This document shows, piece by piece, positions 1 to 64,000 of a stretch of 64,000 bases of DNA. The stretch covers positions 62,001-126,000 of the forward strand of contig NZ_JBBEOG010000008.1 of the NCBI RefSeq assembly GCF_037860835.1, read 5' to 3'. Made by a program: the position numbers and the translations under genes. Source of the stretch: Aquipuribacter nitratireducens. GTDB lineage: Bacteria > Actinomycetota > Actinomycetes > Actinomycetales > JBBAYJ01. Under the pieces are notes generated by a model. That model made no database searches. It worked only from the letters and a program-made list of their open reading frames with translations, and was not told the origin of the DNA. The stretch's first letter is position 1; each line of letters begins with the position of its first letter.

Positions 1-649
1 CACCGGCGGCCTCGAGCGCGGCGAAGCCCGCGACCATGCCCGCCTGCGTGCTGCCCGTCACCGAGCACACGACGACGGTGTCGAAGAACACGTCGAGCTC
101 GGCCTCCTGCGCGGCGACCTCCTCCGCCCAGCCGGCGAACCCGAGGCCGCCGAGGCGGTGGTCGGAGGCGCCGGCCGGGATCGCGTACGGCGTGCCGCCG
201 GCGGCACGGACGTCGTCGAGGGCCTGCTCCCAGCTCTCCTTTACCCCGATGCCGAAGCCGGCGCGCACGAGCCGCACGTCGGCGCCGGCGAGCCGGCTGA
301 GGAGGATGTTGCCGACCTTGTCGTAGACGCTGTCGGGCCAGTCGACCCACGACTCCTGGACGAGCACGCACCTCAGGCCCGCGCGCGCGGCGACGGCCGC
401 GACCTGCCGGGTGTGGTTGGACTGGACCCCGCCGATCGACACGAGCGTGTCGCAGCCCGTCGCCAGTGCGTCGGCGACGAGGTACTCCAGCTTGCGGGTC
501 TTGTTGCCGCCGTAGGCGATGCCGGAGTTGCAGTCCTCGCGCTTCGCCCACAGCTCAGCCCCGCCGAGGTGCGCGGTCAGCCGGTCGAGGCGGTGCACGG
601 GCGAGGGCCCGAACAGCAACGGGTAGCGGGCGAAGTCGGCGAGCGCCAC
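1..649 (-). CDS. acdS: 1-aminocyclopropane-1-carboxylate deaminase (partial, C-terminus off the window)
   Basis: Cytoplasmic PLP enzyme of the tryptophan-synthase-beta fold. ACC deaminase splits 1-aminocyclopropane-1-carboxylate into 2-oxobutyrate and ammonia, giving nitrogen from a plant ethylene precursor. Only the N-terminal 216 residues are present; the family is about 338 long. The read-through protein shows [19 protein letters not shown] at the start, KREDCNSG near 36-43, [11 protein letters not shown] with the expected PLP lysine near residue 50, [15 protein letters not shown] and [10 protein letters not shown], all close to ACC deaminases rather than generic D-cysteine desulfhydrases. 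The GTG start is preceded by GGAGGTGCTC. D-cysteine desulfhydrase is the main alternative, because the decisive C-terminal substrate residues are outside the window. Confidence 0.88.
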
Positions 650-822
650 GAGCACCTCCGGGGACGAGCGTGCCGGCGGGCCCGGCGCCGCGAGGGAGGT
701 GTGAGGCTACCTCGGTAGACCGCCGTCCCCCGGGCGGCGACCATCGGCTGACCTCGTGGGCCCGACGGGGGCCTGCTGCTGCACGGACACGGCGCGACGG
801 AGCGCCGGGAGAGTGTGACCCC

Positions 823-1191
823 ATGAAGCCGATCATGATCGGAGCCGCCACGCTGCTCGCAGGCGGAGCGCTCGCTGCCGCGACCCTCGCGCCCGCTGCG
901 GCCGACTCGCACGAGCCGCCGCCGCCCATCCCCCCGCACGCCCACCTGCTCGTCCTCGACGCCGAGGTCGACTTCTCCGGTGAGGAGCCGGTGCTGCTCG
1001 ACTACCGCCGGTGCATCGACCTCGCGGCGAACCGGCAGCTGCCCCTCGGCTCGCAGCACGAGCACGTGCACTTCGGGACGGCCGGCGAGGCGCTCGAGGC
1101 AGGCGGTGGCCACCTCGTCGTCCCCACCGCCCCGGCGTTCGGGCTGCCGTGGACGAACTGCGCGACGTTCCTCGAGATCTTCGGCTTCTGA
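823..1191 (+). CDS. small secreted protein of unknown function
   Basis: 122-residue protein not recognised as a named family. It opens with MKPIMIGAATLLAGGALAAA, a short basic start plus hydrophobic stretch ending near APAAADS, which fits a Sec signal peptide cleaved at about residue 27. A proline-rich linker (PPPPIPPHAH) follows, then a small domain containing two cysteines (YRRCIDL and WTNCATF) that could form one disulfide after export. I chose the ATG at this signal peptide rather than upstream in-frame starts, which would add an arginine-rich shadow sequence. It is convergent with the amylase gene, and a hairpin lies between them. Function cannot be inferred from the neighbours. Confidence 0.6.
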   Translation: MKPIMIGAATLLAGGALAAATLAPAAADSHEPPPPIPPHAHLLVLDAEVDFSGEEPVLLDYRRCIDLAANRQLPLGSQHEHVHFGTAGEALEAGGGHLVVPTAPAFGLPWTNCATFLEIFGF

Positions 1192-1223
1192 CCGCCGGCC
1201 GACGGCGCCGGTCACCCGGTGGC

Positions 1224-1251
1224 GACCGGCTCGCCCCTAGGCGAGCCGGTC
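1224..1251. terminator. hairpin between convergent genes
   Basis: Perfect 12-base arms (GACCGGCTCGCC and its complement) around the loop CCTA. The stop codon of the leftward amylase gene lies in the loop. There is no T-tract, as is usual in very high-GC actinobacteria; it probably acts as a two-way terminator. Confidence 0.55.
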
Positions 1252-2925
1252 GTCCGCGGGTGTCCGCAGCCGGAGCCAGCGGTAGCCGTAGCCGGCGAGC
1301 GGCACCTCGACGCGTCCGTCGTCACCGATGGGCACGTGGCTGCCGTCGAGGAGGTCGGTGAGGTAGCCGTCGTGCTCGTCGTCGGCGAAGGACACCTCGA
1401 CGGTCACCGGCACGTCGTCGAAGGCGTGGAGCGCGAGCATGACCTTCTCCTCCCACCGCATGACGTGCGCGAGCACGTGGTCGTGCCCGGTGTCGAGCAC
1501 CTCGATGTCGCCCCAGCCGAGCTCCGGGGACTGCCGGTAGCGCCGGGCGAGGTGGGAGACGAAGGCGAGGAAGGAGTCCGGGTCGTCGACCTGGTCGGCG
1601 ACGTTGACGTGCTCCGGCCCGTAGGCGCCGGTCGTCACGGGGTTCGGCAACCGGTCCGGCTCGGCCCGGGAGAAACCGCCGTTGACCTTGCTGCTCCACT
1701 GCATGGGGGTGCGCACCGCCTGGCGCCCCTCGACGTCCAGGTTCTCCCCCATCCCGATCTCCTCACCGTAGAAGAGGACGGGCGTGCCGGGCAGGCTGAA
1801 GAGGAGGCTGTACGCCATGCGCAGCCGGCGCTGGTCGCCGGCGGGGTCCTCCCCGAGCATGGGCGGTAGCCGCCGGCGCAGCCCGCGCCCGTACAGCTGC
1901 ATCTCCGGCTCCGGGCCGAAGGCGTCGAAGACCTCCTGCCGCTCGGCGTCGCTCAGCTTGTCGAGGGTCAGCTCGTCGTGGTTGCGCAGGAACGTCGCCC
2001 ACTGGGAGCGCGCCGCGATGCCGGGCCGGGCCCGCAGCGAGTCGGCGAGGACGCGCGCGTCGTGCCGGGCGAGCGCGAGGTACGTGTGCTGCATGCCGAC
2101 GAAGTCGAACTGCATGTCGAGCTCGTCGCCGTCGTGCCCGCCGAAGTAGTGGCACTGCTCGTCGCGGGGCAGGTTGACCTCCCCGAGCATGATCGCCCCG
2201 CCGTGCCGCCGGGACAGGAACTCGCGCAGGTACCGGAGGAAGTCGTGGGGGTCCGGCGCGTGCCCGTGCCCGTCGGTGGTGTCGGGGTTGACGAGGAACG
2301 GGACGGCGTCGACCCGGAACCCCGACACACCGAGCTCGAGCCAGAACCCCATGACCTTCGTGATCTCGTCGCGGACGGCCTCGTTGCCGACGTTGAGGTC
2401 GGGCTGGTGGCGGTAGAAGCGGTGGAGGTACCACTCGCCGCTCGCCTCGTCCTTCGTCCAGATGCCGTCCTCCTGGTCGGGGAACACGACCTCGTCGGAG
2501 GTGTCGGGCGGGGGGTCCGAGCGCCACACGTAGTAGTCGCGGTGCGGGGAGTCCGTGCCCCGCAGGGCCGAGCGGAACCACGGGTGGTCGGCGGAGGTGT
2601 GGTTGACGACGAGGTCGACGATGACCCGCATCCCGCGCTCGCGGGCCATCCGCACGAGCGGCGGGACGTCGCCGAGGCTGCCGAGGCGGTCGTCGACGCC
2701 GTACCAGTCGGTGATGTCGTACCCGTCGTCGCGGTCGGCGGTCGGGTAGAAGGGCATGAGCCACAGGCAGGTGACGCCGAGGTCGGCGAGGTGGTCGAGC
2801 TTGCGGACCAGCCCGACGATGTCGCCGCACCCGTCCCCGTCGCTGTCGTAGAAGGTCTCGACGTCGCAGCAGTAGACGACGGCGTTCTTCCACCAGAAGT
2901 CCGCCTGGGCGGCCGTGCTGCTCAT
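1237..2925 (-). CDS. alpha-amylase family glycoside hydrolase (GH13, trehalose-synthase-like)
   Basis: 562 residues with a complete GH13 catalytic core and no signal peptide, so it acts in the cytoplasm on alpha-glucans or trehalose-type sugars. Conserved regions are DLVVNHTSADH (about 104-114), FRVDAVPF with nucleophile Asp206, LGEVNLP with acid/base Glu249 and RNHDELTLD with Asp317. The N-terminal WWKNAVVYCCDVETF and DGYDITDWYGVDDRLG resemble the trehalose synthase/isomaltulose synthase branch, but a usual TreS is about 570-600 residues and carries a partner maltokinase that is not seen here. Its ATG overlaps the stop of the upstream LLM oxidoreductase gene by four bases (ATGA), so the two are translationally coupled. 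The exact substrate is inferred only loosely. Confidence 0.8.
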   Translation of the reverse strand: MSSTAAQADFWWKNAVVYCCDVETFYDSDGDGCGDIVGLVRKLDHLADLGVTCLWLMPFYPTADRDDGYDITDWYGVDDRLGSLGDVPPLVRMARERGMRVIVDLVVNHTSADHPWFRSALRGTDSPHRDYYVWRSDPPPDTSDEVVFPDQEDGIWTKDEASGEWYLHRFYRHQPDLNVGNEAVRDEITKVMGFWLELGVSGFRVDAVPFLVNPDTTDGHGHAPDPHDFLRYLREFLSRRHGGAIMLGEVNLPRDEQCHYFGGHDGDELDMQFDFVGMQHTYLALARHDARVLADSLRARPGIAARSQWATFLRNHDELTLDKLSDAERQEVFDAFGPEPEMQLYGRGLRRRLPPMLGEDPAGDQRRLRMAYSLLFSLPGTPVLFYGEEIGMGENLDVEGRQAVRTPMQWSSKVNGGFSRAEPDRLPNPVTTGAYGPEHVNVADQVDDPDSFLAFVSHLARRYRQSPELGWGDIEVLDTGHDHVLAHVMRWEEKVMLALHAFDDVPVTVEVSFADDEHDGYLTDLLDGSHVPIGDDGRVEVPLAGYGYRWLRLRTPADDRLA

Positions 2926-3926
2926 GGGGCGACCACCGTCCGCTGCGGCGCCACGGGGGCGGGCGGGGTGACGTCGAGCTGCGGCAGGACCCGCTCGCCG
3001 TAGGTGTCGACGAAACCGCGCTGCTCCTGCCCGACGTGGTGGACGGCGATCTCGTCGAAGCCGAGCCCCGCGAGCTCGTGGAGCCACGCCGCGTGCTGCT
3101 GGGGGTCGGAGGACACGAGGACGGTCCCGCGGACGGCGTCGGGGGTGACGTGCTCGGCGACGGCGTCGAAGTGCTCGGGGGTCTCGAGGTCCCAGCAGAC
3201 GGGGGGCGGGAAGACGTTGGTGCGCCACTGCTCGTGCGCGAGCCGGAGCGCCTCGTCCTCCGTGGGGGCCCACGACACGTGCACCTGCAGCCGGAGGGTC
3301 CCCACCCCGCCCGCGTCCCGGTATGCGGCGACGAGGCGGCGCAGGACCTCCGGTTCCTGGTTGACCGTGACGAAGCCGTCGGCCCACGTGCCGGTCCACG
3401 CGGCCGTCGCCTCGCTGACGGCGGCCCCGACGAGCGCGGGCGGCACGTCGGGCCGGGTCCACAGGACGGCCCGGTCGACGCTGACGAGCCCGTCGTGGCT
3501 CACGGTCTCCCCGGCGAGGAGCCGGCGGATGACGTCGACGCACTCGCCGAGACGCCGGGTGCGCAGCTCCTTGCGCGGCCACTCCTGTCCGGTGATGTGC
3601 TCGTTGGAGTTCTCACCGGTCCCGAGCGCGACCCACAGCCGCTGCGGGAACATCGCCGACAGCGTCGCCATCGCCTGTGCCACGACGGCCGGGTGGTAGC
3701 GCTGGCCGGGGGCGTTGACGACGCCGAAGGGCAGCGACGTCGTGGCGAGCGCTGCGCCGAGCCACGACCACGCGAAGCCCGAGTGGCCCTGCCGGACGCT
3801 CCACGGCGAGAAGTGGTCCGACGACATGCCGAAGGTGAAGCCCGCCTGCTCCGCCAGCTGCACGGCGTCGAGGAGGGCGGTGGGGTGGACCTGTTCGTGG
3901 GAGGCGTGGAACCCGATCGCGACCAT
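2922..3926 (-). CDS. LLM-class flavin-dependent oxidoreductase, TIGR03885-like
   Basis: 334-residue TIM-barrel protein of the bacterial luciferase-like superfamily. The opening MVAIGFHASHEQVHPTAL, the segment SSDHFSPW and QGHSGFAWSWLGAAL are characteristic of the subgroup annotated as TIGR03885, described as probable non-F420 flavin oxidoreductases. WVALGTGENSNEH is the phosphate-binding type segment seen in the family. Start is the ATG before VAIGFHASHEQ; the longer in-frame extension is arginine-rich and lacks family similarity. It precedes and overlaps the amylase gene by four bases, so they form a two-gene operon. Cofactor (FMN or F420) and substrate are unknown. Confidence 0.8.
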   Translation of the reverse strand: MVAIGFHASHEQVHPTALLDAVQLAEQAGFTFGMSSDHFSPWSVRQGHSGFAWSWLGAALATTSLPFGVVNAPGQRYHPAVVAQAMATLSAMFPQRLWVALGTGENSNEHITGQEWPRKELRTRRLGECVDVIRRLLAGETVSHDGLVSVDRAVLWTRPDVPPALVGAAVSEATAAWTGTWADGFVTVNQEPEVLRRLVAAYRDAGGVGTLRLQVHVSWAPTEDEALRLAHEQWRTNVFPPPVCWDLETPEHFDAVAEHVTPDAVRGTVLVSSDPQQHAAWLHELAGLGFDEIAVHHVGQEQRGFVDTYGERVLPQLDVTPPAPVAPQRTVVAP

Positions 3927-3978
3927 CGACGATCCGGTACCCCCCGCGCGTCGCGACGAAACGACGCGCCGTCCGCCC

Positions 3979-5070
3979 TCAGCCCGACGCGGCGACGACG
4001 AGCCGACCGCCGCCGGCCTCCTTCGCGGCGTACATCGCGCCGTCGGCGCGGGCGAGGAGCCCCTCGACACCGCCGTCGCCGCAGCACCACGCCACCCCCA
4101 TGCTCGTCGTGACCGTCAGCCCCGCGACCTCGATGGTCGACAGGCGCCGGCCGATCCGCTCGGCGACCTGCTGCGCGGTCACCGCGTCGAGGGGTCCCGG
4201 CAGGAGGACGGCGAACTCGTCCCCCGCGATCCGCAGCGGCACGTCGCCCTCGCGGACGCTCGCGCGCAGCGCGTCGGCGACGGCGAGGAGCACCTCGTCG
4301 CCGCGGGCGTGCCCGTGCGTGTCGTTGACCACCTTGAAGTCGTCGACGTCGAGGTAGAGCAGCGCCCCGCCGCTGCGGCTGGTCCCGGCGGCGGCCCGCT
4401 CGAGCACGGTGCGGTTGGCGAGGCCGGTGAGCGGGTCGGTGCGGGCGAGTGCGTCGAGGCGCCGCAGCGCGTCGTCGAGCCGGGCGGAACGCCACGCGAT
4501 GACCTCACCGGTCACCACGTAGAGCGGGAGGGCGTAGGTGACCGTCCACGCGGCGTACGCCGGTGCGTCACCGAGGAGCAGCGGGACGACGTACGCGACC
4601 GCCGCGAACGGCGCCATGAGGGCCGCGGTGCCACGCGGGTGCCACAGGCCGATCCACACGAAGAGCAGGAGGAAGAACGCGCCGTAGCGGTAGGCGTCGG
4701 CGGCCGCGACGTAGTTGTGGACGCCGATGAGCGCGAGACCGACCGGGACGAGGGCGAGGGTCCAACGGAGGTCGACCCGTCGCCACGGCAGCAGCGCGAC
4801 CACGCCGGACGTGAGGAGCGTCGCGGCCGCGACCCAGCGGACCTCGGTGACGTCGAGGCCCGCCGGTGAGGGCACGACGGTCGACAGGAACGTGAGGACC
4901 CCCGAGGCGAGACCGATGACGCAGAGGCTGAGAGCCGCTCCCCGCGCGGTCCGGGAGGCACGGCGGAGCAGCGACCCCGACCACCTGCGCCGCGGCGCGC
5001 GCTGCGACTGCCCCACGTCGGCCCTATCGGCACGTCGGTCCCCCGGGTCAAGGCCGGGGTAGGACCTCAC
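3979..5070 (-). CDS. membrane-anchored diguanylate cyclase with AGDEF active site
   Basis: 363 residues. The N-terminal half has about five to six hydrophobic segments (roughly 46-66, 78-95, 104-116, 128-145, 150-168, 172-190), then a GGDEF domain from TDPLTGLANR (211-220) to the C-terminus. The signature reads AGDEF (282-286) rather than GGDEF, a variant found in active cyclases. YLDVDDFKVVND supplies metal-binding Asp residues. REGD at 273-276 lies exactly five residues before AGDEF, matching the RxxD product-inhibition I-site. It should make c-di-GMP from two GTP at the membrane. The GTG start lacks a good ribosome site and may be a few codons further in. It sits 15 bases downstream of the HATPase/methanogen-output gene, suggesting one operon. 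Confidence 0.87.
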   Translation of the reverse strand: MRSYPGLDPGDRRADRADVGQSQRAPRRRWSGSLLRRASRTARGAALSLCVIGLASGVLTFLSTVVPSPAGLDVTEVRWVAAATLLTSGVVALLPWRRVDLRWTLALVPVGLALIGVHNYVAAADAYRYGAFFLLLFVWIGLWHPRGTAALMAPFAAVAYVVPLLLGDAPAYAAWTVTYALPLYVVTGEVIAWRSARLDDALRRLDALARTDPLTGLANRTVLERAAAGTSRSGGALLYLDVDDFKVVNDTHGHARGDEVLLAVADALRASVREGDVPLRIAGDEFAVLLPGPLDAVTAQQVAERIGRRLSTIEVAGLTVTTSMGVAWCCGDGGVEGLLARADGAMYAAKEAGGGRLVVAASG

Positions 5071-5085
5071 CCGCGCGGGGCGCCG

Positions 5086-6117
5086 TCAGGCGGGGTGCTG
5101 GTAGCGGTGCGTGTACGGCGCGACACCTGCGGGGGGCTCCCCGAGGAACACGACGACCCGGCACCCCGGGTCGCCGAGGGCGATCCGTTCCTCGAGCAGC
5201 ACGCCGGCCCCCTCGGGGCTGTTGCGCGCGGCGATGCCCCCGAAGACGCTCGACGTCATGCGGCACAGCGCGGGCGCGGACTGCACCGCCCGTCCGAACG
5301 GGCAGCGGTCGTTGACGAGGACGACCTTGTCGGACGCGACCTCGACGACGGTGAAGCCGCCCTCGATGGCGTGCTTGAGGCGCACGTAGCAGTCGGCGAT
5401 CTGCTCGGGCGTCAGCCGCCCGACGACCTGCTGCGCGGCCCGGTACGCCTCCTCCATGCGCCCGCCGACGTCGGCGCCGACCTGCGCGACGGCGGCCTCC
5501 GCGGCGTCCGGGCCGTGCTGGAAGTCGACGGCGTGGGCCAGCTGCACGACGAGGGCGCGGAGGAACGGCTCCTTGCCGAAGGAGCCGTCCGGGTTCGCGT
5601 CCTCCGGGAGCGGCAGCGCCCCGACGCTGCGCCGCGGCGGGTCGTGGCTGAGGACGTCGCGCTTCTTCACCGGCAGCACGGCGCTCACGACCATGCCGCC
5701 GTGGTCGCGGACGCTCGCCTCGAGGCTCTCGCTGAGCGTCGCGACGAGGAACAGGCCCCGGCCGCTCTCCCCCATGAGCAGGCGCTCGGCCTCGTCGAGG
5801 TCGTCGAGCCAGTCGGGACCGGCGACCGTGTCCGGGGCGCGGTCGAGGGGCGCCCTCCGGACCTCGCCGAGCAGGGCCGGGTCGAAGCCGGGACCGAGGT
5901 CGAGCACCCGGATGGTCGGGGACAGCTCCTGCCACGTCAGCGACACCCAGACGGGACCGCCGGCGTGCTTGACGGCGTTGGACACGAGCTCCTCGACGAC
6001 GAGCTCGGCGTCGGCGACCTCGGCGCCAGGCGCGGCGTGGCGCGCGAGGTAGGCGCCGACCTCGTGGCGCAGCTCACGCAGCGCCCGGCCGTCCCCCCCG
6101 CTCAGGTACCAGTCCAC
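5086..6117 (-). CDS. HATPase (anti-sigma-kinase-like) fused to a methanogen output domain
   Basis: 343-residue two-domain cytoplasmic protein. Residues about 10-150 form a GHKL ATPase of the RsbW-like kind, with the N-box EELVSNAVKHAG (Asn near 47), DLGPGFDP (73-80) and ESGRGLFLVATL (117-128). The C-terminal part, about 180-340, contains NDRCPFGRAVQSAPALCRMTSSVFG, here cited in pieces: CPFGRAV (272-278) and CRMTSSVFGG (285-294), the cysteine-bearing segment typical of the methanogen output domain (V4R-related). The pairing suggests that ligand or redox sensing controls a phosphorylation or partner-binding output. GTG start with CACACT six bases upstream looks leaderless. It is directly upstream of the diguanylate cyclase. 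Its biochemical role is inference. Confidence 0.75.
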   Translation of the reverse strand: MDWYLSGGDGRALRELRHEVGAYLARHAAPGAEVADAELVVEELVSNAVKHAGGPVWVSLTWQELSPTIRVLDLGPGFDPALLGEVRRAPLDRAPDTVAGPDWLDDLDEAERLLMGESGRGLFLVATLSESLEASVRDHGGMVVSAVLPVKKRDVLSHDPPRRSVGALPLPEDANPDGSFGKEPFLRALVVQLAHAVDFQHGPDAAEAAVAQVGADVGGRMEEAYRAAQQVVGRLTPEQIADCYVRLKHAIEGGFTVVEVASDKVVLVNDRCPFGRAVQSAPALCRMTSSVFGGIAARNSPEGAGVLLEERIALGDPGCRVVVFLGEPPAGVAPYTHRYQHPA

Positions 6118-6123
6118 CCCCGC

Positions 6124-6129
6124 AGTGTG
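6124..6129 (-). promoter_or_regulatory. -10 element of leaderless promoter for the HATPase/MetOD gene
   Basis: CACACT read leftward, six bases before the GTG start, with no Shine-Dalgarno between. It fits the pattern seen at many starts in the window, but this copy begins with C rather than T. Confidence 0.4.
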
Positions 6130-6171
6130 GACCCGCCGGAGGGCGTCGCGCGACCAGCCGCCGGGCAGGCG

Positions 6172-6549
6172 TCACTGGTCGAGGTCGAGCCCGTGGGTGG
6201 TCCGCAGGTGGGCGATGTCGTCGTGCCGGTCGCCGGTGGTGGCGGTGCCGCGAGGCTCGAGCATGAGGATCCGGGTGCCCTCGGCGGCGCGGGGGAAGTG
6301 CTCGGCGCCCCTCGGCACCGTGAAGACGTCCCCCGGGTCGAGCACGACGGTCCGGTCGCGCAGCTCGATGGTGAGGCGTCCGGCGAGGCAGAGGAAGAAC
6401 TCGTCCGTGTCGTCGTGGGCGTGCCACGCGTGGTCGCCGGCGACCTTCGCGATGCGGACGTCGTAGTCGTTGACGCGGCAGACGACGCGCGGTTCCCAGT
6501 GCTCGTCGAACCGCTCGAAGGCCTCGTCGAGGTTGAGGGGCTGGTCCAC
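6172..6549 (-). CDS. cupin-domain protein
   Basis: 125-residue single-domain cupin. The metal-binding motif 1 appears as HAWHAHDDTDEFFLCLAG (about 40-57) and motif 2 as PGDVFTVPRGAEHFPRA (about 72-88), giving the usual His-His-Glu-His ligand set. Small stand-alone cupins of this kind often bind a metal and act in sugar, polyketide or stress metabolism, but the substrate cannot be read. The GTG start has TACGCT seven bases upstream and no ribosome-binding site, so a leaderless mRNA is likely. The gene lies between the HATPase/MetOD gene (55 bases away) and a DinB-like gene (40 bases away) on the same strand, and shows no functional link to either. Confidence 0.8.
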   Translation of the reverse strand: MDQPLNLDEAFERFDEHWEPRVVCRVNDYDVRIAKVAGDHAWHAHDDTDEFFLCLAGRLTIELRDRTVVLDPGDVFTVPRGAEHFPRAAEGTRILMLEPRGTATTGDRHDDIAHLRTTHGLDLDQ

Positions 6550-6556
6550 GGGTCCG

Positions 6557-6562
6557 AGCGTA
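6557..6562 (-). promoter_or_regulatory. -10 element of leaderless cupin promoter
   Basis: TACGCT read leftward, seven bases from the GTG start. It is a close match to the TANNNT actinobacterial -10 consensus, and no Shine-Dalgarno is present. Confidence 0.5.
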
Positions 6563-6589
6563 TGCGGGCTGCGTCCTGCGACGTGGTCG

Positions 6590-7189
6590 TCAGCCGCTGA
6601 GGCCGGCGGCGCGCCGAGCGGCCGCCTCGACGCGGGACACGTGGGCGGCGCGCGCGTCGGCGCCCGACGTACCGAGGTTGTCGTTGCCCGGCCGCAGCCC
6701 CGCCGCCCCGTCGACGCCCTCGCGGAGGACGTCGGCGTGCCCGGCGTGGCGGTGGGTCTCGGTCGCGACGTGGACGAGGACCAGGTGCAGCGTCACGCCC
6801 GAGCGGTCGCCCCACCACGGGACGTCGCCCGCGGCGTCGAGGTCGAGCGCGGCGACCGTCGAGTCCGAGTGCGCCCACACGCGCCGGTACAGCGCGACGA
6901 GGTCCTCCCGCGGCTCCTCCGCCGTCGCCCACATGTCGGCCTCGGGCTCGTCGTGGAGCATCCACGCGGGGGGGTCGGGGAACGGTCGCCCGAAGACGAG
7001 GCCGAAGTAGCCGGCCTCGACGCCCGCGAGGTGCTTGACGAGACCGAGCAGGTTGGTGCCGGTCGCCGTGAGGGGGCGGCGGACGTCGTACTCGCCGAGG
7101 CCGTCGAGCTTCCACAGGACCGCCTCGCGGCCTGCCTGCAGGTACCGCTGCAGCGTGTCCTTCGGGTCGTCGTCCTCGGGTCCTGTCAT
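6590..7189 (-). CDS. DinB/DUF664-like protein
   Basis: 199 residues resembling the DinB-like four-helix superfamily (DUF664 branch). Features are LQRYLQAGREAVLWKLDGLGEYDVRRPLT cited in part as LQRYLQAGREAVLWKL, then LGLVKHLAGVEAGYFG with one conserved His, and HVATETHRHAGHADVLRE near 150-167 with further His residues. Three histidines in these positions make up the family metal site. Many actinobacterial members are thought to be thiol-dependent transferases using mycothiol or bacillithiol, but this member's substrate is unknown. The start was set at the ATG preceded by GGGAGGACACCGCC, removing a 19-residue upstream extension. Confidence 0.75.
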   Translation of the reverse strand: MTGPEDDDPKDTLQRYLQAGREAVLWKLDGLGEYDVRRPLTATGTNLLGLVKHLAGVEAGYFGLVFGRPFPDPPAWMLHDEPEADMWATAEEPREDLVALYRRVWAHSDSTVAALDLDAAGDVPWWGDRSGVTLHLVLVHVATETHRHAGHADVLREGVDGAAGLRPGNDNLGTSGADARAAHVSRVEAAARRAAGLSG

Positions 7190-7294
7190 GGCGGTGTCCT
7201 CCCTGGGAACAGCGCCGCTCCCAGCGCGAAGCGTAGGACCGGCCACCGACGGCGCGAGGGCCTTGGCGCCCGTCGGGGCGTGGCCGGGCTCGAA

Positions 7295-7343
7295 AGGTCA
7301 CCTGTACGACGACACGCCGGCGTGTCGTGCGTGCGAGTGACCT
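7295..7343. terminator. 49-base inverted repeat downstream of the monooxygenase gene
   Basis: Outer arms AGGTCAC/GTGACCT enclose a perfect 20-base palindrome whose halves are ACGACACGCC and GGCGTGTCGT. It lies between the ends of two leftward genes, so the simplest reading is a terminator for the monooxygenase gene; a protein-binding palindrome is possible. Confidence 0.5.
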
Positions 7344-7382
7344 CTCAGGTGCCCGTGGACGGCGTGAACGCCCGCCGATCGG

Positions 7383-7718
7383 CTACCGGGACGACTCCGG
7401 GCGCTCCACGAGGCTCGTGTCACGGAGCGGTGAGCCGGCCACGGTGAACTGGACGCCACCGAGGTCTCCGGTGAGCAGGGGACGGGCGACCGCGATCGCC
7501 TCCTGCACCTCCGGCAGGGACAACGAGGCCCGGTGCGCCGCCTGGTCCCGCCACAGCTCGACGACGAAGACCGTGTCCGGCTGCTCGTCGTTCACGCCGA
7601 CCTCGTAGGCGAGGCACCCGACGTCGGCCAGTGCGTCGCTGCGCCGGGTCAGGTGACGGACGAGCTCGTCCCGCTTCCCTGCCACGACGCCGAGGCTCCC
7701 CACGTTGGCGAAGGTCAT
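7383..7718 (-). CDS. antibiotic biosynthesis monooxygenase (ABM)-domain protein
   Basis: 111-residue ferredoxin-like fold protein of the ABM/YgiN type. The order FANVGSLGVVAGKRDELVRHL, here cited as VVAGKRDELVRHL, then GCLAYEVGVNDEQPDTVFVVELW and the helix HRASLSLPEVQEAIAVARPLL matches ABM monomers, in which W/H residues near WRDQAAHRAS line the pocket. Family members act as quinol or polyketide monooxygenases, or have no known reaction. I took the ATG before TFANVG rather than the upstream start, because the extension runs into the tRNA gene. The gene lies 22 bases downstream of tRNA-Thr on the same strand and may be read through from it. Confidence 0.72.
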   Translation of the reverse strand: MTFANVGSLGVVAGKRDELVRHLTRRSDALADVGCLAYEVGVNDEQPDTVFVVELWRDQAAHRASLSLPEVQEAIAVARPLLTGDLGGVQFTVAGSPLRDTSLVERPESSR

Positions 7719-7739
7719 GGGTCGATCCTGCCGTTCGCG

Positions 7740-7812
7740 AGCTGGCGGCGGGACTCGAACCCGCAACCGCCCGATTACAAGTCGGGTGCGCTACCAGTTG
7801 CGCCACGCCAGC
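7740..7812 (-). tRNA. tRNA-Thr (anticodon TGT)
   Basis: The reverse strand folds as a complete cloverleaf. The acceptor arm GCTGGCG pairs perfectly with CGCCAGC, the T arm carries GGTTCGAGTCC, and the anticodon loop is CTTGTAA with TGT at 7777-7779. The discriminator base is T and CCA is not encoded. The ABM-domain gene follows directly. Confidence 0.95.
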
Positions 7813-8415
7813 CCGAGCCGGAGCCCGGTCGGGCCCACGATAGAGGTCCCCGCACGCGGACAGCATGGCGCCGACGTGACGACGCACCCGGTGCCGCAGC
7901 CGTTCGCCGAGGGGCTCCTCGACGTGGATCAGCGCGGCGATGCGCCGCGCGCTCTCGACGACGCGGCTTCCGACCCCGGTGACGGCGGCCGAGGGCGAGG
8001 CCTCACGTGACCTCGTGGACCCCGGGAGGCGGCCGAGGAGTGCTCGGACGAGAGGGAGCCCACGACGGTGGCCGCCCCTGGAAGGACGTGGCTGCCCACC
8101 TCGTCGCCCAGTCGTCCGCGCGGCCGAGCCGGTGTCCACGCACCGTGTCGATGGGCACGCCCACGTGGCCGTCGACGCCCACGGCGTGCACGACGGGCAG
8201 CGGCTCGGTCCCGCGCCGCGGGTGCACCGTGCACCGCACCCGTGCACGTTCGCCGCGAGCCGCGACCACGCGGCGGCCTCGTCCGGCCTCACGCGACGCT
8301 CCGGGTGTCGTGCCCGACGGTCTCGTCGAGCAGGGGCAGGGTCGTACACACCGGTCCAGGGCGCCTCGCCGGGACGACCCCTGCCGTCGGGGTCGCCGCG
8401 GCCCTACGGTGAGCC
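7813..8415. other. 603-base gene-poor stretch, possibly a decayed gene
   Basis: No intact gene is supported here. On the reverse strand, two overlapping frames hold protein-like text: DEAAAWSRLAANVHGC near 8230-8275, then in another frame PLPVVHAVGVDGHVGVPID and GHRLGRADDWATRW near 8090-8210. A third segment, SRVVESARRIAALIHVEEPL, lies near 7905-7965. This looks like frameshifted remnants of a leftward gene, but I recognise no family. The right end holds the promoter of the LuxR-type gene. Confidence 0.3.
8405..8410 (+). promoter_or_regulatory. -10 element of leaderless LuxR-type gene
   Basis: TACGGT five bases before the ATG start, with only GAGCC between and no Shine-Dalgarno at normal spacing. 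Confidence 0.45.
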
Positions 8416-11145
8416 ATGCGCGGGAGCGCCCGGCTCGTCGGCCGGGACGAGGAGCTGCGACGGATCCAGGTCATGCTGACCGCCGCACGCAACGGCCGCG
8501 GTGGTGCGCTGCGGGTGGTGGGGGACGCCGGCATCGGGAAGACGGCTCTCCTCGACGCGGCCGTCGCGGCCGCGGGTGACGCGTGCGTCCTGCGGACCGC
8601 CGGCTACGAGGCCGAGGCGAGCATCCCCTTCGCGGCGGTCCAGCGGCTCGTCATCCCGTTGCACCCGTATATGACGTCCCTCGCCGACCGCCACGCCACG
8701 GTGCTCCGGATCATGGCAGGCGACCTCGAGGGCCCACCGCCCGAGCGCTTCCTCGTCGCCCTCGCCCTCCTCGACCTCCTCTCGTCCGCAGCCGACCGGG
8801 CACCCGTGCTGTGCGCTGTCGACGACGCGCACGCCCTGGACGCGGAGTCCGCCGACGTGCTCGGGTTCGTGGGCCGCCGCCTCGGGGCCGACCCCGTCGT
8901 CGTCCTCATCGCCTCGCGGGAGGAGAACGGCATCGCCGCCCGTCTCGCGGGGCTCCCGTCCCTCCCCCTCTCCGGCCTCGACGCGGACAGCGGTCGCCGG
9001 CTGCTGGGGCTGGCCCTCGACGAGCCGCTCGACCCCGCCGTCGCCGTCCAGGTGGTCCGTGCCACCGGAGGCGTCCCGCTCGCGCTCGTCGACCTCGCCA
9101 CCGAGCTGTCGAACCGTCAGCTCGAGGGGCGCGGCCTCGACGACGCCCCGCTGCCCATCGGACGGCACCTGGAGGAGCACTACCTGTCGCGGGTGCGCGG
9201 CGAACCGCGGCACGTGCAGGACTGGCTCCTGGTGGCCGCGGCGGAGTCCGCCGGCTCGCCGGTCCTCGTCGCCGCGGCGGCTGACGCGCTCGGCATCCCA
9301 CCGGGTGCCGTCGACGACGCCGAGGCCGGCGGTCTGGTGACCGTCGACGACGTCGTCCGCTTCCGTCACCCGCTGGTGCGATCGGCCGTCTACAACGGGA
9401 CGACCGGGGACCGGCGCCGGAGCGTGCACGCCGCCCTGGCAGGGGCCGCGGCCCGGCTCGCCCTCGTCGAGGTGGAGGCGTGGCACGCCTCGCACGCCGT
9501 GACCGGCCACGACGACGCCGTCGCGGACCGCCTGGAGCACGCGGCCGACCTCGCCGCCCGCCGCGGGGGCCTCTCGTCGAGGGCGACGGTCCTCGCGCGC
9601 GCGGCGGAGCTGACGACCGACGGCGCCGCCCGGGACCGCCGCTACGTCGCGGCAGCCGAGGCGGCGCTCGAGGTCGGCGCCGCCGGGGTCAGCGCCGACC
9701 TGCTCGCCAGGAGCGGGAGCGGCCGGAGCGACCCGGTGACCCGCGGGCGCGCGGCCCTGGTCGGCGCCGCCCTCTCGCTGTTCGCCGCCGACCCCGAGGT
9801 CGTCCACGCCGCCGCGCGGCTCGGTGGAGCGGCCGACCTCCTCCACGGAGCCGACGGGGGGCTCGAGCACACCGCGCTCCTGCGCGCCTTCGAGGCCTGC
9901 CTCGTGACCGAGCACTGCGCCGAGGGCTTCTCGCTCGACGAGCTCGGCCGCCGGCTCGAGGCCGCGGGCGACGCACCCGGGCCGATGGCCGCGTTGCTGC
10001 GGGGGCTCGGCGCACTCGTCCGCCGCCCCTACGCCGAGGCCGTCCCGGTGGCGCGCGCAGCCCTCGACAGCCTCCACCACCTGCCCGACGAGCGGCTGGT
10101 CCACCTCGGATCCGCGTCGGTGGCCCTCGCGACGTTCCTGTGGGACGTCGAGGCGAGGACGGTCCTGCTGACCCGCGCCGCCAGGACCGCGCGGGACGCC
10201 GGCGCCCTGCAGGCCCTCGACACCCTCCTCTGGCTCATGGCGTCGACCGAGCCGCACGGCGGCACGGTCCGGCGGGCGCACGAGCGGCTCGACCAGCTGC
10301 GTGAGGTCCGACGCTCGATGGGCTACGACACCGAGCAGGTCGTCGACGGCGGCATCCTCGCGTGGTCGGGCGCCCGCGAGGCCGCGCTCGCCGTCGCCGC
10401 CGGCGCCGAGGCGGTCGGCTTCGGCGGTGTCACGACCCTCGCCCTCGGGGCGACCGCGACACTCGACATCGCGCAGGGCCGCTACCGCGACGCGTACGAG
10501 CGGCTCGCACCCCTCGTCGCGGCGCCGTTCCTCCAGGCCACGCCGACGCGCTACGCCGACTTCGTCGAGGCGGCGTCACGCAGCGGGCACACCGCGGACG
10601 CCGAGGCCGTCGCCGAGGTCCTCCGAGGGCTCGCGGACGCCAACGGGTCGGCGTGGTGCCGGGGGGTCGCCCTGCGCTCGCTCGCGCTCGTGACGGAGGG
10701 CGACGCCGCCGAGTCGGCGTTCCGGGAGGCCGTCAGCGCGCTCCGGACGACGCCGGCCGTCATGGACCTCGGTCGGGCGCACCTGGTCTACGGCGAGTGG
10801 CTGCGCCGGGCGCGGCGCCGGCGGGAGGCCCGCGACGAGCTCGGGGCGGCCGTCGACCTCCTGCGTGGGGCCGGCGCCGACATCCTGCTGCCGCGGGCGC
10901 AGGCAGAGCTCGAGGCACTCGGCGGGGCCCCCGTGACGACGTCCGAGGACCCGCTCGCCGGTCTCAGCGCCCGAGAGCTCGCCGTTGCGCGTCTCGCCGG
11001 CGCGGGGCGCACGAACGCGGAGATCGGCGACCGGCTGTTCATCAGCCGCAACACCGTCGACTACCACCTGCGGAAGGTCTTCCAGCGCCTCGGCATCTCC
11101 TCCCGCCGACAGCTCGCGGACCTCCTCGCCGACCGCCGTGCCTGA
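8416..11145 (+). CDS. large ATP-binding LuxR-family (LAL/MalT-type) transcriptional regulator
   Basis: 909 residues, the usual size for LAL regulators. An N-terminal AAA-type ATPase has Walker A GDAGIGKTALL (36-46) and Walker B VLCAVDDAHALD (131-142). A long helical repeat region follows, and a C-terminal LuxR helix-turn-helix reads GLSARELAVARLAGAGRTNA then ISRNTVDYHLRKVFQRLGIS (about 845-900). Such proteins bind ATP and an inducer in the cytoplasm and activate nearby genes, often for catabolism or secondary metabolism. Two alpha/beta hydrolase genes follow on the same strand after an 87-base gap and are the natural candidate targets. The inducer is unknown. Confidence 0.92.
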   Translation: MRGSARLVGRDEELRRIQVMLTAARNGRGGALRVVGDAGIGKTALLDAAVAAAGDACVLRTAGYEAEASIPFAAVQRLVIPLHPYMTSLADRHATVLRIMAGDLEGPPPERFLVALALLDLLSSAADRAPVLCAVDDAHALDAESADVLGFVGRRLGADPVVVLIASREENGIAARLAGLPSLPLSGLDADSGRRLLGLALDEPLDPAVAVQVVRATGGVPLALVDLATELSNRQLEGRGLDDAPLPIGRHLEEHYLSRVRGEPRHVQDWLLVAAAESAGSPVLVAAAADALGIPPGAVDDAEAGGLVTVDDVVRFRHPLVRSAVYNGTTGDRRRSVHAALAGAAARLALVEVEAWHASHAVTGHDDAVADRLEHAADLAARRGGLSSRATVLARAAELTTDGAARDRRYVAAAEAALEVGAAGVSADLLARSGSGRSDPVTRGRAALVGAALSLFAADPEVVHAAARLGGAADLLHGADGGLEHTALLRAFEACLVTEHCAEGFSLDELGRRLEAAGDAPGPMAALLRGLGALVRRPYAEAVPVARAALDSLHHLPDERLVHLGSASVALATFLWDVEARTVLLTRAARTARDAGALQALDTLLWLMASTEPHGGTVRRAHERLDQLREVRRSMGYDTEQVVDGGILAWSGAREAALAVAAGAEAVGFGGVTTLALGATATLDIAQGRYRDAYERLAPLVAAPFLQATPTRYADFVEAASRSGHTADAEAVAEVLRGLADANGSAWCRGVALRSLALVTEGDAAESAFREAVSALRTTPAVMDLGRAHLVYGEWLRRARRRREARDELGAAVDLLRGAGADILLPRAQAELEALGGAPVTTSEDPLAGLSARELAVARLAGAGRTNAEIGDRLFISRNTVDYHLRKVFQRLGISSRRQLADLLADRRA

Positions 11146-11232
11146 CGGACTACGCACGTCGCGTGGTCCACGCGCGCCGGCTCCGCACGAGTGTGTCCGT
11201 CGACCGACGGTCCCGCTCGCGAGGAGACACCG

Positions 11233-12057
11233 ATGCCGTACACCACCGTCGACGACGGCGCCGAGATCTTCTACAAGGACTGGGGGACGGACGGCTCGCC
11301 GGTCGTGCTGAGCCACGGCTGGCCCCTGAACGCCGACGCGTGGGAGGCCACCGCCCTGTTCCTCGCCCGCAACGGCCACCGGGCCGTCGCGCACGACCGG
11401 CGCGGGCACGGCCGATCGAGCCAGACCTGGCACGGCAACGAGATGGACACCTACGCCGACGACCTCGCGACGCTCCTCGACACCCTCGACCTGCGGGACG
11501 TCACGCTCGTCGGCCACTCCACCGGGGGCGGGGAGATCGTGCGCTACGTCGGTCGGCACGGTACCGCGCGCGTGTCCCGGCTCGTGCTCGTCGGCGCCGT
11601 CCCCCCGCTCATGCTCCGCACCGACGACAACCCCGGAGGCCTCCCGGTGGAGACCTTCGACGCCCTGCGCGCCGGCGAGGCGCGCAACCGTTCCCAGCTC
11701 TACCGCGACCTCGCCGACGGCCCGTTCTTCGGGCACAACCGGACCGGTGACGTCGACCAGGGGTTCCGCGACGCCTTCTGGCTGCAGGGCATGGCGTGCG
11801 GGCACAGGGCCGCCTACGAGTGCATCGCCGCCTTCTCCGCCACGGACTTCCGCGCCGACCTGACGGCCGTCGACGTGCCCACGCTGGTCGTCCACGGCGA
11901 CGACGACCAGATCGTCCCCATCGACGTCGGCGGCCGGCGCGCGGCCGAGCTCGTCACCGACGCGACCCTGCTCGTCTACGAGGGCAGCGGCCACGCCCTG
12001 CCCGACACCGACCGCGACCGGCTCCACGCCGACCTCCTGTCCTTCATCGACGCCTGA
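11233..12057 (+). CDS. alpha/beta hydrolase, non-haem chloroperoxidase-like
   Basis: 274-residue cytoplasmic alpha/beta hydrolase. The oxyanion segment [12 protein letters not shown] (27-38), nucleophile elbow GHSTGGGE with Ser96, acid in [13 protein letters not shown] (about Asp224/225) and catalytic His254 in GSGHALP are all present. Overall it matches the cofactor-free haloperoxidase/arylesterase group (GHSTGGGE and HDRRGHGRS are typical). True physiological reactions in this group are usually ester or lactone hydrolysis or perhydrolysis. The ATG is preceded by GAGGAGACACCG. It lies 87 bases after the LAL regulator and 24 bases before a second hydrolase, suggesting a regulator-hydrolase gene set. 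Confidence 0.88.
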
Positions 12058-12081
12058 CCACCCCTCCCGGAGGAGACCGCC

Positions 12082-12888
12082 ATGTCCGACACCCCCGACA
12101 CCGTCGTCCTCGTCCACGGGCTGTGGATGACCCCCCGCAGCTGGGAGCACTGGGTCGCCCACTACCGCGCCGAGGGACTCACCGTCCTCGCCCCCGCCTA
12201 CCCCGGCTTCGAGGTGGAGGTCGAGGCGCTGCGCGCCGACCCGGACGTCATCGCACGGCTGACCGTCCCGGAGACGGTCGACCACCTCGCCGACACCATC
12301 AAGTCCCTCGACCGACCGCCGGTGATCATGGGCCACTCCTTCGGCGGTCTCCTCACGCAGCTCCTGCTCGCCCGGGGCCTCGGAGCGGCCGGAGTCGCCA
12401 TCGACTCCGCCCCGACCGAGGGGGTCCGCGTCACCCCGCTGTCCCAGGCGCGCTCGCTGTTCCCGGCCCTGAGGAACCCGGCCAACCGCCACCGCGCCGT
12501 CGCGTTCACGCCCGAGGAGTTCCACTACGCCTTTACCAACACCCTGACGGCCGAGGAGTCGCGGGCGGTCTGGGACCGCTACGCGATCGCGGCGCCCGGC
12601 CACTGGGTGTGGGAGTACGGGCTGTTCGCCAACTTCAAGCCCGGGGCGCAGGAGACGTGGGTCGACTACCGCGCCGACCGCGCCCCGCTCCTGTTCATCG
12701 CCGGCGAGAAGGACCACATCATGCCGCCGGCGGTCAACCGGTCGAACGCGAAGCACTACGACCGGTCCCCCGCCGTGACGGAGGTGTACGAGTTCCCCGG
12801 CCGCGACCACTGGACGTGCGGCGCGCCGGGCTGGGAGGCCGTCGCCGACCACGCGCTGGAGTGGGCGCTGCGCCACGCCGTGGCCTGA
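12082..12888 (+). CDS. alpha/beta hydrolase
   Basis: 268-residue alpha/beta hydrolase. HGLWMTPRSWEHW (13-25) gives the oxyanion hole, GHSFGGLLTQLLL carries the nucleophile serine near 84, FIAGEKDHIMPP the acid near 215, and GRDHWTCG the catalytic histidine near 246. The sequence differs clearly from the preceding hydrolase, so the pair is not a recent duplication. The ATG follows GGAGGAGACCGCC. With 24 bases between them, the two hydrolases are probably cotranscribed. A strong hairpin follows the gene. Substrate unknown; it resembles actinobacterial proteins annotated simply as alpha/beta hydrolases. Confidence 0.85.
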   Translation: MSDTPDTVVLVHGLWMTPRSWEHWVAHYRAEGLTVLAPAYPGFEVEVEALRADPDVIARLTVPETVDHLADTIKSLDRPPVIMGHSFGGLLTQLLLARGLGAAGVAIDSAPTEGVRVTPLSQARSLFPALRNPANRHRAVAFTPEEFHYAFTNTLTAEESRAVWDRYAIAAPGHWVWEYGLFANFKPGAQETWVDYRADRAPLLFIAGEKDHIMPPAVNRSNAKHYDRSPAVTEVYEFPGRDHWTCGAPGWEAVADHALEWALRHAVA

Positions 12889-12899
12889 GCGGGCCCTGC

Positions 12900-12944
12900 C
12901 CTCGGCGATTCGCCCACGATCAGCCCGTGCGCGAATCGCCGAGG
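12900..12944 (+). terminator. terminator-like hairpin after the hydrolase pair
   Basis: Perfect 14-base arms, CCTCGGCGATTCGC and its complement, enclose a 17-base loop that holds a further CACG/CGTG pair. It starts 12 bases past the stop codon. No T-tract. Confidence 0.65.
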
Positions 12945-12967
12945 CCACTGCGGGCACACGTGTCGAC

Positions 12968-13786
12968 ATGGAGCGACGGCACGCACGCGGGACCACCGGC
13001 ACGCGACGCGCACCGTCGCGGGCGTGGCGCAGGACAGCGACCGCTCTCGCGCTGACCACGACCGTGACCCTCGCCGCATGCGGCGGCGACAGCGCCGGCC
13101 CGGAGTCCGGCGTCGACCTCACGGAGGTCGCCGACGAGGACCCCACGGCCGGGCCCGGGGCGTCGGAGCCCGCGACGGATCCTCTGGCCGGGGACACCGT
13201 CACCGTCACGGGAACCGTCGCCGACCTCGTGTCCGAGGTCGCGCTGCGACTCGGCGCCGAGGCCGACGAGACCCTGCTCGTCATGACCGTCGACCAGACG
13301 CTCGCCGAGGCGGGCCTGGCATCGTCGGACGAGGACGTGGTCGAGGAGGAGATCATCGAGGAGGAACGCATCCTCCAGGTGACGGGCACCGTCCGCCGGT
13401 ACGACCCCGAGGAGTTCGAGGCCCGGTACGCGGCGAACTTCGAGGGTCTCTACGAGGACTCGATCGGCGAGAACGTCCTCGTCGCCGACTCCATCACGAC
13501 GCTTCCCGGGCAGGACGTCAGCGTCGTCGGCGAGGTCGACGAGGTGCTCGCTGACGCCGTCTTCCGCGTCGACGGCGTGGACTGGGAGGTCGTGGTGGTC
13601 GAGGAGGACACGGCCCGGGTCGCCGAGGGGGACGTCGTGGAGGTCGCGGGCACCGTCCGCCGTCTCGACCTCGCGACGCTGGAGGAGGAGCTGGGAGCGG
13701 ACCTCGACGACGAGCTGTACGCCGACGTCGAGGGCAGGCTCGTGCTCGTCGCGGACAGCGTCCGCCCGGTCACGGCGTCGCCGTGA
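12968..13786 (+). CDS. lipoprotein with two repeated beta-rich domains
   Basis: 272 residues. A basic N-terminus and hydrophobic run end in LAACGG, a lipobox with the lipidated Cys at 38, so the protein is probably anchored outside the membrane. After an acidic linker the protein holds two related copies: VTVTGTVADL...ILQVTGTVRRYDPEEFEARY...ENVLVADSI and VSVVGEVDEV...VVEVAGTVRRLDLATLEEEL...GRLVLVADSV. Each has the order strand, short acidic insert, VxGTVRR, helix, LVADS, compatible with OB-fold-like barrels. No catalytic motif is visible and I do not recognise a named family. Its 3' end overlaps the convergent membrane-protein gene by 17 bases. Confidence 0.6.
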   Translation: MERRHARGTTGTRRAPSRAWRRTATALALTTTVTLAACGGDSAGPESGVDLTEVADEDPTAGPGASEPATDPLAGDTVTVTGTVADLVSEVALRLGAEADETLLVMTVDQTLAEAGLASSDEDVVEEEIIEEERILQVTGTVRRYDPEEFEARYAANFEGLYEDSIGENVLVADSITTLPGQDVSVVGEVDEVLADAVFRVDGVDWEVVVVEEDTARVAEGDVVEVAGTVRRLDLATLEEELGADLDDELYADVEGRLVLVADSVRPVTASP

Positions 13787-14855
13787 CCGAGGTCCCGCGC
13801 GACCCGGCGGAGCGGCCCCGGGCCGACCGGGCCGACCGGGCCGACCGGGCCGACGCCAACGCGACGAGCAGCACCCCGACGGTCACGTACGCCAGGAGCA
13901 CGGCGACCGCCTGCCCGGAGCCGGCGCCGTCGAAGTAGGCCGCCGAGCGGAGGACGGTCGCCGACGCCCCGGGCGGTAGCAGCTGCCCCAGCGCACCCCA
14001 TCCGGACGGGAGGAGCTCGGGGCCGGCGGCGAGACCGGACAGCGGGGTGCCGAGCAGGACGACGGTGACGGCCCCGGCCGCGAGACCCGCGCGCCCGAAC
14101 AGCGACTCGAGGCCGATGAGGGGGAGGCTGATCGCGAGGGACCCGAGGGCGATCGCCGCGCCCACGGCCACGAGCCGGTCGTCCACGGAACCGAACGGGC
14201 TCCACAGCAGCACCGCCACCGTCGCGCCGATCGCAGCGGCGGCGAGCGTCGCGGTGAGCGCGGCCACCCACGGGCGGCGACGGAAGCGCAGCCCCGCCAC
14301 GACCGCGGGCAGGATGCCGGCCAGGGTGAGCGGGAGGCCGGCGGCGGCCAGGCCCGCGCCGCGCGGGTCGTCGTCCGGGAGCGGGACGACGTCCTCGACG
14401 GCCACCGACTGCCCGAGGGCCTGTTCGAGGGTGGGCGCCAGGCCCGACAGCGCCTGGGCGATCGCCGGGCTCGCAGCCGACGCGACGAGCACCTGCGCCC
14501 CGTCGGGACCGAGCGCCACACCGCCGTAGACCTCGCGGTCGAGGACGGCGTCGCGGAGGGCGGCCCCGTCGTCGAAGGCGCTGACGGCGAAGGCGTCCTG
14601 CCCGCCCAGCTGCTCCTGCAGCGCGGCGACCGCGGGAGGCGGCCCGGCCACCCCGACCGGTACGTCGCGGGGGGCGGACTTCGCCGCGGGCAGCCCGAGC
14701 GCCACGAAGAGGACCGCGACGACGACGGCCAGCACGAGGGCCAGCCCGGTGACGACGGCCGCCGTCGGGGGGCCGGTCCGGGACGAGGCGTCTGCCGACG
14801 CGGCTCGGGGCGTGGCCGCCGTCGGGGCGGAAGGCTGGTCGGTTCGAGAGGACAT
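13770..14855 (-). CDS. membrane protein of the ABC-2 / YhgE-Pip transporter type
   Basis: 361 residues. One N-terminal membrane segment (about 34-57, VVTGLALVLAVVVAVLFVAL) is followed by an exported domain of about 120 residues (VPVGVAGPPPAVAALQEQLG onward), then about five hydrophobic segments in the C-terminal half. This topology matches YhgE/Pip-like and ABC-2-type exporter proteins, which form drug or lipid efflux systems. No ATPase is encoded beside it. It is divergent from a TetR gene across an operator-rich 100-base gap, the usual layout for a repressed efflux gene. The ATG after GGAAGGGAGACGTCC was preferred to the upstream in-frame start. The C-terminus holds a short repeat coding for SAR units. 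Confidence 0.68.
   Translation of the reverse strand: MSSRTDQPSAPTAATPRAASADASSRTGPPTAAVVTGLALVLAVVVAVLFVALGLPAAKSAPRDVPVGVAGPPPAVAALQEQLGGQDAFAVSAFDDGAALRDAVLDREVYGGVALGPDGAQVLVASAASPAIAQALSGLAPTLEQALGQSVAVEDVVPLPDDDPRGAGLAAAGLPLTLAGILPAVVAGLRFRRRPWVAALTATLAAAAIGATVAVLLWSPFGSVDDRLVAVGAAIALGSLAISLPLIGLESLFGRAGLAAGAVTVVLLGTPLSGLAAGPELLPSGWGALGQLLPPGASATVLRSAAYFDGAGSGQAVAVLLAYVTVGVLLVALASARSARSARSARGRSAGSRGTSVTATP
13820..13855. repeat. 9-base tandem repeat inside the membrane-protein gene
   Basis: Four copies of GGGCCGACC, the last with one mismatch. They encode a repeating three-residue Ser-Ala-Arg pattern at the cytoplasmic C-terminal tail, so changes in copy number would keep the frame. Confidence 0.85.
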
Positions 14856-14896
14856 GGACGTCTCCCTTCCGGAGACCGGCATCGCTGCCGAACGAA

Positions 14897-14962
14897 CTCA
14901 TCGGTCGATGAGGACCCGTGAACGGTAGAACTCATCACCTGATGAAGTCAACGGCTCATGAG
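14897..14962. promoter_or_regulatory. operator cluster between exporter and TetR genes
   Basis: Three palindromes share the half-site CTCAT: CTCATCGGTCGATGAG at 14897-14912, TCATCACCTGATGA at 14932-14945 and CTCATGAG at 14955-14962. Centres are 34 and 20 bases apart. They are the likely binding sites of the adjacent TetR regulator and would control both divergent genes. Confidence 0.65.
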
Positions 14963-15629
14963 TTACGGTGGGCCCGTGGCTCCACGACGCACGACGTCCG
15001 CACCGACGGCACGACGACCGGCCACCGGTCGTCGCCCCGGCAACCCGCCGACACGGGACGCGGTGCTCGCGGCCGCGCGGGACTGCTTCGCCGCCGGCGG
15101 CTACGACGGCACGTCGGTGCGCACGATCGCCGCACGTGCCGGGGTCGACGCCGCGCTGGTCCACCACTACTTCGCCACGAAGGAGAAGCTCTTCCTCGAG
15201 GTCGTCGGCGCCCCCGCCGATCCGGAGGAGGTTCTCGCCGACGTCGTCACCGGTCCTCGTGAGGACATGGGTGCGAATCTCGTGCGCGCGCTCCTGCGAC
15301 TGTGGGACGGGCCGTCGGGACCGGCCGCGCTCGCCCTCCTCCGCTCCTCGGTCGGCGGCGACCGGATGGTCCTGCTGCTCCGGGAGTTCCTGCTCGCCCG
15401 CGTCCTCCGGCGCCTCGTCGGCGCGCTCGACCACGACGGGCGCGAGGCCGCGACCCGGGTGGCGCTCGTGGCGTCGCAGATGGTGGGGCTCGTCATGACG
15501 CGCTACGTCCTGCGCATCGAGCCCCTCGCGTCCGCGGGTGCCCAGGATCTCGTGGCCGCGGTCGGCCCGAACGTGCAGCGCTACCTCACCGGGGACGTCC
15601 CGCTCCCACGGGAGGACGTCAGGGAGTGA
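14958..15629 (+). CDS. TetR/AcrR-family transcriptional regulator
   Basis: 223 residues. The N-terminal helix-turn-helix reads RDAVLAAARDCFAAGGYDGT then SVRTIAARAGVDAALVHHYF, followed by ATKEKLFLEVV (about 33-80), a textbook TetR DNA-binding domain. The C-terminal ligand domain has the TetR_C pattern around LLRSSVGGDRMVLLLREFL and QMVGLVMTRYVLRIEPLAS. An alternative GTG start at 14976, six codons in, has GGTGGG before it and would clear the CTCATGAG half-operator, so it may be the true start. It probably represses the divergent membrane-protein gene and itself. The 3' end overlaps the convergent secreted-protein gene by 11 bases. Confidence 0.9.
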   Translation: MSYGGPVAPRRTTSAPTARRPATGRRPGNPPTRDAVLAAARDCFAAGGYDGTSVRTIAARAGVDAALVHHYFATKEKLFLEVVGAPADPEEVLADVVTGPREDMGANLVRALLRLWDGPSGPAALALLRSSVGGDRMVLLLREFLLARVLRRLVGALDHDGREAATRVALVASQMVGLVMTRYVLRIEPLASAGAQDLVAAVGPNVQRYLTGDVPLPREDVRE

Positions 15630-16218
15630 GCTCGGGCAGCAGCACCTCGCAGAAGTCGTCGTTGACGCCCGTCGAACCGAAGTACTGGCCGAGGAACTCG
15701 AGGAACACGTCGTCGGAGAGGTCCAGCGGAGTGCCGCCGTCGTCAATCCGGACCGAGAACCGCACCTGTCCCGGGTTGCGGCCGACGGCCTTGCCGTCCG
15801 AGCCGTACCAGACGCTGTTGCCGGTGCCGAGCACGTCGACCGTGAGGCTGCCGTCCTCGTTGCGCGTGATCGACAGGTCCTGGAACACCAGGGTGTTGAC
15901 CTCGCGCGCGGTCCGCCCCGGGATGGGCTGGCCGGCCGCGTCGAGCGTCGTGAAGGTCACGACCGTCTTCGATCGCTCGCCGACGTAGCCGAACCCGTCG
16001 CCACGCTGAACCACGACGAGACGGCCGGCTCCCGCACCCTCCACGAGGACGTCGAAGCCGCCGCCGCAGAAGTCCTCCGCCACTTCTGTGAAGGAGATCT
16101 CGATCGGTTCGACGGGCACCCGAGGTGATGCGGGTCGGGCGGACGCGGCCGGCGCGACGCCGGCGAGCAGGAGGGCGGCGGCAGCCGCACCGGCGGCGGG
16201 ACGGAGGATGACGGGCAT
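15619..16218 (-). CDS. secreted protein of unknown function
   Basis: 199 residues. MPVILRPAAGAAAAALLLAG and the following APAASARPAS make a clear Sec signal peptide, cleaved near residue 27. The mature part has two cysteines (VAEDFCGGG and NDDFCEVLL) placed near its ends, which could pair after export. Beta-strand-rich text such as GRLVVVQRGDGFGYVGERSK and VTFTTLDAAGQPIPGRTARE suggests a beta-sandwich. Similar small exported proteins are common in actinobacteria without a known role, and I do not assign a function. The ATG follows CCAGGAGCCCCCG. Confidence 0.6.
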   Translation of the reverse strand: MPVILRPAAGAAAAALLLAGVAPAASARPASPRVPVEPIEISFTEVAEDFCGGGFDVLVEGAGAGRLVVVQRGDGFGYVGERSKTVVTFTTLDAAGQPIPGRTAREVNTLVFQDLSITRNEDGSLTVDVLGTGNSVWYGSDGKAVGRNPGQVRFSVRIDDGGTPLDLSDDVFLEFLGQYFGSTGVNDDFCEVLLPELTP

Positions 16219-16305
16219 CGGGGGCTCCTGGGGGTCGGGACCGGGACGCCCGAGCCTGTCGCGCCGCCCGCCCTCGTCACAACCGTGCTGGCACGGACTC
16301 CGGCC

Positions 16306-16632
16306 TCAGGCGGCCCGCGCGGGCGGGTCGCAGTGGTAATGCACGTGCAGCGACGACGCCGTCGCCGCCGACAGCCACGCCTCGTTCCGTCCGCGTGGCA
16401 CCGACGCGAGACCGTCGCGCTCGCACGGCAGCCGCAGCCCGCCCCGGCCCACGCGGCACAGGCTGAGCGGGACCACGGTCTCGTGGAGGCCCAGGAGGCC
16501 CGTCGACACGACGAGCCACGTCTCGCCGTCGCCGCCCTCGGCCGGCACCACGCCACGCACCCGGCCCACCCGTCGACCCGTGGCAGTCAGCACCCTCACC
16601 CCGGCCAGCCCCCGACGCGCTCTGTGTCCCAC
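16306..16632 (-). CDS. PRC-barrel-domain protein
   Basis: 108 residues. GVRVLTATGRRVGRVRGVVP, then TWLVVSTGLLGLHETVVPLS and LRLPCERDGLASVP fit the small beta-barrel pattern of PRC-barrel proteins, in which a conserved strand pair precedes a VPLS-type turn. Family members occur in ribosome maturation (RimM), photosynthetic reaction centres and many stand-alone proteins of unknown role. The GTG start follows GAGGAGGTGCGCGG. A His/Cys-containing tail (LHVHYHCDPP) is unusual and may be disordered. It lies 87 bases upstream of the secreted-protein gene on the same strand. Function unknown. Confidence 0.6.
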   Translation of the reverse strand: MGHRARRGLAGVRVLTATGRRVGRVRGVVPAEGGDGETWLVVSTGLLGLHETVVPLSLCRVGRGGLRLPCERDGLASVPRGRNEAWLSAATASSLHVHYHCDPPARAA

Positions 16633-16746
16633 CCCGCGCACCTCCTCGTACGACCCGGTACGACCCGGTGAGCACCGGGCAGCCTCAGGTACATGCCCCG
16701 TCGCTCGCGAGCCAAACCTGCCGACGTCGGAGGGCCGGTGCGCGGT

Positions 16747-16752
16747 TAGCGT
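16747..16752 (+). promoter_or_regulatory. -10 element of leaderless SGNH hydrolase gene
   Basis: TAGCGT six bases before the GTG start (GGGCCC between). No Shine-Dalgarno. Confidence 0.5.
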
Positions 16753-16758
16753 GGGCCC

Positions 16759-17577
16759 GTGCCTGACGTCCTGCGGCTCGTGTGCACCGGCGACTCCTTC
16801 ACCGAGGGCATGTCCGACGTTCTGCGCCCCGACGGGCACCACACGGGCTGGGCGGACCGGGTCGCCGTCGCCCTCGCCGTTCACGAGCGGCGCCGGAGCG
16901 GCCGCGGCGTGGAGTACGCCAACCTCGCCGTCCGCGGCAAGCTGCTCGACCAGGTCGTGGCCGAGCAGCTGCCCGCCGCGATGCGGTTCGAGCCCGACGT
17001 CCTGACGTTCCACGCCGGACCGAACGACGTCCTGCGGCGCGGGACCGGGCTCGCGGACCTGGCGGCGCGGTACGACGCCGCGGTCGCCGACGCGGCGCAG
17101 GCGGCGGGCGAGCGCGTGGTCCTCTTCACCGCGATCGGCCGCGCCGGGCACCCGGGGCGGCTCGCGGACCACCTTGCGGACCGGTTCGCGCGGTTCAACG
17201 ACGTCGTCCGCGAGGTCGCCGCCCGCCACGGCGCGACACTCGTCGACATGGGCCGGGTGCCCGCGCTCACCGACCGCCGCGTGTGGCACGTCGACCGGCT
17301 CCACCTCGCCCCGGAGGGTCACACCCGCGTGGCCGCGATGGTGCTCGAGGCGCTCGGCGTCACCGACGAGGACCTCCTCGGCGGGGCGAGCGGCTGGTGG
17401 CGCGAGCCGCTGCCGGTCGCGGCCGCGGTGCCCCGGCACGCGCAGCTCGCCTCCGACGTCCGCTGGGCGCGAGAGCACCTCGCCCCGTGGGTGGGGCGGC
17501 GCCTCCGGGGGGTGTCGAGCGGCGACGACCGCGATCCCAAGGACCCGAGCCCCCGCCCCGTCGACGTCCCGACGTAG
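16759..17577 (+). CDS. SGNH/GDSL-family hydrolase
   Basis: 272 residues with all four SGNH blocks. Block I is CTGDSFTEGMSD (Ser near 12), block II is NLAVRGKLLDQ (Gly near 60), block III is HAGPNDVLRRG (Asn near 89) and block V is WHVDRLHLAPEGH with the Asp/His pair near 177-180. It should hydrolyse an ester or acetyl group. No signal peptide is seen, so it is probably cytoplasmic, as are many actinobacterial SGNH proteins of this kind. The last 35 residues are charged and likely disordered. It is convergent with the Ser/Thr kinase gene with only seven bases between stops. Substrate unknown. Confidence 0.88.
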   Translation: MPDVLRLVCTGDSFTEGMSDVLRPDGHHTGWADRVAVALAVHERRRSGRGVEYANLAVRGKLLDQVVAEQLPAAMRFEPDVLTFHAGPNDVLRRGTGLADLAARYDAAVADAAQAAGERVVLFTAIGRAGHPGRLADHLADRFARFNDVVREVAARHGATLVDMGRVPALTDRRVWHVDRLHLAPEGHTRVAAMVLEALGVTDEDLLGGASGWWREPLPVAAAVPRHAQLASDVRWAREHLAPWVGRRLRGVSSGDDRDPKDPSPRPVDVPT

Positions 17578-17584
17578 ACCGCCG

Positions 17585-19372
17585 TCACACCTGCTGCGAC
17601 ACGACGAGCAGCGCGGCGACCGCGACGAGCCCGGCGAGACCGGCCGCGACGAGCCGGCCGTTGCGGTGGCGGAGCGCCGGCTCCGTGAGCGCCCGGGACC
17701 CCTCGCGGACCGCCCGACCGCCCGGTCCCCACCACGCGACGAGGCCCGCGAGCACCGCCGCGACGGTGAGCGGCAGCGGACCCGTGAGCGTCGCGCGGAC
17801 CGCGGTGAGGTTGGACCACGGCACGGAGCGGTACTCCAGGAGGAGGGCCGCCCCCAGCAGGAGCACCGGGGACAGCGCGAGCGCGCCGAGCAGCACGTAC
17901 CCGACGCTCGTGAGCAGCGCGCCGACCAGCCGGAAGGGGTAGGCGAAGACCTGTCCTGTCCACGTGCCGACGCCGACGCGTCCCTCGCGCCAGCGGACCC
18001 GTGCCACCGCGATCCGCGACCACTGCACGGCGCGGGCCAGACCCGCCCACGCCGCGGTGAGGACGGCCGCGCCCAGGGGGCTGACGGTCGCGACGGACAC
18101 GAGGACGACCGCGGCGAGCGCCGCCATGCCGGCGCGGCGGGGCAGCTCGGGGACGGGGCGTCCGTCCCAGCCGCGTCGCGGGGCGACGGCACCGGGACCC
18201 GCGTCGCCGGAGGGCGGGGCGCCCGCGTCGCCGCCCCTGTCGGGCCGGGCCAGGTCGGCCGGCTCGCGGCGGGCCACCGCCCACGGCTCGCGCGCCGGCG
18301 GCTGCGCGGCGGTCTGCGCCGCGCGGGCGGGCACCGGGGCAACCGGGGCGATCGGCGCGGTCGGCGGGGGCGGTCGGTCCATGACCCGGGTGCTCGGGGC
18401 CTCCGGCACCCGCCGCGGCGGCGGGGTGCCGCCCGGCCGGGGCGGTGACGCCGGCGGGGCGGGGCTCTCGACCCGCGGCCGGACGGTCGTGCGGGTGACC
18501 GGTCGGGTCACCGGTGCCCCGGGCCCTGGTCCGCCCGCGAGCGCGGATGCGTCGTCGCCGCCGGCCGGAAGGAGCGGGCGCCGACCCGTGAGGTCGGCGA
18601 GCGCGTCGGCGATCGCGGCGGGCCCCGGTCGCTCGGCGGGGTCCGGGCGCAGGGCCGCGACGAGGAGCCGGGCGACCGGTCCCGGGACGCCCTCGAGGTC
18701 GACCGCACCGCGCCGGACGCGGTCGAACACGGCCTCCATCGGCCCGGAGCGGAACGGGGGTCGGCCCGTGGCGGCGAACGCGACGACCGCGGCCCAGCCC
18801 CACCAGTCCGCGGCGGGCCCCACGTCGGTGCCGTCGAGGACCTCGGGGGCGAGGTAGCCGGGCGTGCCGACCATGAGGCCGGTCGACGTCAGCTGGGCGT
18901 CGTCGGCGGCGCGGGCGATGCCGAAGTCGATGACGACCGGGGAGCCGTCGAGCAGCAGGACGTTGCCTGGCTTGAGGTCGCGGTGCACCACCCCGACCGA
19001 GTGGACCGCCGACACCGCCTCCGCCAGCCCCACCATGAGCTCGTCGAGCTGCGCGGGCGGGAGTGGACCGTCGCGGCGGACGACGGCGTCGAGCGCCTCC
19101 CCCGGCACGTACCGCATGACGACGTACGGCAGGTCGGCGTCGAAGTCGGCGTCGAGGACCTCCGCCACCCGGGGGTGGCGGACCTTCGCGAGCGAGCGGA
19201 CCTCGCGGGCGAGCCGCTCGCGGGTCTGCGGGTCGGTCGCCACCTGCGGGCGCACGACCTTGACCGCGACGGCGCGCTCGGAGGGGTCGAGCGCGAGGTG
19301 GACGACGCCCATGCCGCCCTCGCCGATGACCCGCAGCAGGCGGTACGGGCCGGCGTGCTGCGTCGCGCTCAC
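17585..19372 (-). CDS. membrane-linked serine/threonine protein kinase
   Basis: 595 residues. A full Hanks-type kinase occupies about 10-265: GEGGMGVV (18-25), ATP-binding Lys38 in AVKVV, HRDLKPGNVLL (130-140) with catalytic Asp132, DFG at 149-151 and APE at 175-177. A long Pro/Ala/Arg-rich linker (about 270-395) follows, then about four hydrophobic segments in the C-terminal 190 residues. Unlike PknB it has no PASTA domains and several rather than one membrane segments. It should phosphorylate cytoplasmic proteins from the membrane. The GTG follows GGGGAGGAGGGCGC. It is divergent from an ABC exporter pair, whose 87-base gap it shares. Confidence 0.9.
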   Translation of the reverse strand: MSATQHAGPYRLLRVIGEGGMGVVHLALDPSERAVAVKVVRPQVATDPQTRERLAREVRSLAKVRHPRVAEVLDADFDADLPYVVMRYVPGEALDAVVRRDGPLPPAQLDELMVGLAEAVSAVHSVGVVHRDLKPGNVLLLDGSPVVIDFGIARAADDAQLTSTGLMVGTPGYLAPEVLDGTDVGPAADWWGWAAVVAFAATGRPPFRSGPMEAVFDRVRRGAVDLEGVPGPVARLLVAALRPDPAERPGPAAIADALADLTGRRPLLPAGGDDASALAGGPGPGAPVTRPVTRTTVRPRVESPAPPASPPRPGGTPPPRRVPEAPSTRVMDRPPPPTAPIAPVAPVPARAAQTAAQPPAREPWAVARREPADLARPDRGGDAGAPPSGDAGPGAVAPRRGWDGRPVPELPRRAGMAALAAVVLVSVATVSPLGAAVLTAAWAGLARAVQWSRIAVARVRWREGRVGVGTWTGQVFAYPFRLVGALLTSVGYVLLGALALSPVLLLGAALLLEYRSVPWSNLTAVRATLTGPLPLTVAAVLAGLVAWWGPGGRAVREGSRALTEPALRHRNGRLVAAGLAGLVAVAALLVVSQQV

Positions 19373-19446
19373 GCGCCCTCCTCCCCTGCCACGCCTCCAC
19401 GGTAGAGCGTGACGACAGCGCCGGCCGCCGTGGCGGGCTCGGCGGC

Positions 19447-19452
19447 TACCGT
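19447..19452 (+). promoter_or_regulatory. -10 element of leaderless ABC ATPase gene
   Basis: TACCGT seven bases before the ATG at 19460. This placement supports the shorter start over the in-frame ATG at 19409. Confidence 0.5.
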
Positions 19453-19459
19453 CGTGGCC

Positions 19460-20227
19460 ATGGCAGCGGGGGCCCTCACGTGCGGCGAGCTCACCAAGCG
19501 CTTCGGGGCGACGCTCGCGGTCGACCGGCTCGAGCTGGTGGTGCCGCAGGGGTCGATGTTCGGGCTCGTCGGACCGAACGGCGCCGGCAAGACGACGACG
19601 CTGTCGATGGCGACGGGTCTGCTGCGCCCCGACGCCGGGCGGGTGCTGGTCCACGGCGAGGACGTGTGGTCCGACCTCGAGCGCGCGCACCGGCTGCTCG
19701 GCGTGCTGCCGGACGGTCTGCCGACGCTCGACCGCCTCAGCGGCCCCGAGCTCGTCGAGCACATCGGTCGCCTCCACGGGCTGCCGCGGGCGGAGGCCGC
19801 CCGCCGGGCCGCCGACCTGCTCGCCGTCCTCGACCTCACCGACGCCGGTCGGACCCTCGTCGTCGACTACTCCGCGGGGATGCGCAAGAAGGTGGGGCTG
19901 GCGTGCGCGCTCGTCCACGCGCCCCGCGTGCTCGTGCTCGACGAGCCCTTCGAGGCCGTCGACCCCGTGTCGGCCTCGACGATCCGCGAGCTGCTCCAGC
20001 GCTTCACCGCCGACGGCGGCACGGTCGTCGTCAGCAGCCACGTGATGGCCCTCGTCGAGCAGCTGTGCGACCACGTCGCCGTCATCGTCGCGGGGAGGGT
20101 GGTGGCGTCCGGGACGCTCGACGAGGTCCGCGCCGGCGGGACGCTCGAGGACCGGTTCGTCGCGCTGTCCGGTGGGCGACGCGGCATCGGGGAGGGGCTG
20201 GCGTGGTTGGCGTCCTCCTCGGGCTGA
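19460..20227 (+). CDS. ABC transporter ATP-binding protein (export type)
   Basis: 255-residue ATPase. Walker A GPNGAGKTTT (38-47), signature YSAGMRKKVGLACAL and Walker B VLVLDEPFEAVDP are intact, with the switch histidine in VVVSSHVMALVEQL. The signature YSAGM instead of LSGGQ and the DEPFEAVDP segment are typical of ABC-2-type exporter ATPases, which pump drugs, lipids or peptides out of the cell. A longer start at 19409 would add 17 residues lacking family similarity and would overlie the -10 element, so the ATG at 19460 was chosen. The gene overlaps the downstream membrane-protein gene by 25 bases, so the two form one transporter. Confidence 0.9.
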   Translation: MAAGALTCGELTKRFGATLAVDRLELVVPQGSMFGLVGPNGAGKTTTLSMATGLLRPDAGRVLVHGEDVWSDLERAHRLLGVLPDGLPTLDRLSGPELVEHIGRLHGLPRAEAARRAADLLAVLDLTDAGRTLVVDYSAGMRKKVGLACALVHAPRVLVLDEPFEAVDPVSASTIRELLQRFTADGGTVVVSSHVMALVEQLCDHVAVIVAGRVVASGTLDEVRAGGTLEDRFVALSGGRRGIGEGLAWLASSSG

Positions 20228-21783
20228 GGGTCCGCCTGCTCCGCAACCAGCTGCGCGGCGGCACGGAGCAGGTGGTCCTGCTCGTCGTCGGCGTGCTGTT
20301 CGCGCTCGGCACCGCCGTGGTGGCCGCGGGGGTGCTCGCGGGGCTGCGGTTCGCACCGCTCGACCTCGCCGGGGCGGGCGTCGTCGTGCTCGGCGCGCTC
20401 GCGCTCGTGGCGTGGGCGGTCCTGCCTCTGCTGCTGAGCAGCGACGACGTCATGGCCGACCCCGTCCGCTTCGCGCTCGTCCCGGTCCCGCCGCGACGGC
20501 TCGCCGTCGGCCTGCTCGCCGGGTCCGTCGTCACCCCCTTCGCCGTCGCGACCGCGCTCGCCTCGCTCGCGCTCGTCATCACCTTCTCCCGCGGGGCCGT
20601 GCCCGTGGCCGTCGCCGTCGTCACCGCCGCGCTCGGGACGCTCACGTGCCTGCTCGCGGGCCGTGCGGTGCTGACGGCGGCCGCGTCGCTGGTGTCCGGC
20701 CGGCGGGGCCGTGAGGCGACGATCGCCGTCGGGGTGCTCGTCCTGTCGCTGCTGGGCTTCAGCGGTCCTGTCCTCGTCCGGGTGGGCGAGCAGCTGCGCA
20801 CCGGGTCGCTCGACGCCCTCGTCGCGGTGCTGGCGTGGAGCCCGCTCGGTGCGGTGTGGTCGTTGCCGACGGTCGCGGCGCAGGCTCGCTGGCCGGTGCT
20901 CGCCGGTCGGGCGGCGGTCGCCGTGGCCACGGTCGTCGTCCTGTGGCTGTGCTACGAGCGCGCCCTCGAGGCGAGGCTGCGCCCGAGCGGGGCCGTGCGC
21001 GGCGGCCGTGGCCGCGACCGTGCGAGCGACTCCCGCCCCGACCGGCTCGCCCGGCTGCTGCCGGACTCTCCCGCCGGCGCCCAGCTCGAGCGGTCGCTGC
21101 GTTACTGGGTGCGGGACAACCGATACGCGGTCTCGGTCGTGGCGCTGCCGGTCGTCACGCTCCTCCTGCTCGCCCTGCCCGCGCTCACGGACGCCCCCGC
21201 CGGTGTCGCGCTGCTCACCGGGCCCTTCGTGGGGCTGCTCCTCGCCTTCACCATGCTCAACGAGATCGCCTTCGACGGCGGGGCGCTGTGGCTCGCGCTG
21301 TCGGCGGCGGTGAGGGGTCGCGACGACCGGGCGGCCCGGGCGCTGGCGATGCTCGTGTGGGGTGCCCCCGTGACGACGGCGGTCGCGGTCGCCTCGGCCG
21401 TCGCCGGCGATCGGCACGACCTCGCCCCCGCGCTCGTCGGCGCCTCGCTCGGGGTGCTGCTCGTGGGGACCGCGGTGGCCGCCGTCACCTCGGTCCTGTA
21501 CCCGTACCCGGTGCCGCCCGCGGGCTCGAACCCGTTCTCCGGCACGAGCGGCTCCGGTGCGGCGGCCCTGCTCCAGCAGGCGGTGGGCGGGCTCGCGCTG
21601 GCCCCTCTCCTCGCCCCGGTCGGTGTGCTGCTCGTGTGGGCGTGGGCCACGCCCGCGGTCGGGTGGGTGCTCGCTCTCGTCGGTCCGCTGTACGGCGCCC
21701 TCCTCCTCGCCGTGGCCGTGCGCCTGGGCGGGCGCGTCTACGACTCCCGCGGACCCGAGCTCCTCGCCCGCCTGCGACGCTGA
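20203..21783 (+). CDS. multi-spanning membrane protein, permease partner of the ABC ATPase
   Basis: 526 residues with about 11-12 strongly hydrophobic segments in two halves, separated by a polar Arg/Asp/Ser-rich loop near 265-300. The chain starts with GVLLGLRVRLLRNQLRGG, like the cytoplasmic amphipathic start of ABC-2-type exporter permeases. The second half has RYWVRDNRYAVSVVALP before a membrane segment, as seen in actinobacterial ABC transporter permeases. The GTG at 20203 is preceded by GGGGAGGGGCTGGC and overlaps the ATPase gene. It probably forms the membrane channel of that exporter. Transported molecule unknown. Confidence 0.72.
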   Translation: MVGVLLGLRVRLLRNQLRGGTEQVVLLVVGVLFALGTAVVAAGVLAGLRFAPLDLAGAGVVVLGALALVAWAVLPLLLSSDDVMADPVRFALVPVPPRRLAVGLLAGSVVTPFAVATALASLALVITFSRGAVPVAVAVVTAALGTLTCLLAGRAVLTAAASLVSGRRGREATIAVGVLVLSLLGFSGPVLVRVGEQLRTGSLDALVAVLAWSPLGAVWSLPTVAAQARWPVLAGRAAVAVATVVVLWLCYERALEARLRPSGAVRGGRGRDRASDSRPDRLARLLPDSPAGAQLERSLRYWVRDNRYAVSVVALPVVTLLLLALPALTDAPAGVALLTGPFVGLLLAFTMLNEIAFDGGALWLALSAAVRGRDDRAARALAMLVWGAPVTTAVAVASAVAGDRHDLAPALVGASLGVLLVGTAVAAVTSVLYPYPVPPAGSNPFSGTSGSGAAALLQQAVGGLALAPLLAPVGVLLVWAWATPAVGWVLALVGPLYGALLLAVAVRLGGRVYDSRGPELLARLRR

Positions 21784-21793
21784 GCGCCCGTCG

Positions 21794-21936
21794 GCGTCCA
21801 CCGTCCCTGCGGCACAGGGGTTGTGGACGGCGAACGGCCTCCTCCGCGTCTACACTCCCTGCGGCACAGGGGTTGTGGACGGCGAACGGCCTCCTCCGCG
21901 TCCACACTCGCTGCGGCACAGGGGTTGTGGACGCCG
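21794..21936. repeat. 52-base tandem repeat, 2.7 copies
   Basis: Units start at 21794, 21846 and 21898; the third breaks off after about 38 bases. The first two differ at only a few positions. Each holds GTCYAC..GTGGAC arms around CCCTGCGGCACAGGG, so each can form a hairpin (the third has a mismatch). The array fills the gap between two convergent genes. The period is not a multiple of three, so it is not coding. Confidence 0.9.
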
Positions 21937-21973
21937 CGCCGGCCGCCGCGCGGACCGCCGCGCCGGCAGCCGC

Positions 21974-22450
21974 TCAGGCGCCGTCGGCGGCCGCGCGCAT
22001 GGCGGCGACGTCGAGCCGGGTCATCTGCAGCATGGCCTCCGTCGCCCGGCGGGCCCGTCCCGGATCGGGGTCGGACATGAGGGCGGTGGCCTCCTCCGGC
22101 ACGACCTGCCACGACAGGCCGAACCTGTCCTTGAGCCAGCCGCAGGGCCCCTCCTCACCGCCCTCGGACAACCTGTCCCAGTAGTGGTCGGCCTCGGCCT
22201 GGTCCGCGCACATGATCTGGAAGCTGACGGCCTCGCTGAAGGTGAACTGCGGGCCGCCGTTGAGGCCGGTGTACCGCTGCCCGTCGAGGGTGAACTCGAC
22301 GACCATGACGTACCCCGCCGGCCCGCTCGGGGTGTCCGCGGGAGCGCGCTGGACGTTCGTCACCACCGAGTTCGGGAAGATCGAGACGTAGTGCTCGGCG
22401 GCGGCCTCGGCCTGGCCGTCGAACCACAGGCACGGGACTTGTGCGGGCAC
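21974..22450 (-). CDS. VOC-family protein (PhnB / 3-demethylubiquinone methyltransferase-like)
   Basis: 158 residues with the PhnB-type glyoxalase fold. VPCLWFDGQAEAAAEHYVSI, cited to 20 residues, opens the domain, and FPNSVVTNVQRAP, VMVVEFTLDGQRYTGLNGGP, FQIMCADQAEADHYWDRL and CGWLKDRFGLSWQVVPEE follow in the usual order. Members often carry a misleading methyltransferase name; most lack a proven reaction. The GTG start follows AGGAGGAACC and removes a short upstream extension. It lies 66 bases after the end of the peptide importer operon on the same strand and may be read from it, but the functions look unrelated. Confidence 0.85.
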   Translation of the reverse strand: MPAQVPCLWFDGQAEAAAEHYVSIFPNSVVTNVQRAPADTPSGPAGYVMVVEFTLDGQRYTGLNGGPQFTFSEAVSFQIMCADQAEADHYWDRLSEGGEEGPCGWLKDRFGLSWQVVPEEATALMSDPDPGRARRATEAMLQMTRLDVAAMRAAADGA

Positions 22451-22516
22451 GGTTCCTCCTCGTGGACGCGGGCACGGTGCCCGCACGGGAGGGTGGACGG
22501 CCCGGCGCCGCTCAAC

Positions 22517-23518
22517 TCATCGGTGCTCCTGCCGGCCCGAGTGCTCCGGGCTGTGGAGGAGGCACGCGGCGGCGTGGTCCGGTCCGACGTCGAACATGCC
22601 GGGGTCGACGTCGTCGCACGGCTCGAACACCTTCGGGCAGCGCGTGCGGAACCGGCAGCCGCTCGGGACGTCCGTCGGGCTCGGCACGTCGCCGCTGAGC
22701 AGCAGCGGCTCCCGCTCCCGCTCCGCGCGCGGGTCGGGGCGCGGCACGGCCGACAGCAGCGCCTGCGTGTACGGGTGCTGCGGGTCGGCGACGACGCTGT
22801 GGGCCGGGCCGACCTCGACGACCCGGCCGAGGTACATGACGGCGATGCGGTCGCTGACGTGCCGGACGGCGGCGAGGTCGTGGCTGACGAACAGCAGCGT
22901 GAGGCCGAGCTCGGACTGCAGGCGCCGCAGGAGGTTCATCACCTGCGCCTGGATCGACACGTCGAGGCTCGCGACGGCCTCGTCGGCCACGATGAGGTCG
23001 GGCTCGCCGGCGAGGGCGCGGGCGATGCCGACGCGCTGCCGCTGGCCGCCGGAGAACTCGTGGGGGTAGCGGTCGGCGGCCGCCTTCGGGATGCCGACCA
23101 TCTCGAGGAGCTCCTCGACACGCTTCCGCCGCCCGGCCCGGCCGCCACCGAGGCCGTGGACGACGAGGGGCTCCTCGACGGCGTCGGCGATGCTGTGGCG
23201 CGGGTCGAGGCTCGCGTACGGGTCCTGGAACACCATGACGGCGCGACGTCGCATGCGCCGCAGGTCCGACCGGCCGAGACCCGTGACGTCCGTCCCGTCG
23301 ATCTCGACGGTGCCGCCCGTCGGCTCCACGAGCCGCAGAAGCGCGTTGCCGAGGGTCGACTTGCCGCAGCCGGACTCACCGACCAGCCCGAGGGTCTCCC
23401 CGCGGCGGATGTCGAGGTCGACGCCGTCGACGGCTCGGACGGGCTGCTTCGACGACCCGAAGTGCACCTCGAGGTCCCGGAGCCGGACGAGGACGTCGCC
23501 GTCAGTCGCCTCGGTCAC
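22517..23518 (-). CDS. peptide/nickel-type ABC importer ATP-binding protein (OppF/DppF-like)
   Basis: 333-residue ATPase, second of two in the operon. Walker A GESGCGKSTLGNALL (about 48-62), signature FSGGQRQRVGIARAL, Walker B LIVADEAVASLD and the switch segment FVSHDLAAVRH are intact. The C-terminal extension RTRCPKVFEPCDDVDPG holds the cysteine motif of OppD/OppF-type ATPases, which may hold an Fe-S cluster. PTGGTVEIDG and HPYTQALLSAVP are family hallmarks. It should power uptake of oligopeptides or similar solutes with the OppD-like partner. The GTG start lies inside the last codons of the upstream ATPase gene (17-base overlap), showing tight coupling. Confidence 0.93.
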   Translation of the reverse strand: MTEATDGDVLVRLRDLEVHFGSSKQPVRAVDGVDLDIRRGETLGLVGESGCGKSTLGNALLRLVEPTGGTVEIDGTDVTGLGRSDLRRMRRRAVMVFQDPYASLDPRHSIADAVEEPLVVHGLGGGRAGRRKRVEELLEMVGIPKAAADRYPHEFSGGQRQRVGIARALAGEPDLIVADEAVASLDVSIQAQVMNLLRRLQSELGLTLLFVSHDLAAVRHVSDRIAVMYLGRVVEVGPAHSVVADPQHPYTQALLSAVPRPDPRAEREREPLLLSGDVPSPTDVPSGCRFRTRCPKVFEPCDDVDPGMFDVGPDHAAACLLHSPEHSGRQEHR

Positions 23519-24554
23519 GGCGCACCTCCTCCGGGACGGGGCAGCGGGTCGCCGCCTCGTGGTGCGGCCCCACCTCGCGCAGCCGCTGCGGGTGCTCGAC
23601 GCACGCCGGGTCGGCGATCGGGCAGCGGGGCGCGAACGCGCAGCCGGGCGGCGGGTCCACGGGGTCCGGCGGCAGCCCCCGCATGGCCTCGAGCGGCGCG
23701 CGGTCGTGACCGGTGCCGTCGGCGTCGATGTCGGGCAGGGACGCCAGCAGCCCGCGTGTGTACGGGTGCGTGGGGGCGTCGAAGACGGCGTCGGTGACCC
23801 CGGACTCCACGACCTGGCCGGCGTACATGACCGCGACGCGGTCGGCGATGCCCGCGACGACCCCGAGGTCGTGCGTGATCCACACGACCGCGGTGCCGTG
23901 CTCCTCCTGCAGTGCGGCGACGAGGCGGAGGATCTGCGCCTGCACCGTGACGTCGAGCGCGGTCGTCGCCTCGTCGGCGACGAGCACCGCGGGGTCGTGG
24001 GCGAGCGCGATCGCGATCATGACGCGCTGCCGCTGCCCGCCCGACAGCTGGTGGGGGTAGGAGCGCAGCGCCCGGTCGGGGTCGGGGATGCCGACCTCGT
24101 CGAGCAGGTCGCGGGCGCGCTGGAGGAGCTGCTGCTTCTGCCGGCGCCGCTCGCGGCGGTCGGTGTGGGCGACGAGCCCCTCGAGGAGCTGCCGGCGGAT
24201 GGTGAGGACCGGGTTGAGGGACGTCATGGGGTCCTGGAACACCATCCCGAGACCCGGCCCGCGCAGCCGGCGCAGCTCCTCGTCGGACGCGCCGAGCACC
24301 TCCCGCCCGCGGTAGAGCGCGGACCCGGTGACGGTCGCGCTCGACGGCAGCAGGCCGAGCACGGCGAGCATGCTGACGCTCTTGCCGGAGCCCGACTCCC
24401 CCACGACGGCGAGCGTCTCGCGGGGGCTCACGTGGAGGTCGACGCCCCGGACGACGGTGGCGGGGCCCCGCGAGGTGGGGAACGTGACGTGGAGGTCCCG
24501 GATCTCGAGGCTGTGCTCGGAGGTCCGGGGGGCGTCGGCCGGCTGGGCGCTCAT
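23502..24554 (-). CDS. peptide/nickel-type ABC importer ATP-binding protein (OppD/DppD-like)
   Basis: 350-residue ATPase. Walker A GESGSGKSVSMLAVLG, signature LSGGQRQRVMIAIALAHDP, Walker B VLVADEATTALD and the switch WITHDLGVVAG are present. The C-terminal CAFAPRCPIADPACVEH contains the three-to-four-cysteine OppD motif. MVFQDPMTSLNPVLTIRRQL is diagnostic of the D subunit. The ATG overlaps the stop of the permease gene by four bases. It forms a heterodimer with the following OppF-like ATPase and drives the two permeases. Solute specificity is set by the binding protein at the operon's head and cannot be read from this subunit. Confidence 0.93.
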   Translation of the reverse strand: MSAQPADAPRTSEHSLEIRDLHVTFPTSRGPATVVRGVDLHVSPRETLAVVGESGSGKSVSMLAVLGLLPSSATVTGSALYRGREVLGASDEELRRLRGPGLGMVFQDPMTSLNPVLTIRRQLLEGLVAHTDRRERRRQKQQLLQRARDLLDEVGIPDPDRALRSYPHQLSGGQRQRVMIAIALAHDPAVLVADEATTALDVTVQAQILRLVAALQEEHGTAVVWITHDLGVVAGIADRVAVMYAGQVVESGVTDAVFDAPTHPYTRGLLASLPDIDADGTGHDRAPLEAMRGLPPDPVDPPPGCAFAPRCPIADPACVEHPQRLREVGPHHEAATRCPVPEEVRRDRGD

Positions 24555-25450
24555 GCGGCGGTCGTCGATCCGGCGTCGGGCCCGCTCGCGCGGGCGGTGA
24601 GCAGCGCACGACGCCGGGGGTCGAGGACGTCGCGGAGCGCGTCCCCGAGGAGGTTGAAGGCCAGGACGGTGATGAAGATCGCGAGACCGGGGAACACCGC
24701 CATCCACCACGCCTGCGTCATGAAGCCGCGCCCCTCGCTCAGCATGAGGCCCCACGACGCGTTCGGTGGCTGCGTGCCGAGGCTGAGGAAGGACAGCGCG
24801 GCCTCCGAGAGGATCGCGAACGCGAGGCTCACCGAGGTCTGGACGATGATCGGCGGGGCCGCGTTCGGCAGGACGTGGTGGAAGAGGATCCGCCGGTCCG
24901 GGGCACCCACCGACCGGGAGGCGCGCACGTACACCTCCTCGCTCACGGACAGGACGGCGGCGCGGGTGACGCGGGCGAAGATCGGCGTGTAGACGATGCC
25001 GATGGCGATCATCGCGTTCGTCGTCCCCGGGCCGAGCAGCGCGAGGACCGCGATGGCGAGGAGGATCGCGGGGAAGGCGAAGAGGACGTCCATGAACCGC
25101 ATGAGGACGGCGTCGAGCGGCCCCCGGTAGTAGCCGGCGAGGAGCCCGATGAGGGTCCCGGCCACGAGCGAGATGCCGACGGCGACGAAGCCGACCTGCA
25201 GGCTGACGGACGCCCCGAGGATCACCCGGTCGAGGACGTCCCTCCCGAGGTCGTCGGTGCCGAACGGGTGCTCGAGCGAGGGGGGCATGAGCCGGTTCGC
25301 CACGTCGATCTGGTTCGGGCCGCCGGGAACCAGGACGTCGTCGAAGAGGGCCACGAGGACGACGAGCCCGAGCACGACGAGACCGAACGCCCCGCCTCCG
25401 CGCTTCGCGGTGAGGACGAGGACCGCCCACGCGCGGCGCGCGCCGCTCAC
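24551..25450 (-). CDS. peptide/nickel-type ABC importer permease (OppC/DppC-like)
   Basis: 299 residues. An N-terminal membrane segment, the OppC_N motif LEHPFGTDDLGRDVLDRVIL (about 66-85), then five further segments with the coupling EAA-type loop RASRSVGAPDRRILFHHVLP. LSEAALSFLSLGTQPPNASW is the conserved C-subunit block near 225-245. It builds the inner-membrane pore with the OppB-like permease. The GTG start overlaps the previous stop as GTGA. The whole B-C-D-F chain has overlapping ends, so it is one transcript. Confidence 0.93.
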   Translation of the reverse strand: MSGARRAWAVLVLTAKRGGGAFGLVVLGLVVLVALFDDVLVPGGPNQIDVANRLMPPSLEHPFGTDDLGRDVLDRVILGASVSLQVGFVAVGISLVAGTLIGLLAGYYRGPLDAVLMRFMDVLFAFPAILLAIAVLALLGPGTTNAMIAIGIVYTPIFARVTRAAVLSVSEEVYVRASRSVGAPDRRILFHHVLPNAAPPIIVQTSVSLAFAILSEAALSFLSLGTQPPNASWGLMLSEGRGFMTQAWWMAVFPGLAIFITVLAFNLLGDALRDVLDPRRRALLTARASGPDAGSTTAA

Positions 25451-26388
25451 CGGGTGCCCACCCTCGGGTCGAGTGCGGCGTACGACAGGTCGACGAGGAG
25501 GTTGATGACGAGGAACACGACGGCGAACAGGAGCACCGCACCCTGCAGGAGCGGGAAGTCGCGGCTCTGGACCGCCTGCAGCGCGAGCTCGCCGAGCCCG
25601 GGGTAGCTGAAGACGATCTCGACGACGACGACGCCCGACAGCAGGTACGCGAGCTGGACGCCGACGACCGTGACGAACGGCAGGAGCGCGTTGCGCATGA
25701 CGTGCCAGCCGAGGACGGTCGGTCGGGTGAGGCCCTTGGAGCGCGCCGTGCGCACGTGCTCGGCGTCGGCGGCCTCGATGAGGGAGCTGCGGACGAAGCG
25801 GGTGAGGATGCTCCCGCTCGTCACGCCGACCGTGACCGCCGGGAGGATCACGGCCCGCAGCCACCCGGCCGGGTCCTCCGTCAGGGGGACGTAGCCGCCG
25901 GTCGGCAGCGCGAGGAGCGGCGCGACGAAGACGATGAGGAGGATCCCCATCCAGAAGTCGGGGATGCTGATCCCTGCCTGGCTGAACACGGTCGCGACGC
26001 CGTCGACCGTCGTCCGCGGCCGCAGCGCCGAGACGGTGCCGAGCGGGACGGCGATGAGGAGCGCGACGAGGATCGACATCCCGGCGAGGCTCAGCGTGGC
26101 GGGGAGCCGCTCGACGATGAGCGCGGTGACGGGGTCGCCGCTGCGGAAGCTCACCCCCAGGTCGCCCGTGAGCGCACCGGTGAACCACGTCCAGAACTGG
26201 ACGAGGACGGGCTGGTCGAGGCCCGACCGGGCGCGCAGCGCCGCCGCCGTCTCCTCGGTGTAACGGGTGCCGAGGGCGATCCGGACGGGGTCCCCCGGCA
26301 CCAGCTGGAGGATCGCGAACACGAGCACGGCGACACCGAGGAGCACCGCCGCGGCCTGGGCGACCCGGGAGAGCACATAGCTCCTCAT
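25447..26388 (-). CDS. peptide/nickel-type ABC importer permease (OppB/DppB-like)
   Basis: 313 residues. The opening MRSYVLSRVAQAAAVLLGVA and VLVFAILQLVPGDPVRIALG are the usual OppB start, with GLDQPVLVQFWTWFTGALTG following. Six membrane segments and the coupling loop RTARSKGLTRPTVLGWHVMRN are visible, with LLSGVVVVEIVFSYPGLGEL near 250 as the B-subunit hallmark. It pairs with the downstream OppC-like permease. The gene begins 42 bases after the substrate-binding protein gene, the only non-overlapping junction in the operon, which may allow separate expression of the more abundant binding protein. Confidence 0.93.
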   Translation of the reverse strand: MRSYVLSRVAQAAAVLLGVAVLVFAILQLVPGDPVRIALGTRYTEETAAALRARSGLDQPVLVQFWTWFTGALTGDLGVSFRSGDPVTALIVERLPATLSLAGMSILVALLIAVPLGTVSALRPRTTVDGVATVFSQAGISIPDFWMGILLIVFVAPLLALPTGGYVPLTEDPAGWLRAVILPAVTVGVTSGSILTRFVRSSLIEAADAEHVRTARSKGLTRPTVLGWHVMRNALLPFVTVVGVQLAYLLSGVVVVEIVFSYPGLGELALQAVQSRDFPLLQGAVLLFAVVFLVINLLVDLSYAALDPRVGTR

Positions 26389-26430
26389 CGCCGGGCCGCC
26401 GCCCGCTCCGCCCCACGCACGCGCGCCGCC

Positions 26431-28029
26431 TCAGCCGCCGAGCTGCACCGTGTCGAAGTTGATGGCGCGGTCCGGCCGCACCGTGTAGCCGGACAGGTCG
26501 CCGCTCCACGCCTGCACGACGTCCGGGTTGTAGTAGTAGAGGTACGACACCTCGTCGACGATGATCTCGACCGCCTGGTCGTACAGCTCCTTACGGGCGT
26601 CCTGGTCGGTCTCGGTCGAGGCCTGCTGGAGCAGCTCGTCGACCTGCTCGTTGCTGTAGCCCTGGAAGTTGAACCCGCCGTCGGTGAGGTGCTGGGCGTG
26701 GTAGTAGCCGAACGGGTCGAGGTTGCCGATCCACGACCACGAGAACGCGTCGAAGTCGCCCTCGCCCTGCCGCGAGAGGAAGGCGCCCTCCTCGACGGTG
26801 TCGGGCGTCGCGGTGACGCCGATCTCGGCCAGCTGGCTCGACAGCACCTCGGCGGCGGTGACGGCCTGCGGCGCCGTGCTCGGCACCATGATCTCGAAGG
26901 ACAGGTCCTCCACGCCGGCGTCGGCGAGCAGCTGCTCGGCCGCGGCCGCGTCGGCGGGGAAGGGTGCGTAGTCGCTGGCGAAGAAGGAGCCCTCGGGGAT
27001 CGCGGTCTGGTTCGCGGTCCCGGCGCCGAACGTCGCCGCCTCCGCGATGGCCTCGCGGTCGACCGCGGTCGCGATGGCCCGCCGGACGTCGACGTCGTCG
27101 AACGGCGGCTCCGTCGTGTCGAAGGCGACGTAGTAGTAGTCCGTCGAGCCGACCTGGCCGAGCTCGACGCCCTCCTCGCCCTCGAGGGTGGCGATGTCCT
27201 GCGGCGGCACGTTGTCGGTCCAGTCGATGTCGCCGTTGCGCAGCGCGGTGAGCGCGGCCGCGGACTCCGGCACGTAGCGGAACTCGACCCCCTCGACGAA
27301 CGGACCCTCGCCCCAGTACCCGTCGAACGCGGCGACCTCGGCGCCACCGGCGCTCGTCGACTCCAGCGTGAAGGGTCCGGTGCCGTTCGCCTCGTTCGCG
27401 AGGTCGAGGTCCTCCGCGGCGCCCTCCGGGAGGATCGCCATGCCCTTGAAGCCGCCGATGTTGGCGAGCAGGTTCGGCGTCGGCGCCGACAGGTTGAGGA
27501 CGACCGTCTGCGGGTCCGGGGTGTCGATCGACTCGACGTTGGCGAAGCGGAAGGAGTTCGCCAGCTGCTCGTCGATGATCCGGTTGTAGGAGTAGGCGAC
27601 GTCGGCGGAGTCGAACTCGCTGCCGTCGTGGAACGTCACGCCCTCACGCAGCGTGAACGTCCACGTGAGGCCGTCCTCACTCGTCTCCCACGACTCCGCG
27701 AGCGACGGCTCGAACGTGAGGTCCTCGGCGTTCGGCACGACGAGCGTGTCGTACACGTTCTCCAGCACCTGGAAGCTCGCGTACGCGCTCGTCGAGTGCG
27801 GGTCGAACTGGTCGGGGGTGCCGGTGATCGCCGCGACGAGCGTGCCGGTTGGCGCGTCACCCGTCGCGCCCCCTCCGGCCTCGTCCGTGGCGTCGGTGTC
27901 GGCGTCGGGTGCCTCCTCGAGGCCCTCGCCCTCCACGCCGCCACCGGTGCTGCAGGCGGCGAGGGCGAGTGCGGTGGCGGTGGCGGCGGCGAGCCGCACG
28001 AGAGCGCGGGAACGGGTCTGCAGACGCAC
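26431..28029 (-). CDS. extracellular solute-binding lipoprotein, family 5 (peptide/nickel type)
   Basis: 532 residues. The signal peptide ends in LALAACSTGG, with lipidated Cys26. An acidic Gly/Asp-rich linker reaches to about residue 60, followed by the SBP_bac_5 fold: LTFEPSLAESWETSEDGLTW, LREGVTFHDGSEFDSADVAY and the C-terminal lobe with VDVRRAIATAVDREAIAEAA. It captures peptides or similar solutes outside the cell for the B-C-D-F importer that follows. The GTG start has GGAGG about 15 bases upstream. It heads the five-gene operon and is divergent from the orphan sugar-type ATPase across 333 bases. Confidence 0.92.
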   Translation of the reverse strand: MRLQTRSRALVRLAAATATALALAACSTGGGVEGEGLEEAPDADTDATDEAGGGATGDAPTGTLVAAITGTPDQFDPHSTSAYASFQVLENVYDTLVVPNAEDLTFEPSLAESWETSEDGLTWTFTLREGVTFHDGSEFDSADVAYSYNRIIDEQLANSFRFANVESIDTPDPQTVVLNLSAPTPNLLANIGGFKGMAILPEGAAEDLDLANEANGTGPFTLESTSAGGAEVAAFDGYWGEGPFVEGVEFRYVPESAAALTALRNGDIDWTDNVPPQDIATLEGEEGVELGQVGSTDYYYVAFDTTEPPFDDVDVRRAIATAVDREAIAEAATFGAGTANQTAIPEGSFFASDYAPFPADAAAAEQLLADAGVEDLSFEIMVPSTAPQAVTAAEVLSSQLAEIGVTATPDTVEEGAFLSRQGEGDFDAFSWSWIGNLDPFGYYHAQHLTDGGFNFQGYSNEQVDELLQQASTETDQDARKELYDQAVEIIVDEVSYLYYYNPDVVQAWSGDLSGYTVRPDRAINFDTVQLGG

Positions 28030-28362
28030 GGTGGCACCTTCCTCCGGCCGGAGATGAACCCTTCATCCCTAGCGAAGCGGGACGGACCGGGCGACCTGAG
28101 GCCGCTGCCCCCGCGCCTTCGTTACCGGTTCTCCATCTTTCACATACGCAGAGTGACCGGATGTGACGGAGTCGTGCTGGACCTCGTCGTGCCGATCGGG
28201 CAGGATCACGGGGGTCGGGACACAGCCGTCCGACTCCCTGCGACGAGGCACACACCCCCTTCGCCGGCCGACGACGGCTCCCGGCGGGAGGCCCGGGACC
28301 CCGGGCAGCCTTCACGACGGATCGTCCGGCACGTACCTGCCGGTGAAGGGAATGGCACAGCC
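28030..28362. other. 333-base divergent regulatory region
   Basis: Gap between the leftward binding-protein gene and the rightward ATPase gene. No coding signal. It is less GC-rich in the middle (about 28120-28160, around CTCCATCTTTCACATACGCA), where promoters are likely. I see no clear operator. Confidence 0.4.
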
Positions 28363-29484
<1,122 letters not shown>

Positions 29485-29516
29485 CGGGGTAGCGCCACCG
29501 CTCCGGTGGACCAGTT

Positions 29517-29551
29517 GACGACGGGCGTCCCGCCACGGGGCGCCCGTCGTC
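29517..29551 (+). terminator. terminator hairpin after the orphan ATPase gene
   Basis: 15-base arms (GACGACGGGCGTCCC and its complement with one mismatch) around GCCAC. A smaller perfect hairpin CCACCG-CTC-CGGTGG lies just before it at 29495-29509. Confidence 0.7.
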
Positions 29552-29585
29552 GCGTCCGCGGCCGAGCCAGGGAAGGATGTGCGCC

Positions 29586-30836
29586 GTGAGCACCGCCCTC
29601 GAGATCACGTCGACCACCCCGGAGAGCGGGCTGCTCGACCTGCCGTGGGAGGTGCCGCTCGAGGAGTGGCCGGAGGAGCGGATCGCCGCCCTCCCCCGCG
29701 GCATCAGCCGGCACGTCGTGCGCTTCGTCCGCCTCGGCGGTCGCGTGTACGCGATCAAGGAGATCAACGAGCCCATCGCGCGGCGCGAGTACCAGATGCT
29801 GCGCAACCTCCGCCGGCTGCAGGTGCCCTCGGTCGAGCCCGCCGCGGTCGTGTCGGGTCGCGTGTCCGCCGACGGCGAGCCGCTCGAGGCGGCGCTCATC
29901 ACCCGGCACCTGCAGTTCTCGCTGCCGTACCGGGCGCTGTTCAGCCAGACCCTGCGCCCGGACACGGCCACCCGCCTCATCGACGCGCTCGCCGTCCTGC
30001 TCGTGCGCCTTCACCTCCAGGGCTTCTACTGGGGCGACGTCTCCCTGTCGAACACCCTCTTCCGCCGCGACGCCGGCGAGTTCGCCGCGTACCTCGTCGA
30101 CGCCGAGACCGGCGAGCTCTACCCGCAGCTGTCCGCGGGGCAGAGGAGCTACGACGTCGACCTCGCGCGCGTCAACATCGCCGGGGAGATGTTCGACCTG
30201 CAGGCGGGAGAGCTCCTCGACGAGGACTTCGACCCCATCGCGGCCAGCGACCGCATCGTCGACCGCTACACGTCCCTGTGGGCCGAGCTCACGGACGAGG
30301 AGGAGTTCGACCGCGTCGAGCGCTGGCGCGTCGACGCCCGCATCCGCCGGCTCAACGAGCTCGGCTTCGACGTCGGCGAGCTCGCCCTCACGACCGACTT
30401 CACCGGCACGACGGTCCACATCCAGCCGAAGGTCGTCGACGCCGGGCACCACACGCGCCGGCTGCTCCGGCTCACGGGCCTCGACGTGGAGGAGAACCAG
30501 GCCCGCCGCCTCCTCAACGACATGGACTCCTTCGCCGCGGCCAACGACATGCAGGGCGAGGAGGAGGAGATCGTCGCCCACACGTGGCTGACGACGGTCT
30601 TCGAGCCCGTGACGCGCGCCGTGCCCCCGCAGCTGCGCGGCAAGCTCGAGCCCGCCGAGGTCTTCCACGAGGTGCTCCAGCACCGCTGGTACCTGTCGGA
30701 GGCCGCCGGGCACGACGTCGGCCTGGACGAGGCGATCCGGCACTACATGACGGACGAGCTCGTGCACCGCCGCGACGAGAAGGCCGTGCTCGGCGGGGTC
30801 GACACCGAGCCGATCCCGATCGTCACCGAGTACTGA
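29586..30836 (+). CDS. DUF4032 protein with kinase-like N-terminal fold
   Basis: 416 residues. The first half resembles lipopolysaccharide-type small-molecule kinases: AIKEIN supplies a lysine, HLQGFYWGDVSLSNTLF (about 140-156) has the catalytic-loop Asp and Asn, and YLVDAETGEL takes the place of DFG. The second half is the DUF4032 domain, ending with VFHEVLQHRWYLSEAAGHDV and AIRHYMTDELVHRRDE. The substrate is unknown. The GTG was preferred over the ATG nine bases earlier, because GGGAAGGATG sits at better spacing from it. A single-gene transcript is likely between two hairpin-bearing gaps. Confidence 0.78.
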   Translation: MSTALEITSTTPESGLLDLPWEVPLEEWPEERIAALPRGISRHVVRFVRLGGRVYAIKEINEPIARREYQMLRNLRRLQVPSVEPAAVVSGRVSADGEPLEAALITRHLQFSLPYRALFSQTLRPDTATRLIDALAVLLVRLHLQGFYWGDVSLSNTLFRRDAGEFAAYLVDAETGELYPQLSAGQRSYDVDLARVNIAGEMFDLQAGELLDEDFDPIAASDRIVDRYTSLWAELTDEEEFDRVERWRVDARIRRLNELGFDVGELALTTDFTGTTVHIQPKVVDAGHHTRRLLRLTGLDVEENQARRLLNDMDSFAAANDMQGEEEEIVAHTWLTTVFEPVTRAVPPQLRGKLEPAEVFHEVLQHRWYLSEAAGHDVGLDEAIRHYMTDELVHRRDEKAVLGGVDTEPIPIVTEY

Positions 30837-30864
30837 GCTCGAGCCCGTCCGGCGGCTCCCGCGA

Positions 30865-30986
30865 GTGGGACGTTCTGCTCGCGGCCGGGACGACATCGGT
30901 CGCCGGGGCCGCCCCGGACCCCGAAGACGTCCCAGTCGCCCGAGCAACGTCCCAGTCGCCCGAGCAGCGTCCCAGTCGCCCGCGCC
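30865..30986. repeat. intergenic repeat element, copy 1
   Basis: Element with GTGGGACGTT at its left edge, GGGACGAC 22 bases on, and 62 bases from the left edge three copies of (A/G)CGTCCCAGTCG at 20-base pitch (30927, 30947, 30967). The left and right parts are complementary (GGGACGT/ACGTCCC). A second copy with identical internal spacings lies at 32495. Confidence 0.8.
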
Positions 30987-30990
30987 GGGC

Positions 30991-31656
30991 TCAGGTCGCG
31001 GGCACGCCGAGCTCGTCGAGCAGGTGCCGGACGCGCCGCTCGATCTCGTCGCGGACCGGACGGACCTCGTCGACGCCCTTGCCGGCGGGGTCCTCGAGGA
31101 CCCAGTCCTCGTACCGTGTGCCGGGGAAGATCGGGCAGGCGTCACCGCAGCCCATGCTGACGACGACGTCGGCCGCGCGGACGGTCTCCTCGGTCCAGGG
31201 CTTGGGGAACTCGTGCGAGATGTCGATCCCGCGCTCGCGCATCGCCTCGACCGCGGCCGGGTTGACCCGGGACCCCGGTTCGGAGCCACCGGACCACGCG
31301 ATCGCCCGCTCGCCGGCGAGGTGCTGGAAGAAGCCGAGTGCCATCTGCGAGCGCCCCGCGTTGTGGACGCAGAGGAACAGCACCGTCGGCACGCCGTCGT
31401 CGTGCCGGCCCTCGATCCTCGCGAGGGCGCGCAGGCGCTGGCGGGCGAACCGCTCGGCGATGAGCGGGAGGTAGCGGGTGACGGTGGCGGGGCCGGCGAG
31501 CTGGTCGTAGCTCGTCACGAGGAACCGCTCGATGGTCTCCGCGCCGTAGACGCCGACGAAGTCCTCGGCGAGGCGGGTCGCGGCGGTCCGCAGCGCGAGC
31601 TGCTGGTCGAGCTCGATGCCGGCCCGCTGGTGGAGGGCCTGGAGGGTCTCGGTCAT
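30991..31656 (-). CDS. arsenate reductase / low-molecular-weight phosphatase with helical N-domain
   Basis: 221 residues. Residues 1-85 form an all-helical domain (LRTAATRLAEDFVGVYGAET, YLPLIAERFARQRLRALARI) like the three-helix dimerisation domain seen in actinobacterial arsenate reductases. The catalytic domain starts at VLFLCVHNAGRSQMA with Cys96 and Arg102 (CX5R). SMGCGDACPIFPG and EDWVLEDPAGKG supply the second thiols and the general-acid loop typical of ArsC. It should reduce arsenate to arsenite with thioredoxin or mycothiol, though phosphatase activity is possible. Its ATG overlaps the stop of the ArsR-fusion gene by four bases. No arsenite pump is encoded in the window. Confidence 0.85.
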   Translation of the reverse strand: MTETLQALHQRAGIELDQQLALRTAATRLAEDFVGVYGAETIERFLVTSYDQLAGPATVTRYLPLIAERFARQRLRALARIEGRHDDGVPTVLFLCVHNAGRSQMALGFFQHLAGERAIAWSGGSEPGSRVNPAAVEAMRERGIDISHEFPKPWTEETVRAADVVVSMGCGDACPIFPGTRYEDWVLEDPAGKGVDEVRPVRDEIERRVRHLLDELGVPAT

Positions 31657-32348
31657 GGCGAGGTGCTCCTTGTGGGTCGACGGCGGGACCCGGTGAGGGC
31701 GCGCCCGAGCCGGTCGACCCGGGCGCTGATGTCGGCGAAGGCGCCTTCGAATGCCGCCTCGTCGCCGGTGCGGACGGGGTCCGGTACCGACCAGTGGAGG
31801 TCGACGGGGCGGGCGGCGGCGAGCGACGACTCGTAGGCGCTGTCGCAGACGGCCACGACGAGGTCCCCCTCACGCAGGACGTCGTCGACGTGGGCGGGCG
31901 TGCGACCGCCCAGGTCGAGCCCGTGACGTGCCGCGACGGCGACCGCTCCCGGGTGCACCTCCGCGGCGGGCTCGGTGCCGGCGCTGGCGGTGGGTACGCC
32001 GACCGCGCGGCTGAGGGCCACCGCGGCGAGGTGGGAGCGCGCGGAGCTGTGGGTGCAGACGAAGACGACCCGGGGGGCGGGACGGACGCCCGGCTCGGCG
32101 GCGTCGGCGAGCAGGGTGACGTAGGTGCGGCGCGCGTCGCCCTCCGAGCGACGGCGCGCGACGACGCCGGCGACCTCGAGGACCTTGAGGTGGTGGGCGA
32201 GGAGGTTGGACGTGACCCCGAGCGTGCCTGCCAGCTCGCCGGGGGCGAGGTCACCCACGGCGAGGAGGTCGACGACCTGCAACCGGGTCTCGTCGGCGAG
32301 CGCGGCGTGCACCCTGGCCCGGCGGGCGAGGTCGTGACGCCGTTCCAC
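31653..32348 (-). CDS. ArsR-family regulator fused to a low-molecular-weight phosphatase/ArsC domain
   Basis: 231 residues. The winged helix-turn-helix domain (1-80) reads LADETRLQVVDLLAVGDLAP and LGVTSNLLAHHLKVLEVAGV. The second domain (92-225) begins RVVFVCTHSSARSHLAAVAL with Cys98 and Arg104 of CX5R, and has SAGTEPAAEVHPGAVAVA and VAVCDSAYESSL, all like arsenate reductases and protein tyrosine phosphatases. The metal-binding cysteine pair of classical ArsR is not seen, so sensing may be done by the fused domain. It heads a two-gene operon and probably represses it through the inverted repeats just upstream. GTG start, leaderless. Confidence 0.85.
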   Translation of the reverse strand: MERRHDLARRARVHAALADETRLQVVDLLAVGDLAPGELAGTLGVTSNLLAHHLKVLEVAGVVARRRSEGDARRTYVTLLADAAEPGVRPAPRVVFVCTHSSARSHLAAVALSRAVGVPTASAGTEPAAEVHPGAVAVAARHGLDLGGRTPAHVDDVLREGDLVVAVCDSAYESSLAAARPVDLHWSVPDPVRTGDEAAFEGAFADISARVDRLGRALTGSRRRPTRSTSP

Positions 32349-32354
32349 GAGCGG

Positions 32355-32393
32355 AGCATCTCACTCGACAATCATTGAGTCAACGAACCTTGA
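32355..32393 (-). promoter_or_regulatory. leaderless promoter and operator of the arsR-arsC operon
   Basis: Read leftward: -35 TTGACT (32378-32383), 17-base spacer, -10 GATGCT (32355-32360), then six bases to the GTG. The imperfect palindrome ACTCGACAATCATTGAGT (32363-32380) fills the spacer, and TCAA-N6-TTGA (32380-32393) covers the -35. A repressor bound there would block polymerase. Confidence 0.65.
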
Positions 32394-32494
32394 GCGGAAC
32401 TGCACTGCTCGCTCGCAGTGCACCAGGTGTTGGCGGTGCCGTCACCACCGCCGCGGGCGGGCGGGCTGAGCCGCCCGCTCCGCGCCGTTGCTGG

Positions 32495-32607
32495 GTGGGA
32501 CGTTGCCGTCCCGAGCGGGACGACTTCGGGCTCGACGAGGGCTACCGACCCCGGGAACGTCCCAGTCGGTGGGCTCACGTCCCAGTCGGCGGGGAACCGT
32601 CCCCCGC
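32495..32607. repeat. intergenic repeat element, copy 2
   Basis: Same orientation and same spacings as copy 1: GTGGGACGTT at 32495, GGGACGAC 22 bases on, ACGTCCCAGTCG at 32557 (62 bases on) and 32577 (20 bases further), plus a degenerate third unit ACCGTCCCC near 32596. It lies downstream of rlmB. Confidence 0.78.
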
Positions 32608-32627
32608 GGCCTGCTCGCCCGGGCGCG

Positions 32628-33650
32628 TCAGCGCTGCTGGGCCACCGCGTAGAGCACGATCCCGGCGGCGACGCCGGCGTTGAGCGACTCCGTCGCCGCG
32701 GCCATCGGGATCGACACGACGACGTCGCACGTCTCGCGGACGAGGCGCGAGAGCCCCTCCCCCTCGGCACCGACGACGAGCACGACCCCGGTGCCGCTCA
32801 CGTCGAGCTCCGGCAGGTCGACCTCGCCGTGCGCGTCGAGGCCGACGACCATGAGGCCCGCCTTCTGGTAGTCCTGCAGCGTCCGGGTGAGGTTGCCCGC
32901 GCGGGCGACCGGCACCCGGACCGCCGCACCCGCGCTCGACTTCCACGCCCCCGCCGTCATGCCGACGCTGCGCCGCGACGGCACGACGACCCCGGCGGCG
33001 CCGAAGGCCCCCGCCGAGCGGACGACGGCCCCGAGGTTCCGGGGGTCGGTGATGCCGTCGAGCGCGACGACGAGGACGTCGTCGCGGCGCCGGCCGTGGA
33101 GCAGGTCGGCGGGGTCGGCGTAGGCGTACGGCGGGATCTGGAGCGCGACCCCCTGGTGGACGGCGCCGTCGGTGAGCCGGTCGAGGTCGTGCTTGGCGAC
33201 CGGCAGGACGGGCATGCCGGCGTCGGACGCCGCCCGCACCGCCTCCCTGACGCGCGCGTCGGACTCGACGGTGTCCTGCAGGTAGAGCCCGGTGGCGGGT
33301 ACGCCCGCCCGCAGGGCCTCCACCACGGAGTTGCGGCCCGCGACGTACTCCGCGCCGGTCCCGGCACGCCGTCGCTGGCCGGCGGCGCCGGGCCGGGCGG
33401 ACGACCGCGCGCCCGGTCGGGCGGAGCCGCCCTTGCGCATGCCCGCCCGCGACCGCGCATCGCGCTCGGCCTTGGCCGCGGCGCGCTCGCGGGCGACCTT
33501 GCGGTCGTGCGCGGGGTGGGAGACGCGGTCCTCCGCCTTCGGCGTCGGGCCCTTGCCCTCGAGCGCCCGCCGGCGGTTGCCGCCGCTGCCGACGGTCGGT
33601 CCCTTGCCGCCCTTGCGGACCGCGCCGCGGCGCTTGGAGTTGCCTGCCAT
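32628..33650 (-). CDS. rlmB: 23S rRNA 2'-O-ribose methyltransferase of the TrmH/SpoU family
   Basis: 340 residues. The N-terminal 100 residues are very basic and low in complexity ([15 protein letters not shown] onward), as is usual for actinobacterial members, then the substrate-binding domain starts at [23 protein letters not shown] knot motifs are [20 protein letters not shown] (motif 1), [18 protein letters not shown] (motif 2) and [20 protein letters not shown] (motif 3). It methylates a guanosine ribose in 23S rRNA (G2251 in E. coli RlmB) using S-adenosylmethionine. The ATG shares one base with the stop of cysS (TGATG), and AGGAGCC lies before it. cysS-rlmB is a conserved actinobacterial pair. 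Confidence 0.92.
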
Positions 33651-35119
33651 CAGGGGGCTCCTGTCGGGGTGCGGGCGGCCTCGGAGGTGGGTGCGTCGCG
33701 GGGCGGCGTGGCGGCGACGGTCCACCGCGGCCCCTGGGGCGTGTCCTCCACGACGATGCCCGCCGCGGCGAGCCGGTCGCGGACGGCGTCGGCGGACGCC
33801 CAGTCCCGGTCCGCGCGCGCGCGGGTGCGCGCGTCGAGCTCGGCCCGGACGAGGGCGTCGAGCGCGCGGGTCGCCGCCCCGCCGTCGCCAGTGCCTTCCT
33901 CAGGTTCGATCCCGAGCACGCGACACATCGTGGCGACGCTGCCTGCTGCGCCCGAGGCGGCCGAGACATCACCTGCGTCGAGAGCGGCGTTTCCCTCCCG
34001 CACCACCCCGTGGAGGGCGGCGAGCGCCTGCGGCACGCCGAGGTCGTCGTCCATGGCGGCGGTGAACTCCGCGCACACGAGGCCGTCGTCGCCGATGGCG
34101 CCCGTGGCGGCCTCGGCCCGCTCGAGGAAGCCCGCGATCCGCCCCCACGCGGCAGCGGCCTCGTCGAGCGAGGCGGGCGCGAGCTCGAGGTTGCTGCGGT
34201 AGTGCGCCGACACGAGGTAGTAGCGCAGCACCTCGGGCCGGTGCTCCCGGAGCAGGTGGGCGACACCGAGCGAGTTGCCGAGGCTCTTGCTCATCTTCTC
34301 CCCGGCCGTCGTGAGCAGCGCCGAGTGCAGCCACACGCGGGCGAACGGGTCCCCGGCCGCGTTCGACTGGGCGATCTCGTTCTCGTGGTGGGGGAAGCGG
34401 AGGTCGAGACCGCCGCCGTGGACGTCGAACTCGGCCCCGAGGTACCGGGTCGCCATGGCGGAGCACTCGAGGTGCCACCCCGGTCGGCCCCGGCCGAAGG
34501 GGGTGTCCCACGACGCGGTGGCGGGCTCGGAGTCCTTCGCGGACTTCCACAGCGCGAAGTCGCGGGGGTCGCGCTTGCGACCGGCGAGCTCGGGGTCGGT
34601 GTCGCCGGCGGGCTCGAGCTCGGCGAGGGACTGCCGGGTGAGCCGGCCGTAGTCGGCGAAGGAGCGGACGTCGAAGTACACGTCGGCCGTGCCGTCGACG
34701 TGGTACGCGTGGCCGGCGGCGACGAGCCGCTCCATCAGGGCGACCATCTCCGTCACGTGACCGGTCGCCCGGGGCTCGTAGGTGGGGGGCAGCACCCGCA
34801 GGGCGGCGTACGCCTCGGTGAACTCCCGTTCGTAGCGGTACGCGTGCGCCCACCACGGCCGACCGGCCTCGGCGGCCTTGGTGAGGATCTTGTCGTCGAT
34901 GTCGGTGACGTTGCGGACCAGCGTCACCTCGTAGCCGGAGTGCACGAGCCAGCGCCGCAGCACGTCGTAGACGACCTGCGCGCGCATGTGCCCGATGTGC
35001 GGGCTCATCTGCGGCGTCGCCCCGCACACGTAGATGCCGACGTGGCCCTCCCGGACCGGCCGCAGGGGGGCGGTCTCGCGGGCGAGGCTGTCGTGCAGGC
35101 GCAGGCCGGGGTCGGGCAC
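33650..35119 (-). CDS. cysS: cysteine--tRNA ligase
   Basis: 489 residues, the usual CysRS length. It charges tRNA-Cys with cysteine. Zinc/substrate residues start with [13 protein letters not shown]: Cys32 and the HIGH-type motif at 40-44. [14 protein letters not shown] gives another zinc ligand, [20 protein letters not shown] (20 residues) the His/Glu ligands, and [11 protein letters not shown] the KMSKS loop. The C-terminal DALR-type helical domain runs to the end. The related MshC ligase of mycothiol synthesis is shorter (about 410) and lacks this C-terminal region, so CysRS is preferred. GTG start with TAGGCT six bases upstream suggests a leaderless mRNA. Confidence 0.94.
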
Positions 35120-35125
35120 CGGCCC

Positions 35126-35131
35126 AGCCTA
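35126..35131 (-). promoter_or_regulatory. cysS: -10 element of leaderless cysS promoter
   Basis: TAGGCT read leftward, six bases (GGGCCG) from the GTG start. Confidence 0.55.
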
Positions 35132-36121
35132 CGGGGGGCTCGGGGCGGGGCCGGTCGCGTCCCGGCCCTGCAGGGGGGCCAACGCCGCCGTGCGCTGCGC
35201 GGGCGAGCGGGGGACGTCGCCGACCTGCCGCGCGAGGTCGTCGGCCCGACGGACGAGGTGCTCGACGAGGCCGCGCACCACACGCTCCTCGCGCCACGTC
35301 GACCCGTCGACGACGACCGCGAGCTCGCGGGCGAGCGGGTACGTGCCGTCCGCGACGGCACCGGCGTCCGGGGCGACGCAGCCCGCGCCGGTGTCGAGCG
35401 CGACGGCCCGGACGTCGTCGCTGCCCGCCGCGTACGCGAGCGGCACGTACCCGACCCCGCCGGGGCTGGCGGCGACCCCGTCGACGATGACGGCGTCGTC
35501 CTCGCTGCGGGCGGCGTCCTCGCGCTGGGGCGCCCCCTCGAGGACCGCCTCGACGAACACGTCGCCGGTCCCGCTGGCCGGCCCGGGCGCAAACGGGACC
35601 AGCGTGGTCGCGGGCAGGTCGTCGCGGACGTCCTGCCACGTACGGGCAGGCTGCCCCGTCCCACCGCCGTCGGCGGACCAGAGCCGCCGCAGCTCCGCGC
35701 TCGTGAGGCAGCGGACCGCCTCGTTGCGGGAGGGGACGACGACGACGACGGCGTCGTTCGCCAGCACGAGCCGCTCCGGCGTCACGCCCGCGGCCTCGCA
35801 CGCGGCCCGCTCCTCTCCGGTGAGCGGACGCGACGTCATGGCGACGTCGACCTCGCCGGCGCACAGCCGCGCGACCCCGGCGCCCGTGCCGGTCGTCGCG
35901 AGCCGGACCTGCACGCCGGGCTCGACCTCGGTCGTGTACTCCGCGACCCCGGCCCGCACGAGCGGGGTGAGCGAGGAGGACCCGGCCACGGCGACGTCGC
36001 CGGTGAGGCCCTGGGTCGCCGGGAGGTCGTCGGCGCACGCGGCCAGAGCGAGCGCCGCGGACACGACGAGGGCCGTCACCCGGACGGTGACGGCCCTGCG
36101 GTCGCGGCGGCGGGCGGGCAC
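35129..36121 (-). CDS. second PstS-like phosphate-binding lipoprotein
   Basis: 330 residues. Signal peptide ends in LALAACADD with lipidated Cys29. VAGSSSLTPLVRAGVAEYTT matches the phosphate-binding loop of PstS-like proteins, and VDVAMTSRPLTGEERAACEA, FAPGPASGTGDVFVEAVL and SPGGVGYVPLAYA follow in PBP-like order. It is quite diverged from the pstS at 39227 and lacks the acidic linker. It follows pstB by 28 bases on the same strand, so it is probably part of the pst operon. It may bind phosphate with a different affinity, or another oxyanion. The GTG start has no strong ribosome site. Confidence 0.75.
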   Translation of the reverse strand: MPARRRDRRAVTVRVTALVVSAALALAACADDLPATQGLTGDVAVAGSSSLTPLVRAGVAEYTTEVEPGVQVRLATTGTGAGVARLCAGEVDVAMTSRPLTGEERAACEAAGVTPERLVLANDAVVVVVPSRNEAVRCLTSAELRRLWSADGGGTGQPARTWQDVRDDLPATTLVPFAPGPASGTGDVFVEAVLEGAPQREDAARSEDDAVIVDGVAASPGGVGYVPLAYAAGSDDVRAVALDTGAGCVAPDAGAVADGTYPLARELAVVVDGSTWREERVVRGLVEHLVRRADDLARQVGDVPRSPAQRTAALAPLQGRDATGPAPSPP

Positions 36122-36149
36122 GGCGACAGCATGCCGCCCGGCGCCCCCG

Positions 36150-36929
36150 TCAGCCGAAACGGCCGGAGATGTAGTCGTTCGTCGCCTGCACCTTGGGCGT
36201 GCTGAACATGACGTCCGTGCTGTCCATCTCGATGAGCTTGCCGGGCTTGCCGGTGCCCGCGATGTTGAAGAACGCCGTCCGGTCGCTCACCCGCGCGGCC
36301 TGCTGCATGTTGTGGGTGACGATGACGATCGTGTACTGCTCCTTGAGCTCCTGGATGAGGTCCTCGATGGCGAGGGTGGAGATCGGGTCGAGCGCGGAGC
36401 ACGGCTCGTCCATGAGGAGCACCTCGGGCTCGACGGCGATGGCGCGGGCGATGCACAGGCGCTGCTGCTGACCGCCGGACAGGCTCGAGCCCGACTCCGA
36501 CAGCCGGTCCTTCACCTCGTTCCACAGGTTGGCGCCCTGGAGGGCCTTCTCGACCTTCTCGTCGGCGACGGACTTCTTCATGCGGCGGGCGTTGAGCTTG
36601 TACCCGGCGATGACGTTGTCGTAGATCGACATCGTGGGGAACGGGTTCGGGCGCTGGAAGACCATGCCGATCTGACGCCGGACGTCGACCGGGTCGGTCG
36701 AGGGGGCGTAGAGGTTCTGCCCGTCGACGAGGACCTCGCCGGTGACGTAGGCGCCGCGGATCGCCTCGTGCATGCGGTTGAGGGACCGGATGAACGTCGA
36801 CTTGCCGCAGCCGGAGGGGCCGATGAACGCCGTCACCGAGCGGGGCTCGATGACCATGGAGACGTCCTCGACGGCCTTGAACTTGCCGTAGTAGATGTCG
36901 AGGGAGTTGACCTCGATGCGCTTGGACAC
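36150..36929 (-). CDS. pstB: phosphate ABC importer ATP-binding protein PstB
   Basis: 259 residues, standard PstB length. Walker [20 protein letters not shown], the PstB-specific [19 protein letters not shown], signature [19 protein letters not shown], Walker [17 protein letters not shown] and [13 protein letters not shown] are all present. It powers high-affinity phosphate uptake with PstA and PstC. GTG start with GAGGAACC before it, 14 bases after pstA. The order pstS-pstC-pstA-pstB is the standard one. Regulation is expected through the PHO box upstream of pstS. Confidence 0.97.
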
Positions 36930-36943
36930 GGTGGAGGTTCCTC

Positions 36944-38128
36944 TCAGCGTCCGGTTGTGGGGGCGAACAGGAAGGCGACGAGACGGCCGATGCCGTTGAG
37001 GAGCATGACGATGAGGATGAGGACCAGGGCCGCCGTCCACGCCCGGTCGAGGAACGCCTCGGGCGGCAGGCCCCGACGGACGAACTGGTCGTAGGCGAAG
37101 ACGGGCAGGGTCGACATCCGGCCCTCGGTGGCGTCGAAGTTGAAGCCGACGGTGAAGCCGAGGGTGATGAGCAGCGGCGCCGTCTCGCCGATGACACGGG
37201 CGACGGCGATGGTGATGCCCGCGGCGATGCCGCCGATCGACGTCGGGATGACGACCTTCGTGATGGTCCGCCAGCGCGGCACGCCGAGGGCGTAGCTGGC
37301 CTCGCGGAGCTCGTCCGGCACGAGCTTGAGCATCTCCTCGACCGACCGGATGACGACCGGCGTCATGAGGACCGCGAGGGCCATCGCGCCGGCGATGCCG
37401 GAGCGGTGCCCCGGGTTGTCCGTGAGCGTGATGAAGAGCGCGACGGCGAACAGGCCCGCGACGATGGACGGGATACCCGTCATGACGTCGACGAGGAACG
37501 TGATGGCCGCCTTCAGCGGGCCGCGCCCGTACTCCACGAGCCACACGGCGGCGAGGACGCCGACGGGGATCGAGATGAGCGCGGCGATGCCGGTGACGAC
37601 GAGCGTGCCGACGATCGCGTGGGCCGCCCCGCCGCCCTCGCCGACGACGCCGGCCATCGTCTCGGTGAAGAAGGCGACGTCGAAGCGGGCGATGCCGTTC
37701 GACACGACGGTCCACACGAGGGACAGCAGCGGTGCCATCGCGAGGACGAACGCGACGGTGACGAGGGCGGTGACGACCCGGTCCTTGGCGCGGCGCGGCC
37801 CCTCGGTGGAGCGGGCGAGGACGTAGATCCCCAGCATGTAGACGACGGCCGTGAGCGCGGCCGCGCCGGTGAAGGAGAACGCGCCGAAGAGGAAGAGGAC
37901 GGCGGTCGACAGCACCGCCGACAGCAGGAGGAGCGCCTGCGGCAGGCGCCGGGGCAGGGTGCCCGACGTCGCGCCGAGGCCCGTGCCGGCCGGCGGGGGC
38001 GGCGGGCCGGCGGGCTTCGGCGCCCCGAAGCGCTCCGGGGTGAGCCCGCTGGTGTCGGCCGGGCCGGGACGGCTGCCCGTGTCGAGCGGGCCGGTGCGCT
38101 GGGTCTCGGTCTCGCGAGGGGTGCTCAT
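36944..38128 (-). CDS. pstA: phosphate ABC importer permease PstA
   Basis: 394 residues, about 90 longer than E. coli PstA. The extra length is a Pro-rich cytoplasmic N-terminus (1-60) plus two membrane segments (about 63-105) before the usual six. The core holds [40 protein letters not shown] and the coupling loop [20 protein letters not shown], which contacts PstB. It forms the channel with PstC. Its ATG overlaps the pstC stop as ATGA. N-terminally extended PstA is common in actinobacteria. Confidence 0.95.
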
Positions 38129-39078
38129 CCGGCGGCTCCCGAGAAGCCGCGGGAGGCGACCCACCGCGCGGCGTAGTTGACGGCGAAGGTGAGGACGAAC
38201 AGCACCAAGCCGGTCGCGATGAGCTCGCTCACCCCGAGCCCGGTCGCCTCGGGGAAGTTGAGGGCGATGTTCGCGGGGATCGTCGAGGGGTTCTCGGAGC
38301 TGATGAGGTTGAACGTCATGATCGCCGGGTTGACGCTGAGGATGAGCGTGACGGCGAGCGTCTCGCCGAGCGCGCGGCCGAGGCCGAGCATCGCGCCGGA
38401 GATGACGCCGGAGCGGCCGTACGGCAGCACCGCCATCTGGATCATCTCCCAGCGCGTGGCGCCGAGGGCGAGCGCGGCCTCCTCGTGCAGGCGCGGCGTC
38501 TGGAGGAACACCTCGCGGCAGACGGCGGTCATGATCGGCAGGATCATGACCGCGAGCACGAGCGCGGCGGTGAGCATGACGCGTCCCGACGTCGCCGTGG
38601 GGCCCGCGAAGAGCGGGATGAAGCCGAGGTTCGCCTCGAGCCACTGGAAGCCCGGCACGAGGTACTGCCCGAACACGACGACGCCCCAGAAGCCGAAGAC
38701 GACGCTGGGGATGGCCGCGAGCAGGTCGATGACGTACCCGAAGGTCTTCGCCACCGCCCGCGGCGCGTAGTGCGAGATGTAGAGGGCGATCCCGACGGCC
38801 ACCGGCGCCGCGAAGAGCAGCGCCAGGATCGACACGAGGACCGAGCCGAACAGCAGCGGGACGACGTAGGAGCGGAAGCCGTTCTCGCCCGTGATCTCCT
38901 CGGGATCCGCCGTCAGGGCCGGCAGGCCCTCGAGCGTGAGGAAGATCGCGACCGCGGCGAGCGTGACGAGGATGAGCAGCGCCGCGACCAGCGCGGTCCC
39001 GGAGAAGATCCGGTCGCCGGGGCGCTGCGGAGCCGAGCGCGCGGCAGCCGGCGCTGCCGGCTGGGTGTCAGTCGTCAT
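38125..39078 (-). CDS. pstC: phosphate ABC importer permease PstC
   Basis: 317 residues with six membrane segments. [20 protein letters not shown] is an exported loop near 60-80, [20 protein letters not shown] the conserved PstC block and [20 protein letters not shown] the coupling loop to Pst[19 protein letters not shown] is diagnostic. It forms the phosphate channel with PstA. The ATG after CCAAGGACCCTC was chosen; the upstream in-frame extension is arginine-rich and would invade the hairpin region. A 148-base gap with a hairpin separates it from pstS, which would allow PstS to be made in excess. Confidence 0.95.
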
Positions 39079-39136
39079 GAGGGTCCTTGGGCCGCTGCAG
39101 AGGGGGCGCGGGGAGAGGGGACGGGCGGCGCGGGTA

Positions 39137-39165
39137 CGGGCGGCCACCGTGATGGTGACCGCCCG
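39137..39165 (-). terminator. attenuator-like hairpin between pstS and pstC
   Basis: 12-base arms CGGGCGGTCACC / GGTGGCCGCCCG (leftward reading, one G-T wobble) around a five-base loop. It sits in the transcript after pstS, where partial termination would leave more pstS than pstCAB mRNA. Confidence 0.6.
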
Positions 39166-39226
39166 ACCCCGTTCCGGTCCAGAGACGCGTCAGCAGTTGG
39201 TCAGGACCGCGTCAGCGCCTCGAGGA

Positions 39227-40381
39227 TCACTGGATGGCGTCGATGGCCGCCTGGACGTCCTCGCGGAGGGTGTCCGAGATGGGCGCCGAGCCGGCGTTGT
39301 CCGCGGCGGCCTGCTGGCCCTCCGGGCTCGCGACGTACGACAGGTAGTCCTTCACGAGGGTGGCCTTCTCGTCGTCGGAGTAGTCCGCGCACGCGATGTG
39401 GTAGCTCACGAGGATGATGGGGTACGCGCCCGACTCCTGGGTGTCGCGGGCGAGGTCGATCGCGAGGTCGGTCTCGGACCGGCCCTCGACCCGCTCCGAC
39501 ACGTCGAGGACGGTCGCGGCGGCCTCCGGGGAGAACGGCACGAACTCCTCGCCGACGCCGACGGCGACGGTGCCCAGCTCACCGGCCTGCGAGGCGTCCG
39601 CGTAGCCGATGTAGCCGTCGCCGGCCTGGACGGCCTGGACGACGCCCGCGGTCTGCGGGGCGGCCTCGCCGCCGAGCTCGCTCGGCCACGTCTCGACCTC
39701 CCCGAAGGTCCACACGTCACCGGCGACGACGTCGAGGTACGACGTGAAGTTCTCCGTGGTGCCGGAGTCGTCGGAGCGGTGGACGGGGGTGATGGTCGTG
39801 CTCGGGAGCTCGACGTCCGGGTTGGCCTCGGCGATCGCCGGGTCGTCCCACGTCGTGATCTCCTCGGCGAAGACCCCGGCGATGACCTCCGGCGGCATGT
39901 TGACGGTGTCGACGCCCTCGAGGTTGAAGATCACCGCGACGGGGGAGATGTAGAGGGGGAGCTCGACGACCTGGTCGCTGGCGCACGTGCCGTTGTCGGC
40001 GACCGCGGCCAGCTCCTCGTCGTCCAGGAAGGCGTCGGAACCGGCGAAGTCGGAGCCGCCGCCGAGCCACAGCTCGCGACCGCCGCCGGAGCCGATGGGG
40101 TCGTAGTTGACCGTGACGCCGGGCTGGACGCCGTTGTAGCCGGCGACCCACGCCTGGACGGCCGCCTGCTGCGAGCTCGCGCCGGCGCCGACGAGCGTGC
40201 CGGACAGCTCCTCGCCGCCTCCGGCGGCGGCGGTGTCCTCGCCCGCGGGGGCGGAGGCGTCACCGGCACCGGTGGTCGCGCCGGTGTCGGTGTCGCCCTC
40301 GTCGCCACCGCACGCGGCCAGGGCGAGCGACATCACGACGGCGGCCGGGACGAGGCCGCGGGTCAGGGTGGAGCGCTTCAC
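39227..40381 (-). CDS. pstS: phosphate-binding lipoprotein PstS
   Basis: 384 residues. Signal peptide ends LALAACGGD with lipidated Cys24, then an acidic/Ala-rich linker to about 58. The phosphate-binding fold follows: LVGAGASSQQAAVQAWVAGY, NYDPIGSGGGRELWLGGGSD (the phosphate loop) and PVHRSDDSGTTENFTSYLD. It captures inorganic phosphate outside the membrane and delivers it to PstCA. ATG start. It is the first gene of pstSCAB, preceded by a clear PHO box, so induction in phosphate starvation by the SenX3-RegX3/PhoR-PhoP type system is expected. Confidence 0.97.
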   Translation of the reverse strand: MKRSTLTRGLVPAAVVMSLALAACGGDEGDTDTGATTGAGDASAPAGEDTAAAGGGEELSGTLVGAGASSQQAAVQAWVAGYNGVQPGVTVNYDPIGSGGGRELWLGGGSDFAGSDAFLDDEELAAVADNGTCASDQVVELPLYISPVAVIFNLEGVDTVNMPPEVIAGVFAEEITTWDDPAIAEANPDVELPSTTITPVHRSDDSGTTENFTSYLDVVAGDVWTFGEVETWPSELGGEAAPQTAGVVQAVQAGDGYIGYADASQAGELGTVAVGVGEEFVPFSPEAAATVLDVSERVEGRSETDLAIDLARDTQESGAYPIILVSYHIACADYSDDEKATLVKDYLSYVASPEGQQAAADNAGSAPISDTLREDVQAAIDAIQ

Positions 40382-40431
40382 GGAGTACCTCCTGTGGGGG
40401 CCCGGTGAGGGCAGGGGCTCGTTGCGCTCCG

Positions 40432-40437
40432 AAACTA
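40432..40437 (-). promoter_or_regulatory. pstS: probable -10 of the pstS promoter
   Basis: TAGTTT read leftward, about 28 bases after the PHO box and about 50 bases before the pstS start. The position fits an activator box covering the -35 region. Confidence 0.45.
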
Positions 40438-40464
40438 ACTGCGCCCGGAGCCCTCGCCGGGCCT

Positions 40465-40497
40465 CCCAGGTGAACCCTCGGTGAACGGTCGCGGAAC
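40465..40497 (-). promoter_or_regulatory. pstS: PHO box upstream of pstS
   Basis: Read leftward: GTTCCGCGACC, GTTCACCGAGG and GTTCACCTGGG, three consecutive 11-base units, the last two near-perfect. This matches the actinobacterial PhoP/RegX3 site of direct 11-base repeats with a GTTCACC core. Confidence 0.85.
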
Positions 40498-40573
40498 TGT
40501 CCCTGTACCGGGCGGTGTCACATCACGGGCGCATAACGGTGCCCGCGGAGCGTGACGACCTCAGCGCGGACCG

Positions 40574-42949
40574 TCAGCGCGCGACGCGGCCGCTCCGGGC
40601 GCTCGACGAGCTCCTCGACCGCCGTGCCGAGCGACCCCCGTGCTGGGCGATGAGGACGGTCTGGAGGTCGGCGAGGGGCTCCCCGTCCGCGCCCTTGTGG
40701 TGGCGCTCCCACGCGCCGTCCGCCTGCAGGTGCCACGACGCGGTGCCGTCGTCCATCGACAGGTCGAGCAGCTGCGTGAGCTGCTCGACGTGGCGGGGGT
40801 CACCGACCCGGACGAGCGCCTCGACCCGGCGGTCGAGGTTGCGGTGCATCATGTCCGCGCTGCCGAGGTAGACGACCGGCTCCCCGTCCTGGGCGAACCA
40901 GAAGATGCGGCTGTGCTCGAGGAAGCGCCCGAGGATGCTCCGCACCCGGATGTTGTCGCTGAGCCCCGGCACGCCCGGCCGGACGGCGCAGATGCCGCGG
41001 ACCACGACGTCGACCGGGACCCCGGCGCGCGATGCCCGGTAGAGGGAGTCGATGAGGACCTCGTCGACGATGGAGTTCACCTTGAGGCGGACCCCGGCCG
41101 GCAGCCCGCGCTCCGCGTTGGCGATCTCCCGGTCGACGAGGTCGACGAGGCCCTGGCGCACCGTGCGGGGCGCGACGAGCAGGCGTCGGTAGGAGGCCCG
41201 TGGCGCGAAGCCGCTCAGCTGGTTGAACAGGACGGTGAGGTCGTCGGCGACCTGCGGGTCCTTGGTCAGCAGGCCGAGGTCCTCGTAGATCCGTGCGGTC
41301 TTCGGGTTGTAGTTGCCGGTGCCGACGTGGCAGTAGCGGGCGAGCCCACCCGGCTCGCGCCGCACGACGAGGCTGAGCTTCGCGTGCGTCTTGAGCCCGA
41401 CGATGCCGTAGACGACGTGGACGCCGGCCTGCTCGAGCTTGCGGGCCCACGAGATGTTCGCCTGCTCGTCGAAGCGGGCCTTGATCTCGACGAGGGCGAG
41501 GACCTGCTTGCCCGCCTCGGCGGCGTCGATGAGCGCGTCGACGATCGGGGAGTCGCCGCTCGTCCGGTAGAGCGTCTGCTTGATCGCGAGCACGTGGGGG
41601 TCGGCCGCGGCCTGCTCGAGGAACGCCTGGACGCTCGTGCTGAAGGAGTCGTACGGGTGGTGCAGGAGCACGTCGCGACGGCTGACGGCGCCGAAGACGT
41701 CGCTCGCCTTCGCCGTCTCGACCTCCGCGAGGTCGCGGTGGGTCCGCGGCAGGAAGCGGGGGTACTGCAGCTCCGGCCGGTCGAGGTCGGCCATGACGGT
41801 GAGCCCACGCAGGTCGAGCGGCTCCGGCAGGTTGTACACCTCGTCCGGGGTGACGCCGAGCTCCCGGACGAGCAGCTCAACGTCCTCCTCGGCCATGTCG
41901 TCGGCGAGCTCGAGCCGCACCGGCGGGCCGAACCGGCGGCGCAGGAGCTCCTTCTCCAGCGCCTGGAGGAGGTTCTCCGCGTCGTCCTCCTCGACCTCGA
42001 GGTCCTCGTTGCGCGTGACCCGGAACGTCGAGTGCCGGACGACGTCCATGCCGGGGAACAGCATCCCGAGGTGCGCGGCGATGACGTCCTCCAGCGGCAC
42101 GAAGGCGACGCTCACGTCGTCGTCGTTGCCGCCGGGGCGCGGGACGCGGAGGAAGCGCGGCAGGACCGGCGGCACCTTGACGCGCGCGAAGTGCTGCTTG
42201 CCCGTCGCCGGGTTCGACACGACGACGGCGAGGTTGAGCGACAGCCCCGAGATGTAGGGGAACGGGTGCGCGGGGTCGACGGCGAGCGGGGTGAGGACGG
42301 GGAAGACCTGCTCGCGGAACAGCTCGCCGAGCCGGTCGCACGCGTGGTCGTCGAGCTCGTCCCACCGGACGACGGTGATGCCGTGGACGGCCATCTCCGG
42401 CCCCACGACGTCGCGGTAGAGCCGGGCGTGGCGGGCCATGAGGGCCTCGGTGCGCGCGGAGATCTCGTGGAGGACCTCCCGTGGCTCCAGCCCCGACGCC
42501 GCCCGGACCGCGATGCCGGTCGCGATGCGTCGCTTCAGCCCGGCCACCCGGACCATGTAGAACTCGTCGAGGTTGCTCGCGAAGATCGCAAGGAAGCGAG
42601 CCCGCTCGAGCAGCGGGACGTCGGGGTCCTCGGCGAGCTCGAGCACCCGCTCGTTGAACGCCAGCCACGAGACCTCGCGGTCGGCGAAGCGGTCCTCGGG
42701 CAGCTCCTCGGTCTCCTCGCCGTGGTCGGCCTCGGCGACCGCCTCCCCGAGGTGCTCGACGATCTCCGCCTTCTCCGAGCGGGGCGACCGCGGCGCGCGC
42801 GCTCCGTCCCCACCGTCGCCCGCCGCGTCGGTCACGCCCTCCGGCGTCTCCGCGGCGCCGTCCGGCTCCGGCCGGGCGCCGGTGCGGGCCCGCGAGCGCG
42901 CCGGCCGGGTGGTGGTCGCGGTGCGGGCGGGTCGTCGCGTGGTGGCCAT
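40574..42949 (-). CDS. ppk1: polyphosphate kinase 1
   Basis: 791 residues; Ppk1 is usually about 690-740, the excess being a Lys/Arg/Pro/Glu-rich N-terminal tail of about 80 residues. The N-domain begins with [20 protein letters not shown], the head domain has [17 protein letters not shown], and the two phospholipase-D-like halves carry [20 protein letters not shown] with the phospho-histidine and [20 protein letters not shown] near the C-terminus. [20 protein letters not shown] is invariant. It polymerises the gamma-phosphate of ATP into polyphosphate, reversibly. The ATG follows GGGAGCACGGCCG. It lies 41 bases after mshD and close to the pst operon. Confidence 0.97.
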
Positions 42950-42990
42950 CGGCCGTGCTCCCTGGTGTGGCGGTCGGTCGAGAGGTCGGG

Positions 42991-44085
42991 TCAGGTGGTC
43001 GTGGGACCGTCGACGTCGCGACGGAACTGCACGTCGACGTCCCAGCGGGAGAAGCCGAGCGAGGTGTAGGTCCGCACCGCGGCGGTGTTGTCGGCGTCGA
43101 CGTAGAGCATGGCCTGGTCGAGACCGCGCGCCCGGAGGTGGCACAGCCCCACGAGCGTGAGGAGCCGCCCGAGGCCCCGGCCCTGCGCCGCCGGGGAGAC
43201 GCCGACGACGTACACCTCGCCGATGGGGCTGTGGTCGTGCCCGGCCTCCCCGTCGTGGCCCTCGTCGTGGCCGTCGTGACCGTCGTGGCCGCCGTGGACC
43301 TTCGTCCAGTGGAAGCCGAGCAGCTCCCCGTCGGAGCCGGGACGCGCGTCGAAGGCGAGAAAGAGCCCCGCGGGGTCGAACCAGCGTTCGGCGAGCCGCG
43401 CGTCGAGGTCGGCGCGGGTCCAGCGGCCCTGCTCGGGGTGCTCGGCGAACGCCGCACCGTTGACGGCGAGCACGGCCTCGGCGTCGTCGGGGCGGAACGT
43501 CCGCACGTGGAGGTCGTCCGGCACGACCGGCCGCGGGAGGGCCGCGTGGAGCGAGCGGCGCATCTGCCACAGCTCGCGGGCGCGGGTGAAGCCCATGGCC
43601 GCGGCGAGGGCGGCGGCGTCCGGCGCCTCGCCGTGCGCCCACAGCCGGAGGCGACCGTCGGCCAGCTCCTCGCTGAGGGCGACGAGGGTCTCGACGAGGC
43701 GGCGGCCGTGTCCGGCGCGGCGGTGCCGCGGATCGACGACGAGCTCCGCGGACGCCCCCTCGACGGGGTCGGTCGGGTCCAGGTGCGCGTAGCCGACGAG
43801 CCCGCCGTCCTCGTGCGCCAGCAGGTGGACCCCGGGCTCCTCGCCACCGCGGCGCAGGTGGAGCAGCACGTGCTCGCTCAGCGGCGCGACACCGTCGGCG
43901 TCCGTCGCGCGCCGCACGAGGGACGTCACGGCCTCGACGTCGGAGGGGTCGAGGTGCGCGCGCCGCGCGAGGGCCTCGCGCGCCGTCACGGCCGGGGGCG
44001 CGTCCGTGTCGTCCTCGACGACGACCACGGCACCGGCGGCACCGGCGGCACCGGCACCACCAGCCCCGCCCGTGTCCGACACCAT
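42991..44085 (-). CDS. mshD: mycothiol synthase (GNAT acetyltransferase) with His-rich insert
   Basis: 364 residues holding two GNAT domains, as in MshD, which acetylates Cys-GlcN-Ins with acetyl-CoA in the last step of mycothiol synthesis. The N-domain has [20 protein letters not shown] (118-137) and the C-domain [20 protein letters not shown] with acetyl-CoA-binding RGLGRLL (303-309). [20 protein letters not shown] and [20 protein letters not shown] are MshD hallmarks. Between FHWTKVH and PIGEVYVV lies an unusual insert with seven histidines (264-285, [19 protein letters not shown]), encoded by short DNA repeats. The ATG has TAGGCT seven bases upstream, suggesting a leaderless mRNA. ppk1 follows. 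Confidence 0.92.
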
Positions 44086-44092
44086 GCGCGGG

Positions 44093-44098
44093 AGCCTA
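44093..44098 (-). promoter_or_regulatory. mshD: -10 element of leaderless mshD promoter
   Basis: TAGGCT read leftward, seven bases from the ATG. Same hexamer as at cysS and senX3. Confidence 0.55.
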
Positions 44099-44210
44099 CG
44101 CCGCACCCGGGCGCACGGCCCCGTCCCGGCACTCGCCTAGTCTGACGCTGCGCGCCCCGACGACCACGACGAGTCAGGACACACCGGGTGGTCTGGCGCC
44201 GGGGGTGGCG

Positions 44211-44243
44211 CTTAACCGATCGTTCACCCGGTGCTCACCGAGA
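44211..44243 (+). promoter_or_regulatory. PHO box upstream of the secreted 5'-nucleotidase
   Basis: Three consecutive 11-base units: CTTAACCGATC (degenerate), GTTCACCCGGT and GCTCACCGAGA. The GTTCACC core and pitch match the site before pstS. AATAGGTG near 44263-44270 may be the -10. Confidence 0.72.
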
Positions 44244-44337
44244 CGAAGGCTGTCCCGGTAGCAATAGGTGTGGCCGACGACGACTGCCTCCGGTCGTCCC
44301 GTCCACGGCACGTCCCGACCCCGACCCTTGGAGAGAC

Positions 44338-46125
44338 ATGTCCCAGGCAACCCGCCGCGGCGCAGTCGCCGCCGTGGCCGCTGCGGCGCTCGTCGCCGCC
44401 GGCACCGCAACCGCCGGCAGCGCCGTCGCCGCCCCTCCCGCCGACAAGGGCAAGCCGGCCCCCAAGCCCGCGTTCACCCTGACGATCGCGCACAACAACG
44501 ACGGCGAGTCCGCCCTCACGCCCACCGAGATCGACGGGGGCGAGTACGGCGGTGTCGCCCGGTTCGCCTCCGTCGTCGAGCGGATCGAGCGCCAGGCCAC
44601 CACCGGGCGCCCGGCTCCCGGCCAGTCGGGCAAGCGCGGCTTCCTTCTCCTCAACTCCGGTGACAACTACCTGGCCGGCGCCGAGTTCAACGCCTCCCGC
44701 CAGGAGGGCGCCCCCTTCTACGACGCCGTCGCCGTCGACTACCTGGACTACGACGCGCTCGCGATCGGCAACCACGAGTTCGACTTCGGCCCGCAGACGC
44801 TCGCGCGCTTCATCTCCTCGGTGCCCGACACGACGTTCGTCTCGGCGAACCTCGACGTCTCGGGCGAGCCGTCCCTCGCCGCCCTGGCGGCGGACGGGTC
44901 GATCGCGGCCAGCACCGTGGTGAAGGAGCGCGGCGAGCGGATCGGCGTCATCGGGCTCACCACGCCGCTGCTCCCGACGATCTCCTCCCCCGGCGCCGTC
45001 GTCGCCGACCCCGACCTCGTCGACATCACGCAGGCGCAGATCGACCTGCTCACCGAGCAGGGCGTCGACATCATCGTCCTGCAGTCGCACCTGCAGGACA
45101 TCCAGGAGGAGCTCGCGCTCGTCACGGAGCTCAGCGGCATCGACGTCGTCATCGGCGGCGGCGGCGCCGAGCTGCTCGCCGACGAGGACGACCTCCTCGT
45201 GCCGGGTGACACGCGGCTCGACGACTACCCGCTCTACTCCACCGACGCGGACGGCGACGAGGTGCCCGTCGTCACGACGCTCGGCTCGTGGCGCTACGTC
45301 GGGGCCCTCACCGTCAACTTCGACGGCGACGGCGAGGTGACCTCCGTCGACGAGGACGCCAGCGGCGTCCGGCGGGTGTCGTCGGTCGGTCCCGACGCCG
45401 TCGAGCCCGACCCGTTCCTCGTGGAGAACGTGGAGGAGCCGGTCCAGGAGTACCTCGACGCCCTCGAGGCGAACGTCATCGCCCAGACCGAGGTCGTCCT
45501 CGACCTCCAGACGGTCGACGTGCGCACCGGCGAGTCGAACGGCGGCAACCTCATGGCCGACATGCAGCTCGCCATCGCGACACAGCAGGCCGCCGCGTTC
45601 GGCACGCCCGTCCCGGACCTCGCCTTCCACAACGGTGGCGGTATCCGCGGGAACATCGACCAGCCGGTGGGGCCGATCACCGAGGCGGACACGTTCCGCA
45701 TCGCGGCCTTCTCCAACTTCGTGTCGGTGGCACCCGCCTACACGGCCCAGCAGCTCGAGCAGCTCCTCGAGCGGGGTGCGAGCGCCTACCCGGCGGCGAG
45801 CGGGGCGTTCGTGCAGATCGCCGGCGCCAGCTACACGATCGACGCCTCGCGCCCGGCGGGTGACCGCATCCAGGACCTCGTCCTGGACGACGGCACCGTG
45901 GTCATCCAGGACCACGTCGTGCTCGAGCCGACCCGCACCTTCGCCGTCGCGTCGAACGACTTCTCGCTCGACGGCGGCGACGGCTACCCCGACGTGGACT
46001 TCGTCCGGCTCGGCGTGCAGTACCAGCAGGGCCTCGTCACGTACCTCAGCGAGGACCTCGGCGGCGTCGTGACCGCCGCGCAGTACCCGCGCGGTGGCGA
46101 GGGCCGGATCACGATCCTCCCCTGA
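44338..46125 (+). CDS. secreted bifunctional metallophosphatase / 5'-nucleotidase
   Basis: 595 residues. A twin-arginine-like or Sec signal peptide spans 1-32 (MSQATRRGAVAAVAAAALVA, cleaved near VAAPPA). The metallophosphatase domain has IAHNNDGES in place of the usual LHTNDxH, then LLLNSGDNYLAGAEF, ALAIGNHEFDFGP, and VLQSHLQ. The C-terminal 5'-nucleotidase domain (about 380-590) has SNGGNLMADMQ, FHNGGGIRGNID and SNDFSLDGGDGYPDV. It should release phosphate from external nucleotides, and the PHO box upstream supports a scavenging role. ATG after TTGGAGAGAC. No LPxTG anchor or membrane segment is seen at the C-terminus, so it is probably released. Confidence 0.92.
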   Translation: MSQATRRGAVAAVAAAALVAAGTATAGSAVAAPPADKGKPAPKPAFTLTIAHNNDGESALTPTEIDGGEYGGVARFASVVERIERQATTGRPAPGQSGKRGFLLLNSGDNYLAGAEFNASRQEGAPFYDAVAVDYLDYDALAIGNHEFDFGPQTLARFISSVPDTTFVSANLDVSGEPSLAALAADGSIAASTVVKERGERIGVIGLTTPLLPTISSPGAVVADPDLVDITQAQIDLLTEQGVDIIVLQSHLQDIQEELALVTELSGIDVVIGGGGAELLADEDDLLVPGDTRLDDYPLYSTDADGDEVPVVTTLGSWRYVGALTVNFDGDGEVTSVDEDASGVRRVSSVGPDAVEPDPFLVENVEEPVQEYLDALEANVIAQTEVVLDLQTVDVRTGESNGGNLMADMQLAIATQQAAAFGTPVPDLAFHNGGGIRGNIDQPVGPITEADTFRIAAFSNFVSVAPAYTAQQLEQLLERGASAYPAASGAFVQIAGASYTIDASRPAGDRIQDLVLDDGTVVIQDHVVLEPTRTFAVASNDFSLDGGDGYPDVDFVRLGVQYQQGLVTYLSEDLGGVVTAAQYPRGGEGRITILP

Positions 46126-46137
46126 CACGCGACGCAC

Positions 46138-46171
46138 GAGGGGCCCCGACCGCACGCGGTCGGGGCCCCTC
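46138..46171. terminator. strong bidirectional terminator
   Basis: Perfect 15-base arms (GAGGGGCCCCGACCG and its complement) around CACG, placed between the convergent nucleotidase and GlnR-like genes. Confidence 0.85.
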
Positions 46172-46200
46172 CCGCGTCCGGGGTCGGGGTCGGGGTCGCG

Positions 46201-46902
46201 TCAGCCCGCGTCCTCCTCGGCCGCGGCGCGGCCGACGACGAGGCGGTACCCGACGTTGCGGACCGTCCCGATGAGGTGCTCGTGCTCGGCGCCGAGCTTG
46301 GCCCGCAGCCGCCGGACGTGGACGTCGACCGTCCGCGTGCCGCCGAAGTAGTCGTAGCCCCACACCTCCTGCAGCAGCTGGGCGCGGGTGAAGACACGGC
46401 CCGGGTGCGCGGCGAGGAACTTGAGGAGCTCGAACTCCTTGTACGTGAGGTCGAGCACCGTGCGCCGGACCCGCGCCGTGTACGTGCTCTCGTCGATGAC
46501 GACGTCCCCGGCGACGATCTCGCCGGGGACGTCGGTCCCGCCGTCCACCGCCGCCGTCGCCGTCACCGCGAGCCGGATCCGGGCGTCGACCTCCGCGGGG
46601 CCGGCGTCGCGCAGCACGACGTCGGTGACCCCCCAGTCCCCGGACACCGCGGCGAGACCGCCCTCGGACATGACGGCGAGAACCGGCACCTCCGGTGTGG
46701 TCGTGCGCAGCAGGCGGCAGAGGGCGCGCGCGGCGACGAGGTCGCGCAGGCAGTCGACGAGGACGACGTCGGCGTCACCGAGGTCGACGAGGGCGCCGGG
46801 CACACCCGGGAGCACCTCGACGCGGTGCGGCAGGAGGGCGAGGGCCGGCAGGGCCTGCGTGGACGGACTCATGGCATCGCCGAGCAGGACGAGTCGCGCC
46901 AC
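46201..46902 (-). CDS. glnR: GlnR-like OmpR-family response regulator
   Basis: 233 residues. The N-terminal receiver-like domain has its Asp at position 50 (VVLVDCLRD) but a weakly conserved acidic pocket, as in actinobacterial GlnR, where Asp50 supports dimerisation rather than phosphorylation. The C-terminal winged helix reads [60 protein letters not shown] and [14 protein letters not shown], very close to the GlnR/MtrA group. No kinase gene is adjacent. GlnR controls nitrogen assimilation. Position near mshD, thioredoxin-like and DUF4395 genes matches the mycobacterial GlnR locus. GTG start after GAGGAGGACCACGC. Confidence 0.75.
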
Positions 46903-47034
46903 GCGTGGTCCTCCTCGGAGCCGGGACGGTGAGGCCACGAAGGATAGGCCGTGGGCCGCCGCCCCTCGGCGACGCGTCCGGCGACGCGTCCGGGACGCGT
47001 CCGGTCGGGGCGCGGTGCCGACGGAGGGCTCTGG

Positions 47035-47040
47035 CACGAT
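47035..47040 (+). promoter_or_regulatory. -10 element of leaderless membrane-protein gene
   Basis: CACGAT six bases before the GTG at 47047. Weaker than the TANNNT examples. Confidence 0.35.
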
Positions 47041-47046
47041 GCCGGG

Positions 47047-47799
47047 GTGCTCGCCCGGCTGCTCGTCCTGACCGGCGCGCTCGGGACGGCGGGTGCGCTG
47101 TCCCTCGTCCCGCTCTTCGCCCGCGGCGTCTGGGGGGCCTGGTGGGCCCCAGTCGCCTTCGTCGCGGTGGTCGCCGCCGTCGGCTACGGCTGGACCCGGC
47201 TCCTGCAGGTGCCCGTCGGCTGGGGTGTCGGCTGGATCGTCACCGGCACCGGTGCCGTCGGCGCGCTCGTGGTGTCGCTGGGCGGGCAGGAGGCCCTCGC
47301 GTGGGTCCCCGCGACGTTCGCCGTCGGTGTCGTCGTGGCGTTCGTCCACCAGATGGGGCGCCGCGACGGCCGCCCCCGGCTCGTGGAGTCGGTGTCCGCG
47401 AGCGTCACCGGCCAGGCGGTCGTCCTGCTCGGGACGGGCTGGCTCGTGGCCGACGCGGGGACCGGGTCGCTCGCACCGGCGCTCGTCGGGGCGACGGGCT
47501 GCGCGAGCGCGGCGCTCGTCATGACGCTGCCGTGGCCGCGTCCGCTGACCCTGCCGCTCGCCACCCTCGCCGCGGGCCTGGTGGCCGGCGCGGTCGGGGC
47601 GTGGGTCGTCGACGGCGTCGGCGTCGTCCAGGCCCTCGTCATCGGCGCGGTGGCCGGCGCCACCACCGCCGGTCTCCACGTGCTGCTGTACCGCCAGCCC
47701 ACGACGTCGCACCGGCGGGCGGCGGTGTCCGCGGGTGCGGCGTGCGTCATGGCGGCGGGCCTCGCGGTGCACGTGGGAGCCCGGCTCACCGTCGGCTGA
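47047..47799 (+). CDS. integral membrane protein of unknown function
   Basis: 250 residues with about seven to eight hydrophobic segments and very short loops ([57 protein letters not shown] and others). The few polar positions, such as [11 protein letters not shown] near 100-110, mark a cytoplasmic loop. No transporter or enzyme motif is recognised. The GTG at 47047 is the first start matching the leading membrane segment; a longer start would add an arginine-rich stretch. It lies between the GlnR-like gene (divergent) and the thioredoxin-like gene (64 bases downstream). Similar uncharacterised membrane proteins flank this locus in related bacteria. Confidence 0.6.
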
Positions 47800-47863
47800 C
47801 ACCGTCCGGTCCCGGGCAGGCGGGTCGGGGAACACACGCGGCCCCCGCCGCCTTCCTGCTGTC

Positions 47864-48352
47864 GTGGACCCCCTCCTCGTGCGCGCCGTCGTGCTTGCGG
47901 CGGTCGCGGTCGTGGTCGTCGTCGTGGGGCTCGCGTGGCAGGCCCACCACGACCGGCTGCTGCGTCGGCGACCGAGCCCCGTGCCCGCGGACGCCCCCGT
48001 CGTCACCCTCCCCGCCGAGTCGCTCGACACGCCGCCGGGCCAGCGGGCGACCGTCGTCGTGGTCGGGACGCGCGGCTGCTCGGACTGCGCCCGCACTCTC
48101 GCGCTGCTGCGGGCGGACCTCGCCGACCGACCGGGGGTCTCGGTCGCACACGTCCTCGCCGAGCGGGTCCCCGAGCTCGTGAGCGCGCTCGACGTCCGCG
48201 CGGCCCCGACGGTGCTCCTCGCCGGCGCCGACCGGCGGGTCGTCGCGCAGCACCCCGGGGCCGTCGCCCCCGACGTCGTGCGCGCCGCGCTCGACGGCCT
48301 CGGCAGCGCGCCCGCCGCCGGCGCGACCGGCAGCACGCGGGCTCCCGCGTGA
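47864..48352 (+). CDS. membrane-anchored thioredoxin-like protein (ThiX type)
   Basis: 162 residues. One N-terminal membrane segment (about 4-24, [20 protein letters not shown]) anchors a thioredoxin fold on the outer side or in the cytoplasm. The redox motif is [15 protein letters not shown] (CSDC near 74-77), and the cis-proline is in [11 protein letters not shown]. It is likely a thiol-disulfide exchange protein. The stop overlaps the next gene as GTGA, so it is coupled to the DUF4395 membrane protein, a pairing also seen at the Mycobacterium thiX-DUF4395 locus. The start is uncertain: GTG was taken at the beginning of the membrane segment, without a visible ribosome site. Confidence 0.75.
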
Positions 48353-48801
48353 GCGCCGCCGTGGCCGGGACGGCGCTGCCGCCGCGGCCACCGGGAGCGG
48401 TCGACCCGCGGGGACCGCGTTTCGCCGCGGCCATGACGTCGCTCGTGCTCGCCGCGACGGTGCTCACCGGGTCGGTCGTCCTGCTGGGCGTCCAGGCGCT
48501 GCTGTTCGCCGTCACCGTCGTGCTCGGCGTGGGGCGCGGCCCGTGGGCGTGGCTCTTCCGCGGTCTCGTGCGCCCGCGGCTCGCCCCGCCCACGTGGTGG
48601 GAGGACCCCGCCGCGCCGCGCTTCGCGCAGCTCGTCGGTCTGGTCGTGGTCGGCGCCGGGCTGCTCCTCGCCGCCGCGGGCGTGCCGTGGGCGGTCGTGG
48701 GGGCGGCGGCGGCCGCACTCGTCGCGGCGGGCCTCAACGCGGTCTTCGGGATCTGCCTGGGCTGCGCCCTGTACCGGGCGCTGCCACGGCGACGGCTCTG
48801 A
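48349..48801 (+). CDS. DUF4395 membrane protein
   Basis: 150 residues. It has four hydrophobic segments and the DUF4395 pattern: [20 protein letters not shown] at the start, then [20 protein letters not shown] and [20 protein letters not shown], ending with [20 protein letters not shown]. The ICLGCALY segment contains two membrane-border cysteines, resembling DoxX/DUF4395 proteins that work with thioredoxin-like partners and thiosulfate or disulfide metabolism. GTG overlaps the thioredoxin-like stop by four bases. Together they probably form an electron-transfer pair at the membrane. The electron donor is unknown. Confidence 0.85.
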
Positions 48802-48816
48802 GAGCGCTGACGGGTG

Positions 48817-49200
48817 TCAGTAGACGAGCGCCCGCGCCCCGGGGGCCATGACCTCCTGCACGAGGACGGCGGCCCCGGCGACGCGGGCCCCCTCGACGAG
48901 GTCGGCCTCCGCCAGGCCGCGCCGCGCCGCGCACTGCGTGCACACCGTCACGGTGCCCTCCGCGGCCACCACGGCGAGGAGCTCGAGCGGGTCAGCGGCG
49001 TGCTCGAGGCTGAACCCCTCGGCGTCGCGCACCGCGAGCCGCGTCGCCTCGCCCGTGAGCCACAGCGACACCGGGACGCCGGACGCGACCGCCGTGGCCG
49101 CGACCGTCAGCGCCTGGCTGCAGCGCTCGGGGGCCTCCGCGCCCGCCGTGACCTTCACCACGAGCGAGGCACCAGGGAGCGGTCCGGGCAGGTCCGTCAT
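48817..49200 (-). CDS. DsrE-family sulfur-relay-like protein
   Basis: 127 residues with the DsrE/TusD fold: SLVVKVTAGAEAPERCSQAL, AATAVASGVPVSLWLTGEAT and a loop VTVCTQCAARRGLAEADLVE with two cysteines in CTQC near 87-90, at the position of the sulfur-carrier cysteine in this family. It may carry persulfide sulfur in the cytoplasm. It is convergent with the DUF4395 gene (15 bases apart) and lies opposite the nitrobindin and YgfZ genes, so a link to Fe-S or thiol chemistry is plausible but unproven. ATG start. Confidence 0.75.
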   Translation of the reverse strand: MTDLPGPLPGASLVVKVTAGAEAPERCSQALTVAATAVASGVPVSLWLTGEATRLAVRDAEGFSLEHAADPLELLAVVAAEGTVTVCTQCAARRGLAEADLVEGARVAGAAVLVQEVMAPGARALVY

Positions 49201-49211
49201 GGCCGCGAGGC

Positions 49212-49217
49212 TACGAT
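49212..49217 (+). promoter_or_regulatory. -10 element of leaderless small-protein/nitrobindin/ygfZ operon
   Basis: TACGAT six bases before the ATG at 49224; it overlaps the 5' region of the divergent DsrE gene start. Confidence 0.5.
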
Positions 49218-49223
49218 GGCCGC

Positions 49224-49325
49224 ATGCTCGAGGCCGTCTTCACCGGACTCCTGGTCCTGTCCTCCCTCGCGATCGGCTGGGTCGGCGTCCTGGTCCTCTA
49301 CAAGCTCTTCGCCGGCCAGCGCTGA
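49224..49325 (+). CDS. 33-residue single-span membrane protein
   Basis: Encodes MLEAVFTGLLVLSSLAIGWV followed by GVLVLYKLFAGQR, one strong membrane helix with a basic C-terminal end, so probably N-out/C-in. The ATG is exactly six bases after TACGAT, and the next gene (nitrobindin) starts seven bases after its stop. The regular codon pattern and the promoter at its start argue that it is real, and similar tiny proteins precede nitrobindin genes in other actinobacteria, as far as I recall. Function unknown; a membrane partner or leader-type gene for the operon is possible. Confidence 0.65.
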   Translation: MLEAVFTGLLVLSSLAIGWVGVLVLYKLFAGQR

Positions 49326-49332
49326 GCGGCCC

Positions 49333-49863
49333 GTGAGCCCCGCGCGCCCGATCGAGATCCCCGCCGACCTCGCCCGTCCCCTCGTCGCGATCGGCTGGCT
49401 CGTCGGCACCTGGCAGGGCGCCGGTGAGGTGACGTACCCGTCGATGGACGAGGCCGTGCCGTTCGGTCAGGAGCTCGTCGTGAGCCACGACGGCCGGCCG
49501 TTCCTCCGCTGGGACTCCCGTACGTGGCGCCTCGACGACGAGGGCCGCCTCGGCGCGCCGCTCGCCACCGAGACCGGGTTCTGGCGCGTCCCCGGCGGCG
49601 AGGCCGGGCTCGAGGGGACCGAGGTCGAGCTCCTCCTCGCCCACCCGATGGGCTACGTCGAGCAGTACCTGGGGCGCGCGCACGCCGGCAAGATCGAGCT
49701 CACCACGGAGCTCGTGGCCCGCTCCGCCGACGCGAAGGAGTACTCGGCGGCCCAGCGCCTCTACGGGTTCGTCCAGGGCGACCTGCTGTGGGCGATGGAC
49801 ATGGCGGCGGTCGGCCACGCGATGACCTCCCACGCCTCGGCGCGGCTGAAGAAGGTCGCGTGA
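49333..49863 (+). CDS. nitrobindin-like heme-binding beta-barrel (FABP family)
   Basis: 176 residues. The conserved opening GWLVGTWQGAGEVTYP (about 24-39) is the GxWxGxG nitrobindin motif, with YVEQYLGRAHAGKIELTTEL, cited to 20 residues, in the middle and HASARLKKVA at the C-terminus supplying the probable heme-ligand histidine. Such proteins hold ferric heme in a 10-stranded barrel and can isomerise peroxynitrite or bind NO. GTG start seven bases after the small membrane protein. It overlaps the YgfZ gene by four bases (GTGA). The same neighbour set occurs at the M. tuberculosis Rv0813c region, an established nitrobindin. Confidence 0.88.
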   Translation: MSPARPIEIPADLARPLVAIGWLVGTWQGAGEVTYPSMDEAVPFGQELVVSHDGRPFLRWDSRTWRLDDEGRLGAPLATETGFWRVPGGEAGLEGTEVELLLAHPMGYVEQYLGRAHAGKIELTTELVARSADAKEYSAAQRLYGFVQGDLLWAMDMAAVGHAMTSHASARLKKVA

Positions 49864-50876
49864 GCGGCGTGCCCTCGACGGCCGACGGCGCTGTCCTCGT
49901 CGGCGAGGGTCTCGACGCCGGGGTCCCGGCGCACTACGGCGACCCCGTCCGCGAGCAGCGCCTCCTCGAGGAGGGGCTCGCGCACGTCGACCTGTCCACC
50001 CGGGGGGTCGTGACGGTGTCGGGGCCGGACCGGCTCACGTGGCTGCACAGCCTCAGCACGCAGGAGCTCGCCACCCTGCCGCCGCGCACGTCGGTCGAGG
50101 CGCTGCTGCTGAGCCCGCACGGTCACGTCGAGCACGAGCTCCACGTCGTCGACGACGGCGCGACCACGTGGCTCGTCGTGGAGCCCGGCACCGCGCCCGC
50201 GCTCGTCGCCTTCCTCGAGAGCATGCGCTTCATGCTCCGTGTCGAGGTCGCGGACGTCACCGCGGACTGGGCCGTCGTCGGGGAGCCGCTGGCCCGCGAG
50301 TCGGTCGACGGCGAGCCCGTCGCCTGGGTCGACCCCTGGCCCCGCACGGGCCCGGTGAGCGCGGGGTACGGCGCCGCCGACGACGCCCACCCCGGTCGCG
50401 ACCGGCGCTGGCGGGAGCGGCTCGTACCGCGCGACGACCTCGAGGCCGCGCTGGCCGAGCGCCCGCGCGCCGGCGTGTGGGCGGCGGAGGCCCTGCGGGT
50501 GGCGGCCGGGCGGCCGCGCCACCTGCGCGAGACCGATCACCGCACCATCCCGCACGAGCTCGACTGGCTCCGCACCGCGGTCCACCTCCAGAAGGGCTGC
50601 TACCGCGGCCAGGAGACCGTCGCGCGCGTCCACAACCTCGGCCGCCCGCCGCGCCGGGTCGTGCTGCTCCACCTCGACGGGTCCGGGCACGTGCTCCCCG
50701 AGGCGGGCACGGACCTCCGCCTCGGCGAGAAGGTCGTCGGGCGGCTCACGACGGTCGCGCGGCACCACGAGCTCGGCCCTGTCGCGCTCGGGGTGGTCAA
50801 GCGCAACACCCCGACCGACGCCGTGCTGGTGGCCGACGGGATCGCCGCCTCCCAGGACGTCCTGGTGCGGCCCTGA
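49860..50876 (+). CDS. ygfZ: YgfZ/GcvT-like folate-binding protein
   Basis: 338 residues of the aminomethyltransferase fold. The diagnostic motif is VHLQKGCYRGQETVARVHNL (KGCYxGQE), whose cysteine is needed for Fe-S cluster repair in E. coli YgfZ. STRGVVTVSGPDRLTWLHSL and the SLSTQEL segment match the folate-binding N-domain, and the C-terminal barrel begins GRPPRRVVLLHLDG. It is thought to help maintain Fe-S enzymes in a tetrahydrofolate-dependent way. It is coupled to the nitrobindin gene by a GTGA overlap; both relate to oxidative or nitrosative stress, which fits. Confidence 0.9.
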   Translation: MSGVPSTADGAVLVGEGLDAGVPAHYGDPVREQRLLEEGLAHVDLSTRGVVTVSGPDRLTWLHSLSTQELATLPPRTSVEALLLSPHGHVEHELHVVDDGATTWLVVEPGTAPALVAFLESMRFMLRVEVADVTADWAVVGEPLARESVDGEPVAWVDPWPRTGPVSAGYGAADDAHPGRDRRWRERLVPRDDLEAALAERPRAGVWAAEALRVAAGRPRHLRETDHRTIPHELDWLRTAVHLQKGCYRGQETVARVHNLGRPPRRVVLLHLDGSGHVLPEAGTDLRLGEKVVGRLTTVARHHELGPVALGVVKRNTPTDAVLVADGIAASQDVLVRP

Positions 50877-50916
50877 CGGGCTGATCGCACGGCACCGGTG
50901 ACCACGCCGGGTCCCC

Positions 50917-50922
50917 TAGTGT
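50917..50922 (+). promoter_or_regulatory. -10 element of leaderless BKACE gene
   Basis: TAGTGT seven bases before the GTG at 50930. Confidence 0.5.
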
Positions 50923-50929
50923 CCCGGGC

Positions 50930-51805
50930 GTGAGCCGCTTCCTCCGCGCACCGTCGCGCACCATGATCACCGTCGCCCCCACGGGAGCGGAGTCGAGCAG
51001 GGCCGACGTGCCGGACCTGCCCACGACGCCGGAGGAGATCGCGGCGACCGCCGCGGCGTGCGAACGGGCCGGCGCGGCGATGGTCCACATCCACGTCCGC
51101 GACGAGCAGCACCGACCGACCCTCGACCTCCCCCGGGTCCGCGACACGCTCGCGGCGGTCCGCGAGGCGTGCGGCCTCGTCGTCCAGCTGTCGACCGGCG
51201 GCAGCGTCCACGACCCGCTCGACGCCCGGCTCGCCGTGCTCGAGGCCGCCCCCGACTCCTGCTCCCTCACCCTCGGCACCGTGAACTTCGGCGACGACGT
51301 CTTCATGAACCCGTGGGGCTTCGTCGTCGACCTCTACCGGGAGACCCGCGCCCGCGGGATCGTCCCCGAGTTCGAGGTCTTCGACCTCGGCCAGCTCACC
51401 ACCCTGCGCCGGCTCCTGGACCGGGAGGGGCTGCCGGCCGGCGGACGCGTCCACGTCGACCTCGTGACCGGTGTGCCCGGCGGCATGCCGGGGACCGCCG
51501 ACACCGTCGTGGCGTGCGTCGCCGCCCTGCCCACGGAGGTCACGTCGTGGTCGGCGACGGGCATCGGCCGGTCGCACCTCACGGTCCTCGCCGCGACGCT
51601 CGCGGCGGGTGGGCACGTGCGCGTCGGCATGGAGGACGTGCTCGTGTGGGCGCGGGGACCGGAGGGGCCGGTCCCCGTGCGCTCGAACACCGACCTCGTC
51701 GAGCGCGCGGCCCGTGTCGCCACGGAGCTGCAGCGCCCCCCGATGGACCCCGCTGACGCGGCCGACCTGCTCGGTCTCGAGGCCGCCCGGGCCGCGGTCG
51801 CCTGA
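50930..51805 (+). CDS. beta-keto acid cleavage enzyme (BKACE, DUF849)
   Basis: 291 residues, TIM-barrel. The family condenses a beta-keto acid with acetyl-CoA to give acetoacetate and a new CoA ester, using zinc. Visible features: TVAPTGAES near 14-22, metal ligands in MVHIHVRDE (HxH near 52-54), VQLSTGGSV, and VRVGMEDVLVW with the glutamate ligand. GIVPEFEVFDLGQLTTLRRL and VDLVTGVPGGMPGT are family blocks. Substrate specificity cannot be read. It starts a new leaderless transcript 54 bases after ygfZ. Confidence 0.86.
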   Translation: MSRFLRAPSRTMITVAPTGAESSRADVPDLPTTPEEIAATAAACERAGAAMVHIHVRDEQHRPTLDLPRVRDTLAAVREACGLVVQLSTGGSVHDPLDARLAVLEAAPDSCSLTLGTVNFGDDVFMNPWGFVVDLYRETRARGIVPEFEVFDLGQLTTLRRLLDREGLPAGGRVHVDLVTGVPGGMPGTADTVVACVAALPTEVTSWSATGIGRSHLTVLAATLAAGGHVRVGMEDVLVWARGPEGPVPVRSNTDLVERAARVATELQRPPMDPADAADLLGLEAARAAVA

Positions 51806-51893
51806 CACCGAGCGGGTCGCCAACCGGTGGCCGTGGGTGACCGTGCGGACGCGAACCGTGCCGGAGCCGTATCCAGGGCCGGGGTCGAGGGCC

Positions 51894-51899
51894 TACCCT
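51894..51899 (+). promoter_or_regulatory. -10 element of leaderless rsiG-like gene
   Basis: TACCCT seven bases before the ATG at 51907. Confidence 0.5.
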
Positions 51900-51906
51900 T
51901 CCCGGC

Positions 51907-52491
51907 ATGTCGTCCCCGATCGAGCCCCAGGCCGGCGGTCGCCGTCGCCTCGACCACGTGCTGGGCGAGGGCTTCCTCGACGACCTGCCGCAGCTGCCGG
52001 TCGAGGAGCTGAGGGCCCGCCGGGCCGAGGCCGAGCAGGAGGAGACCGACCTCAGCTACGCCCGGCGCCTGCTCCACGGCCGCCTCGACCTGCTCCGTGC
52101 GGAGCAGGAGCAGCGACGGGGGGACGGGGGCGCCAGCGGGACCCGGACGACCGAGGAGCTCGTCGCGACGCTCGCGCGCACGCTCGCCGACCCGCCGGGA
52201 CCCAGCCACGGCCTGGGGCGGCACAACCTCGCGGAGCCCAGCCGCGTCGGTGAGCACCGCCGCGCCGCCGAGGCCGCCGTCGCCGACCCGTCGATCAGCG
52301 ACCCCGGCGGTCTCGACGACGACGCGCTCGCCGCCGCGGTCGCGCGGCTGGAGGCGCTGGCCGACGCGGTCGGCACCCAGCGGACCGCCGTCCAGCAGGC
52401 CGCCGACGCCCTCGTGCAGGAGATCGGGCGCCGCTACCGCGAGGGGCTCCTCACCGTCGACGACGTGCTCGAGACCCCGACCTCCGGCTGA
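51907..52491 (+). CDS. rsiG: RsiG/AmfC-like c-di-GMP-responsive anti-sigma factor homologue
   Basis: 194 residues, mainly helical. RRRLDHVLGEGFLDDLPQLP, VEELRARRAEAEQEETDLSY and ARRLLHGRLDLLRAEQEQ, cited separately, form the coiled-coil hairpin of the RsiG family (earlier called aerial mycelium formation protein). The c-di-GMP motif E(X)3S(X)2R(X)3Q(X)3D appears as Glu46, Ser50, Arg53, His57, Asp61, with His in place of Gln. In Streptomyces RsiG with c-di-GMP holds the sigma factor WhiG. No sigma factor gene is nearby. The diguanylate cyclase at 3979 is a possible source of signal, by inference only. Confidence 0.8.
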   Translation: MSSPIEPQAGGRRRLDHVLGEGFLDDLPQLPVEELRARRAEAEQEETDLSYARRLLHGRLDLLRAEQEQRRGDGGASGTRTTEELVATLARTLADPPGPSHGLGRHNLAEPSRVGEHRRAAEAAVADPSISDPGGLDDDALAAAVARLEALADAVGTQRTAVQQAADALVQEIGRRYREGLLTVDDVLETPTSG

Positions 52492-52545
52492 CCGGAGGTC
52501 GCCGGCCCCCGGACGGCTCGACCGCACCTCCCACCGCGCCCTCGC

Positions 52546-52670
52546 GTCCGGAAACCGGACCGCCGGGCCCCACCAGCCCTCGACGACGCGCCACACCGTC
52601 CGGAAACCGGACCGCGGGGCCGCACAAGCCTCCGCCACCGCGCCACACCGTCCGGAAACCGGACCGCCGG
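52546..52670. repeat. 52-base-pitch palindrome array upstream of the XRE-HBHA locus
   Basis: The palindrome GTCCGGAAACCGGAC occurs at 52546, 52598 and 52650, exactly 52 bases apart, with similar sequence between copies (CGCGCCACACC precedes the second and third). 52 bases is five helical turns, so all three face the same side of the DNA. Confidence 0.9.
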
Positions 52671-52678
52671 GCGCCCTC

Positions 52679-52700
52679 GCTCGTGACGCGCGTCACGAGC
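52679..52700. promoter_or_regulatory. 22-base perfect palindrome
   Basis: Halves GCTCGTGACGC and GCGTCACGAGC with no loop, just upstream of the XRE promoter. Probable regulator site. Confidence 0.55.
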
Positions 52701-52702
52701 GC

Positions 52703-52729
52703 TTGCATCTGCTAGCACTTTGCTAGCAC
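52703..52729 (+). promoter_or_regulatory. XRE-gene promoter with two TGCTAGCA sites
   Basis: TGCTAGCA, itself a palindrome, occurs at 52710-52717 and 52721-52728, 11 bases apart. TTGCAT at 52703 and TAGCAC at 52724 could be the -35 and -10 (15-base spacer); the ATG follows nine bases later. Confidence 0.5.
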
Positions 52730-52738
52730 CTTGGGGCC

Positions 52739-53326
52739 ATGGCACGGACGGGAGCGCGCGCGGCGGAGGGCGAGGAGCCCGCGCGCAGCACGACGTCGTC
52801 CGTCGCCGGGTCCGTCTCGGACGCCGTCTCCGACGCCGTCTCCGAGGCCGTCACGGCCGTCGGGGGCGCGGTGGGCGGCGCCCGCACCAGGGTCGGCGAC
52901 CTCGGGACCTTCCTCAAGGACCAGCGCACGCAGGCACGCATGTCGCTGCGGCAGCTCGCCGAGGCGGCAGGGGTCAGCAACCCCTACCTCAGCCAGGTCG
53001 AGCGCGGGCTGCGCCGGCCGAGCGCCGAGGTGCTCCAGCAGATCGCCAAGGGTCTGCGGATCTCCGCGGAGGCGCTCTACGTGCGCGCCGGGCTGCTCGA
53101 CCAGGTCGACGCCCCCGGCGTACCGACAGCCGTCGCGGCGGACCCGTACCTCACCGAGCGGCAGAAACGTGCGCTGCTCGACCTCTACGCCTCGCTCGTC
53201 GCCGCCCGGGTCCCCACCGGGCCCGACGACCTCGGGCCCACCGACCAGCCGGAGCAGACCGGCGACACCACGAGCCCCACCACGACCACCGGTCCCACCA
53301 CGAACCGTCCCAGGAGGACACGATGA
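52739..53326 (+). CDS. XRE-family regulator upstream of the HBHA-like gene
   Basis: 195 residues. A Ser/Ala/Val-rich N-terminal stretch with a repeated SDAV pattern (about 20-45) precedes the helix-turn-helix domain: FLKDQRTQARMSLRQLAEAA, GVSNPYLSQVERGLRRPSAE and VLQQIAKGLRISAEALYVRA (about 58-120). DPYLTERQKRALLDLYASLV follows, as in the mycobacterial Rv0474 type. The tail is Thr/Pro-rich. It overlaps the HBHA-like gene by four bases (ATGA), so it probably controls that gene and itself through the palindromes upstream. Confidence 0.85.
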   Translation: MARTGARAAEGEEPARSTTSSVAGSVSDAVSDAVSEAVTAVGGAVGGARTRVGDLGTFLKDQRTQARMSLRQLAEAAGVSNPYLSQVERGLRRPSAEVLQQIAKGLRISAEALYVRAGLLDQVDAPGVPTAVAADPYLTERQKRALLDLYASLVAARVPTGPDDLGPTDQPEQTGDTTSPTTTTGPTTNRPRRTR

Positions 53327-54147
53327 GCACGACCACCTCCCGTACCCAGGCCGACGAGACCCGCAAGGTCGTCGTCGACGCCGCCACCACCGGCGCCTAC
53401 GTCGCCATCGGCGCGACCGACCTCGTCGTCGCGCGGCTCCGCGAGGTCGCGACCGACGCCGAGAAGCGTCGCGACCAGGTCCGCGGCCTCGACACCAAGG
53501 AGCTGACGGAGCGCGTCACCAAGGCGTTCCAGCAGCTGCCGACGCAGGCCGTCAGCACCGCCCTCGACCTCGCCGGTCGCGCGGAGAAGCAGGTCGACGA
53601 CCTCGCCGCGCGCGGCAAGGACGTGGCCGGGCGCATCCGCGGCCAGAAGGCCTCCGAGGAGCTCGTGCGCCGTTCCCGGATCGCCGTGAGCCGCACCAAG
53701 GCCGCCGTGACGACCGTCCGCGGCGCCGCCACCTCCACCGCGGCCGCCGGCGTCGCCACCGTCGCCGCGGAGGTCGCGGAGACCGCCACCGAGGCCGCCG
53801 ACAGCGCCACGGGCACGACGGGCCGCGCGCGTCGCACCGCCCGCACCGGCACCCCCGCCTCGGCGCGGAAGACGACCACGCGCTCGACCTCGGCGACGAC
53901 GACCGCGGCGAAGAAGTCCACCGCCAAGAGCGCGAGCGCGAAGAAGACCACGGCGAAGAGGACCACCGCGCGGAAGACCACCGCCGCGGGCTCCCCGACG
54001 GCCGCCGCCGCGCAGGCGCGCAAGGCCGCCGCGGCGAAGGTCGACACCGCCCAGGCGACCGTCAAGGCCGCCACCACGAGCACCACCCGCGCGGCCGAGG
54101 CCGCCGGTGACGCGGTCGCCGCGGGCGCCGACAAGGTCGGCAGCTGA
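53323..54147 (+). CDS. HBHA-like protein with Lys/Ala/Thr-rich tail
   Basis: 274 residues. The N-terminal part (1-120) is a predicted amphipathic coiled coil with TTGAYVAIGATDLVVARLRE and KELTERVTKAFQQLPTQAVS, like mycobacterial heparin-binding haemagglutinin. The tail from about 150 is built of degenerate Thr/Lys/Ala/Arg units such as AKKSTAKSASAKKTTAKRTT, resembling the lysine-rich HBHA C-terminus or histone-H1-like tails. There is no signal peptide, also true of HBHA. It may bind sulfated sugars at the cell surface, lipids, or nucleic acids. Coupled to the XRE gene by ATGA. Codon repeats make the tail prone to length change. Confidence 0.72.
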   Translation: MSTTTSRTQADETRKVVVDAATTGAYVAIGATDLVVARLREVATDAEKRRDQVRGLDTKELTERVTKAFQQLPTQAVSTALDLAGRAEKQVDDLAARGKDVAGRIRGQKASEELVRRSRIAVSRTKAAVTTVRGAATSTAAAGVATVAAEVAETATEAADSATGTTGRARRTARTGTPASARKTTTRSTSATTTAAKKSTAKSASAKKTTAKRTTARKTTAAGSPTAAAAQARKAAAAKVDTAQATVKAATTSTTRAAEAAGDAVAAGADKVGS

Positions 54148-54172
54148 CCGACCGGGCACCTGCCCTGATCGT

Positions 54173-54204
54173 GGGCCCCGCGCACCGTCCGGTGCGCGGG
54201 GCCC
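54173..54204 (+). terminator. strong terminator after the HBHA-like gene
   Basis: Perfect 14-base arms (GGGCCCCGCGCACC and its complement) around GTCC, 25 bases past the stop codon. Confidence 0.85.
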
Positions 54205-54241
54205 TCGCACGCCCGGGGGCACCCCGTCGGTCGCCCTCCCA

Positions 54242-54247
54242 TACGCT
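54242..54247 (+). promoter_or_regulatory. -10 element of leaderless DUF2516 gene
   Basis: TACGCT six bases before the GTG at 54254. Confidence 0.5.
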
Positions 54248-54253
54248 GGTCCG

Positions 54254-54580
54254 GTGAGCTTCCTCGGTCCGGCCCAGGGCGTCGTGCTGCTCGTCCTGAC
54301 CCTCGCGGCCTTCGCCGTGTGCGTGTTCGCCCTCGTCGACGCGCTCCGGCGCCCCGCCCAGGCCTTCGAGTACGCGGGCAAGCGCACCAAGCAGTTCTGG
54401 GGGATCCTCCTCGGCGTCGCGAGCGCGCTGTCGTTCGTCTCGATCGGGGGCGGCGGCTTCCTCTTCCTCGTCGTCCTCGCCGTCGTCGCCGCGGGCGTCT
54501 ACCTCGCCGACGTCCGCCCGGCCGTCCGCTCCTACGGGGGCGGGGGCGCCGGCGGACGCGGCCCGTACGGCGGCTGGTGA
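54254..54580 (+). CDS. DUF2516 small membrane protein
   Basis: 108 residues with three membrane segments (VVLLVLTLAAFAVCVFALVD, FWGILLGVASALSFVSIGGG and FLFLVVLAVVAAGVYLADV) and a Gly/Tyr-rich tail. The loop DALRRPAQAFEYAGKRTKQF is characteristic of DUF2516, found next to hbhA in actinobacteria (Rv0476 in M. tuberculosis). No function is known. It is transcribed from its own leaderless promoter after the HBHA terminator, so its neighbourhood with hbhA is conserved without shared transcription here. The stop lies 16 bases before dtd. Confidence 0.85.
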   Translation: MSFLGPAQGVVLLVLTLAAFAVCVFALVDALRRPAQAFEYAGKRTKQFWGILLGVASALSFVSIGGGGFLFLVVLAVVAAGVYLADVRPAVRSYGGGGAGGRGPYGGW

Positions 54581-54596
54581 CGGGAGCGGCCTCGCC

Positions 54597-55049
54597 GTGC
54601 GCGCCGTCGTCCAGCGCGTCCTGACCGCCGCCGTCGACGTCGTCGACCCCGACGGCACCCGCTCCCTCGTGGGGGAGCTCCGCTCGCCGGGGCTCCTCGT
54701 GCTCGTCGGTGTCGCGCCCGACGACGGGCCGGAGCAGGTGCGGTGGCTCGCCGACAAGCTCGTCGGCCTGCGCATCATGCGCGAGGAGCGTTCCGTGCTC
54801 GACGCCGTCCCCGAGGGCGCGGGCGTGCTGCTCGTCAGCCAGTTCACGCTGTACGGCGACGTCCGGCGCGGCCGCCGCCCGACGTGGGCCGCCGCGGCGC
54901 CGCCGCAGGTCGCGGAGCCGCTCGTCGACGCCCTCGCCGCCGCCGTCCGGGAGCGCGGCGTGCCGGTCGCGACCGGCCGCTTCCGCGCCGACATGCGGGT
55001 CCGGTCCGAGAACGACGGCCCCGTCACCCTCGTCGTCGACACCCCCTGA
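54597..55049 (+). CDS. dtd: D-aminoacyl-tRNA deacylase
   Basis: 150 residues, the standard DTD length. It removes D-amino acids from mischarged tRNAs. The catalytic SQFTLYGDVRRGRRP (about 81-95) and the cross-subunit Gly-cisPro motif in ENDGPVTLVVDTP (about 138-150) are intact. MRAVVQRVLTAAVDVVDPDG is the typical start. The GTG has GGGAG about 9 bases upstream. It follows the DUF2516 gene by 16 bases, so the two may be cotranscribed. Confidence 0.95.
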   Translation: MRAVVQRVLTAAVDVVDPDGTRSLVGELRSPGLLVLVGVAPDDGPEQVRWLADKLVGLRIMREERSVLDAVPEGAGVLLVSQFTLYGDVRRGRRPTWAAAAPPQVAEPLVDALAAAVRERGVPVATGRFRADMRVRSENDGPVTLVVDTP

Positions 55050-55388
55050 CGCCCCCTCGACCGTGTCGCGTCCCCCAAAGAGGGGACACGAGGATCCGCC
55101 TTGTGACACTCCCGCGTGAGGGGCGGGGGCCGTATCTTGTGACTACCAGCCGGCAGGCAGGGGCAAGGGGAAGCGAGGGCGGTACCGGCGACGACGGTCG
55201 CGGGTGCCGCCCTCACCCGTGTCGCGGGTCGTCGGTGACGACCGGCGAGCACTCCGTGACGGCGCGCCACCCGACCGGCTCCCTGCCGGGCCCCAGGAGC
55301 GCGGACCGCCGGCGACGGTGGCACCCTGGGCGCACCGGCGCGCCCGTGACCTGCAGCGACGCCCCGACCAGCGACAGGAGCACCGACG
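55050..55388. other. 339-base gap before the two-component locus
   Basis: No gene is supported. A short hairpin GTCCCC-N6-GGGGAC lies at 55070-55087, possibly ending dtd transcription. TATCTT at 55134-55139 is a good -10, placing the regulator's transcript start about 240 bases before its ATG, an unusually long leader for this window. TTGTGAC occurs twice (55102 and 55138). Confidence 0.4.
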
Positions 55389-56126
55389 ATGCCGCGCGCC
55401 GTCGACGACCCCGGCCCCGTGACCGTGGCCGCCGTCGACGACCACGTCCCGGTGCGCCGCGGCCTCGCGGCGATGCTCGACGACACCGCCTCCGTCCGGG
55501 TCGCGGGCACGGCGGACTCCGTCCCCGCGCTCCTCGCCGTGACGGGCGGTCTCGCCGGGGTCGACGTCGTCCTCCTCGACCTCCACCTCGCCGACGGCTC
55601 GCGCCCCGCGGACAACGTCGCCGCGCTCGCACGGGCCGGTACCGCGGTCCTCGTGTACTCGAGCCTCACCGACCCCGCGCTCCTGCGGGAGGCGCTCGTG
55701 GCGGGGGCACTCGGCGTGGTGGACAAGGGCCAGGACACCGACGTCCTCGTCTCCGCGGTGCTCGACATCGCCTCGGGCCAGCCGCTGCTGACGACGGAGT
55801 GGGCGGCGGTCCTCGACGCCGCCCCGCGCGTGGAGCGGCCCGCCCTCAGCGAGCGCGAGGCCGAGGCGCTGCGCCTGTACGCGAGCGGCCTGCCGATGAA
55901 GTCGGCCGCGCGACGCATGGAGATCACCCTCGGCTCGTTCCGGGAGTACCTGCTGCGGGTGCGACGCAAGTACGCCGAGGTCGACCGCCCGGCGTCGACG
56001 AAGCTCGACCTCTACCACCGTGCCGTCGAGGACGGCTACGTCGACACCCCTGCCCGGTCCTCGGGCCCGGTCCCCGCACCGGAGCCGGGGGCCGAGGACG
56101 GTCGGTGGCCGCGTGGCCGCCGCTGA
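55389..56126 (+). CDS. NarL/LuxR-type response regulator
   Basis: 245 residues. The receiver domain has acidic pair Asp17-Asp18 (AAVDDHVPV), phospho-acceptor Asp64 (VVLLDLHLAD) and Lys113 (GVVDKGQDTD). The C-terminal helix-turn-helix (about 150-200) reads LSEREAEALRLYASGLPMKS then MEITLGSFREYLLRVRRKYA, a variant of the LuxR domain also seen in other actinobacterial regulators. It should bind DNA when phosphorylated by the kinase encoded next. The ATG follows ACAGGAGCACCGACG. The kinase start overlaps its 3' end by 14 bases, so the pair is one unit. Confidence 0.9.
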   Translation: MPRAVDDPGPVTVAAVDDHVPVRRGLAAMLDDTASVRVAGTADSVPALLAVTGGLAGVDVVLLDLHLADGSRPADNVAALARAGTAVLVYSSLTDPALLREALVAGALGVVDKGQDTDVLVSAVLDIASGQPLLTTEWAAVLDAAPRVERPALSEREAEALRLYASGLPMKSAARRMEITLGSFREYLLRVRRKYAEVDRPASTKLDLYHRAVEDGYVDTPARSSGPVPAPEPGAEDGRWPRGRR

Positions 56127-57393
56127 CCCCGGCGACGCGCGCGGTCCCGGCAGCCGCGCCGTCGCCGACATGACCTCGCGCCTGGTCGGCGTCCTCGTGC
56201 TGCTCACCGTGCCCGCGTGGGGGCACGGCGCGCTCGACCAACGCGACCTGCTCGCACCCTGGTGGAACGTGCTGGCGCTCGCCACCGTCGTCGCGCCCGC
56301 GGCGTGGCTCGCGATCCAGTCGGCGCGCCGCCGCGGGGACGTCCGTCCCCCGGCCGTCGTCCTCGCCGCGGGCGTGGCCCTGTGCCTCCTGCTGTGGCCG
56401 TACGGCGTCGTCGACGTCGACGGGGCCGCCCAGGGACTGCCGTGGCTGTGGCTCGTGCTGCCGCTCACCCTGTCCGTGCTGGGGACGCTCGGCTCGGTGC
56501 CGGTCAGCCTCGGCTACGGCCTCGCGGTCGGGGTGGAGTACGCGCTGGTCCGCGTCGAGCCGTACGGCGGCTCCGGGCCCCTCAGCATCGTCCTGCTCGA
56601 GGTCGCCCTCATCACCGCCCTCGCGGCCGGGCCCGCTCTGCTCGTCGTCGCCGCCGGTCGGGCGGCGACCCGCCTCGACGTCATCGCCGCGGAGGCCGCG
56701 GCGGCCAGCGCCGCCGCCGCCCGCGCCAACGCCGCTCTGCAGACCCGGCGGGAGCTCGACGCCACCCTCCACGACACCGTGCTCGCGGCCCTCCACTCCG
56801 CCGTGCGCGACCCGGCGGCGCCAGAGCTGCCCCGCCTCGCCGACCGGGCGCTGCGGACCTTCGGCGAGGCTCCCGAGCGCACGTCGCAAGGGGCGGTCGA
56901 CCCGCACGCGCTCGCGCAGCACCTCCACGACGGCCTCGCGGTCGTCGCGCCCGACGCCGACCTCGACGTCCGGGGCGGGACCGCGGTCCCCGCGGAGGTG
57001 GCCCGCGCCCTCGTCGAGGCGGCGCTCGAGGCCGCCCGCAACGCCCGGCGCCACGGTGGCGGCGCCGGGGCGACGCCGGACATCGCCGTCCACGTCGACG
57101 CGACGACCGACGGCTCCGGCGTCGCGGTGGTGGTGCGGGACGACGGCGTGGGCTTCGACCCGCGGCTCGTGCCCCCGCACCGCATGGGCCTGGCCGTGTC
57201 CGTCCACGCGCGCATGGAGCGGGTCGGCGGCCGCGCCGAGGTGGTGACGGCCACGGGCTCGGGCACCACGGTCCGCCTGTCGTGGCGCCCGGCCGCTCCC
57301 TCCCCCGACGGGGGCCCGCCCGCAGGGCCGCTTGCCGAGGACGCGACGGAGACCGACGACGGCGTGCCGACCACCGGGACGACCGAGCCGTGA
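56113..57393 (+). CDS. membrane sensor histidine kinase of the NarL-partner type
   Basis: 426 residues. Five to six membrane segments cover about 23-182. The dimerisation/phospho-acceptor region is RRELDATLHDTVLAALHSAV with His220, close to the HisKA_3-like HDxVLAxL pattern. The ATPase domain has EAALEAARNARRHGGG (N-box), VVVRDDGVGFDPRLV and HRMGLAVSVHARMERVGGRA. The tail (about 390-426) is acidic and disordered. The sensor domain is fully membrane-embedded, so the stimulus may be lipid- or membrane-borne. GTG overlaps the regulator gene by 14 bases; the stop overlaps the next gene as GTGA. Confidence 0.85.
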   Translation: MAAADPGDARGPGSRAVADMTSRLVGVLVLLTVPAWGHGALDQRDLLAPWWNVLALATVVAPAAWLAIQSARRRGDVRPPAVVLAAGVALCLLLWPYGVVDVDGAAQGLPWLWLVLPLTLSVLGTLGSVPVSLGYGLAVGVEYALVRVEPYGGSGPLSIVLLEVALITALAAGPALLVVAAGRAATRLDVIAAEAAAASAAAARANAALQTRRELDATLHDTVLAALHSAVRDPAAPELPRLADRALRTFGEAPERTSQGAVDPHALAQHLHDGLAVVAPDADLDVRGGTAVPAEVARALVEAALEAARNARRHGGGAGATPDIAVHVDATTDGSGVAVVVRDDGVGFDPRLVPPHRMGLAVSVHARMERVGGRAEVVTATGSGTTVRLSWRPAAPSPDGGPPAGPLAEDATETDDGVPTTGTTEP

Positions 57394-58466
57394 TCGGCCA
57401 GCTGTCGGGCCGGGTGGTCGCCCTCGCCACGTGCGGGATCGTCGTGGTCGTGGCGGCCCTCGCCGCGCTGAGCCTCGGCGAGGTCCGCAACGCGCCCGTG
57501 TACCTCCTCGCGCTCCTGCTCGGCGGCGCCTCGGTGGTCACGGTCCTGCTGCCGTGGTCGGCGCAGCGGTCCCGCGCCGTCGCCGTCGCCGTCGCCGTCG
57601 CGGTCGTGGCGGTGGGCCTGCTCGTGGTGGCAGTCCTGCCGGACGGCCGACCCGGCTACGCCCTGTGGTACCCGGCGTTCGTGTGGCTGCCGCTCGCCGG
57701 CCTCGCCCTGCGGGGCTTCCCCGTGCTCGCGGTCACCGGTGCGGTGCTGAGCGGGACCACGACCGTGCTGTGGGCCTGGCAGGAGCCGGAGGCCGCGGCG
57801 GTGCAGGACGGGCTGTACCGGGTCGTGTCGCCGACCGCCGCTGTCGTCGTCGCGGTGGGCATCGCCCACCTCCTGCGCCAGTACGGGCGCGAGGTGCAGC
57901 GCGTCCACGCCGAGCAGCTCGAGGCGGCACGGCTCAGCGCGGGCGCCCACGCGGCGGAGCAGGAGCGGCGCCAGCAGCTGTCCCAGGTCGAGCTCATCGC
58001 GGTGCCGGTCCTGCGGCGGCTGCGCGACGGCGCCCCGGTCGACACCCGGCTGGCGACCGAGTGCCGGCTGCTGGAGGCGGCGGTCCGCGACGGCATCCGC
58101 GGTCGCCACCTCGTCGACCCCGTGGTGCGGGACAGCACGTGGGCCGCCCGCAGCCGCGGGGTCGACGTCACGCTGCTCGACGACTCCGGCACCGAGCCCG
58201 GCGCCGAGCCGCCCCCGGTCGCCGACGTCGTCCGCCGCTGCCTCGTCATGCTCCTCGAGCAGCTGGAGGGCGGCAGCGTGACGGCCCGCCTCGCCGGCCG
58301 CGGGACCGGCACGGTCGTCGTGGTGGGCCCGAGCGTCGCCGAGCTCGCGGGCGTGTGCCGCCGCGAGGCCGACCGCGTCGAGGGTCCCGTCCGTCTCGTC
58401 GTCGACCCCGTGGAGCCGGGGGGCAACGAGCTCGTGCTCACCGTGGAGGAGCGCCCGGACCGCTGA
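57390..58466 (+). CDS. kinase-like membrane protein without a phospho-acceptor histidine
   Basis: 358 residues. Four to five membrane segments lie within about 10-165 (RVVALATCGIVVVVAALAAL and others), then a coiled-coil REVQRVHAEQLEAARLSAGA and a region (about 195-358) laid out like a histidine kinase cytoplasmic part, with QLSQVELIAVPVLRRLRDGA and LDDSGTEPGAEPPPVADVVR. No His phospho-acceptor and no intact N-box or GxG motifs can be found, so it is probably not an active kinase. It is coupled to the preceding kinase by GTGA and may modulate it. The 3' end overlaps the convergent methyltransferase gene by 29 bases. Confidence 0.65.
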   Translation: MIGQLSGRVVALATCGIVVVVAALAALSLGEVRNAPVYLLALLLGGASVVTVLLPWSAQRSRAVAVAVAVAVVAVGLLVVAVLPDGRPGYALWYPAFVWLPLAGLALRGFPVLAVTGAVLSGTTTVLWAWQEPEAAAVQDGLYRVVSPTAAVVVAVGIAHLLRQYGREVQRVHAEQLEAARLSAGAHAAEQERRQQLSQVELIAVPVLRRLRDGAPVDTRLATECRLLEAAVRDGIRGRHLVDPVVRDSTWAARSRGVDVTLLDDSGTEPGAEPPPVADVVRRCLVMLLEQLEGGSVTARLAGRGTGTVVVVGPSVAELAGVCRREADRVEGPVRLVVDPVEPGGNELVLTVEERPDR

Positions 58467-59310
58467 GCGGTGACACCGCCGCCCACGGCACCTCGACGAC
58501 CCCCTCGCGCCACCCTGCAGGGTCGTGCCGGACCGGCCAGCCCACCTCCACCACCCGCGCGACGGACGCCCGCATGCGCTGTCGCGCCCCGAGGGACCCG
58601 ACGGGAGCCTCGCGCTCCCACGCCTCGTCCAGCGCCGCGAGGAGGCCGTGGACGCGCTCGCCGGGCACGTTGCGGTGGATGAGGGCCTTCGGCAGCCGCG
58701 CCGCCACCGCACCCGGGCGGTCCAGGCCCGCGAGCCGCCACGCGAGGACCAGCGAGCGCGGACCGGTGCCGTCGAGCACGACCCACGAGGCGAGCCGCCC
58801 CGGTTCGTCGCACGTCCCCTCGACGACGACGCCGCCGGGCGCGAGCCGGGAGCGCAGCAGCGCCCACGCCGCCGCCACCTCGTGCTCCTCGTACTGCCGC
58901 AGCACGTTGAACGCGCGCACGAGGACCGGACGCCGGTCCCCGAGCGGCCCCAGCTCGAAGCCCCCGATGTCGAAGCGCGGCCCCGGGAGGTCCGGGTCGA
59001 CGAGCGCCCGCGCGGCGGCCACCCGCTCCGGGTCGATCTCGAGGCCGTGGACGTCGACGTCGGGCCGCACGACCGCGAGCCGCTGCGCGAGCTCGACGAC
59101 CGTCACGGGGTGCCGGCCGTACCCGAGGTCGACGACCAGCGGGTCGAGGGCGTCGCGCAGCGACGCGCCGTGACGGCGCACGAGCCACCGGTCGACGCGC
59201 CGCAGGCGGTTGGGGGCGGTCGTGCCCCGCGTCACCCGTCCCGCCGGCGCCCCGGCGGGACGGCCCCGCGGGCGCGGCCGCCGGTCCGGGCGGGGGGACG
59301 GCGCGGCCAC
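58438..59310 (-). CDS. class I SAM-dependent methyltransferase-like protein
   Basis: 290 residues. The SAM-binding first strand and loop appear as [20 protein letters not shown] (DLGYG), acidic residue in [20 protein letters not shown], and [20 protein letters not shown] as the fourth strand and helix. [20 protein letters not shown] follows. Function and substrate are unknown; it resembles proteins encoded next to mshA in actinobacteria. The basic, Pro-rich N-terminus (1-45) is likely disordered. The GTG is six bases after TACGCT, suggesting a leaderless mRNA. It is divergent from mshA across 63 bases. Confidence 0.78.
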
Positions 59311-59316
59311 CCCCCG

Positions 59317-59322
59317 AGCGTA
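59317..59322 (-). promoter_or_regulatory. -10 element of leaderless methyltransferase gene
   Basis: TACGCT read leftward, six bases from the GTG at 59310. Confidence 0.5.
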
Positions 59323-59361
59323 GGAGCCGGGACCCCGCGCGCCGAGGCGTCCGGGCGGGCG

Positions 59362-59367
59362 TACGGT
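59362..59367 (+). promoter_or_regulatory. mshA: -10 element of leaderless mshA promoter
   Basis: TACGGT six bases before the GTG at 59374; back-to-back with the methyltransferase promoter. Confidence 0.5.
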
Positions 59368-59373
59368 CGGCCC

Positions 59374-60708
59374 GTGGCGCACCACTCCCCCGACGTGCGG
59401 CGGGTCCTCATGGTCTCGGTCCACACGTCCCCGCTCGAGCAGCCGGGTACGGGTGACGCGGGCGGCCTCAACGTCTACGTCGTCGAGCTGTCGCGGCGGC
59501 TCGCGGCCCGGGGCGTGGCCGTCGAGGTCGCGACCCGCCGCACGAGCTCGTCGCAGCCGGAGCTCGTCGAGCTCGAGCCCGGCGTCCACGTCCGGCACGT
59601 CGACGCCGGGCCGTACGACGGCCTCGCGAAGGAGGACCTGCCGGGGCAGCTGTGCGCGTTCTCCGCCGGCCTCATGCGGGTCGCCGCCCGCGTCCCCGCG
59701 GGTCACCACGACGTCGTGCACACCCACTACTGGCTGTCGGGCCAGGTCGGCTGGCTGTTCGCCGAGCGCTGGGGTGTCCCGCTCGTCCACACGATGCACA
59801 CGATGGCGAAGGTGAAGAACGCCTCCCTCGCCGACGGGGACACCCCTGAGCCGTTCGGCCGGGTCATCGGCGAGCAGCAGGTCGTCGAGGCCGCGGACCG
59901 CCTCGTGGCGAACACGCAGGAGGAGGCCGACGACCTCGTCCGCCACTACGGAGCCGACCCGCGCCGCACGGGCGTGGTGGAGCCCGGGGTCGACCTCGAC
60001 GTGTTCCGGCCCGGCTCCCGCGCCCGGGCCCGCGCCCGCCTCGGTCTGCCGCCCGACGCCGACGTGCTCCTCTTCGTCGGCCGGCTCCAGCCGCTGAAGG
60101 CACCGGACGTCCTCGTGGCGGCCGCCGCCCACCTGCGCCACCGCCGAGCGGGAACCGGACGCCCGCTCGTCGTCGCGGTCCTCGGCGGCCCGAGCGGGAC
60201 CGGCCTCGCCCGGCCGACCGCGCTGCTCGAGCAGGCGCGGGCGCTCGGCGTCGACGACGTCCTCCGCACCTCCCCGCCCGTCCCGCGGCCCGCGCTCGCC
60301 GACTGGTACCGGGCGGCCGACCTCGTGACCGTGCCGTCGTACAGCGAGTCGTTCGGGCTCGTCGCGCTGGAGGCGCAGGCGTGCGGGACACCGGTCGTGG
60401 CCGCCGCCGTGGGCGGGCTGCGCCGGGCCGTCGTCGACGGGACCACCGGTGTGCTCGTCGACGGCCACGACCCGGTGATCTGGGCGGACGCCCTGGAGGC
60501 CTTGCTGGCCGACGAGACCCGGCGGGCCCGGCTCGGCGCCGCGGCCGCGCGTCACGCCGCCGGCTTCGGCTGGGACGTCACCGCCGAGCGGGTCCTCGCC
60601 GAGTACCGCCGCGCCGTCGCCGACTTCCGCCGGTACCCGACGCCCGCGCCCGCCGCCGCCGTCACCGGCCTGCCCGCGGAGGGCGGGCGGCTCGAGGCCT
60701 CCGGGTGA
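59374..60708 (+). CDS. mshA: D-inositol-3-phosphate glycosyltransferase MshA
   Basis: 444 residues, GT4 family GT-B fold. It joins UDP-GlcNAc to inositol-3-phosphate, the first step of mycothiol synthesis. The acceptor loop [20 protein letters not shown] (17-36), [39 protein letters not shown] and [13 protein letters not shown] match MshA, and the donor site is [20 protein letters not shown] (Glu of E-x7-E). GTG start with a leaderless promoter. It overlaps the YbjN gene as GTGA. With mshD at 42991, two mycothiol genes are in the window; mshB and mshC are not. Confidence 0.95.
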
Positions 60709-61268
60709 GCGACGCCTGGTCGGCGGTGCTCGCGTGGTGCGAGGAGGCCGGCGTCGACCACGAGCCCGGCGCCCGCGAGGGCGAGGTCGTCGTCCGGCTG
60801 CCGGGTGAGCACCGCCTCACGACGACGGCGTCCGTGCTCGTCGGCGACCGCTCGCTCAGCCTGTCCGCCTTCGTCGTGCGGCACCCGGAGGAGAACACCG
60901 AGGCGGTGCTGCGGTGGCTCCTGCGCCGCAACGCCCGCCTCCGCGGGGTCGCCTTCGCCGTCGACGGCGACGGGGACGTCTTCCTCGTCGCGCGGCTGCC
61001 GCTCGTCGCCGTGGTGCCGGACGTCCTCGACGAGCTGTTCGGGACCGTGCTCGCGACCGCGGACGACGCCTTCGACGAGCTGCTGCGGCTCGGTTTCGCC
61101 GGCAGCATCCGCCGGGAGGCGCGATGGCGCGCCGAGCGGGGCCTCGACGCCCGCAACCTCGCCGCGTTCTCGCGGCTCCTCGACGACGACGGGGAGGACG
61201 ACGGGGAGGACGACGGGGAGGACGACGGGGGCGACGACCGGGACGCGGACGGACGCGACGCGCCCTGA
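60705..61268 (+). CDS. YbjN-domain protein with acidic repeat tail
   Basis: 187 residues. The YbjN fold (1-155) shows [60 protein letters not shown] and [20 protein letters not shown]. YbjN-like proteins resemble type III secretion chaperones and act as stress-related regulators, but no reaction is known. The last 30 residues are almost all Asp/Glu/Gly, made by a 12-base DNA repeat. GTGA overlap with mshA shows coupling. In M. tuberculosis the same protein (Rv0487) follows mshA. Confidence 0.85.
61184..61232. repeat. 12-base tandem repeat encoding an acidic tail
   Basis: About four units of GACGACGGGGAG near the 3' end of the YbjN gene, giving a repeated Asp-Asp-Gly-Glu pattern. Unit length keeps the frame. 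Confidence 0.85.
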
Positions 61269-61277
61269 CCCGCCTGC

Positions 61278-61283
61278 CAGGAT
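61278..61283 (+). promoter_or_regulatory. gpmA: -10 element of leaderless gpmA promoter
   Basis: CAGGAT seven bases before the ATG at 61291. Weaker match than the TANNNT elements. Confidence 0.35.
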
Positions 61284-61290
61284 GGCGCGC

Positions 61291-62049
61291 ATGAGCGACA
61301 CCTTCACCCTCGTCCTGCTCCGCCACGGCGAGAGCGAGTGGAACGCGAAGAACCTCTTCACCGGCTGGGTCGACGTGCCCCTGTCGGAGAAGGGACGGCA
61401 GGAGGCCGTCCGCGGCGGCGAGCTGCTGAGCGAGGCCGGGGTCCTCCCGGACGTCTGCCACACGTCCGTCCTGCGCCGCGCGATCATGACGGCGAACCTC
61501 GCCCTCGACGCGTGCGAGCGGCACTGGGTGCCCGTGAAGCGGTCGTGGCGTCTCAACGAGCGGCACTACGGCGCGCTGCAGGGCAAGGACAAGAAGCAGA
61601 CGCTCGAGCAGTTCGGCGAGGAGCAGTTCATGCTGTGGCGCCGCTCGTACGACGTGCCGCCGCCGCCCATCGACCCCGGCGACGAGTACGCCCAGACCGG
61701 CGACCCGCGCTACGACGACATCGACGGGACGATGCCGAGCGCGGAGTGCCTGAAGGACGTCGTCGAGCGGATGCTGCCGTACTGGCGCGACGCCGTCGTG
61801 CCGGACCTGCGGGCCGGCGAGGTGACGCTGCTCGCGGCCCACGGCAACTCCCTGCGCGCCCTCGTCAAGCACCTCGACGGCATCGACGACGACACCATCG
61901 CCGGGCTCAACATCCCGACCGGCATCCCGCTCGTCTACGAGCTGGAGGACGTCGACGGCGAGCTCCGGCCCGTCGAGCGGGGCGGGCGCTACCTCGACCC
62001 GGACGCCGCCGCCGACGCCATCGAGGCGGTCGCGAACCAGGGTCGCTGA
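61291..62049 (+). CDS. gpmA: 2,3-bisphosphoglycerate-dependent phosphoglycerate mutase
   Basis: 252 residues, standard dPGM length. It interconverts 3- and 2-phosphoglycerate in glycolysis and gluconeogenesis. The catalytic histidine is in [20 protein letters not shown] (His near 12), with [33 protein letters not shown] (Glu acid/base) and [20 protein letters not shown] (second His). [20 protein letters not shown] is conserved. The ATG is 22 bases after the YbjN stop. An ATG nine bases earlier in frame is a possible alternative start. Confidence 0.96.
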
Positions 62050-62052
62050 GGC

Positions 62053-62724
62053 TCACACCGGGGGCAGGCCCGGGCCGCCGACGCGGTCCGGGTCCTCCCC
62101 CGTGATCTGGTACACCACCTGGTTGGCGACGTTGACGGCGTGGTCGGCGAACCGCTCGTAGAAGCGGCCGATGAGCGTGACGTCGATGGCGGTCGACACC
62201 GCCTCGTCCCAGCGCGGGGACAGCATGACGGTGAAGAGCTCGCGGTGCAGGCGGTCCATCTCGTCGTCGATGCGGTCGACCTCCCGCGCGAGCCGGCTGT
62301 CGTTGCGCGCGAGGACGTCGCCGGTCTTGAACGCGATGCGCTCCGCGACGTCACCCATCGACTCCACGTGACGGCGGACGGCGTCCGGCACGACCGGCTC
62401 GGGGTACTTCAGGCGCGTGACCTGGGCGAGGTGGCGGGCGAGGTCCCCCATCCGCTCGAGGTCGGCCGTGATCCGCAGGCCCGCGACGAGCTTGCGGAGG
62501 TCGCCGACGAGGGCGCCGTGGCGGGTCATCATCGAGATGATCTGGTCGTCGAGGGTCCACTGCCACGCGTCGACGCGGTCGTCCTCGGCGATCACCGCCT
62601 CGGCGAGCTCGAGGTCGCCGTGGAGCAGGGCGAACGACGCCCTGGAGATGGACTGCGCGACCAGCCCCGTCATCTCGACCGTCCCCGACACGAGCGAGGC
62701 GAGGTCCTCGTCGAACCTGCTCAC
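62053..62724 (-). CDS. phoU: phosphate-signalling protein PhoU
   Basis: 223 residues with the two PhoU three-helix domains: TGLVAQSISRASFALLHGDL, LELAEAVIAEDDRVDAWQWT and, in the second, VIAEDD-type metal motif plus SRLAREVDRIDDEMDRLHRE. Metal-binding ExxxD pairs are visible (EAVIAEDDRVD; VDRIDDEMD). PhoU links PstB activity to the sensor kinase and restrains the Pho response when phosphate is plentiful. It is divergent from the senX3-type kinase gene 110 bases away, an arrangement seen in actinobacteria (phoU-phoR/senX3). The GTG has CAGGAT eight bases upstream, suggesting a leaderless mRNA. Convergent with gpmA. Confidence 0.95.
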   Translation of the reverse strand: MSRFDEDLASLVSGTVEMTGLVAQSISRASFALLHGDLELAEAVIAEDDRVDAWQWTLDDQIISMMTRHGALVGDLRKLVAGLRITADLERMGDLARHLAQVTRLKYPEPVVPDAVRRHVESMGDVAERIAFKTGDVLARNDSRLAREVDRIDDEMDRLHRELFTVMLSPRWDEAVSTAIDVTLIGRFYERFADHAVNVANQVVYQITGEDPDRVGGPGLPPV

Positions 62725-62820
62725 GTCTCACCATCCTGGTGCACCACGGCGTCCCTGTCCCGTCCTGGTACGTACGACGGCCCGGACGGCGGCACGGCCC
62801 GCCGCCGTCGGCCGCACCCG

Positions 62821-62826
62821 TAGGCT
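62821..62826 (+). promoter_or_regulatory. senX3: -10 element of leaderless senX3 promoter
   Basis: TAGGCT eight bases before the GTG at 62835. Confidence 0.5.
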
Positions 62827-62834
62827 GCCACGAC

Positions 62835-64000
62835 GTGGCCGCAGCGGACGTCGTCCTCGTCGTCGTCGCCGTGTCGGCCGGTGCCGTCCTCGCCCTCGTC
62901 GCCGCGTTCGCGCTCGGCGTCCGCTGGGCGTCGCCGTCGAGCGGGCGTCGCACGCGGCCCGGCGCCGTCGACGTCATGGCCCGGGCGCTGGAGGAGACCG
63001 ACCGTCCGCTGCTCGTCGTGACGCGCGGGGCGCGCGTCGTCCACGCGTCCCGCGAGGCGGTCGGCCTCGGTCTCGTGCGGGCCGGGTTCCTCACCCACGA
63101 CGAGGTCCGCGACATCGTCCGCGCCGCGCTCGAGGCCCCCGGCGACCGCCCCGGTGGGGTCGAGCACCGCCTCGCGCTGTCCCGCGGCCCGCTCGGCCCC
63201 GGCACGGTCGAGGTGCGGCTCGTCGTGCGGCGCCTCGACGCCGACCACGTGCTCCTCGACGTCGAGAACCGCAGCGAGGCGATGCGCGTGGAGGACGTGC
63301 GGCGCGACTTCGTCGTCAACGTCAGCCACGAGCTCAAGACCCCCGTGGGCGCCATCAGCGTCCTCGCCGAGACGCTGGAGTCCGCGGCCGACGACGCCGA
63401 CGCCGTCCGGCGCTTCTCGGGCCGGCTGCGGCAGGAGAGCCACCGCCTCGAGCGGCTCGTCGCCGACGTCGTCGAGCTGTCGCGGGTGCAGGTGGTCGAC
63501 CGGCCGGGCGCGCGCGACGTGGTCCGCCTGGACGACGTCGTCGACGACGCCCTCGACCAGGTCCGCGTGACCGCCGACGAGGCGGGCATCGCCCTCGCCC
63601 GCTCCCGTCCCTCCGACGTCCGGGTCGTAGGGGACCGGGAGCTGCTCACCACCGCGGTCCGCAACCTGCTGTCGAACGCGGTCGCCTACAGCCCGGGCGG
63701 CACGCGGGTGTCGGTGGCGGTCGGGCGACGTGACGGCCTCGCCCTCGTGCAGGTCACCGACCGCGGGATCGGCATCCCGGTGCAGGAGCAGGAGCGCGTC
63801 TTCGAGCGCTTCTACCGCGTGGACCCGGCCCGCTCCCGCCGCACCGGCGGCACGGGGCTCGGCCTCGCGATCGTCAAGCACGTCGCCGAGGACCACGGCG
63901 GCGACGTCACGCTGTGGAGCCGCCCCGGCCAGGGCTCGACGTTCGGCCTGCGGCTGCCCGATGCGGACTCCCCCGCCCCGAGGGGGCATGATTCGCCCGA
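62835..64000 (+). CDS. senX3: phosphate-responsive sensor histidine kinase SenX3/PhoR (3' end off the window)
   Basis: At least 388 residues; the reading frame is open at the window edge. One N-terminal membrane segment (about 5-28), a PAS-like domain (about 48-145, ETDRPLLVVTRGARVVHASR), then DFVVNVSHELKTPVGAISVL with phospho-acceptor His165, N-box AVRNLLSNAVAYSPGG, VTDRGIGIPVQEQERVFERF and GTGLGLAIVKHVAEDHGGDV. SenX3 senses phosphate state through PhoU and Pst and phosphorylates RegX3, whose gene is expected just beyond the edge. It should act on the PHO boxes at 40465 and 44211. GTG start. Confidence 0.93.
   Translation, partial: MAAADVVLVVVAVSAGAVLALVAAFALGVRWASPSSGRRTRPGAVDVMARALEETDRPLLVVTRGARVVHASREAVGLGLVRAGFLTHDEVRDIVRAALEAPGDRPGGVEHRLALSRGPLGPGTVEVRLVVRRLDADHVLLDVENRSEAMRVEDVRRDFVVNVSHELKTPVGAISVLAETLESAADDADAVRRFSGRLRQESHRLERLVADVVELSRVQVVDRPGARDVVRLDDVVDDALDQVRVTADEAGIALARSRPSDVRVVGDRELLTTAVRNLLSNAVAYSPGGTRVSVAVGRRDGLALVQVTDRGIGIPVQEQERVFERFYRVDPARSRRTGGTGLGLAIVKHVAEDHGGDVTLWSRPGQGSTFGLRLPDADSPAPRGHDSP

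Follow-up and report, generated by a model that had tools for sequence, protein, structure and literature searches.

A candidate partner-switching kinase fused to MetOD1, a probable sensor domain, and encoded beside a diguanylate cyclase in Aquipuribacter nitratireducens

Does a gene encoding an ATPase fused to a methanogen output domain (MetOD1) act on the membrane GGDEF protein encoded directly after it, or do the two merely lie side by side? The question is raised by a stretch of 64,000 nucleotides of the Aquipuribacter nitratireducens genome (the window). An earlier note on this DNA described a gene for an RsbW-like ATPase joined to MetOD1, followed on the same strand by a membrane GGDEF gene, and our ORFs and Pfam scores above the cut-offs agree with that description. 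Both genes were also called on the basis of codon usage. The first, P1, occupies positions 5086-6117 on the minus strand (GTG start, 343 aa), and the second, P2, occupies 3979-5070 on the same strand (GTG at 5070, 363 aa).

Gene layout and the membrane cyclase

P1 and P2 belong to a same-strand run of six genes encoding a mycothiol-S-transferase-like protein, a cupin, P1, the GGDEF protein, a luciferase-like oxidoreductase, and an alpha-amylase, separated by gaps of 40, 54, 15 or 69, and 52 bases and then by a 4-base overlap. As the run contains several short gaps, tight spacing does not single out the P1-GGDEF pair. The cupin gene upstream of P1 (6172-6549, minus strand; ORF and Pfam) was not found in the 14.8 kb around P1 in the sister species G001. 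The luciferase-like oxidoreductase gene next downstream of P2 (2922-3926, minus strand; Pfam) has a homologue, 84.6% identical, that also lies downstream of the cyclase in G001.

The 15-base gap given in the earlier note is correct from ORF to ORF when the longest ORFs are used, but it is doubtful as the true spacing. The N-terminal part of the P2 ORF aligns poorly with the sister-species cyclase, whose gene, as called, begins 71 bases past the upstream stop, and GTG 5016 of P2 is preceded by AGGG; the 15-base gap is therefore probably an artefact of start choice. Judged from the sequence, GTG 5016 is a likelier start than GTG 5070, which would leave a spacer of 69 bases (5017-5085, minus strand) between the P1 stop and the P2 start. 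In view of the start choice and the other short gaps in the run, we rejected the 15-base gap as a sign of coupling. A simple scan of the spacer detected no terminator-like site and was uninformative, as the count in shuffled copies of the 5 kb covered was 0.5; a promoter scan, with 0.0 in shuffles and likewise uninformative here, detected no site.

The GGDEF domain of P2 scored 110.2 bits against a Pfam cut-off of 23.8, and its active site (AGDEF, ORF residues 282-286) and I-site (RxxD, ORF residues 273-276) are both intact, which places P2 among the GGDEF diguanylate cyclases by domain and motifs. Six helices are predicted in the N-terminus (model mean pLDDT 71, moderate), and this membrane part received no Pfam family name. 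P2 is thus predicted to be a diguanylate cyclase anchored by six membrane helices, and both its catalytic and its inhibitory motif are intact.

Two predicted domains of P1

The N-terminal ATPase domain of P1 (residues 1-155; 5653-6117, minus strand) was assigned to the RsbW/SpoIIAB-type GHKL group by Pfam, fold match, and alignment. It scored 54.6 bits for HATPase_c_2 (curated Pfam cut-off, 27.4). The N box (E43 and N47) and the ATP-site motifs DxG and GRG are intact, with E43, N47, D73, G75, and G119-R120-G121 found in 42/42 aligned rows. In a fold search with the predicted model (mean pLDDT 84.6), the highest-scoring matches to residues 1-152 were RsbW, UsfX, and SpoIIAB (Z 13.2-14.7, rmsd 1.9-3.0 over 102-124 residues), with RsbW chain 6m36_G giving Z 14.7 and rmsd 1.9 over 102. 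No histidine-kinase dimerization domain was reported for P1 (Pfam, E ≤ 1). The GHKL fold, the N box, and the ATP-site residues, together with the lack of such a domain, are features that P1 has in common with RsbW and SpoIIAB. Scores for the NCBIfam RsbW models were below cut-off (NF003144, 15.6 of 145 bits; TIGR01924, 14.9 of 155.05), the RsbA model NF041045 matched only the ATPase part (41.2 bits; cut-off, 210), and searching by sequence for P1 relatives of known structure returned nothing convincing. The model gives an RsbW/SpoIIAB-like domain that would act as a kinase; a shared fold alone shows neither kinase activity nor ligand.

The MetOD1 domain (residues 171-343; 5089-5607, minus strand) was likewise assigned by Pfam, fold match, and alignment, and its 46.4 bits exceed the gathering score of 23.8 for PF18546. 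It contains the CPFG...C segment (C272, C285) through which the earlier note proposed sensing; C319 is to be grouped with this segment as its third cysteine. C272, C285, and E310 are present in 42/42 rows and C319 in 41/42, the exception being L046, whose sequence ends before this position. The three cysteines were also found in 19/19 diverse rows from Actinobacteria, Proteobacteria, and Bacillus-type bacteria. E310 was kept in 1/9 proteobacterial and 0/2 Bacillus-type rows, which makes it a feature of the actinobacterial branch.

Residues 172-338 of the model matched the sensor domains of PoxR, MopR, and DmpR (Z 12.4-13.1, rmsd 2.9-5.3 over 143-159 residues; PoxR 5frx_A, Z 13.1 and rmsd 5.3 over 159; DmpR 6iy8_C, Z 12.8 and rmsd 3.1 over 150). 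TRAPP Bet3-type subunits matched the same residues at Z about 12, and the fold-search tool warns that among largely helical folds a Z of up to about 13 may reflect a common arrangement. A MetOD1 sequence profile matched no PDB chain at E ≤ 10. In the model the domain has the V4R fold, and it carries the three cysteines of MetOD1; the link between MetOD1 and V4R is based on this fold together with Galperin et al. 2018. Excerpts of that paper describe the MetOD1 three-cysteine cluster and report the domain in methanogens either as a stand-alone protein or fused to REC or REC-PAS (PMC5847659); an excerpt of a 2025 paper gives the function of MetOD1 as unknown (PMC11784639). The three cysteines and the glutamate of P1 are the residue types of the DmpR zinc site, given as Cys151, Glu172, Cys177, and Cys185 in excerpts of PMC7264223, at another spacing (cysteines at 272, 285, and 319). 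Based on the model, the MetOD1 domain of P1 is probably a V4R-like small-molecule sensor. Given the V4R-like model and the conserved cysteine and glutamate positions, sensing through this domain is plausible, with the metal and the ligand inferred.

Genomic neighbours of P1

Is the pairing with the cyclase conserved? In G001, adjacency and order are kept (P1 78% and cyclase 74% identical), and the pair is adjacent in two of the three genomes of the window's genus, with neither gene found in the third. In G024, both orthologues are present and unlinked (C16 vs C20). For each genome, up to five candidates from a first look were scored as orthologues; in G002, 19/19 candidates were scored for P1 and 5/53 for the cyclase. 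Counting from the best 80 of 189 relatives and requiring one of two peptide patterns gave 41 further P1 loci, a lower bound (G234 is the genome of L030 and G394 that of L029, each counted once; L063 and L064, with partial P1, are inside this count and outside the 42-row alignment and tree). Beside P1 at these loci, the sides covered showed no GGDEF gene; coverage was about 6 kb both ways in 20/41 and less than 1 kb on one side in L031, L046, L061, L063, and L064. In the flanks as a whole, one GGDEF match was seen vs 1.17 expected, showing no excess. Four of the 41 genomes, three MAGs and a Nocardioides flavus isolate genome, had no GGDEF match. Conversely, five genomes from a different genus encode homologues of the cyclase (45-47% identical) and have no P1 match at E ≤ 1e-15.

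The unlinked orthologues in G024, the 41 loci with no GGDEF neighbour, and the four genomes with no GGDEF match led us to reject P1-GGDEF as a conserved unit. The earlier note had proposed checking the pair in relatives and had taken its absence there as refuting the idea; this is largely what we found. Its proposal that P1 controls c-di-GMP synthesis is unsupported by a pair that is adjacent only in the window's genus, and the circuit as a whole is weakly supported. Most likely, the GGDEF protein is a genus-level neighbour in a same-strand run and not a dedicated output of P1.

A different gene recurs beside P1, namely that of a SpoIIE phosphatase, although in a minority of loci. SpoIIE was present in 8/41 flanks vs 0.62 expected and was the immediate neighbour of P1 in 5/41 vs 0.12 expected (P about 1e-7 each, with loci taken as independent, values that are overstated because three of the five adjacent cases form one clade). 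On the 42-row tree, with every row labelled, adjacency requires three changes on three separate branches, all forced by well-supported branches, which could also represent one gain and two losses; the presence of any SpoIIE in the flank requires four. In L059 and L061, SpoIIE lies 3 and 5 bases downstream of P1 on the same strand, and in L062 it lies downstream with no intervening gene. No SpoIIE was seen in the available flanks of the other 33/41 loci. STAS matches, obtained with a query from L063, were found in 6/41 flanks (L036, L038, L041, L060, L061, and L063) and adjoin P1 in L063. The flank searches for SpoIIE, STAS, and GGDEF used one BLAST query each (E ≤ 1e-3) and were less sensitive than the whole-genome profile counts behind the expectations, for which 63 of about 80 GGDEF candidates were scored in two genomes. 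The gene caller was rough in GC-rich DNA, leaving P1 uncalled in L027, L038, L043, and L062, and probably assigned some neighbour genes to the wrong strand.

In the window, no SpoIIE or STAS gene was found (SpoIIE: one tblastn query, E ≤ 1), so the partners of P1 here are guesswork. The genome to which the window belongs has 13 SpoIIE matches and 6 STAS_2 matches, 4/6 of the latter over the cut-off. As SpoIIE was found in 45/45 genomes asked, including G002, which has no P1, its genome-wide presence says little alone.

In methanotrophs and nitrifiers, MetOD1 is also the leading domain of sigma-54 activators, whose genes are divergent from carbonic-anhydrase-like or DUF938 genes. The two proteobacterial MetOD1 proteins run against Pfam have the architecture MetOD1-Sigma54_activat-HTH_8, with MetOD1 in the place that V4R holds in DmpR. 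A 90-residue carbonic-anhydrase-like query had a match at E ≤ 1e-8 in 24/45 genomes and none in G000, G001, G002, and G024, and a ligand guess drawn from such neighbours does not extend to the window. A TGGC-N7-TTGC motif was chosen after seeing the data, and its count, set against first-order Markov copies as shuffles, is descriptive only.

Known systems, alternative readings, and significance

Alongside the computed features of P1 (the resemblance of each domain to a known fold, the conservation of ATP-site residues and of the Cys3/Glu set, the SpoIIE excess, and no GGDEF linkage seen outside the genus), we favor, with some confidence, the reading that P1 is a ligand-sensing partner-switching kinase in which a sensor is fused to an RsbW-type domain. 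The absence of E310 from most proteobacterial rows slightly lowers our confidence. P1 would be a partner-switching kinase that is soluble and carries its own sensor, as a one-component system. The MetOD1 cysteines and glutamate would probably hold a metal, with zinc expected, and the V4R-like domain would bind a small molecule and thereby switch the RsbW-like serine kinase/anti-sigma domain to which it is fused. This kinase may then bind or phosphorylate a STAS antagonist whose gene lies elsewhere; the reverse step would fall to a SpoIIE (PP2C) phosphatase, encoded next door in several relatives.

P1 shares with RsbW, SpoIIAB, and UsfX the fold, the N box, the DxG and GRG motifs, and, in some relatives, SpoIIE or STAS neighbours; it differs from them in its C-terminal sensor, in a window with no STAS or SpoIIE match, and in missing the NCBIfam RsbW cut-offs. 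With the V4R domains of DmpR, MopR, and PoxR it shares a fold, and with the zinc site of DmpR the residue types (three cysteines and a glutamate), whereas the cysteine spacing differs and the output is a GHKL kinase instead of their AAA+ domain. As a MetOD1 protein above the Pfam cut-off, it has the three-cysteine cluster; the partner is an RsbW-type ATPase here, nothing or REC or REC-PAS in the methanogens of the Galperin et al. excerpts, and sigma-54 AAA+ activators in Proteobacteria. Multidomain proteins that include an RsbW-type kinase are already known, as in the RsbA family (NF041045) and in Rv1364c, whose kinase part (3ke6_B) matched P1 at Z 12.2, but their partner domains are unlike those of P1. 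RsbA carries a MEDS sensor domain. Literature searches on RsbA/MEDS and on V4R-RsbW returned no paper. A sensor-fused RsbW-type kinase of this sort would be a new architecture.

Some of the same evidence could be read otherwise. MetOD1 might be a redox or metal switch, or an ATC-hydrolase-like enzyme, whose cysteines change state while the kinase reports it. The cysteines are indeed invariant where the glutamate is less well kept, excerpts of Galperin et al. 2018 (PMC5847659) raise the possibility of an enzyme function akin to that of ATC hydrolase, and the L062 homologue matches ATC_hydrolase with 20.4 bits, under the 28.1 cut-off. However, the fold and domain position are like those of phenol-sensing domains, in DmpR the zinc site and the pocket for the ligand are separate (excerpts of PMC7264223), and no heme-binding family was reported for P1 (Pfam, E ≤ 1), which leaves this reading possible but doubtful. 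We consider it unlikely that the GHKL domain works like RsbT, binding and switching on the neighbouring SpoIIE with no antagonist phosphorylation. RsbT activates RsbU through binding (excerpt of PMC12143880), and SpoIIE is a recurrent direct neighbour that lies downstream in L059, L061, and L062; yet the top folds are RsbW, UsfX, and SpoIIAB, none of these phosphatases lies beside P1 in the window, and the four scanned neighbour phosphatases have PAS and/or GAF domains of their own (GAF-GAF-, PAS/GAF-, and PAS-GAF-SpoIIE by Pfam, four of five neighbours).

A circuit like SiaABCD of Pseudomonas aeruginosa, in which sensor-gated P1 would control the adjacent cyclase directly or via a small phosphorylated partner and a ligand would set c-di-GMP, is possible but unlikely. 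Control of a cyclase by a GHKL kinase encoded with it has a precedent there (excerpts of PMC7647112), SiaB (6kko_B) is among the fold matches of P1 (Z 13.7, rmsd 3.0 over 131), gene order is kept in G001, and the STAS_2 matches of the window genome could provide a partner. Against this stand the unlinked orthologues in G024, the lack of GGDEF beside P1 or in excess in the flanks, the P1 genomes with no GGDEF match, and the cyclase homologues in the other genus; moreover, conservation of the luciferase-like gene in the same block means that plain synteny suffices. No match to a SiaA-like, SpoIIE-type phosphatase was seen in the window with the query above, and P2, with its six predicted N-terminal helices, is not SiaD by cut-off (NF038266, 115.8 of 290 bits). 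A search for SiaC (PF09345) gave 0 matches in G000, and the control genomes, including eight from methanotrophs, nitrifiers, and related bacteria, also gave none. Also unlikely, in our estimate, is a broader version in which MetOD1 is a portable V4R-type module, joined to sigma-54 activators in methanotrophs and nitrifiers and to RsbW-type kinases in Actinobacteria, and in which the window's genus rewired the kinase to a membrane cyclase, for ligand-gated c-di-GMP without SiaA or SiaC.

Returning to P1 as a ligand-sensing partner-switching kinase, a direct route to the MetOD1 ligand may be offered by the sigma-54 activators that carry this domain, next to which a divergent gene, carbonic-anhydrase-like or DUF938, is conserved. 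In the best-known partner-switching system (RsbU/RsbW/RsbV), it is the phosphatase branch that senses. If our reading is true, the switch-point kinase of such a pathway would itself sense a small molecule.

The ATPase-MetOD1 gene and its cyclase neighbor

The earlier note had placed an ATPase/MetOD1 gene beside a GGDEF gene on the same strand, and both open reading frames and Pfam matches above cut-off bear this out. P1 (5086-6117, minus strand; 343 aa) carries HATPase_c_2 and MetOD1 domains, both above the Pfam cut-offs, and is the single match to its sequence in the 3.8-Mb, 26-contig genome at E ≤ 0.001. The window covers positions 62001-126000 of contig C8 of that genome. P2 (3979-5070, minus strand; 363 aa) has a GGDEF domain above the Pfam cut-off, with the AGDEF motif and the RxxD inhibitory site both intact. 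The 15-base gap claimed between them holds for the reading frame opening at 5070, but an alternative GTG start at 5016, preceded by AGGG, gives 69 bases. Because of this GTG, and because the first part of the P2 reading frame aligns poorly with the cyclase of G001, the sister species, whose cyclase as called starts 71 bases past the P1 stop, the N terminus of P2 is poorly supported. Numbered from the 5016 start, helices are predicted ahead of the GGDEF domain at residues 22-45, 56-75, 83-103, 105-125, 130-148, and 152-190, a region modeled with pLDDT mostly of 55-75.

Both genes lie within a six-gene same-strand run, from 7246 down to 1237, in which four gaps (40, 54, 15 or 69, and 52 bases) are followed by an overlap of 4 bases. 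The overlap (2922-2925) lies between luciferase-like oxidoreductase and alpha-amylase genes and suggests translational coupling. A Mycothiol-S-transferase gene (MST, PF04978; 6590-7246; 156.6 bits) lies upstream in the run, and the plus strand encodes a large, 909-aa AAA_16-GerE (LuxR-type) regulator at 8416-11145. G001 keeps the order P1, cyclase, luciferase-like gene, the last being 84.6% identical to that of the window; counterparts of the cupin and mycothiol-S-transferase-like genes that lie upstream of P1 in the window did not turn up in the 14.8 kb around its P1.

Conservation of the pair

P1 matches at E ≤ 1e-15 were present in 7 of the 396 genomes of the order, full-length in five (the window genome, G001, G024, G234, and G394) and confined to the ATPase part in G064 and G106. 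In the third genus member, G002, scoring of all 19 candidates yielded one weak match over 50 residues and no full-length P1; of the 5 of 53 cyclase candidates scored, none matched at E ≤ 1e-30. The orthologs of P1 (C16:233136, 57%) and of the cyclase (C20:44726, 53%) in G024 occupy separate contigs, and the genes called over 14 kb surrounding the cyclase do not include P1. In another genus, five genomes (G009, G086, G114, G142, and G156) encode the cyclase at 45-47% and gave no match to P1 at E ≤ 1e-15; in G142 the homolog shares 4 bases with a GGDEF-EAL gene (L112:4775-7686), possibly a cyclase/phosphodiesterase pair.

A one-genome-per-species scan, which kept the best 80 of 189 relatives, recovered at least 41 further P1 loci (L025-L065). 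These come from Actinomycetes, Acidimicrobiia, Solirubrobacteraceae, and Conexibacter, plus a record whose title says only 'bacterium'. GGDEF genes occurred in the flanks of 1/41 loci versus 1.17 expected, the lone case (L039) being the second gene away and on the opposite strand. Domain counts covered 45 genomes, namely those of the 41 loci plus the window's, G001, G002, and G024; GGDEF matches were found in 41 and none in the genomes of L026, L027, and L064 (MAGs) and L065 (Nocardioides flavus). Adjacency of the pair was seen in G001, but not in G024 or the wider set of flanks. Matches to the MetOD1 family as a whole, architectures mixed together, came from 36 of the phylum's 396 genomes, 32 of them over cut-off.

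Structure of P1 and the MetOD1 family

The AlphaFold2 model of P1 (42 rows) has a mean pLDDT of 84.6 and a pTM of 0.62, a modest value that leaves the relative placement of the domains uncertain. Residues 1-152 matched solved structures of RsbW, UsfX, SpoIIAB, and SiaB (Z 13.2-14.7; RsbW 6m36_G, rmsd 1.9 over 102), and residues 172-338 matched PoxR, MopR, and DmpR (Z 12.4-13.1; DmpR 6iy8_C, rmsd 3.1 over 150) as well as TRAPP Bet3-type subunits (Z about 12). Foldseek likewise listed RsbW, TRAPP, and MopR. Galperin et al. (2018) had used iterative searches to tie MetOD1 to HNOB, V4R, and ATC hydrolase, and already described its three cysteines (PMC5847659); the predicted fold supports the MetOD1-V4R link independently of such searches.

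E43, N47, D73, G75, G119, R120, G121, C272, C285, and E310 are kept in 42/42 rows and C319 in 41, the remaining row (L046) being cut off. With proteobacterial and Bacillus-type copies added, the three cysteines are present in 19/19 rows, and E310 is kept in just 1/9 proteobacterial and 0/2 Bacillus-type rows. The zinc ligands of DmpR, Cys151, Glu172, Cys177, and Cys185 (PMC7264223), agree with the Cys/Glu set of P1 in residue type but differ in spacing.

Beyond the Actinobacteria, MetOD1 forms the N-terminal part of sigma-54 activators from methanotrophs, Nitrosomonas, Nitrosospira, and Thiohalocapsa (MetOD1-Sigma54_activat-HTH_8 by Pfam in L069 and L090; AAA+ part by BLAST in others). In Fictibacillus and Bacillus it occurs by itself (L068, L080). 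We used 35 of the 39 MetOD1-only loci (L066-L104), including L098, which ends before the AAA+ part, and left out L068 and L080 (without AAA+) and L075 and L089 (too little upstream DNA). In 33/35, the 1.4 kb upstream of the MetOD1 match includes a divergent carbonic-anhydrase-like (26) and/or DUF938 (20) gene. The -24/-12-like motif TGGC-N7-TTGC occurs on the divergent gene's strand in 18/33 intervals versus 0.26 expected, a descriptive count, since the motif is repeated among related species and was fixed after an earlier look at the loci.

SpoIIE and STAS neighbors and a candidate switch

SpoIIE-type phosphatase genes were found in the flanks of 8/41 P1 loci (L030, L036, L041, L048, L059, L060, L061, and L062) where the SpoIIE counts of the individual genomes predict 0.62, and as the immediate neighbor in five versus 0.12 expected. 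These neighbors are GAF-GAF-SpoIIE 49 bases downstream (L030), PAS/GAF-SpoIIE downstream at 3 bases in L059 and at 5 bases in L061, PAS-GAF-SpoIIE divergent from P1 (L036), and SpoIIE downstream with no intervening gene (L062). The P values, near 1e-7, are overstated because loci were treated as independent; on the 42-row tree, with every row labeled, adjacency requires three changes, each forced by well-supported branches, and L059, L061, and L062 form a single clade. STAS matches were seen in 6/41 flanks, a raw count with no expectation for comparison, and STAS is the convergent next gene after P1 in L063. By eye, genes resembling ABC-2 transporter parts adjoin P1 homologs in several Acidimicrobiia-type genomes (upstream in L037, L041, L046, and L060; downstream in L048 and L063).

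SpoIIE was present in 45/45 genomes, with 13 matches in the window genome, which also has 6 STAS_2 matches, four over cut-off. The 64-kb window itself gave neither a SpoIIE nor a STAS match; with SpoIIE in only the eight flanks, most P1 genes, the window's among them, are therefore without a visible partner.

The earlier note suggested that P1 may sense a ligand or redox state and control c-di-GMP synthesis by P2. Such a circuit would have a precedent in SiaABCD, in which phosphorylation of SiaC by SiaB shuts down the cyclase SiaD (PMC8457831; PMC7647112), but the comparative evidence does not single out P2. Alongside the fold resemblances, conserved residues, and neighborhood statistics computed here, we infer a ligand, a switching step, and roles for STAS and SpoIIE: a ligand bound by MetOD1 would alter the RsbW-type domain, which may then bind or phosphorylate a STAS antagonist; a SpoIIE phosphatase would form the opposing arm. 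Multidomain proteins with an RsbW-type kinase are already known, as are V4R sensors. Since these components are known and no description of an RsbW-type kinase-MetOD1 fusion was found in the open-licence literature, we count the fusion as a new variation on known parts.
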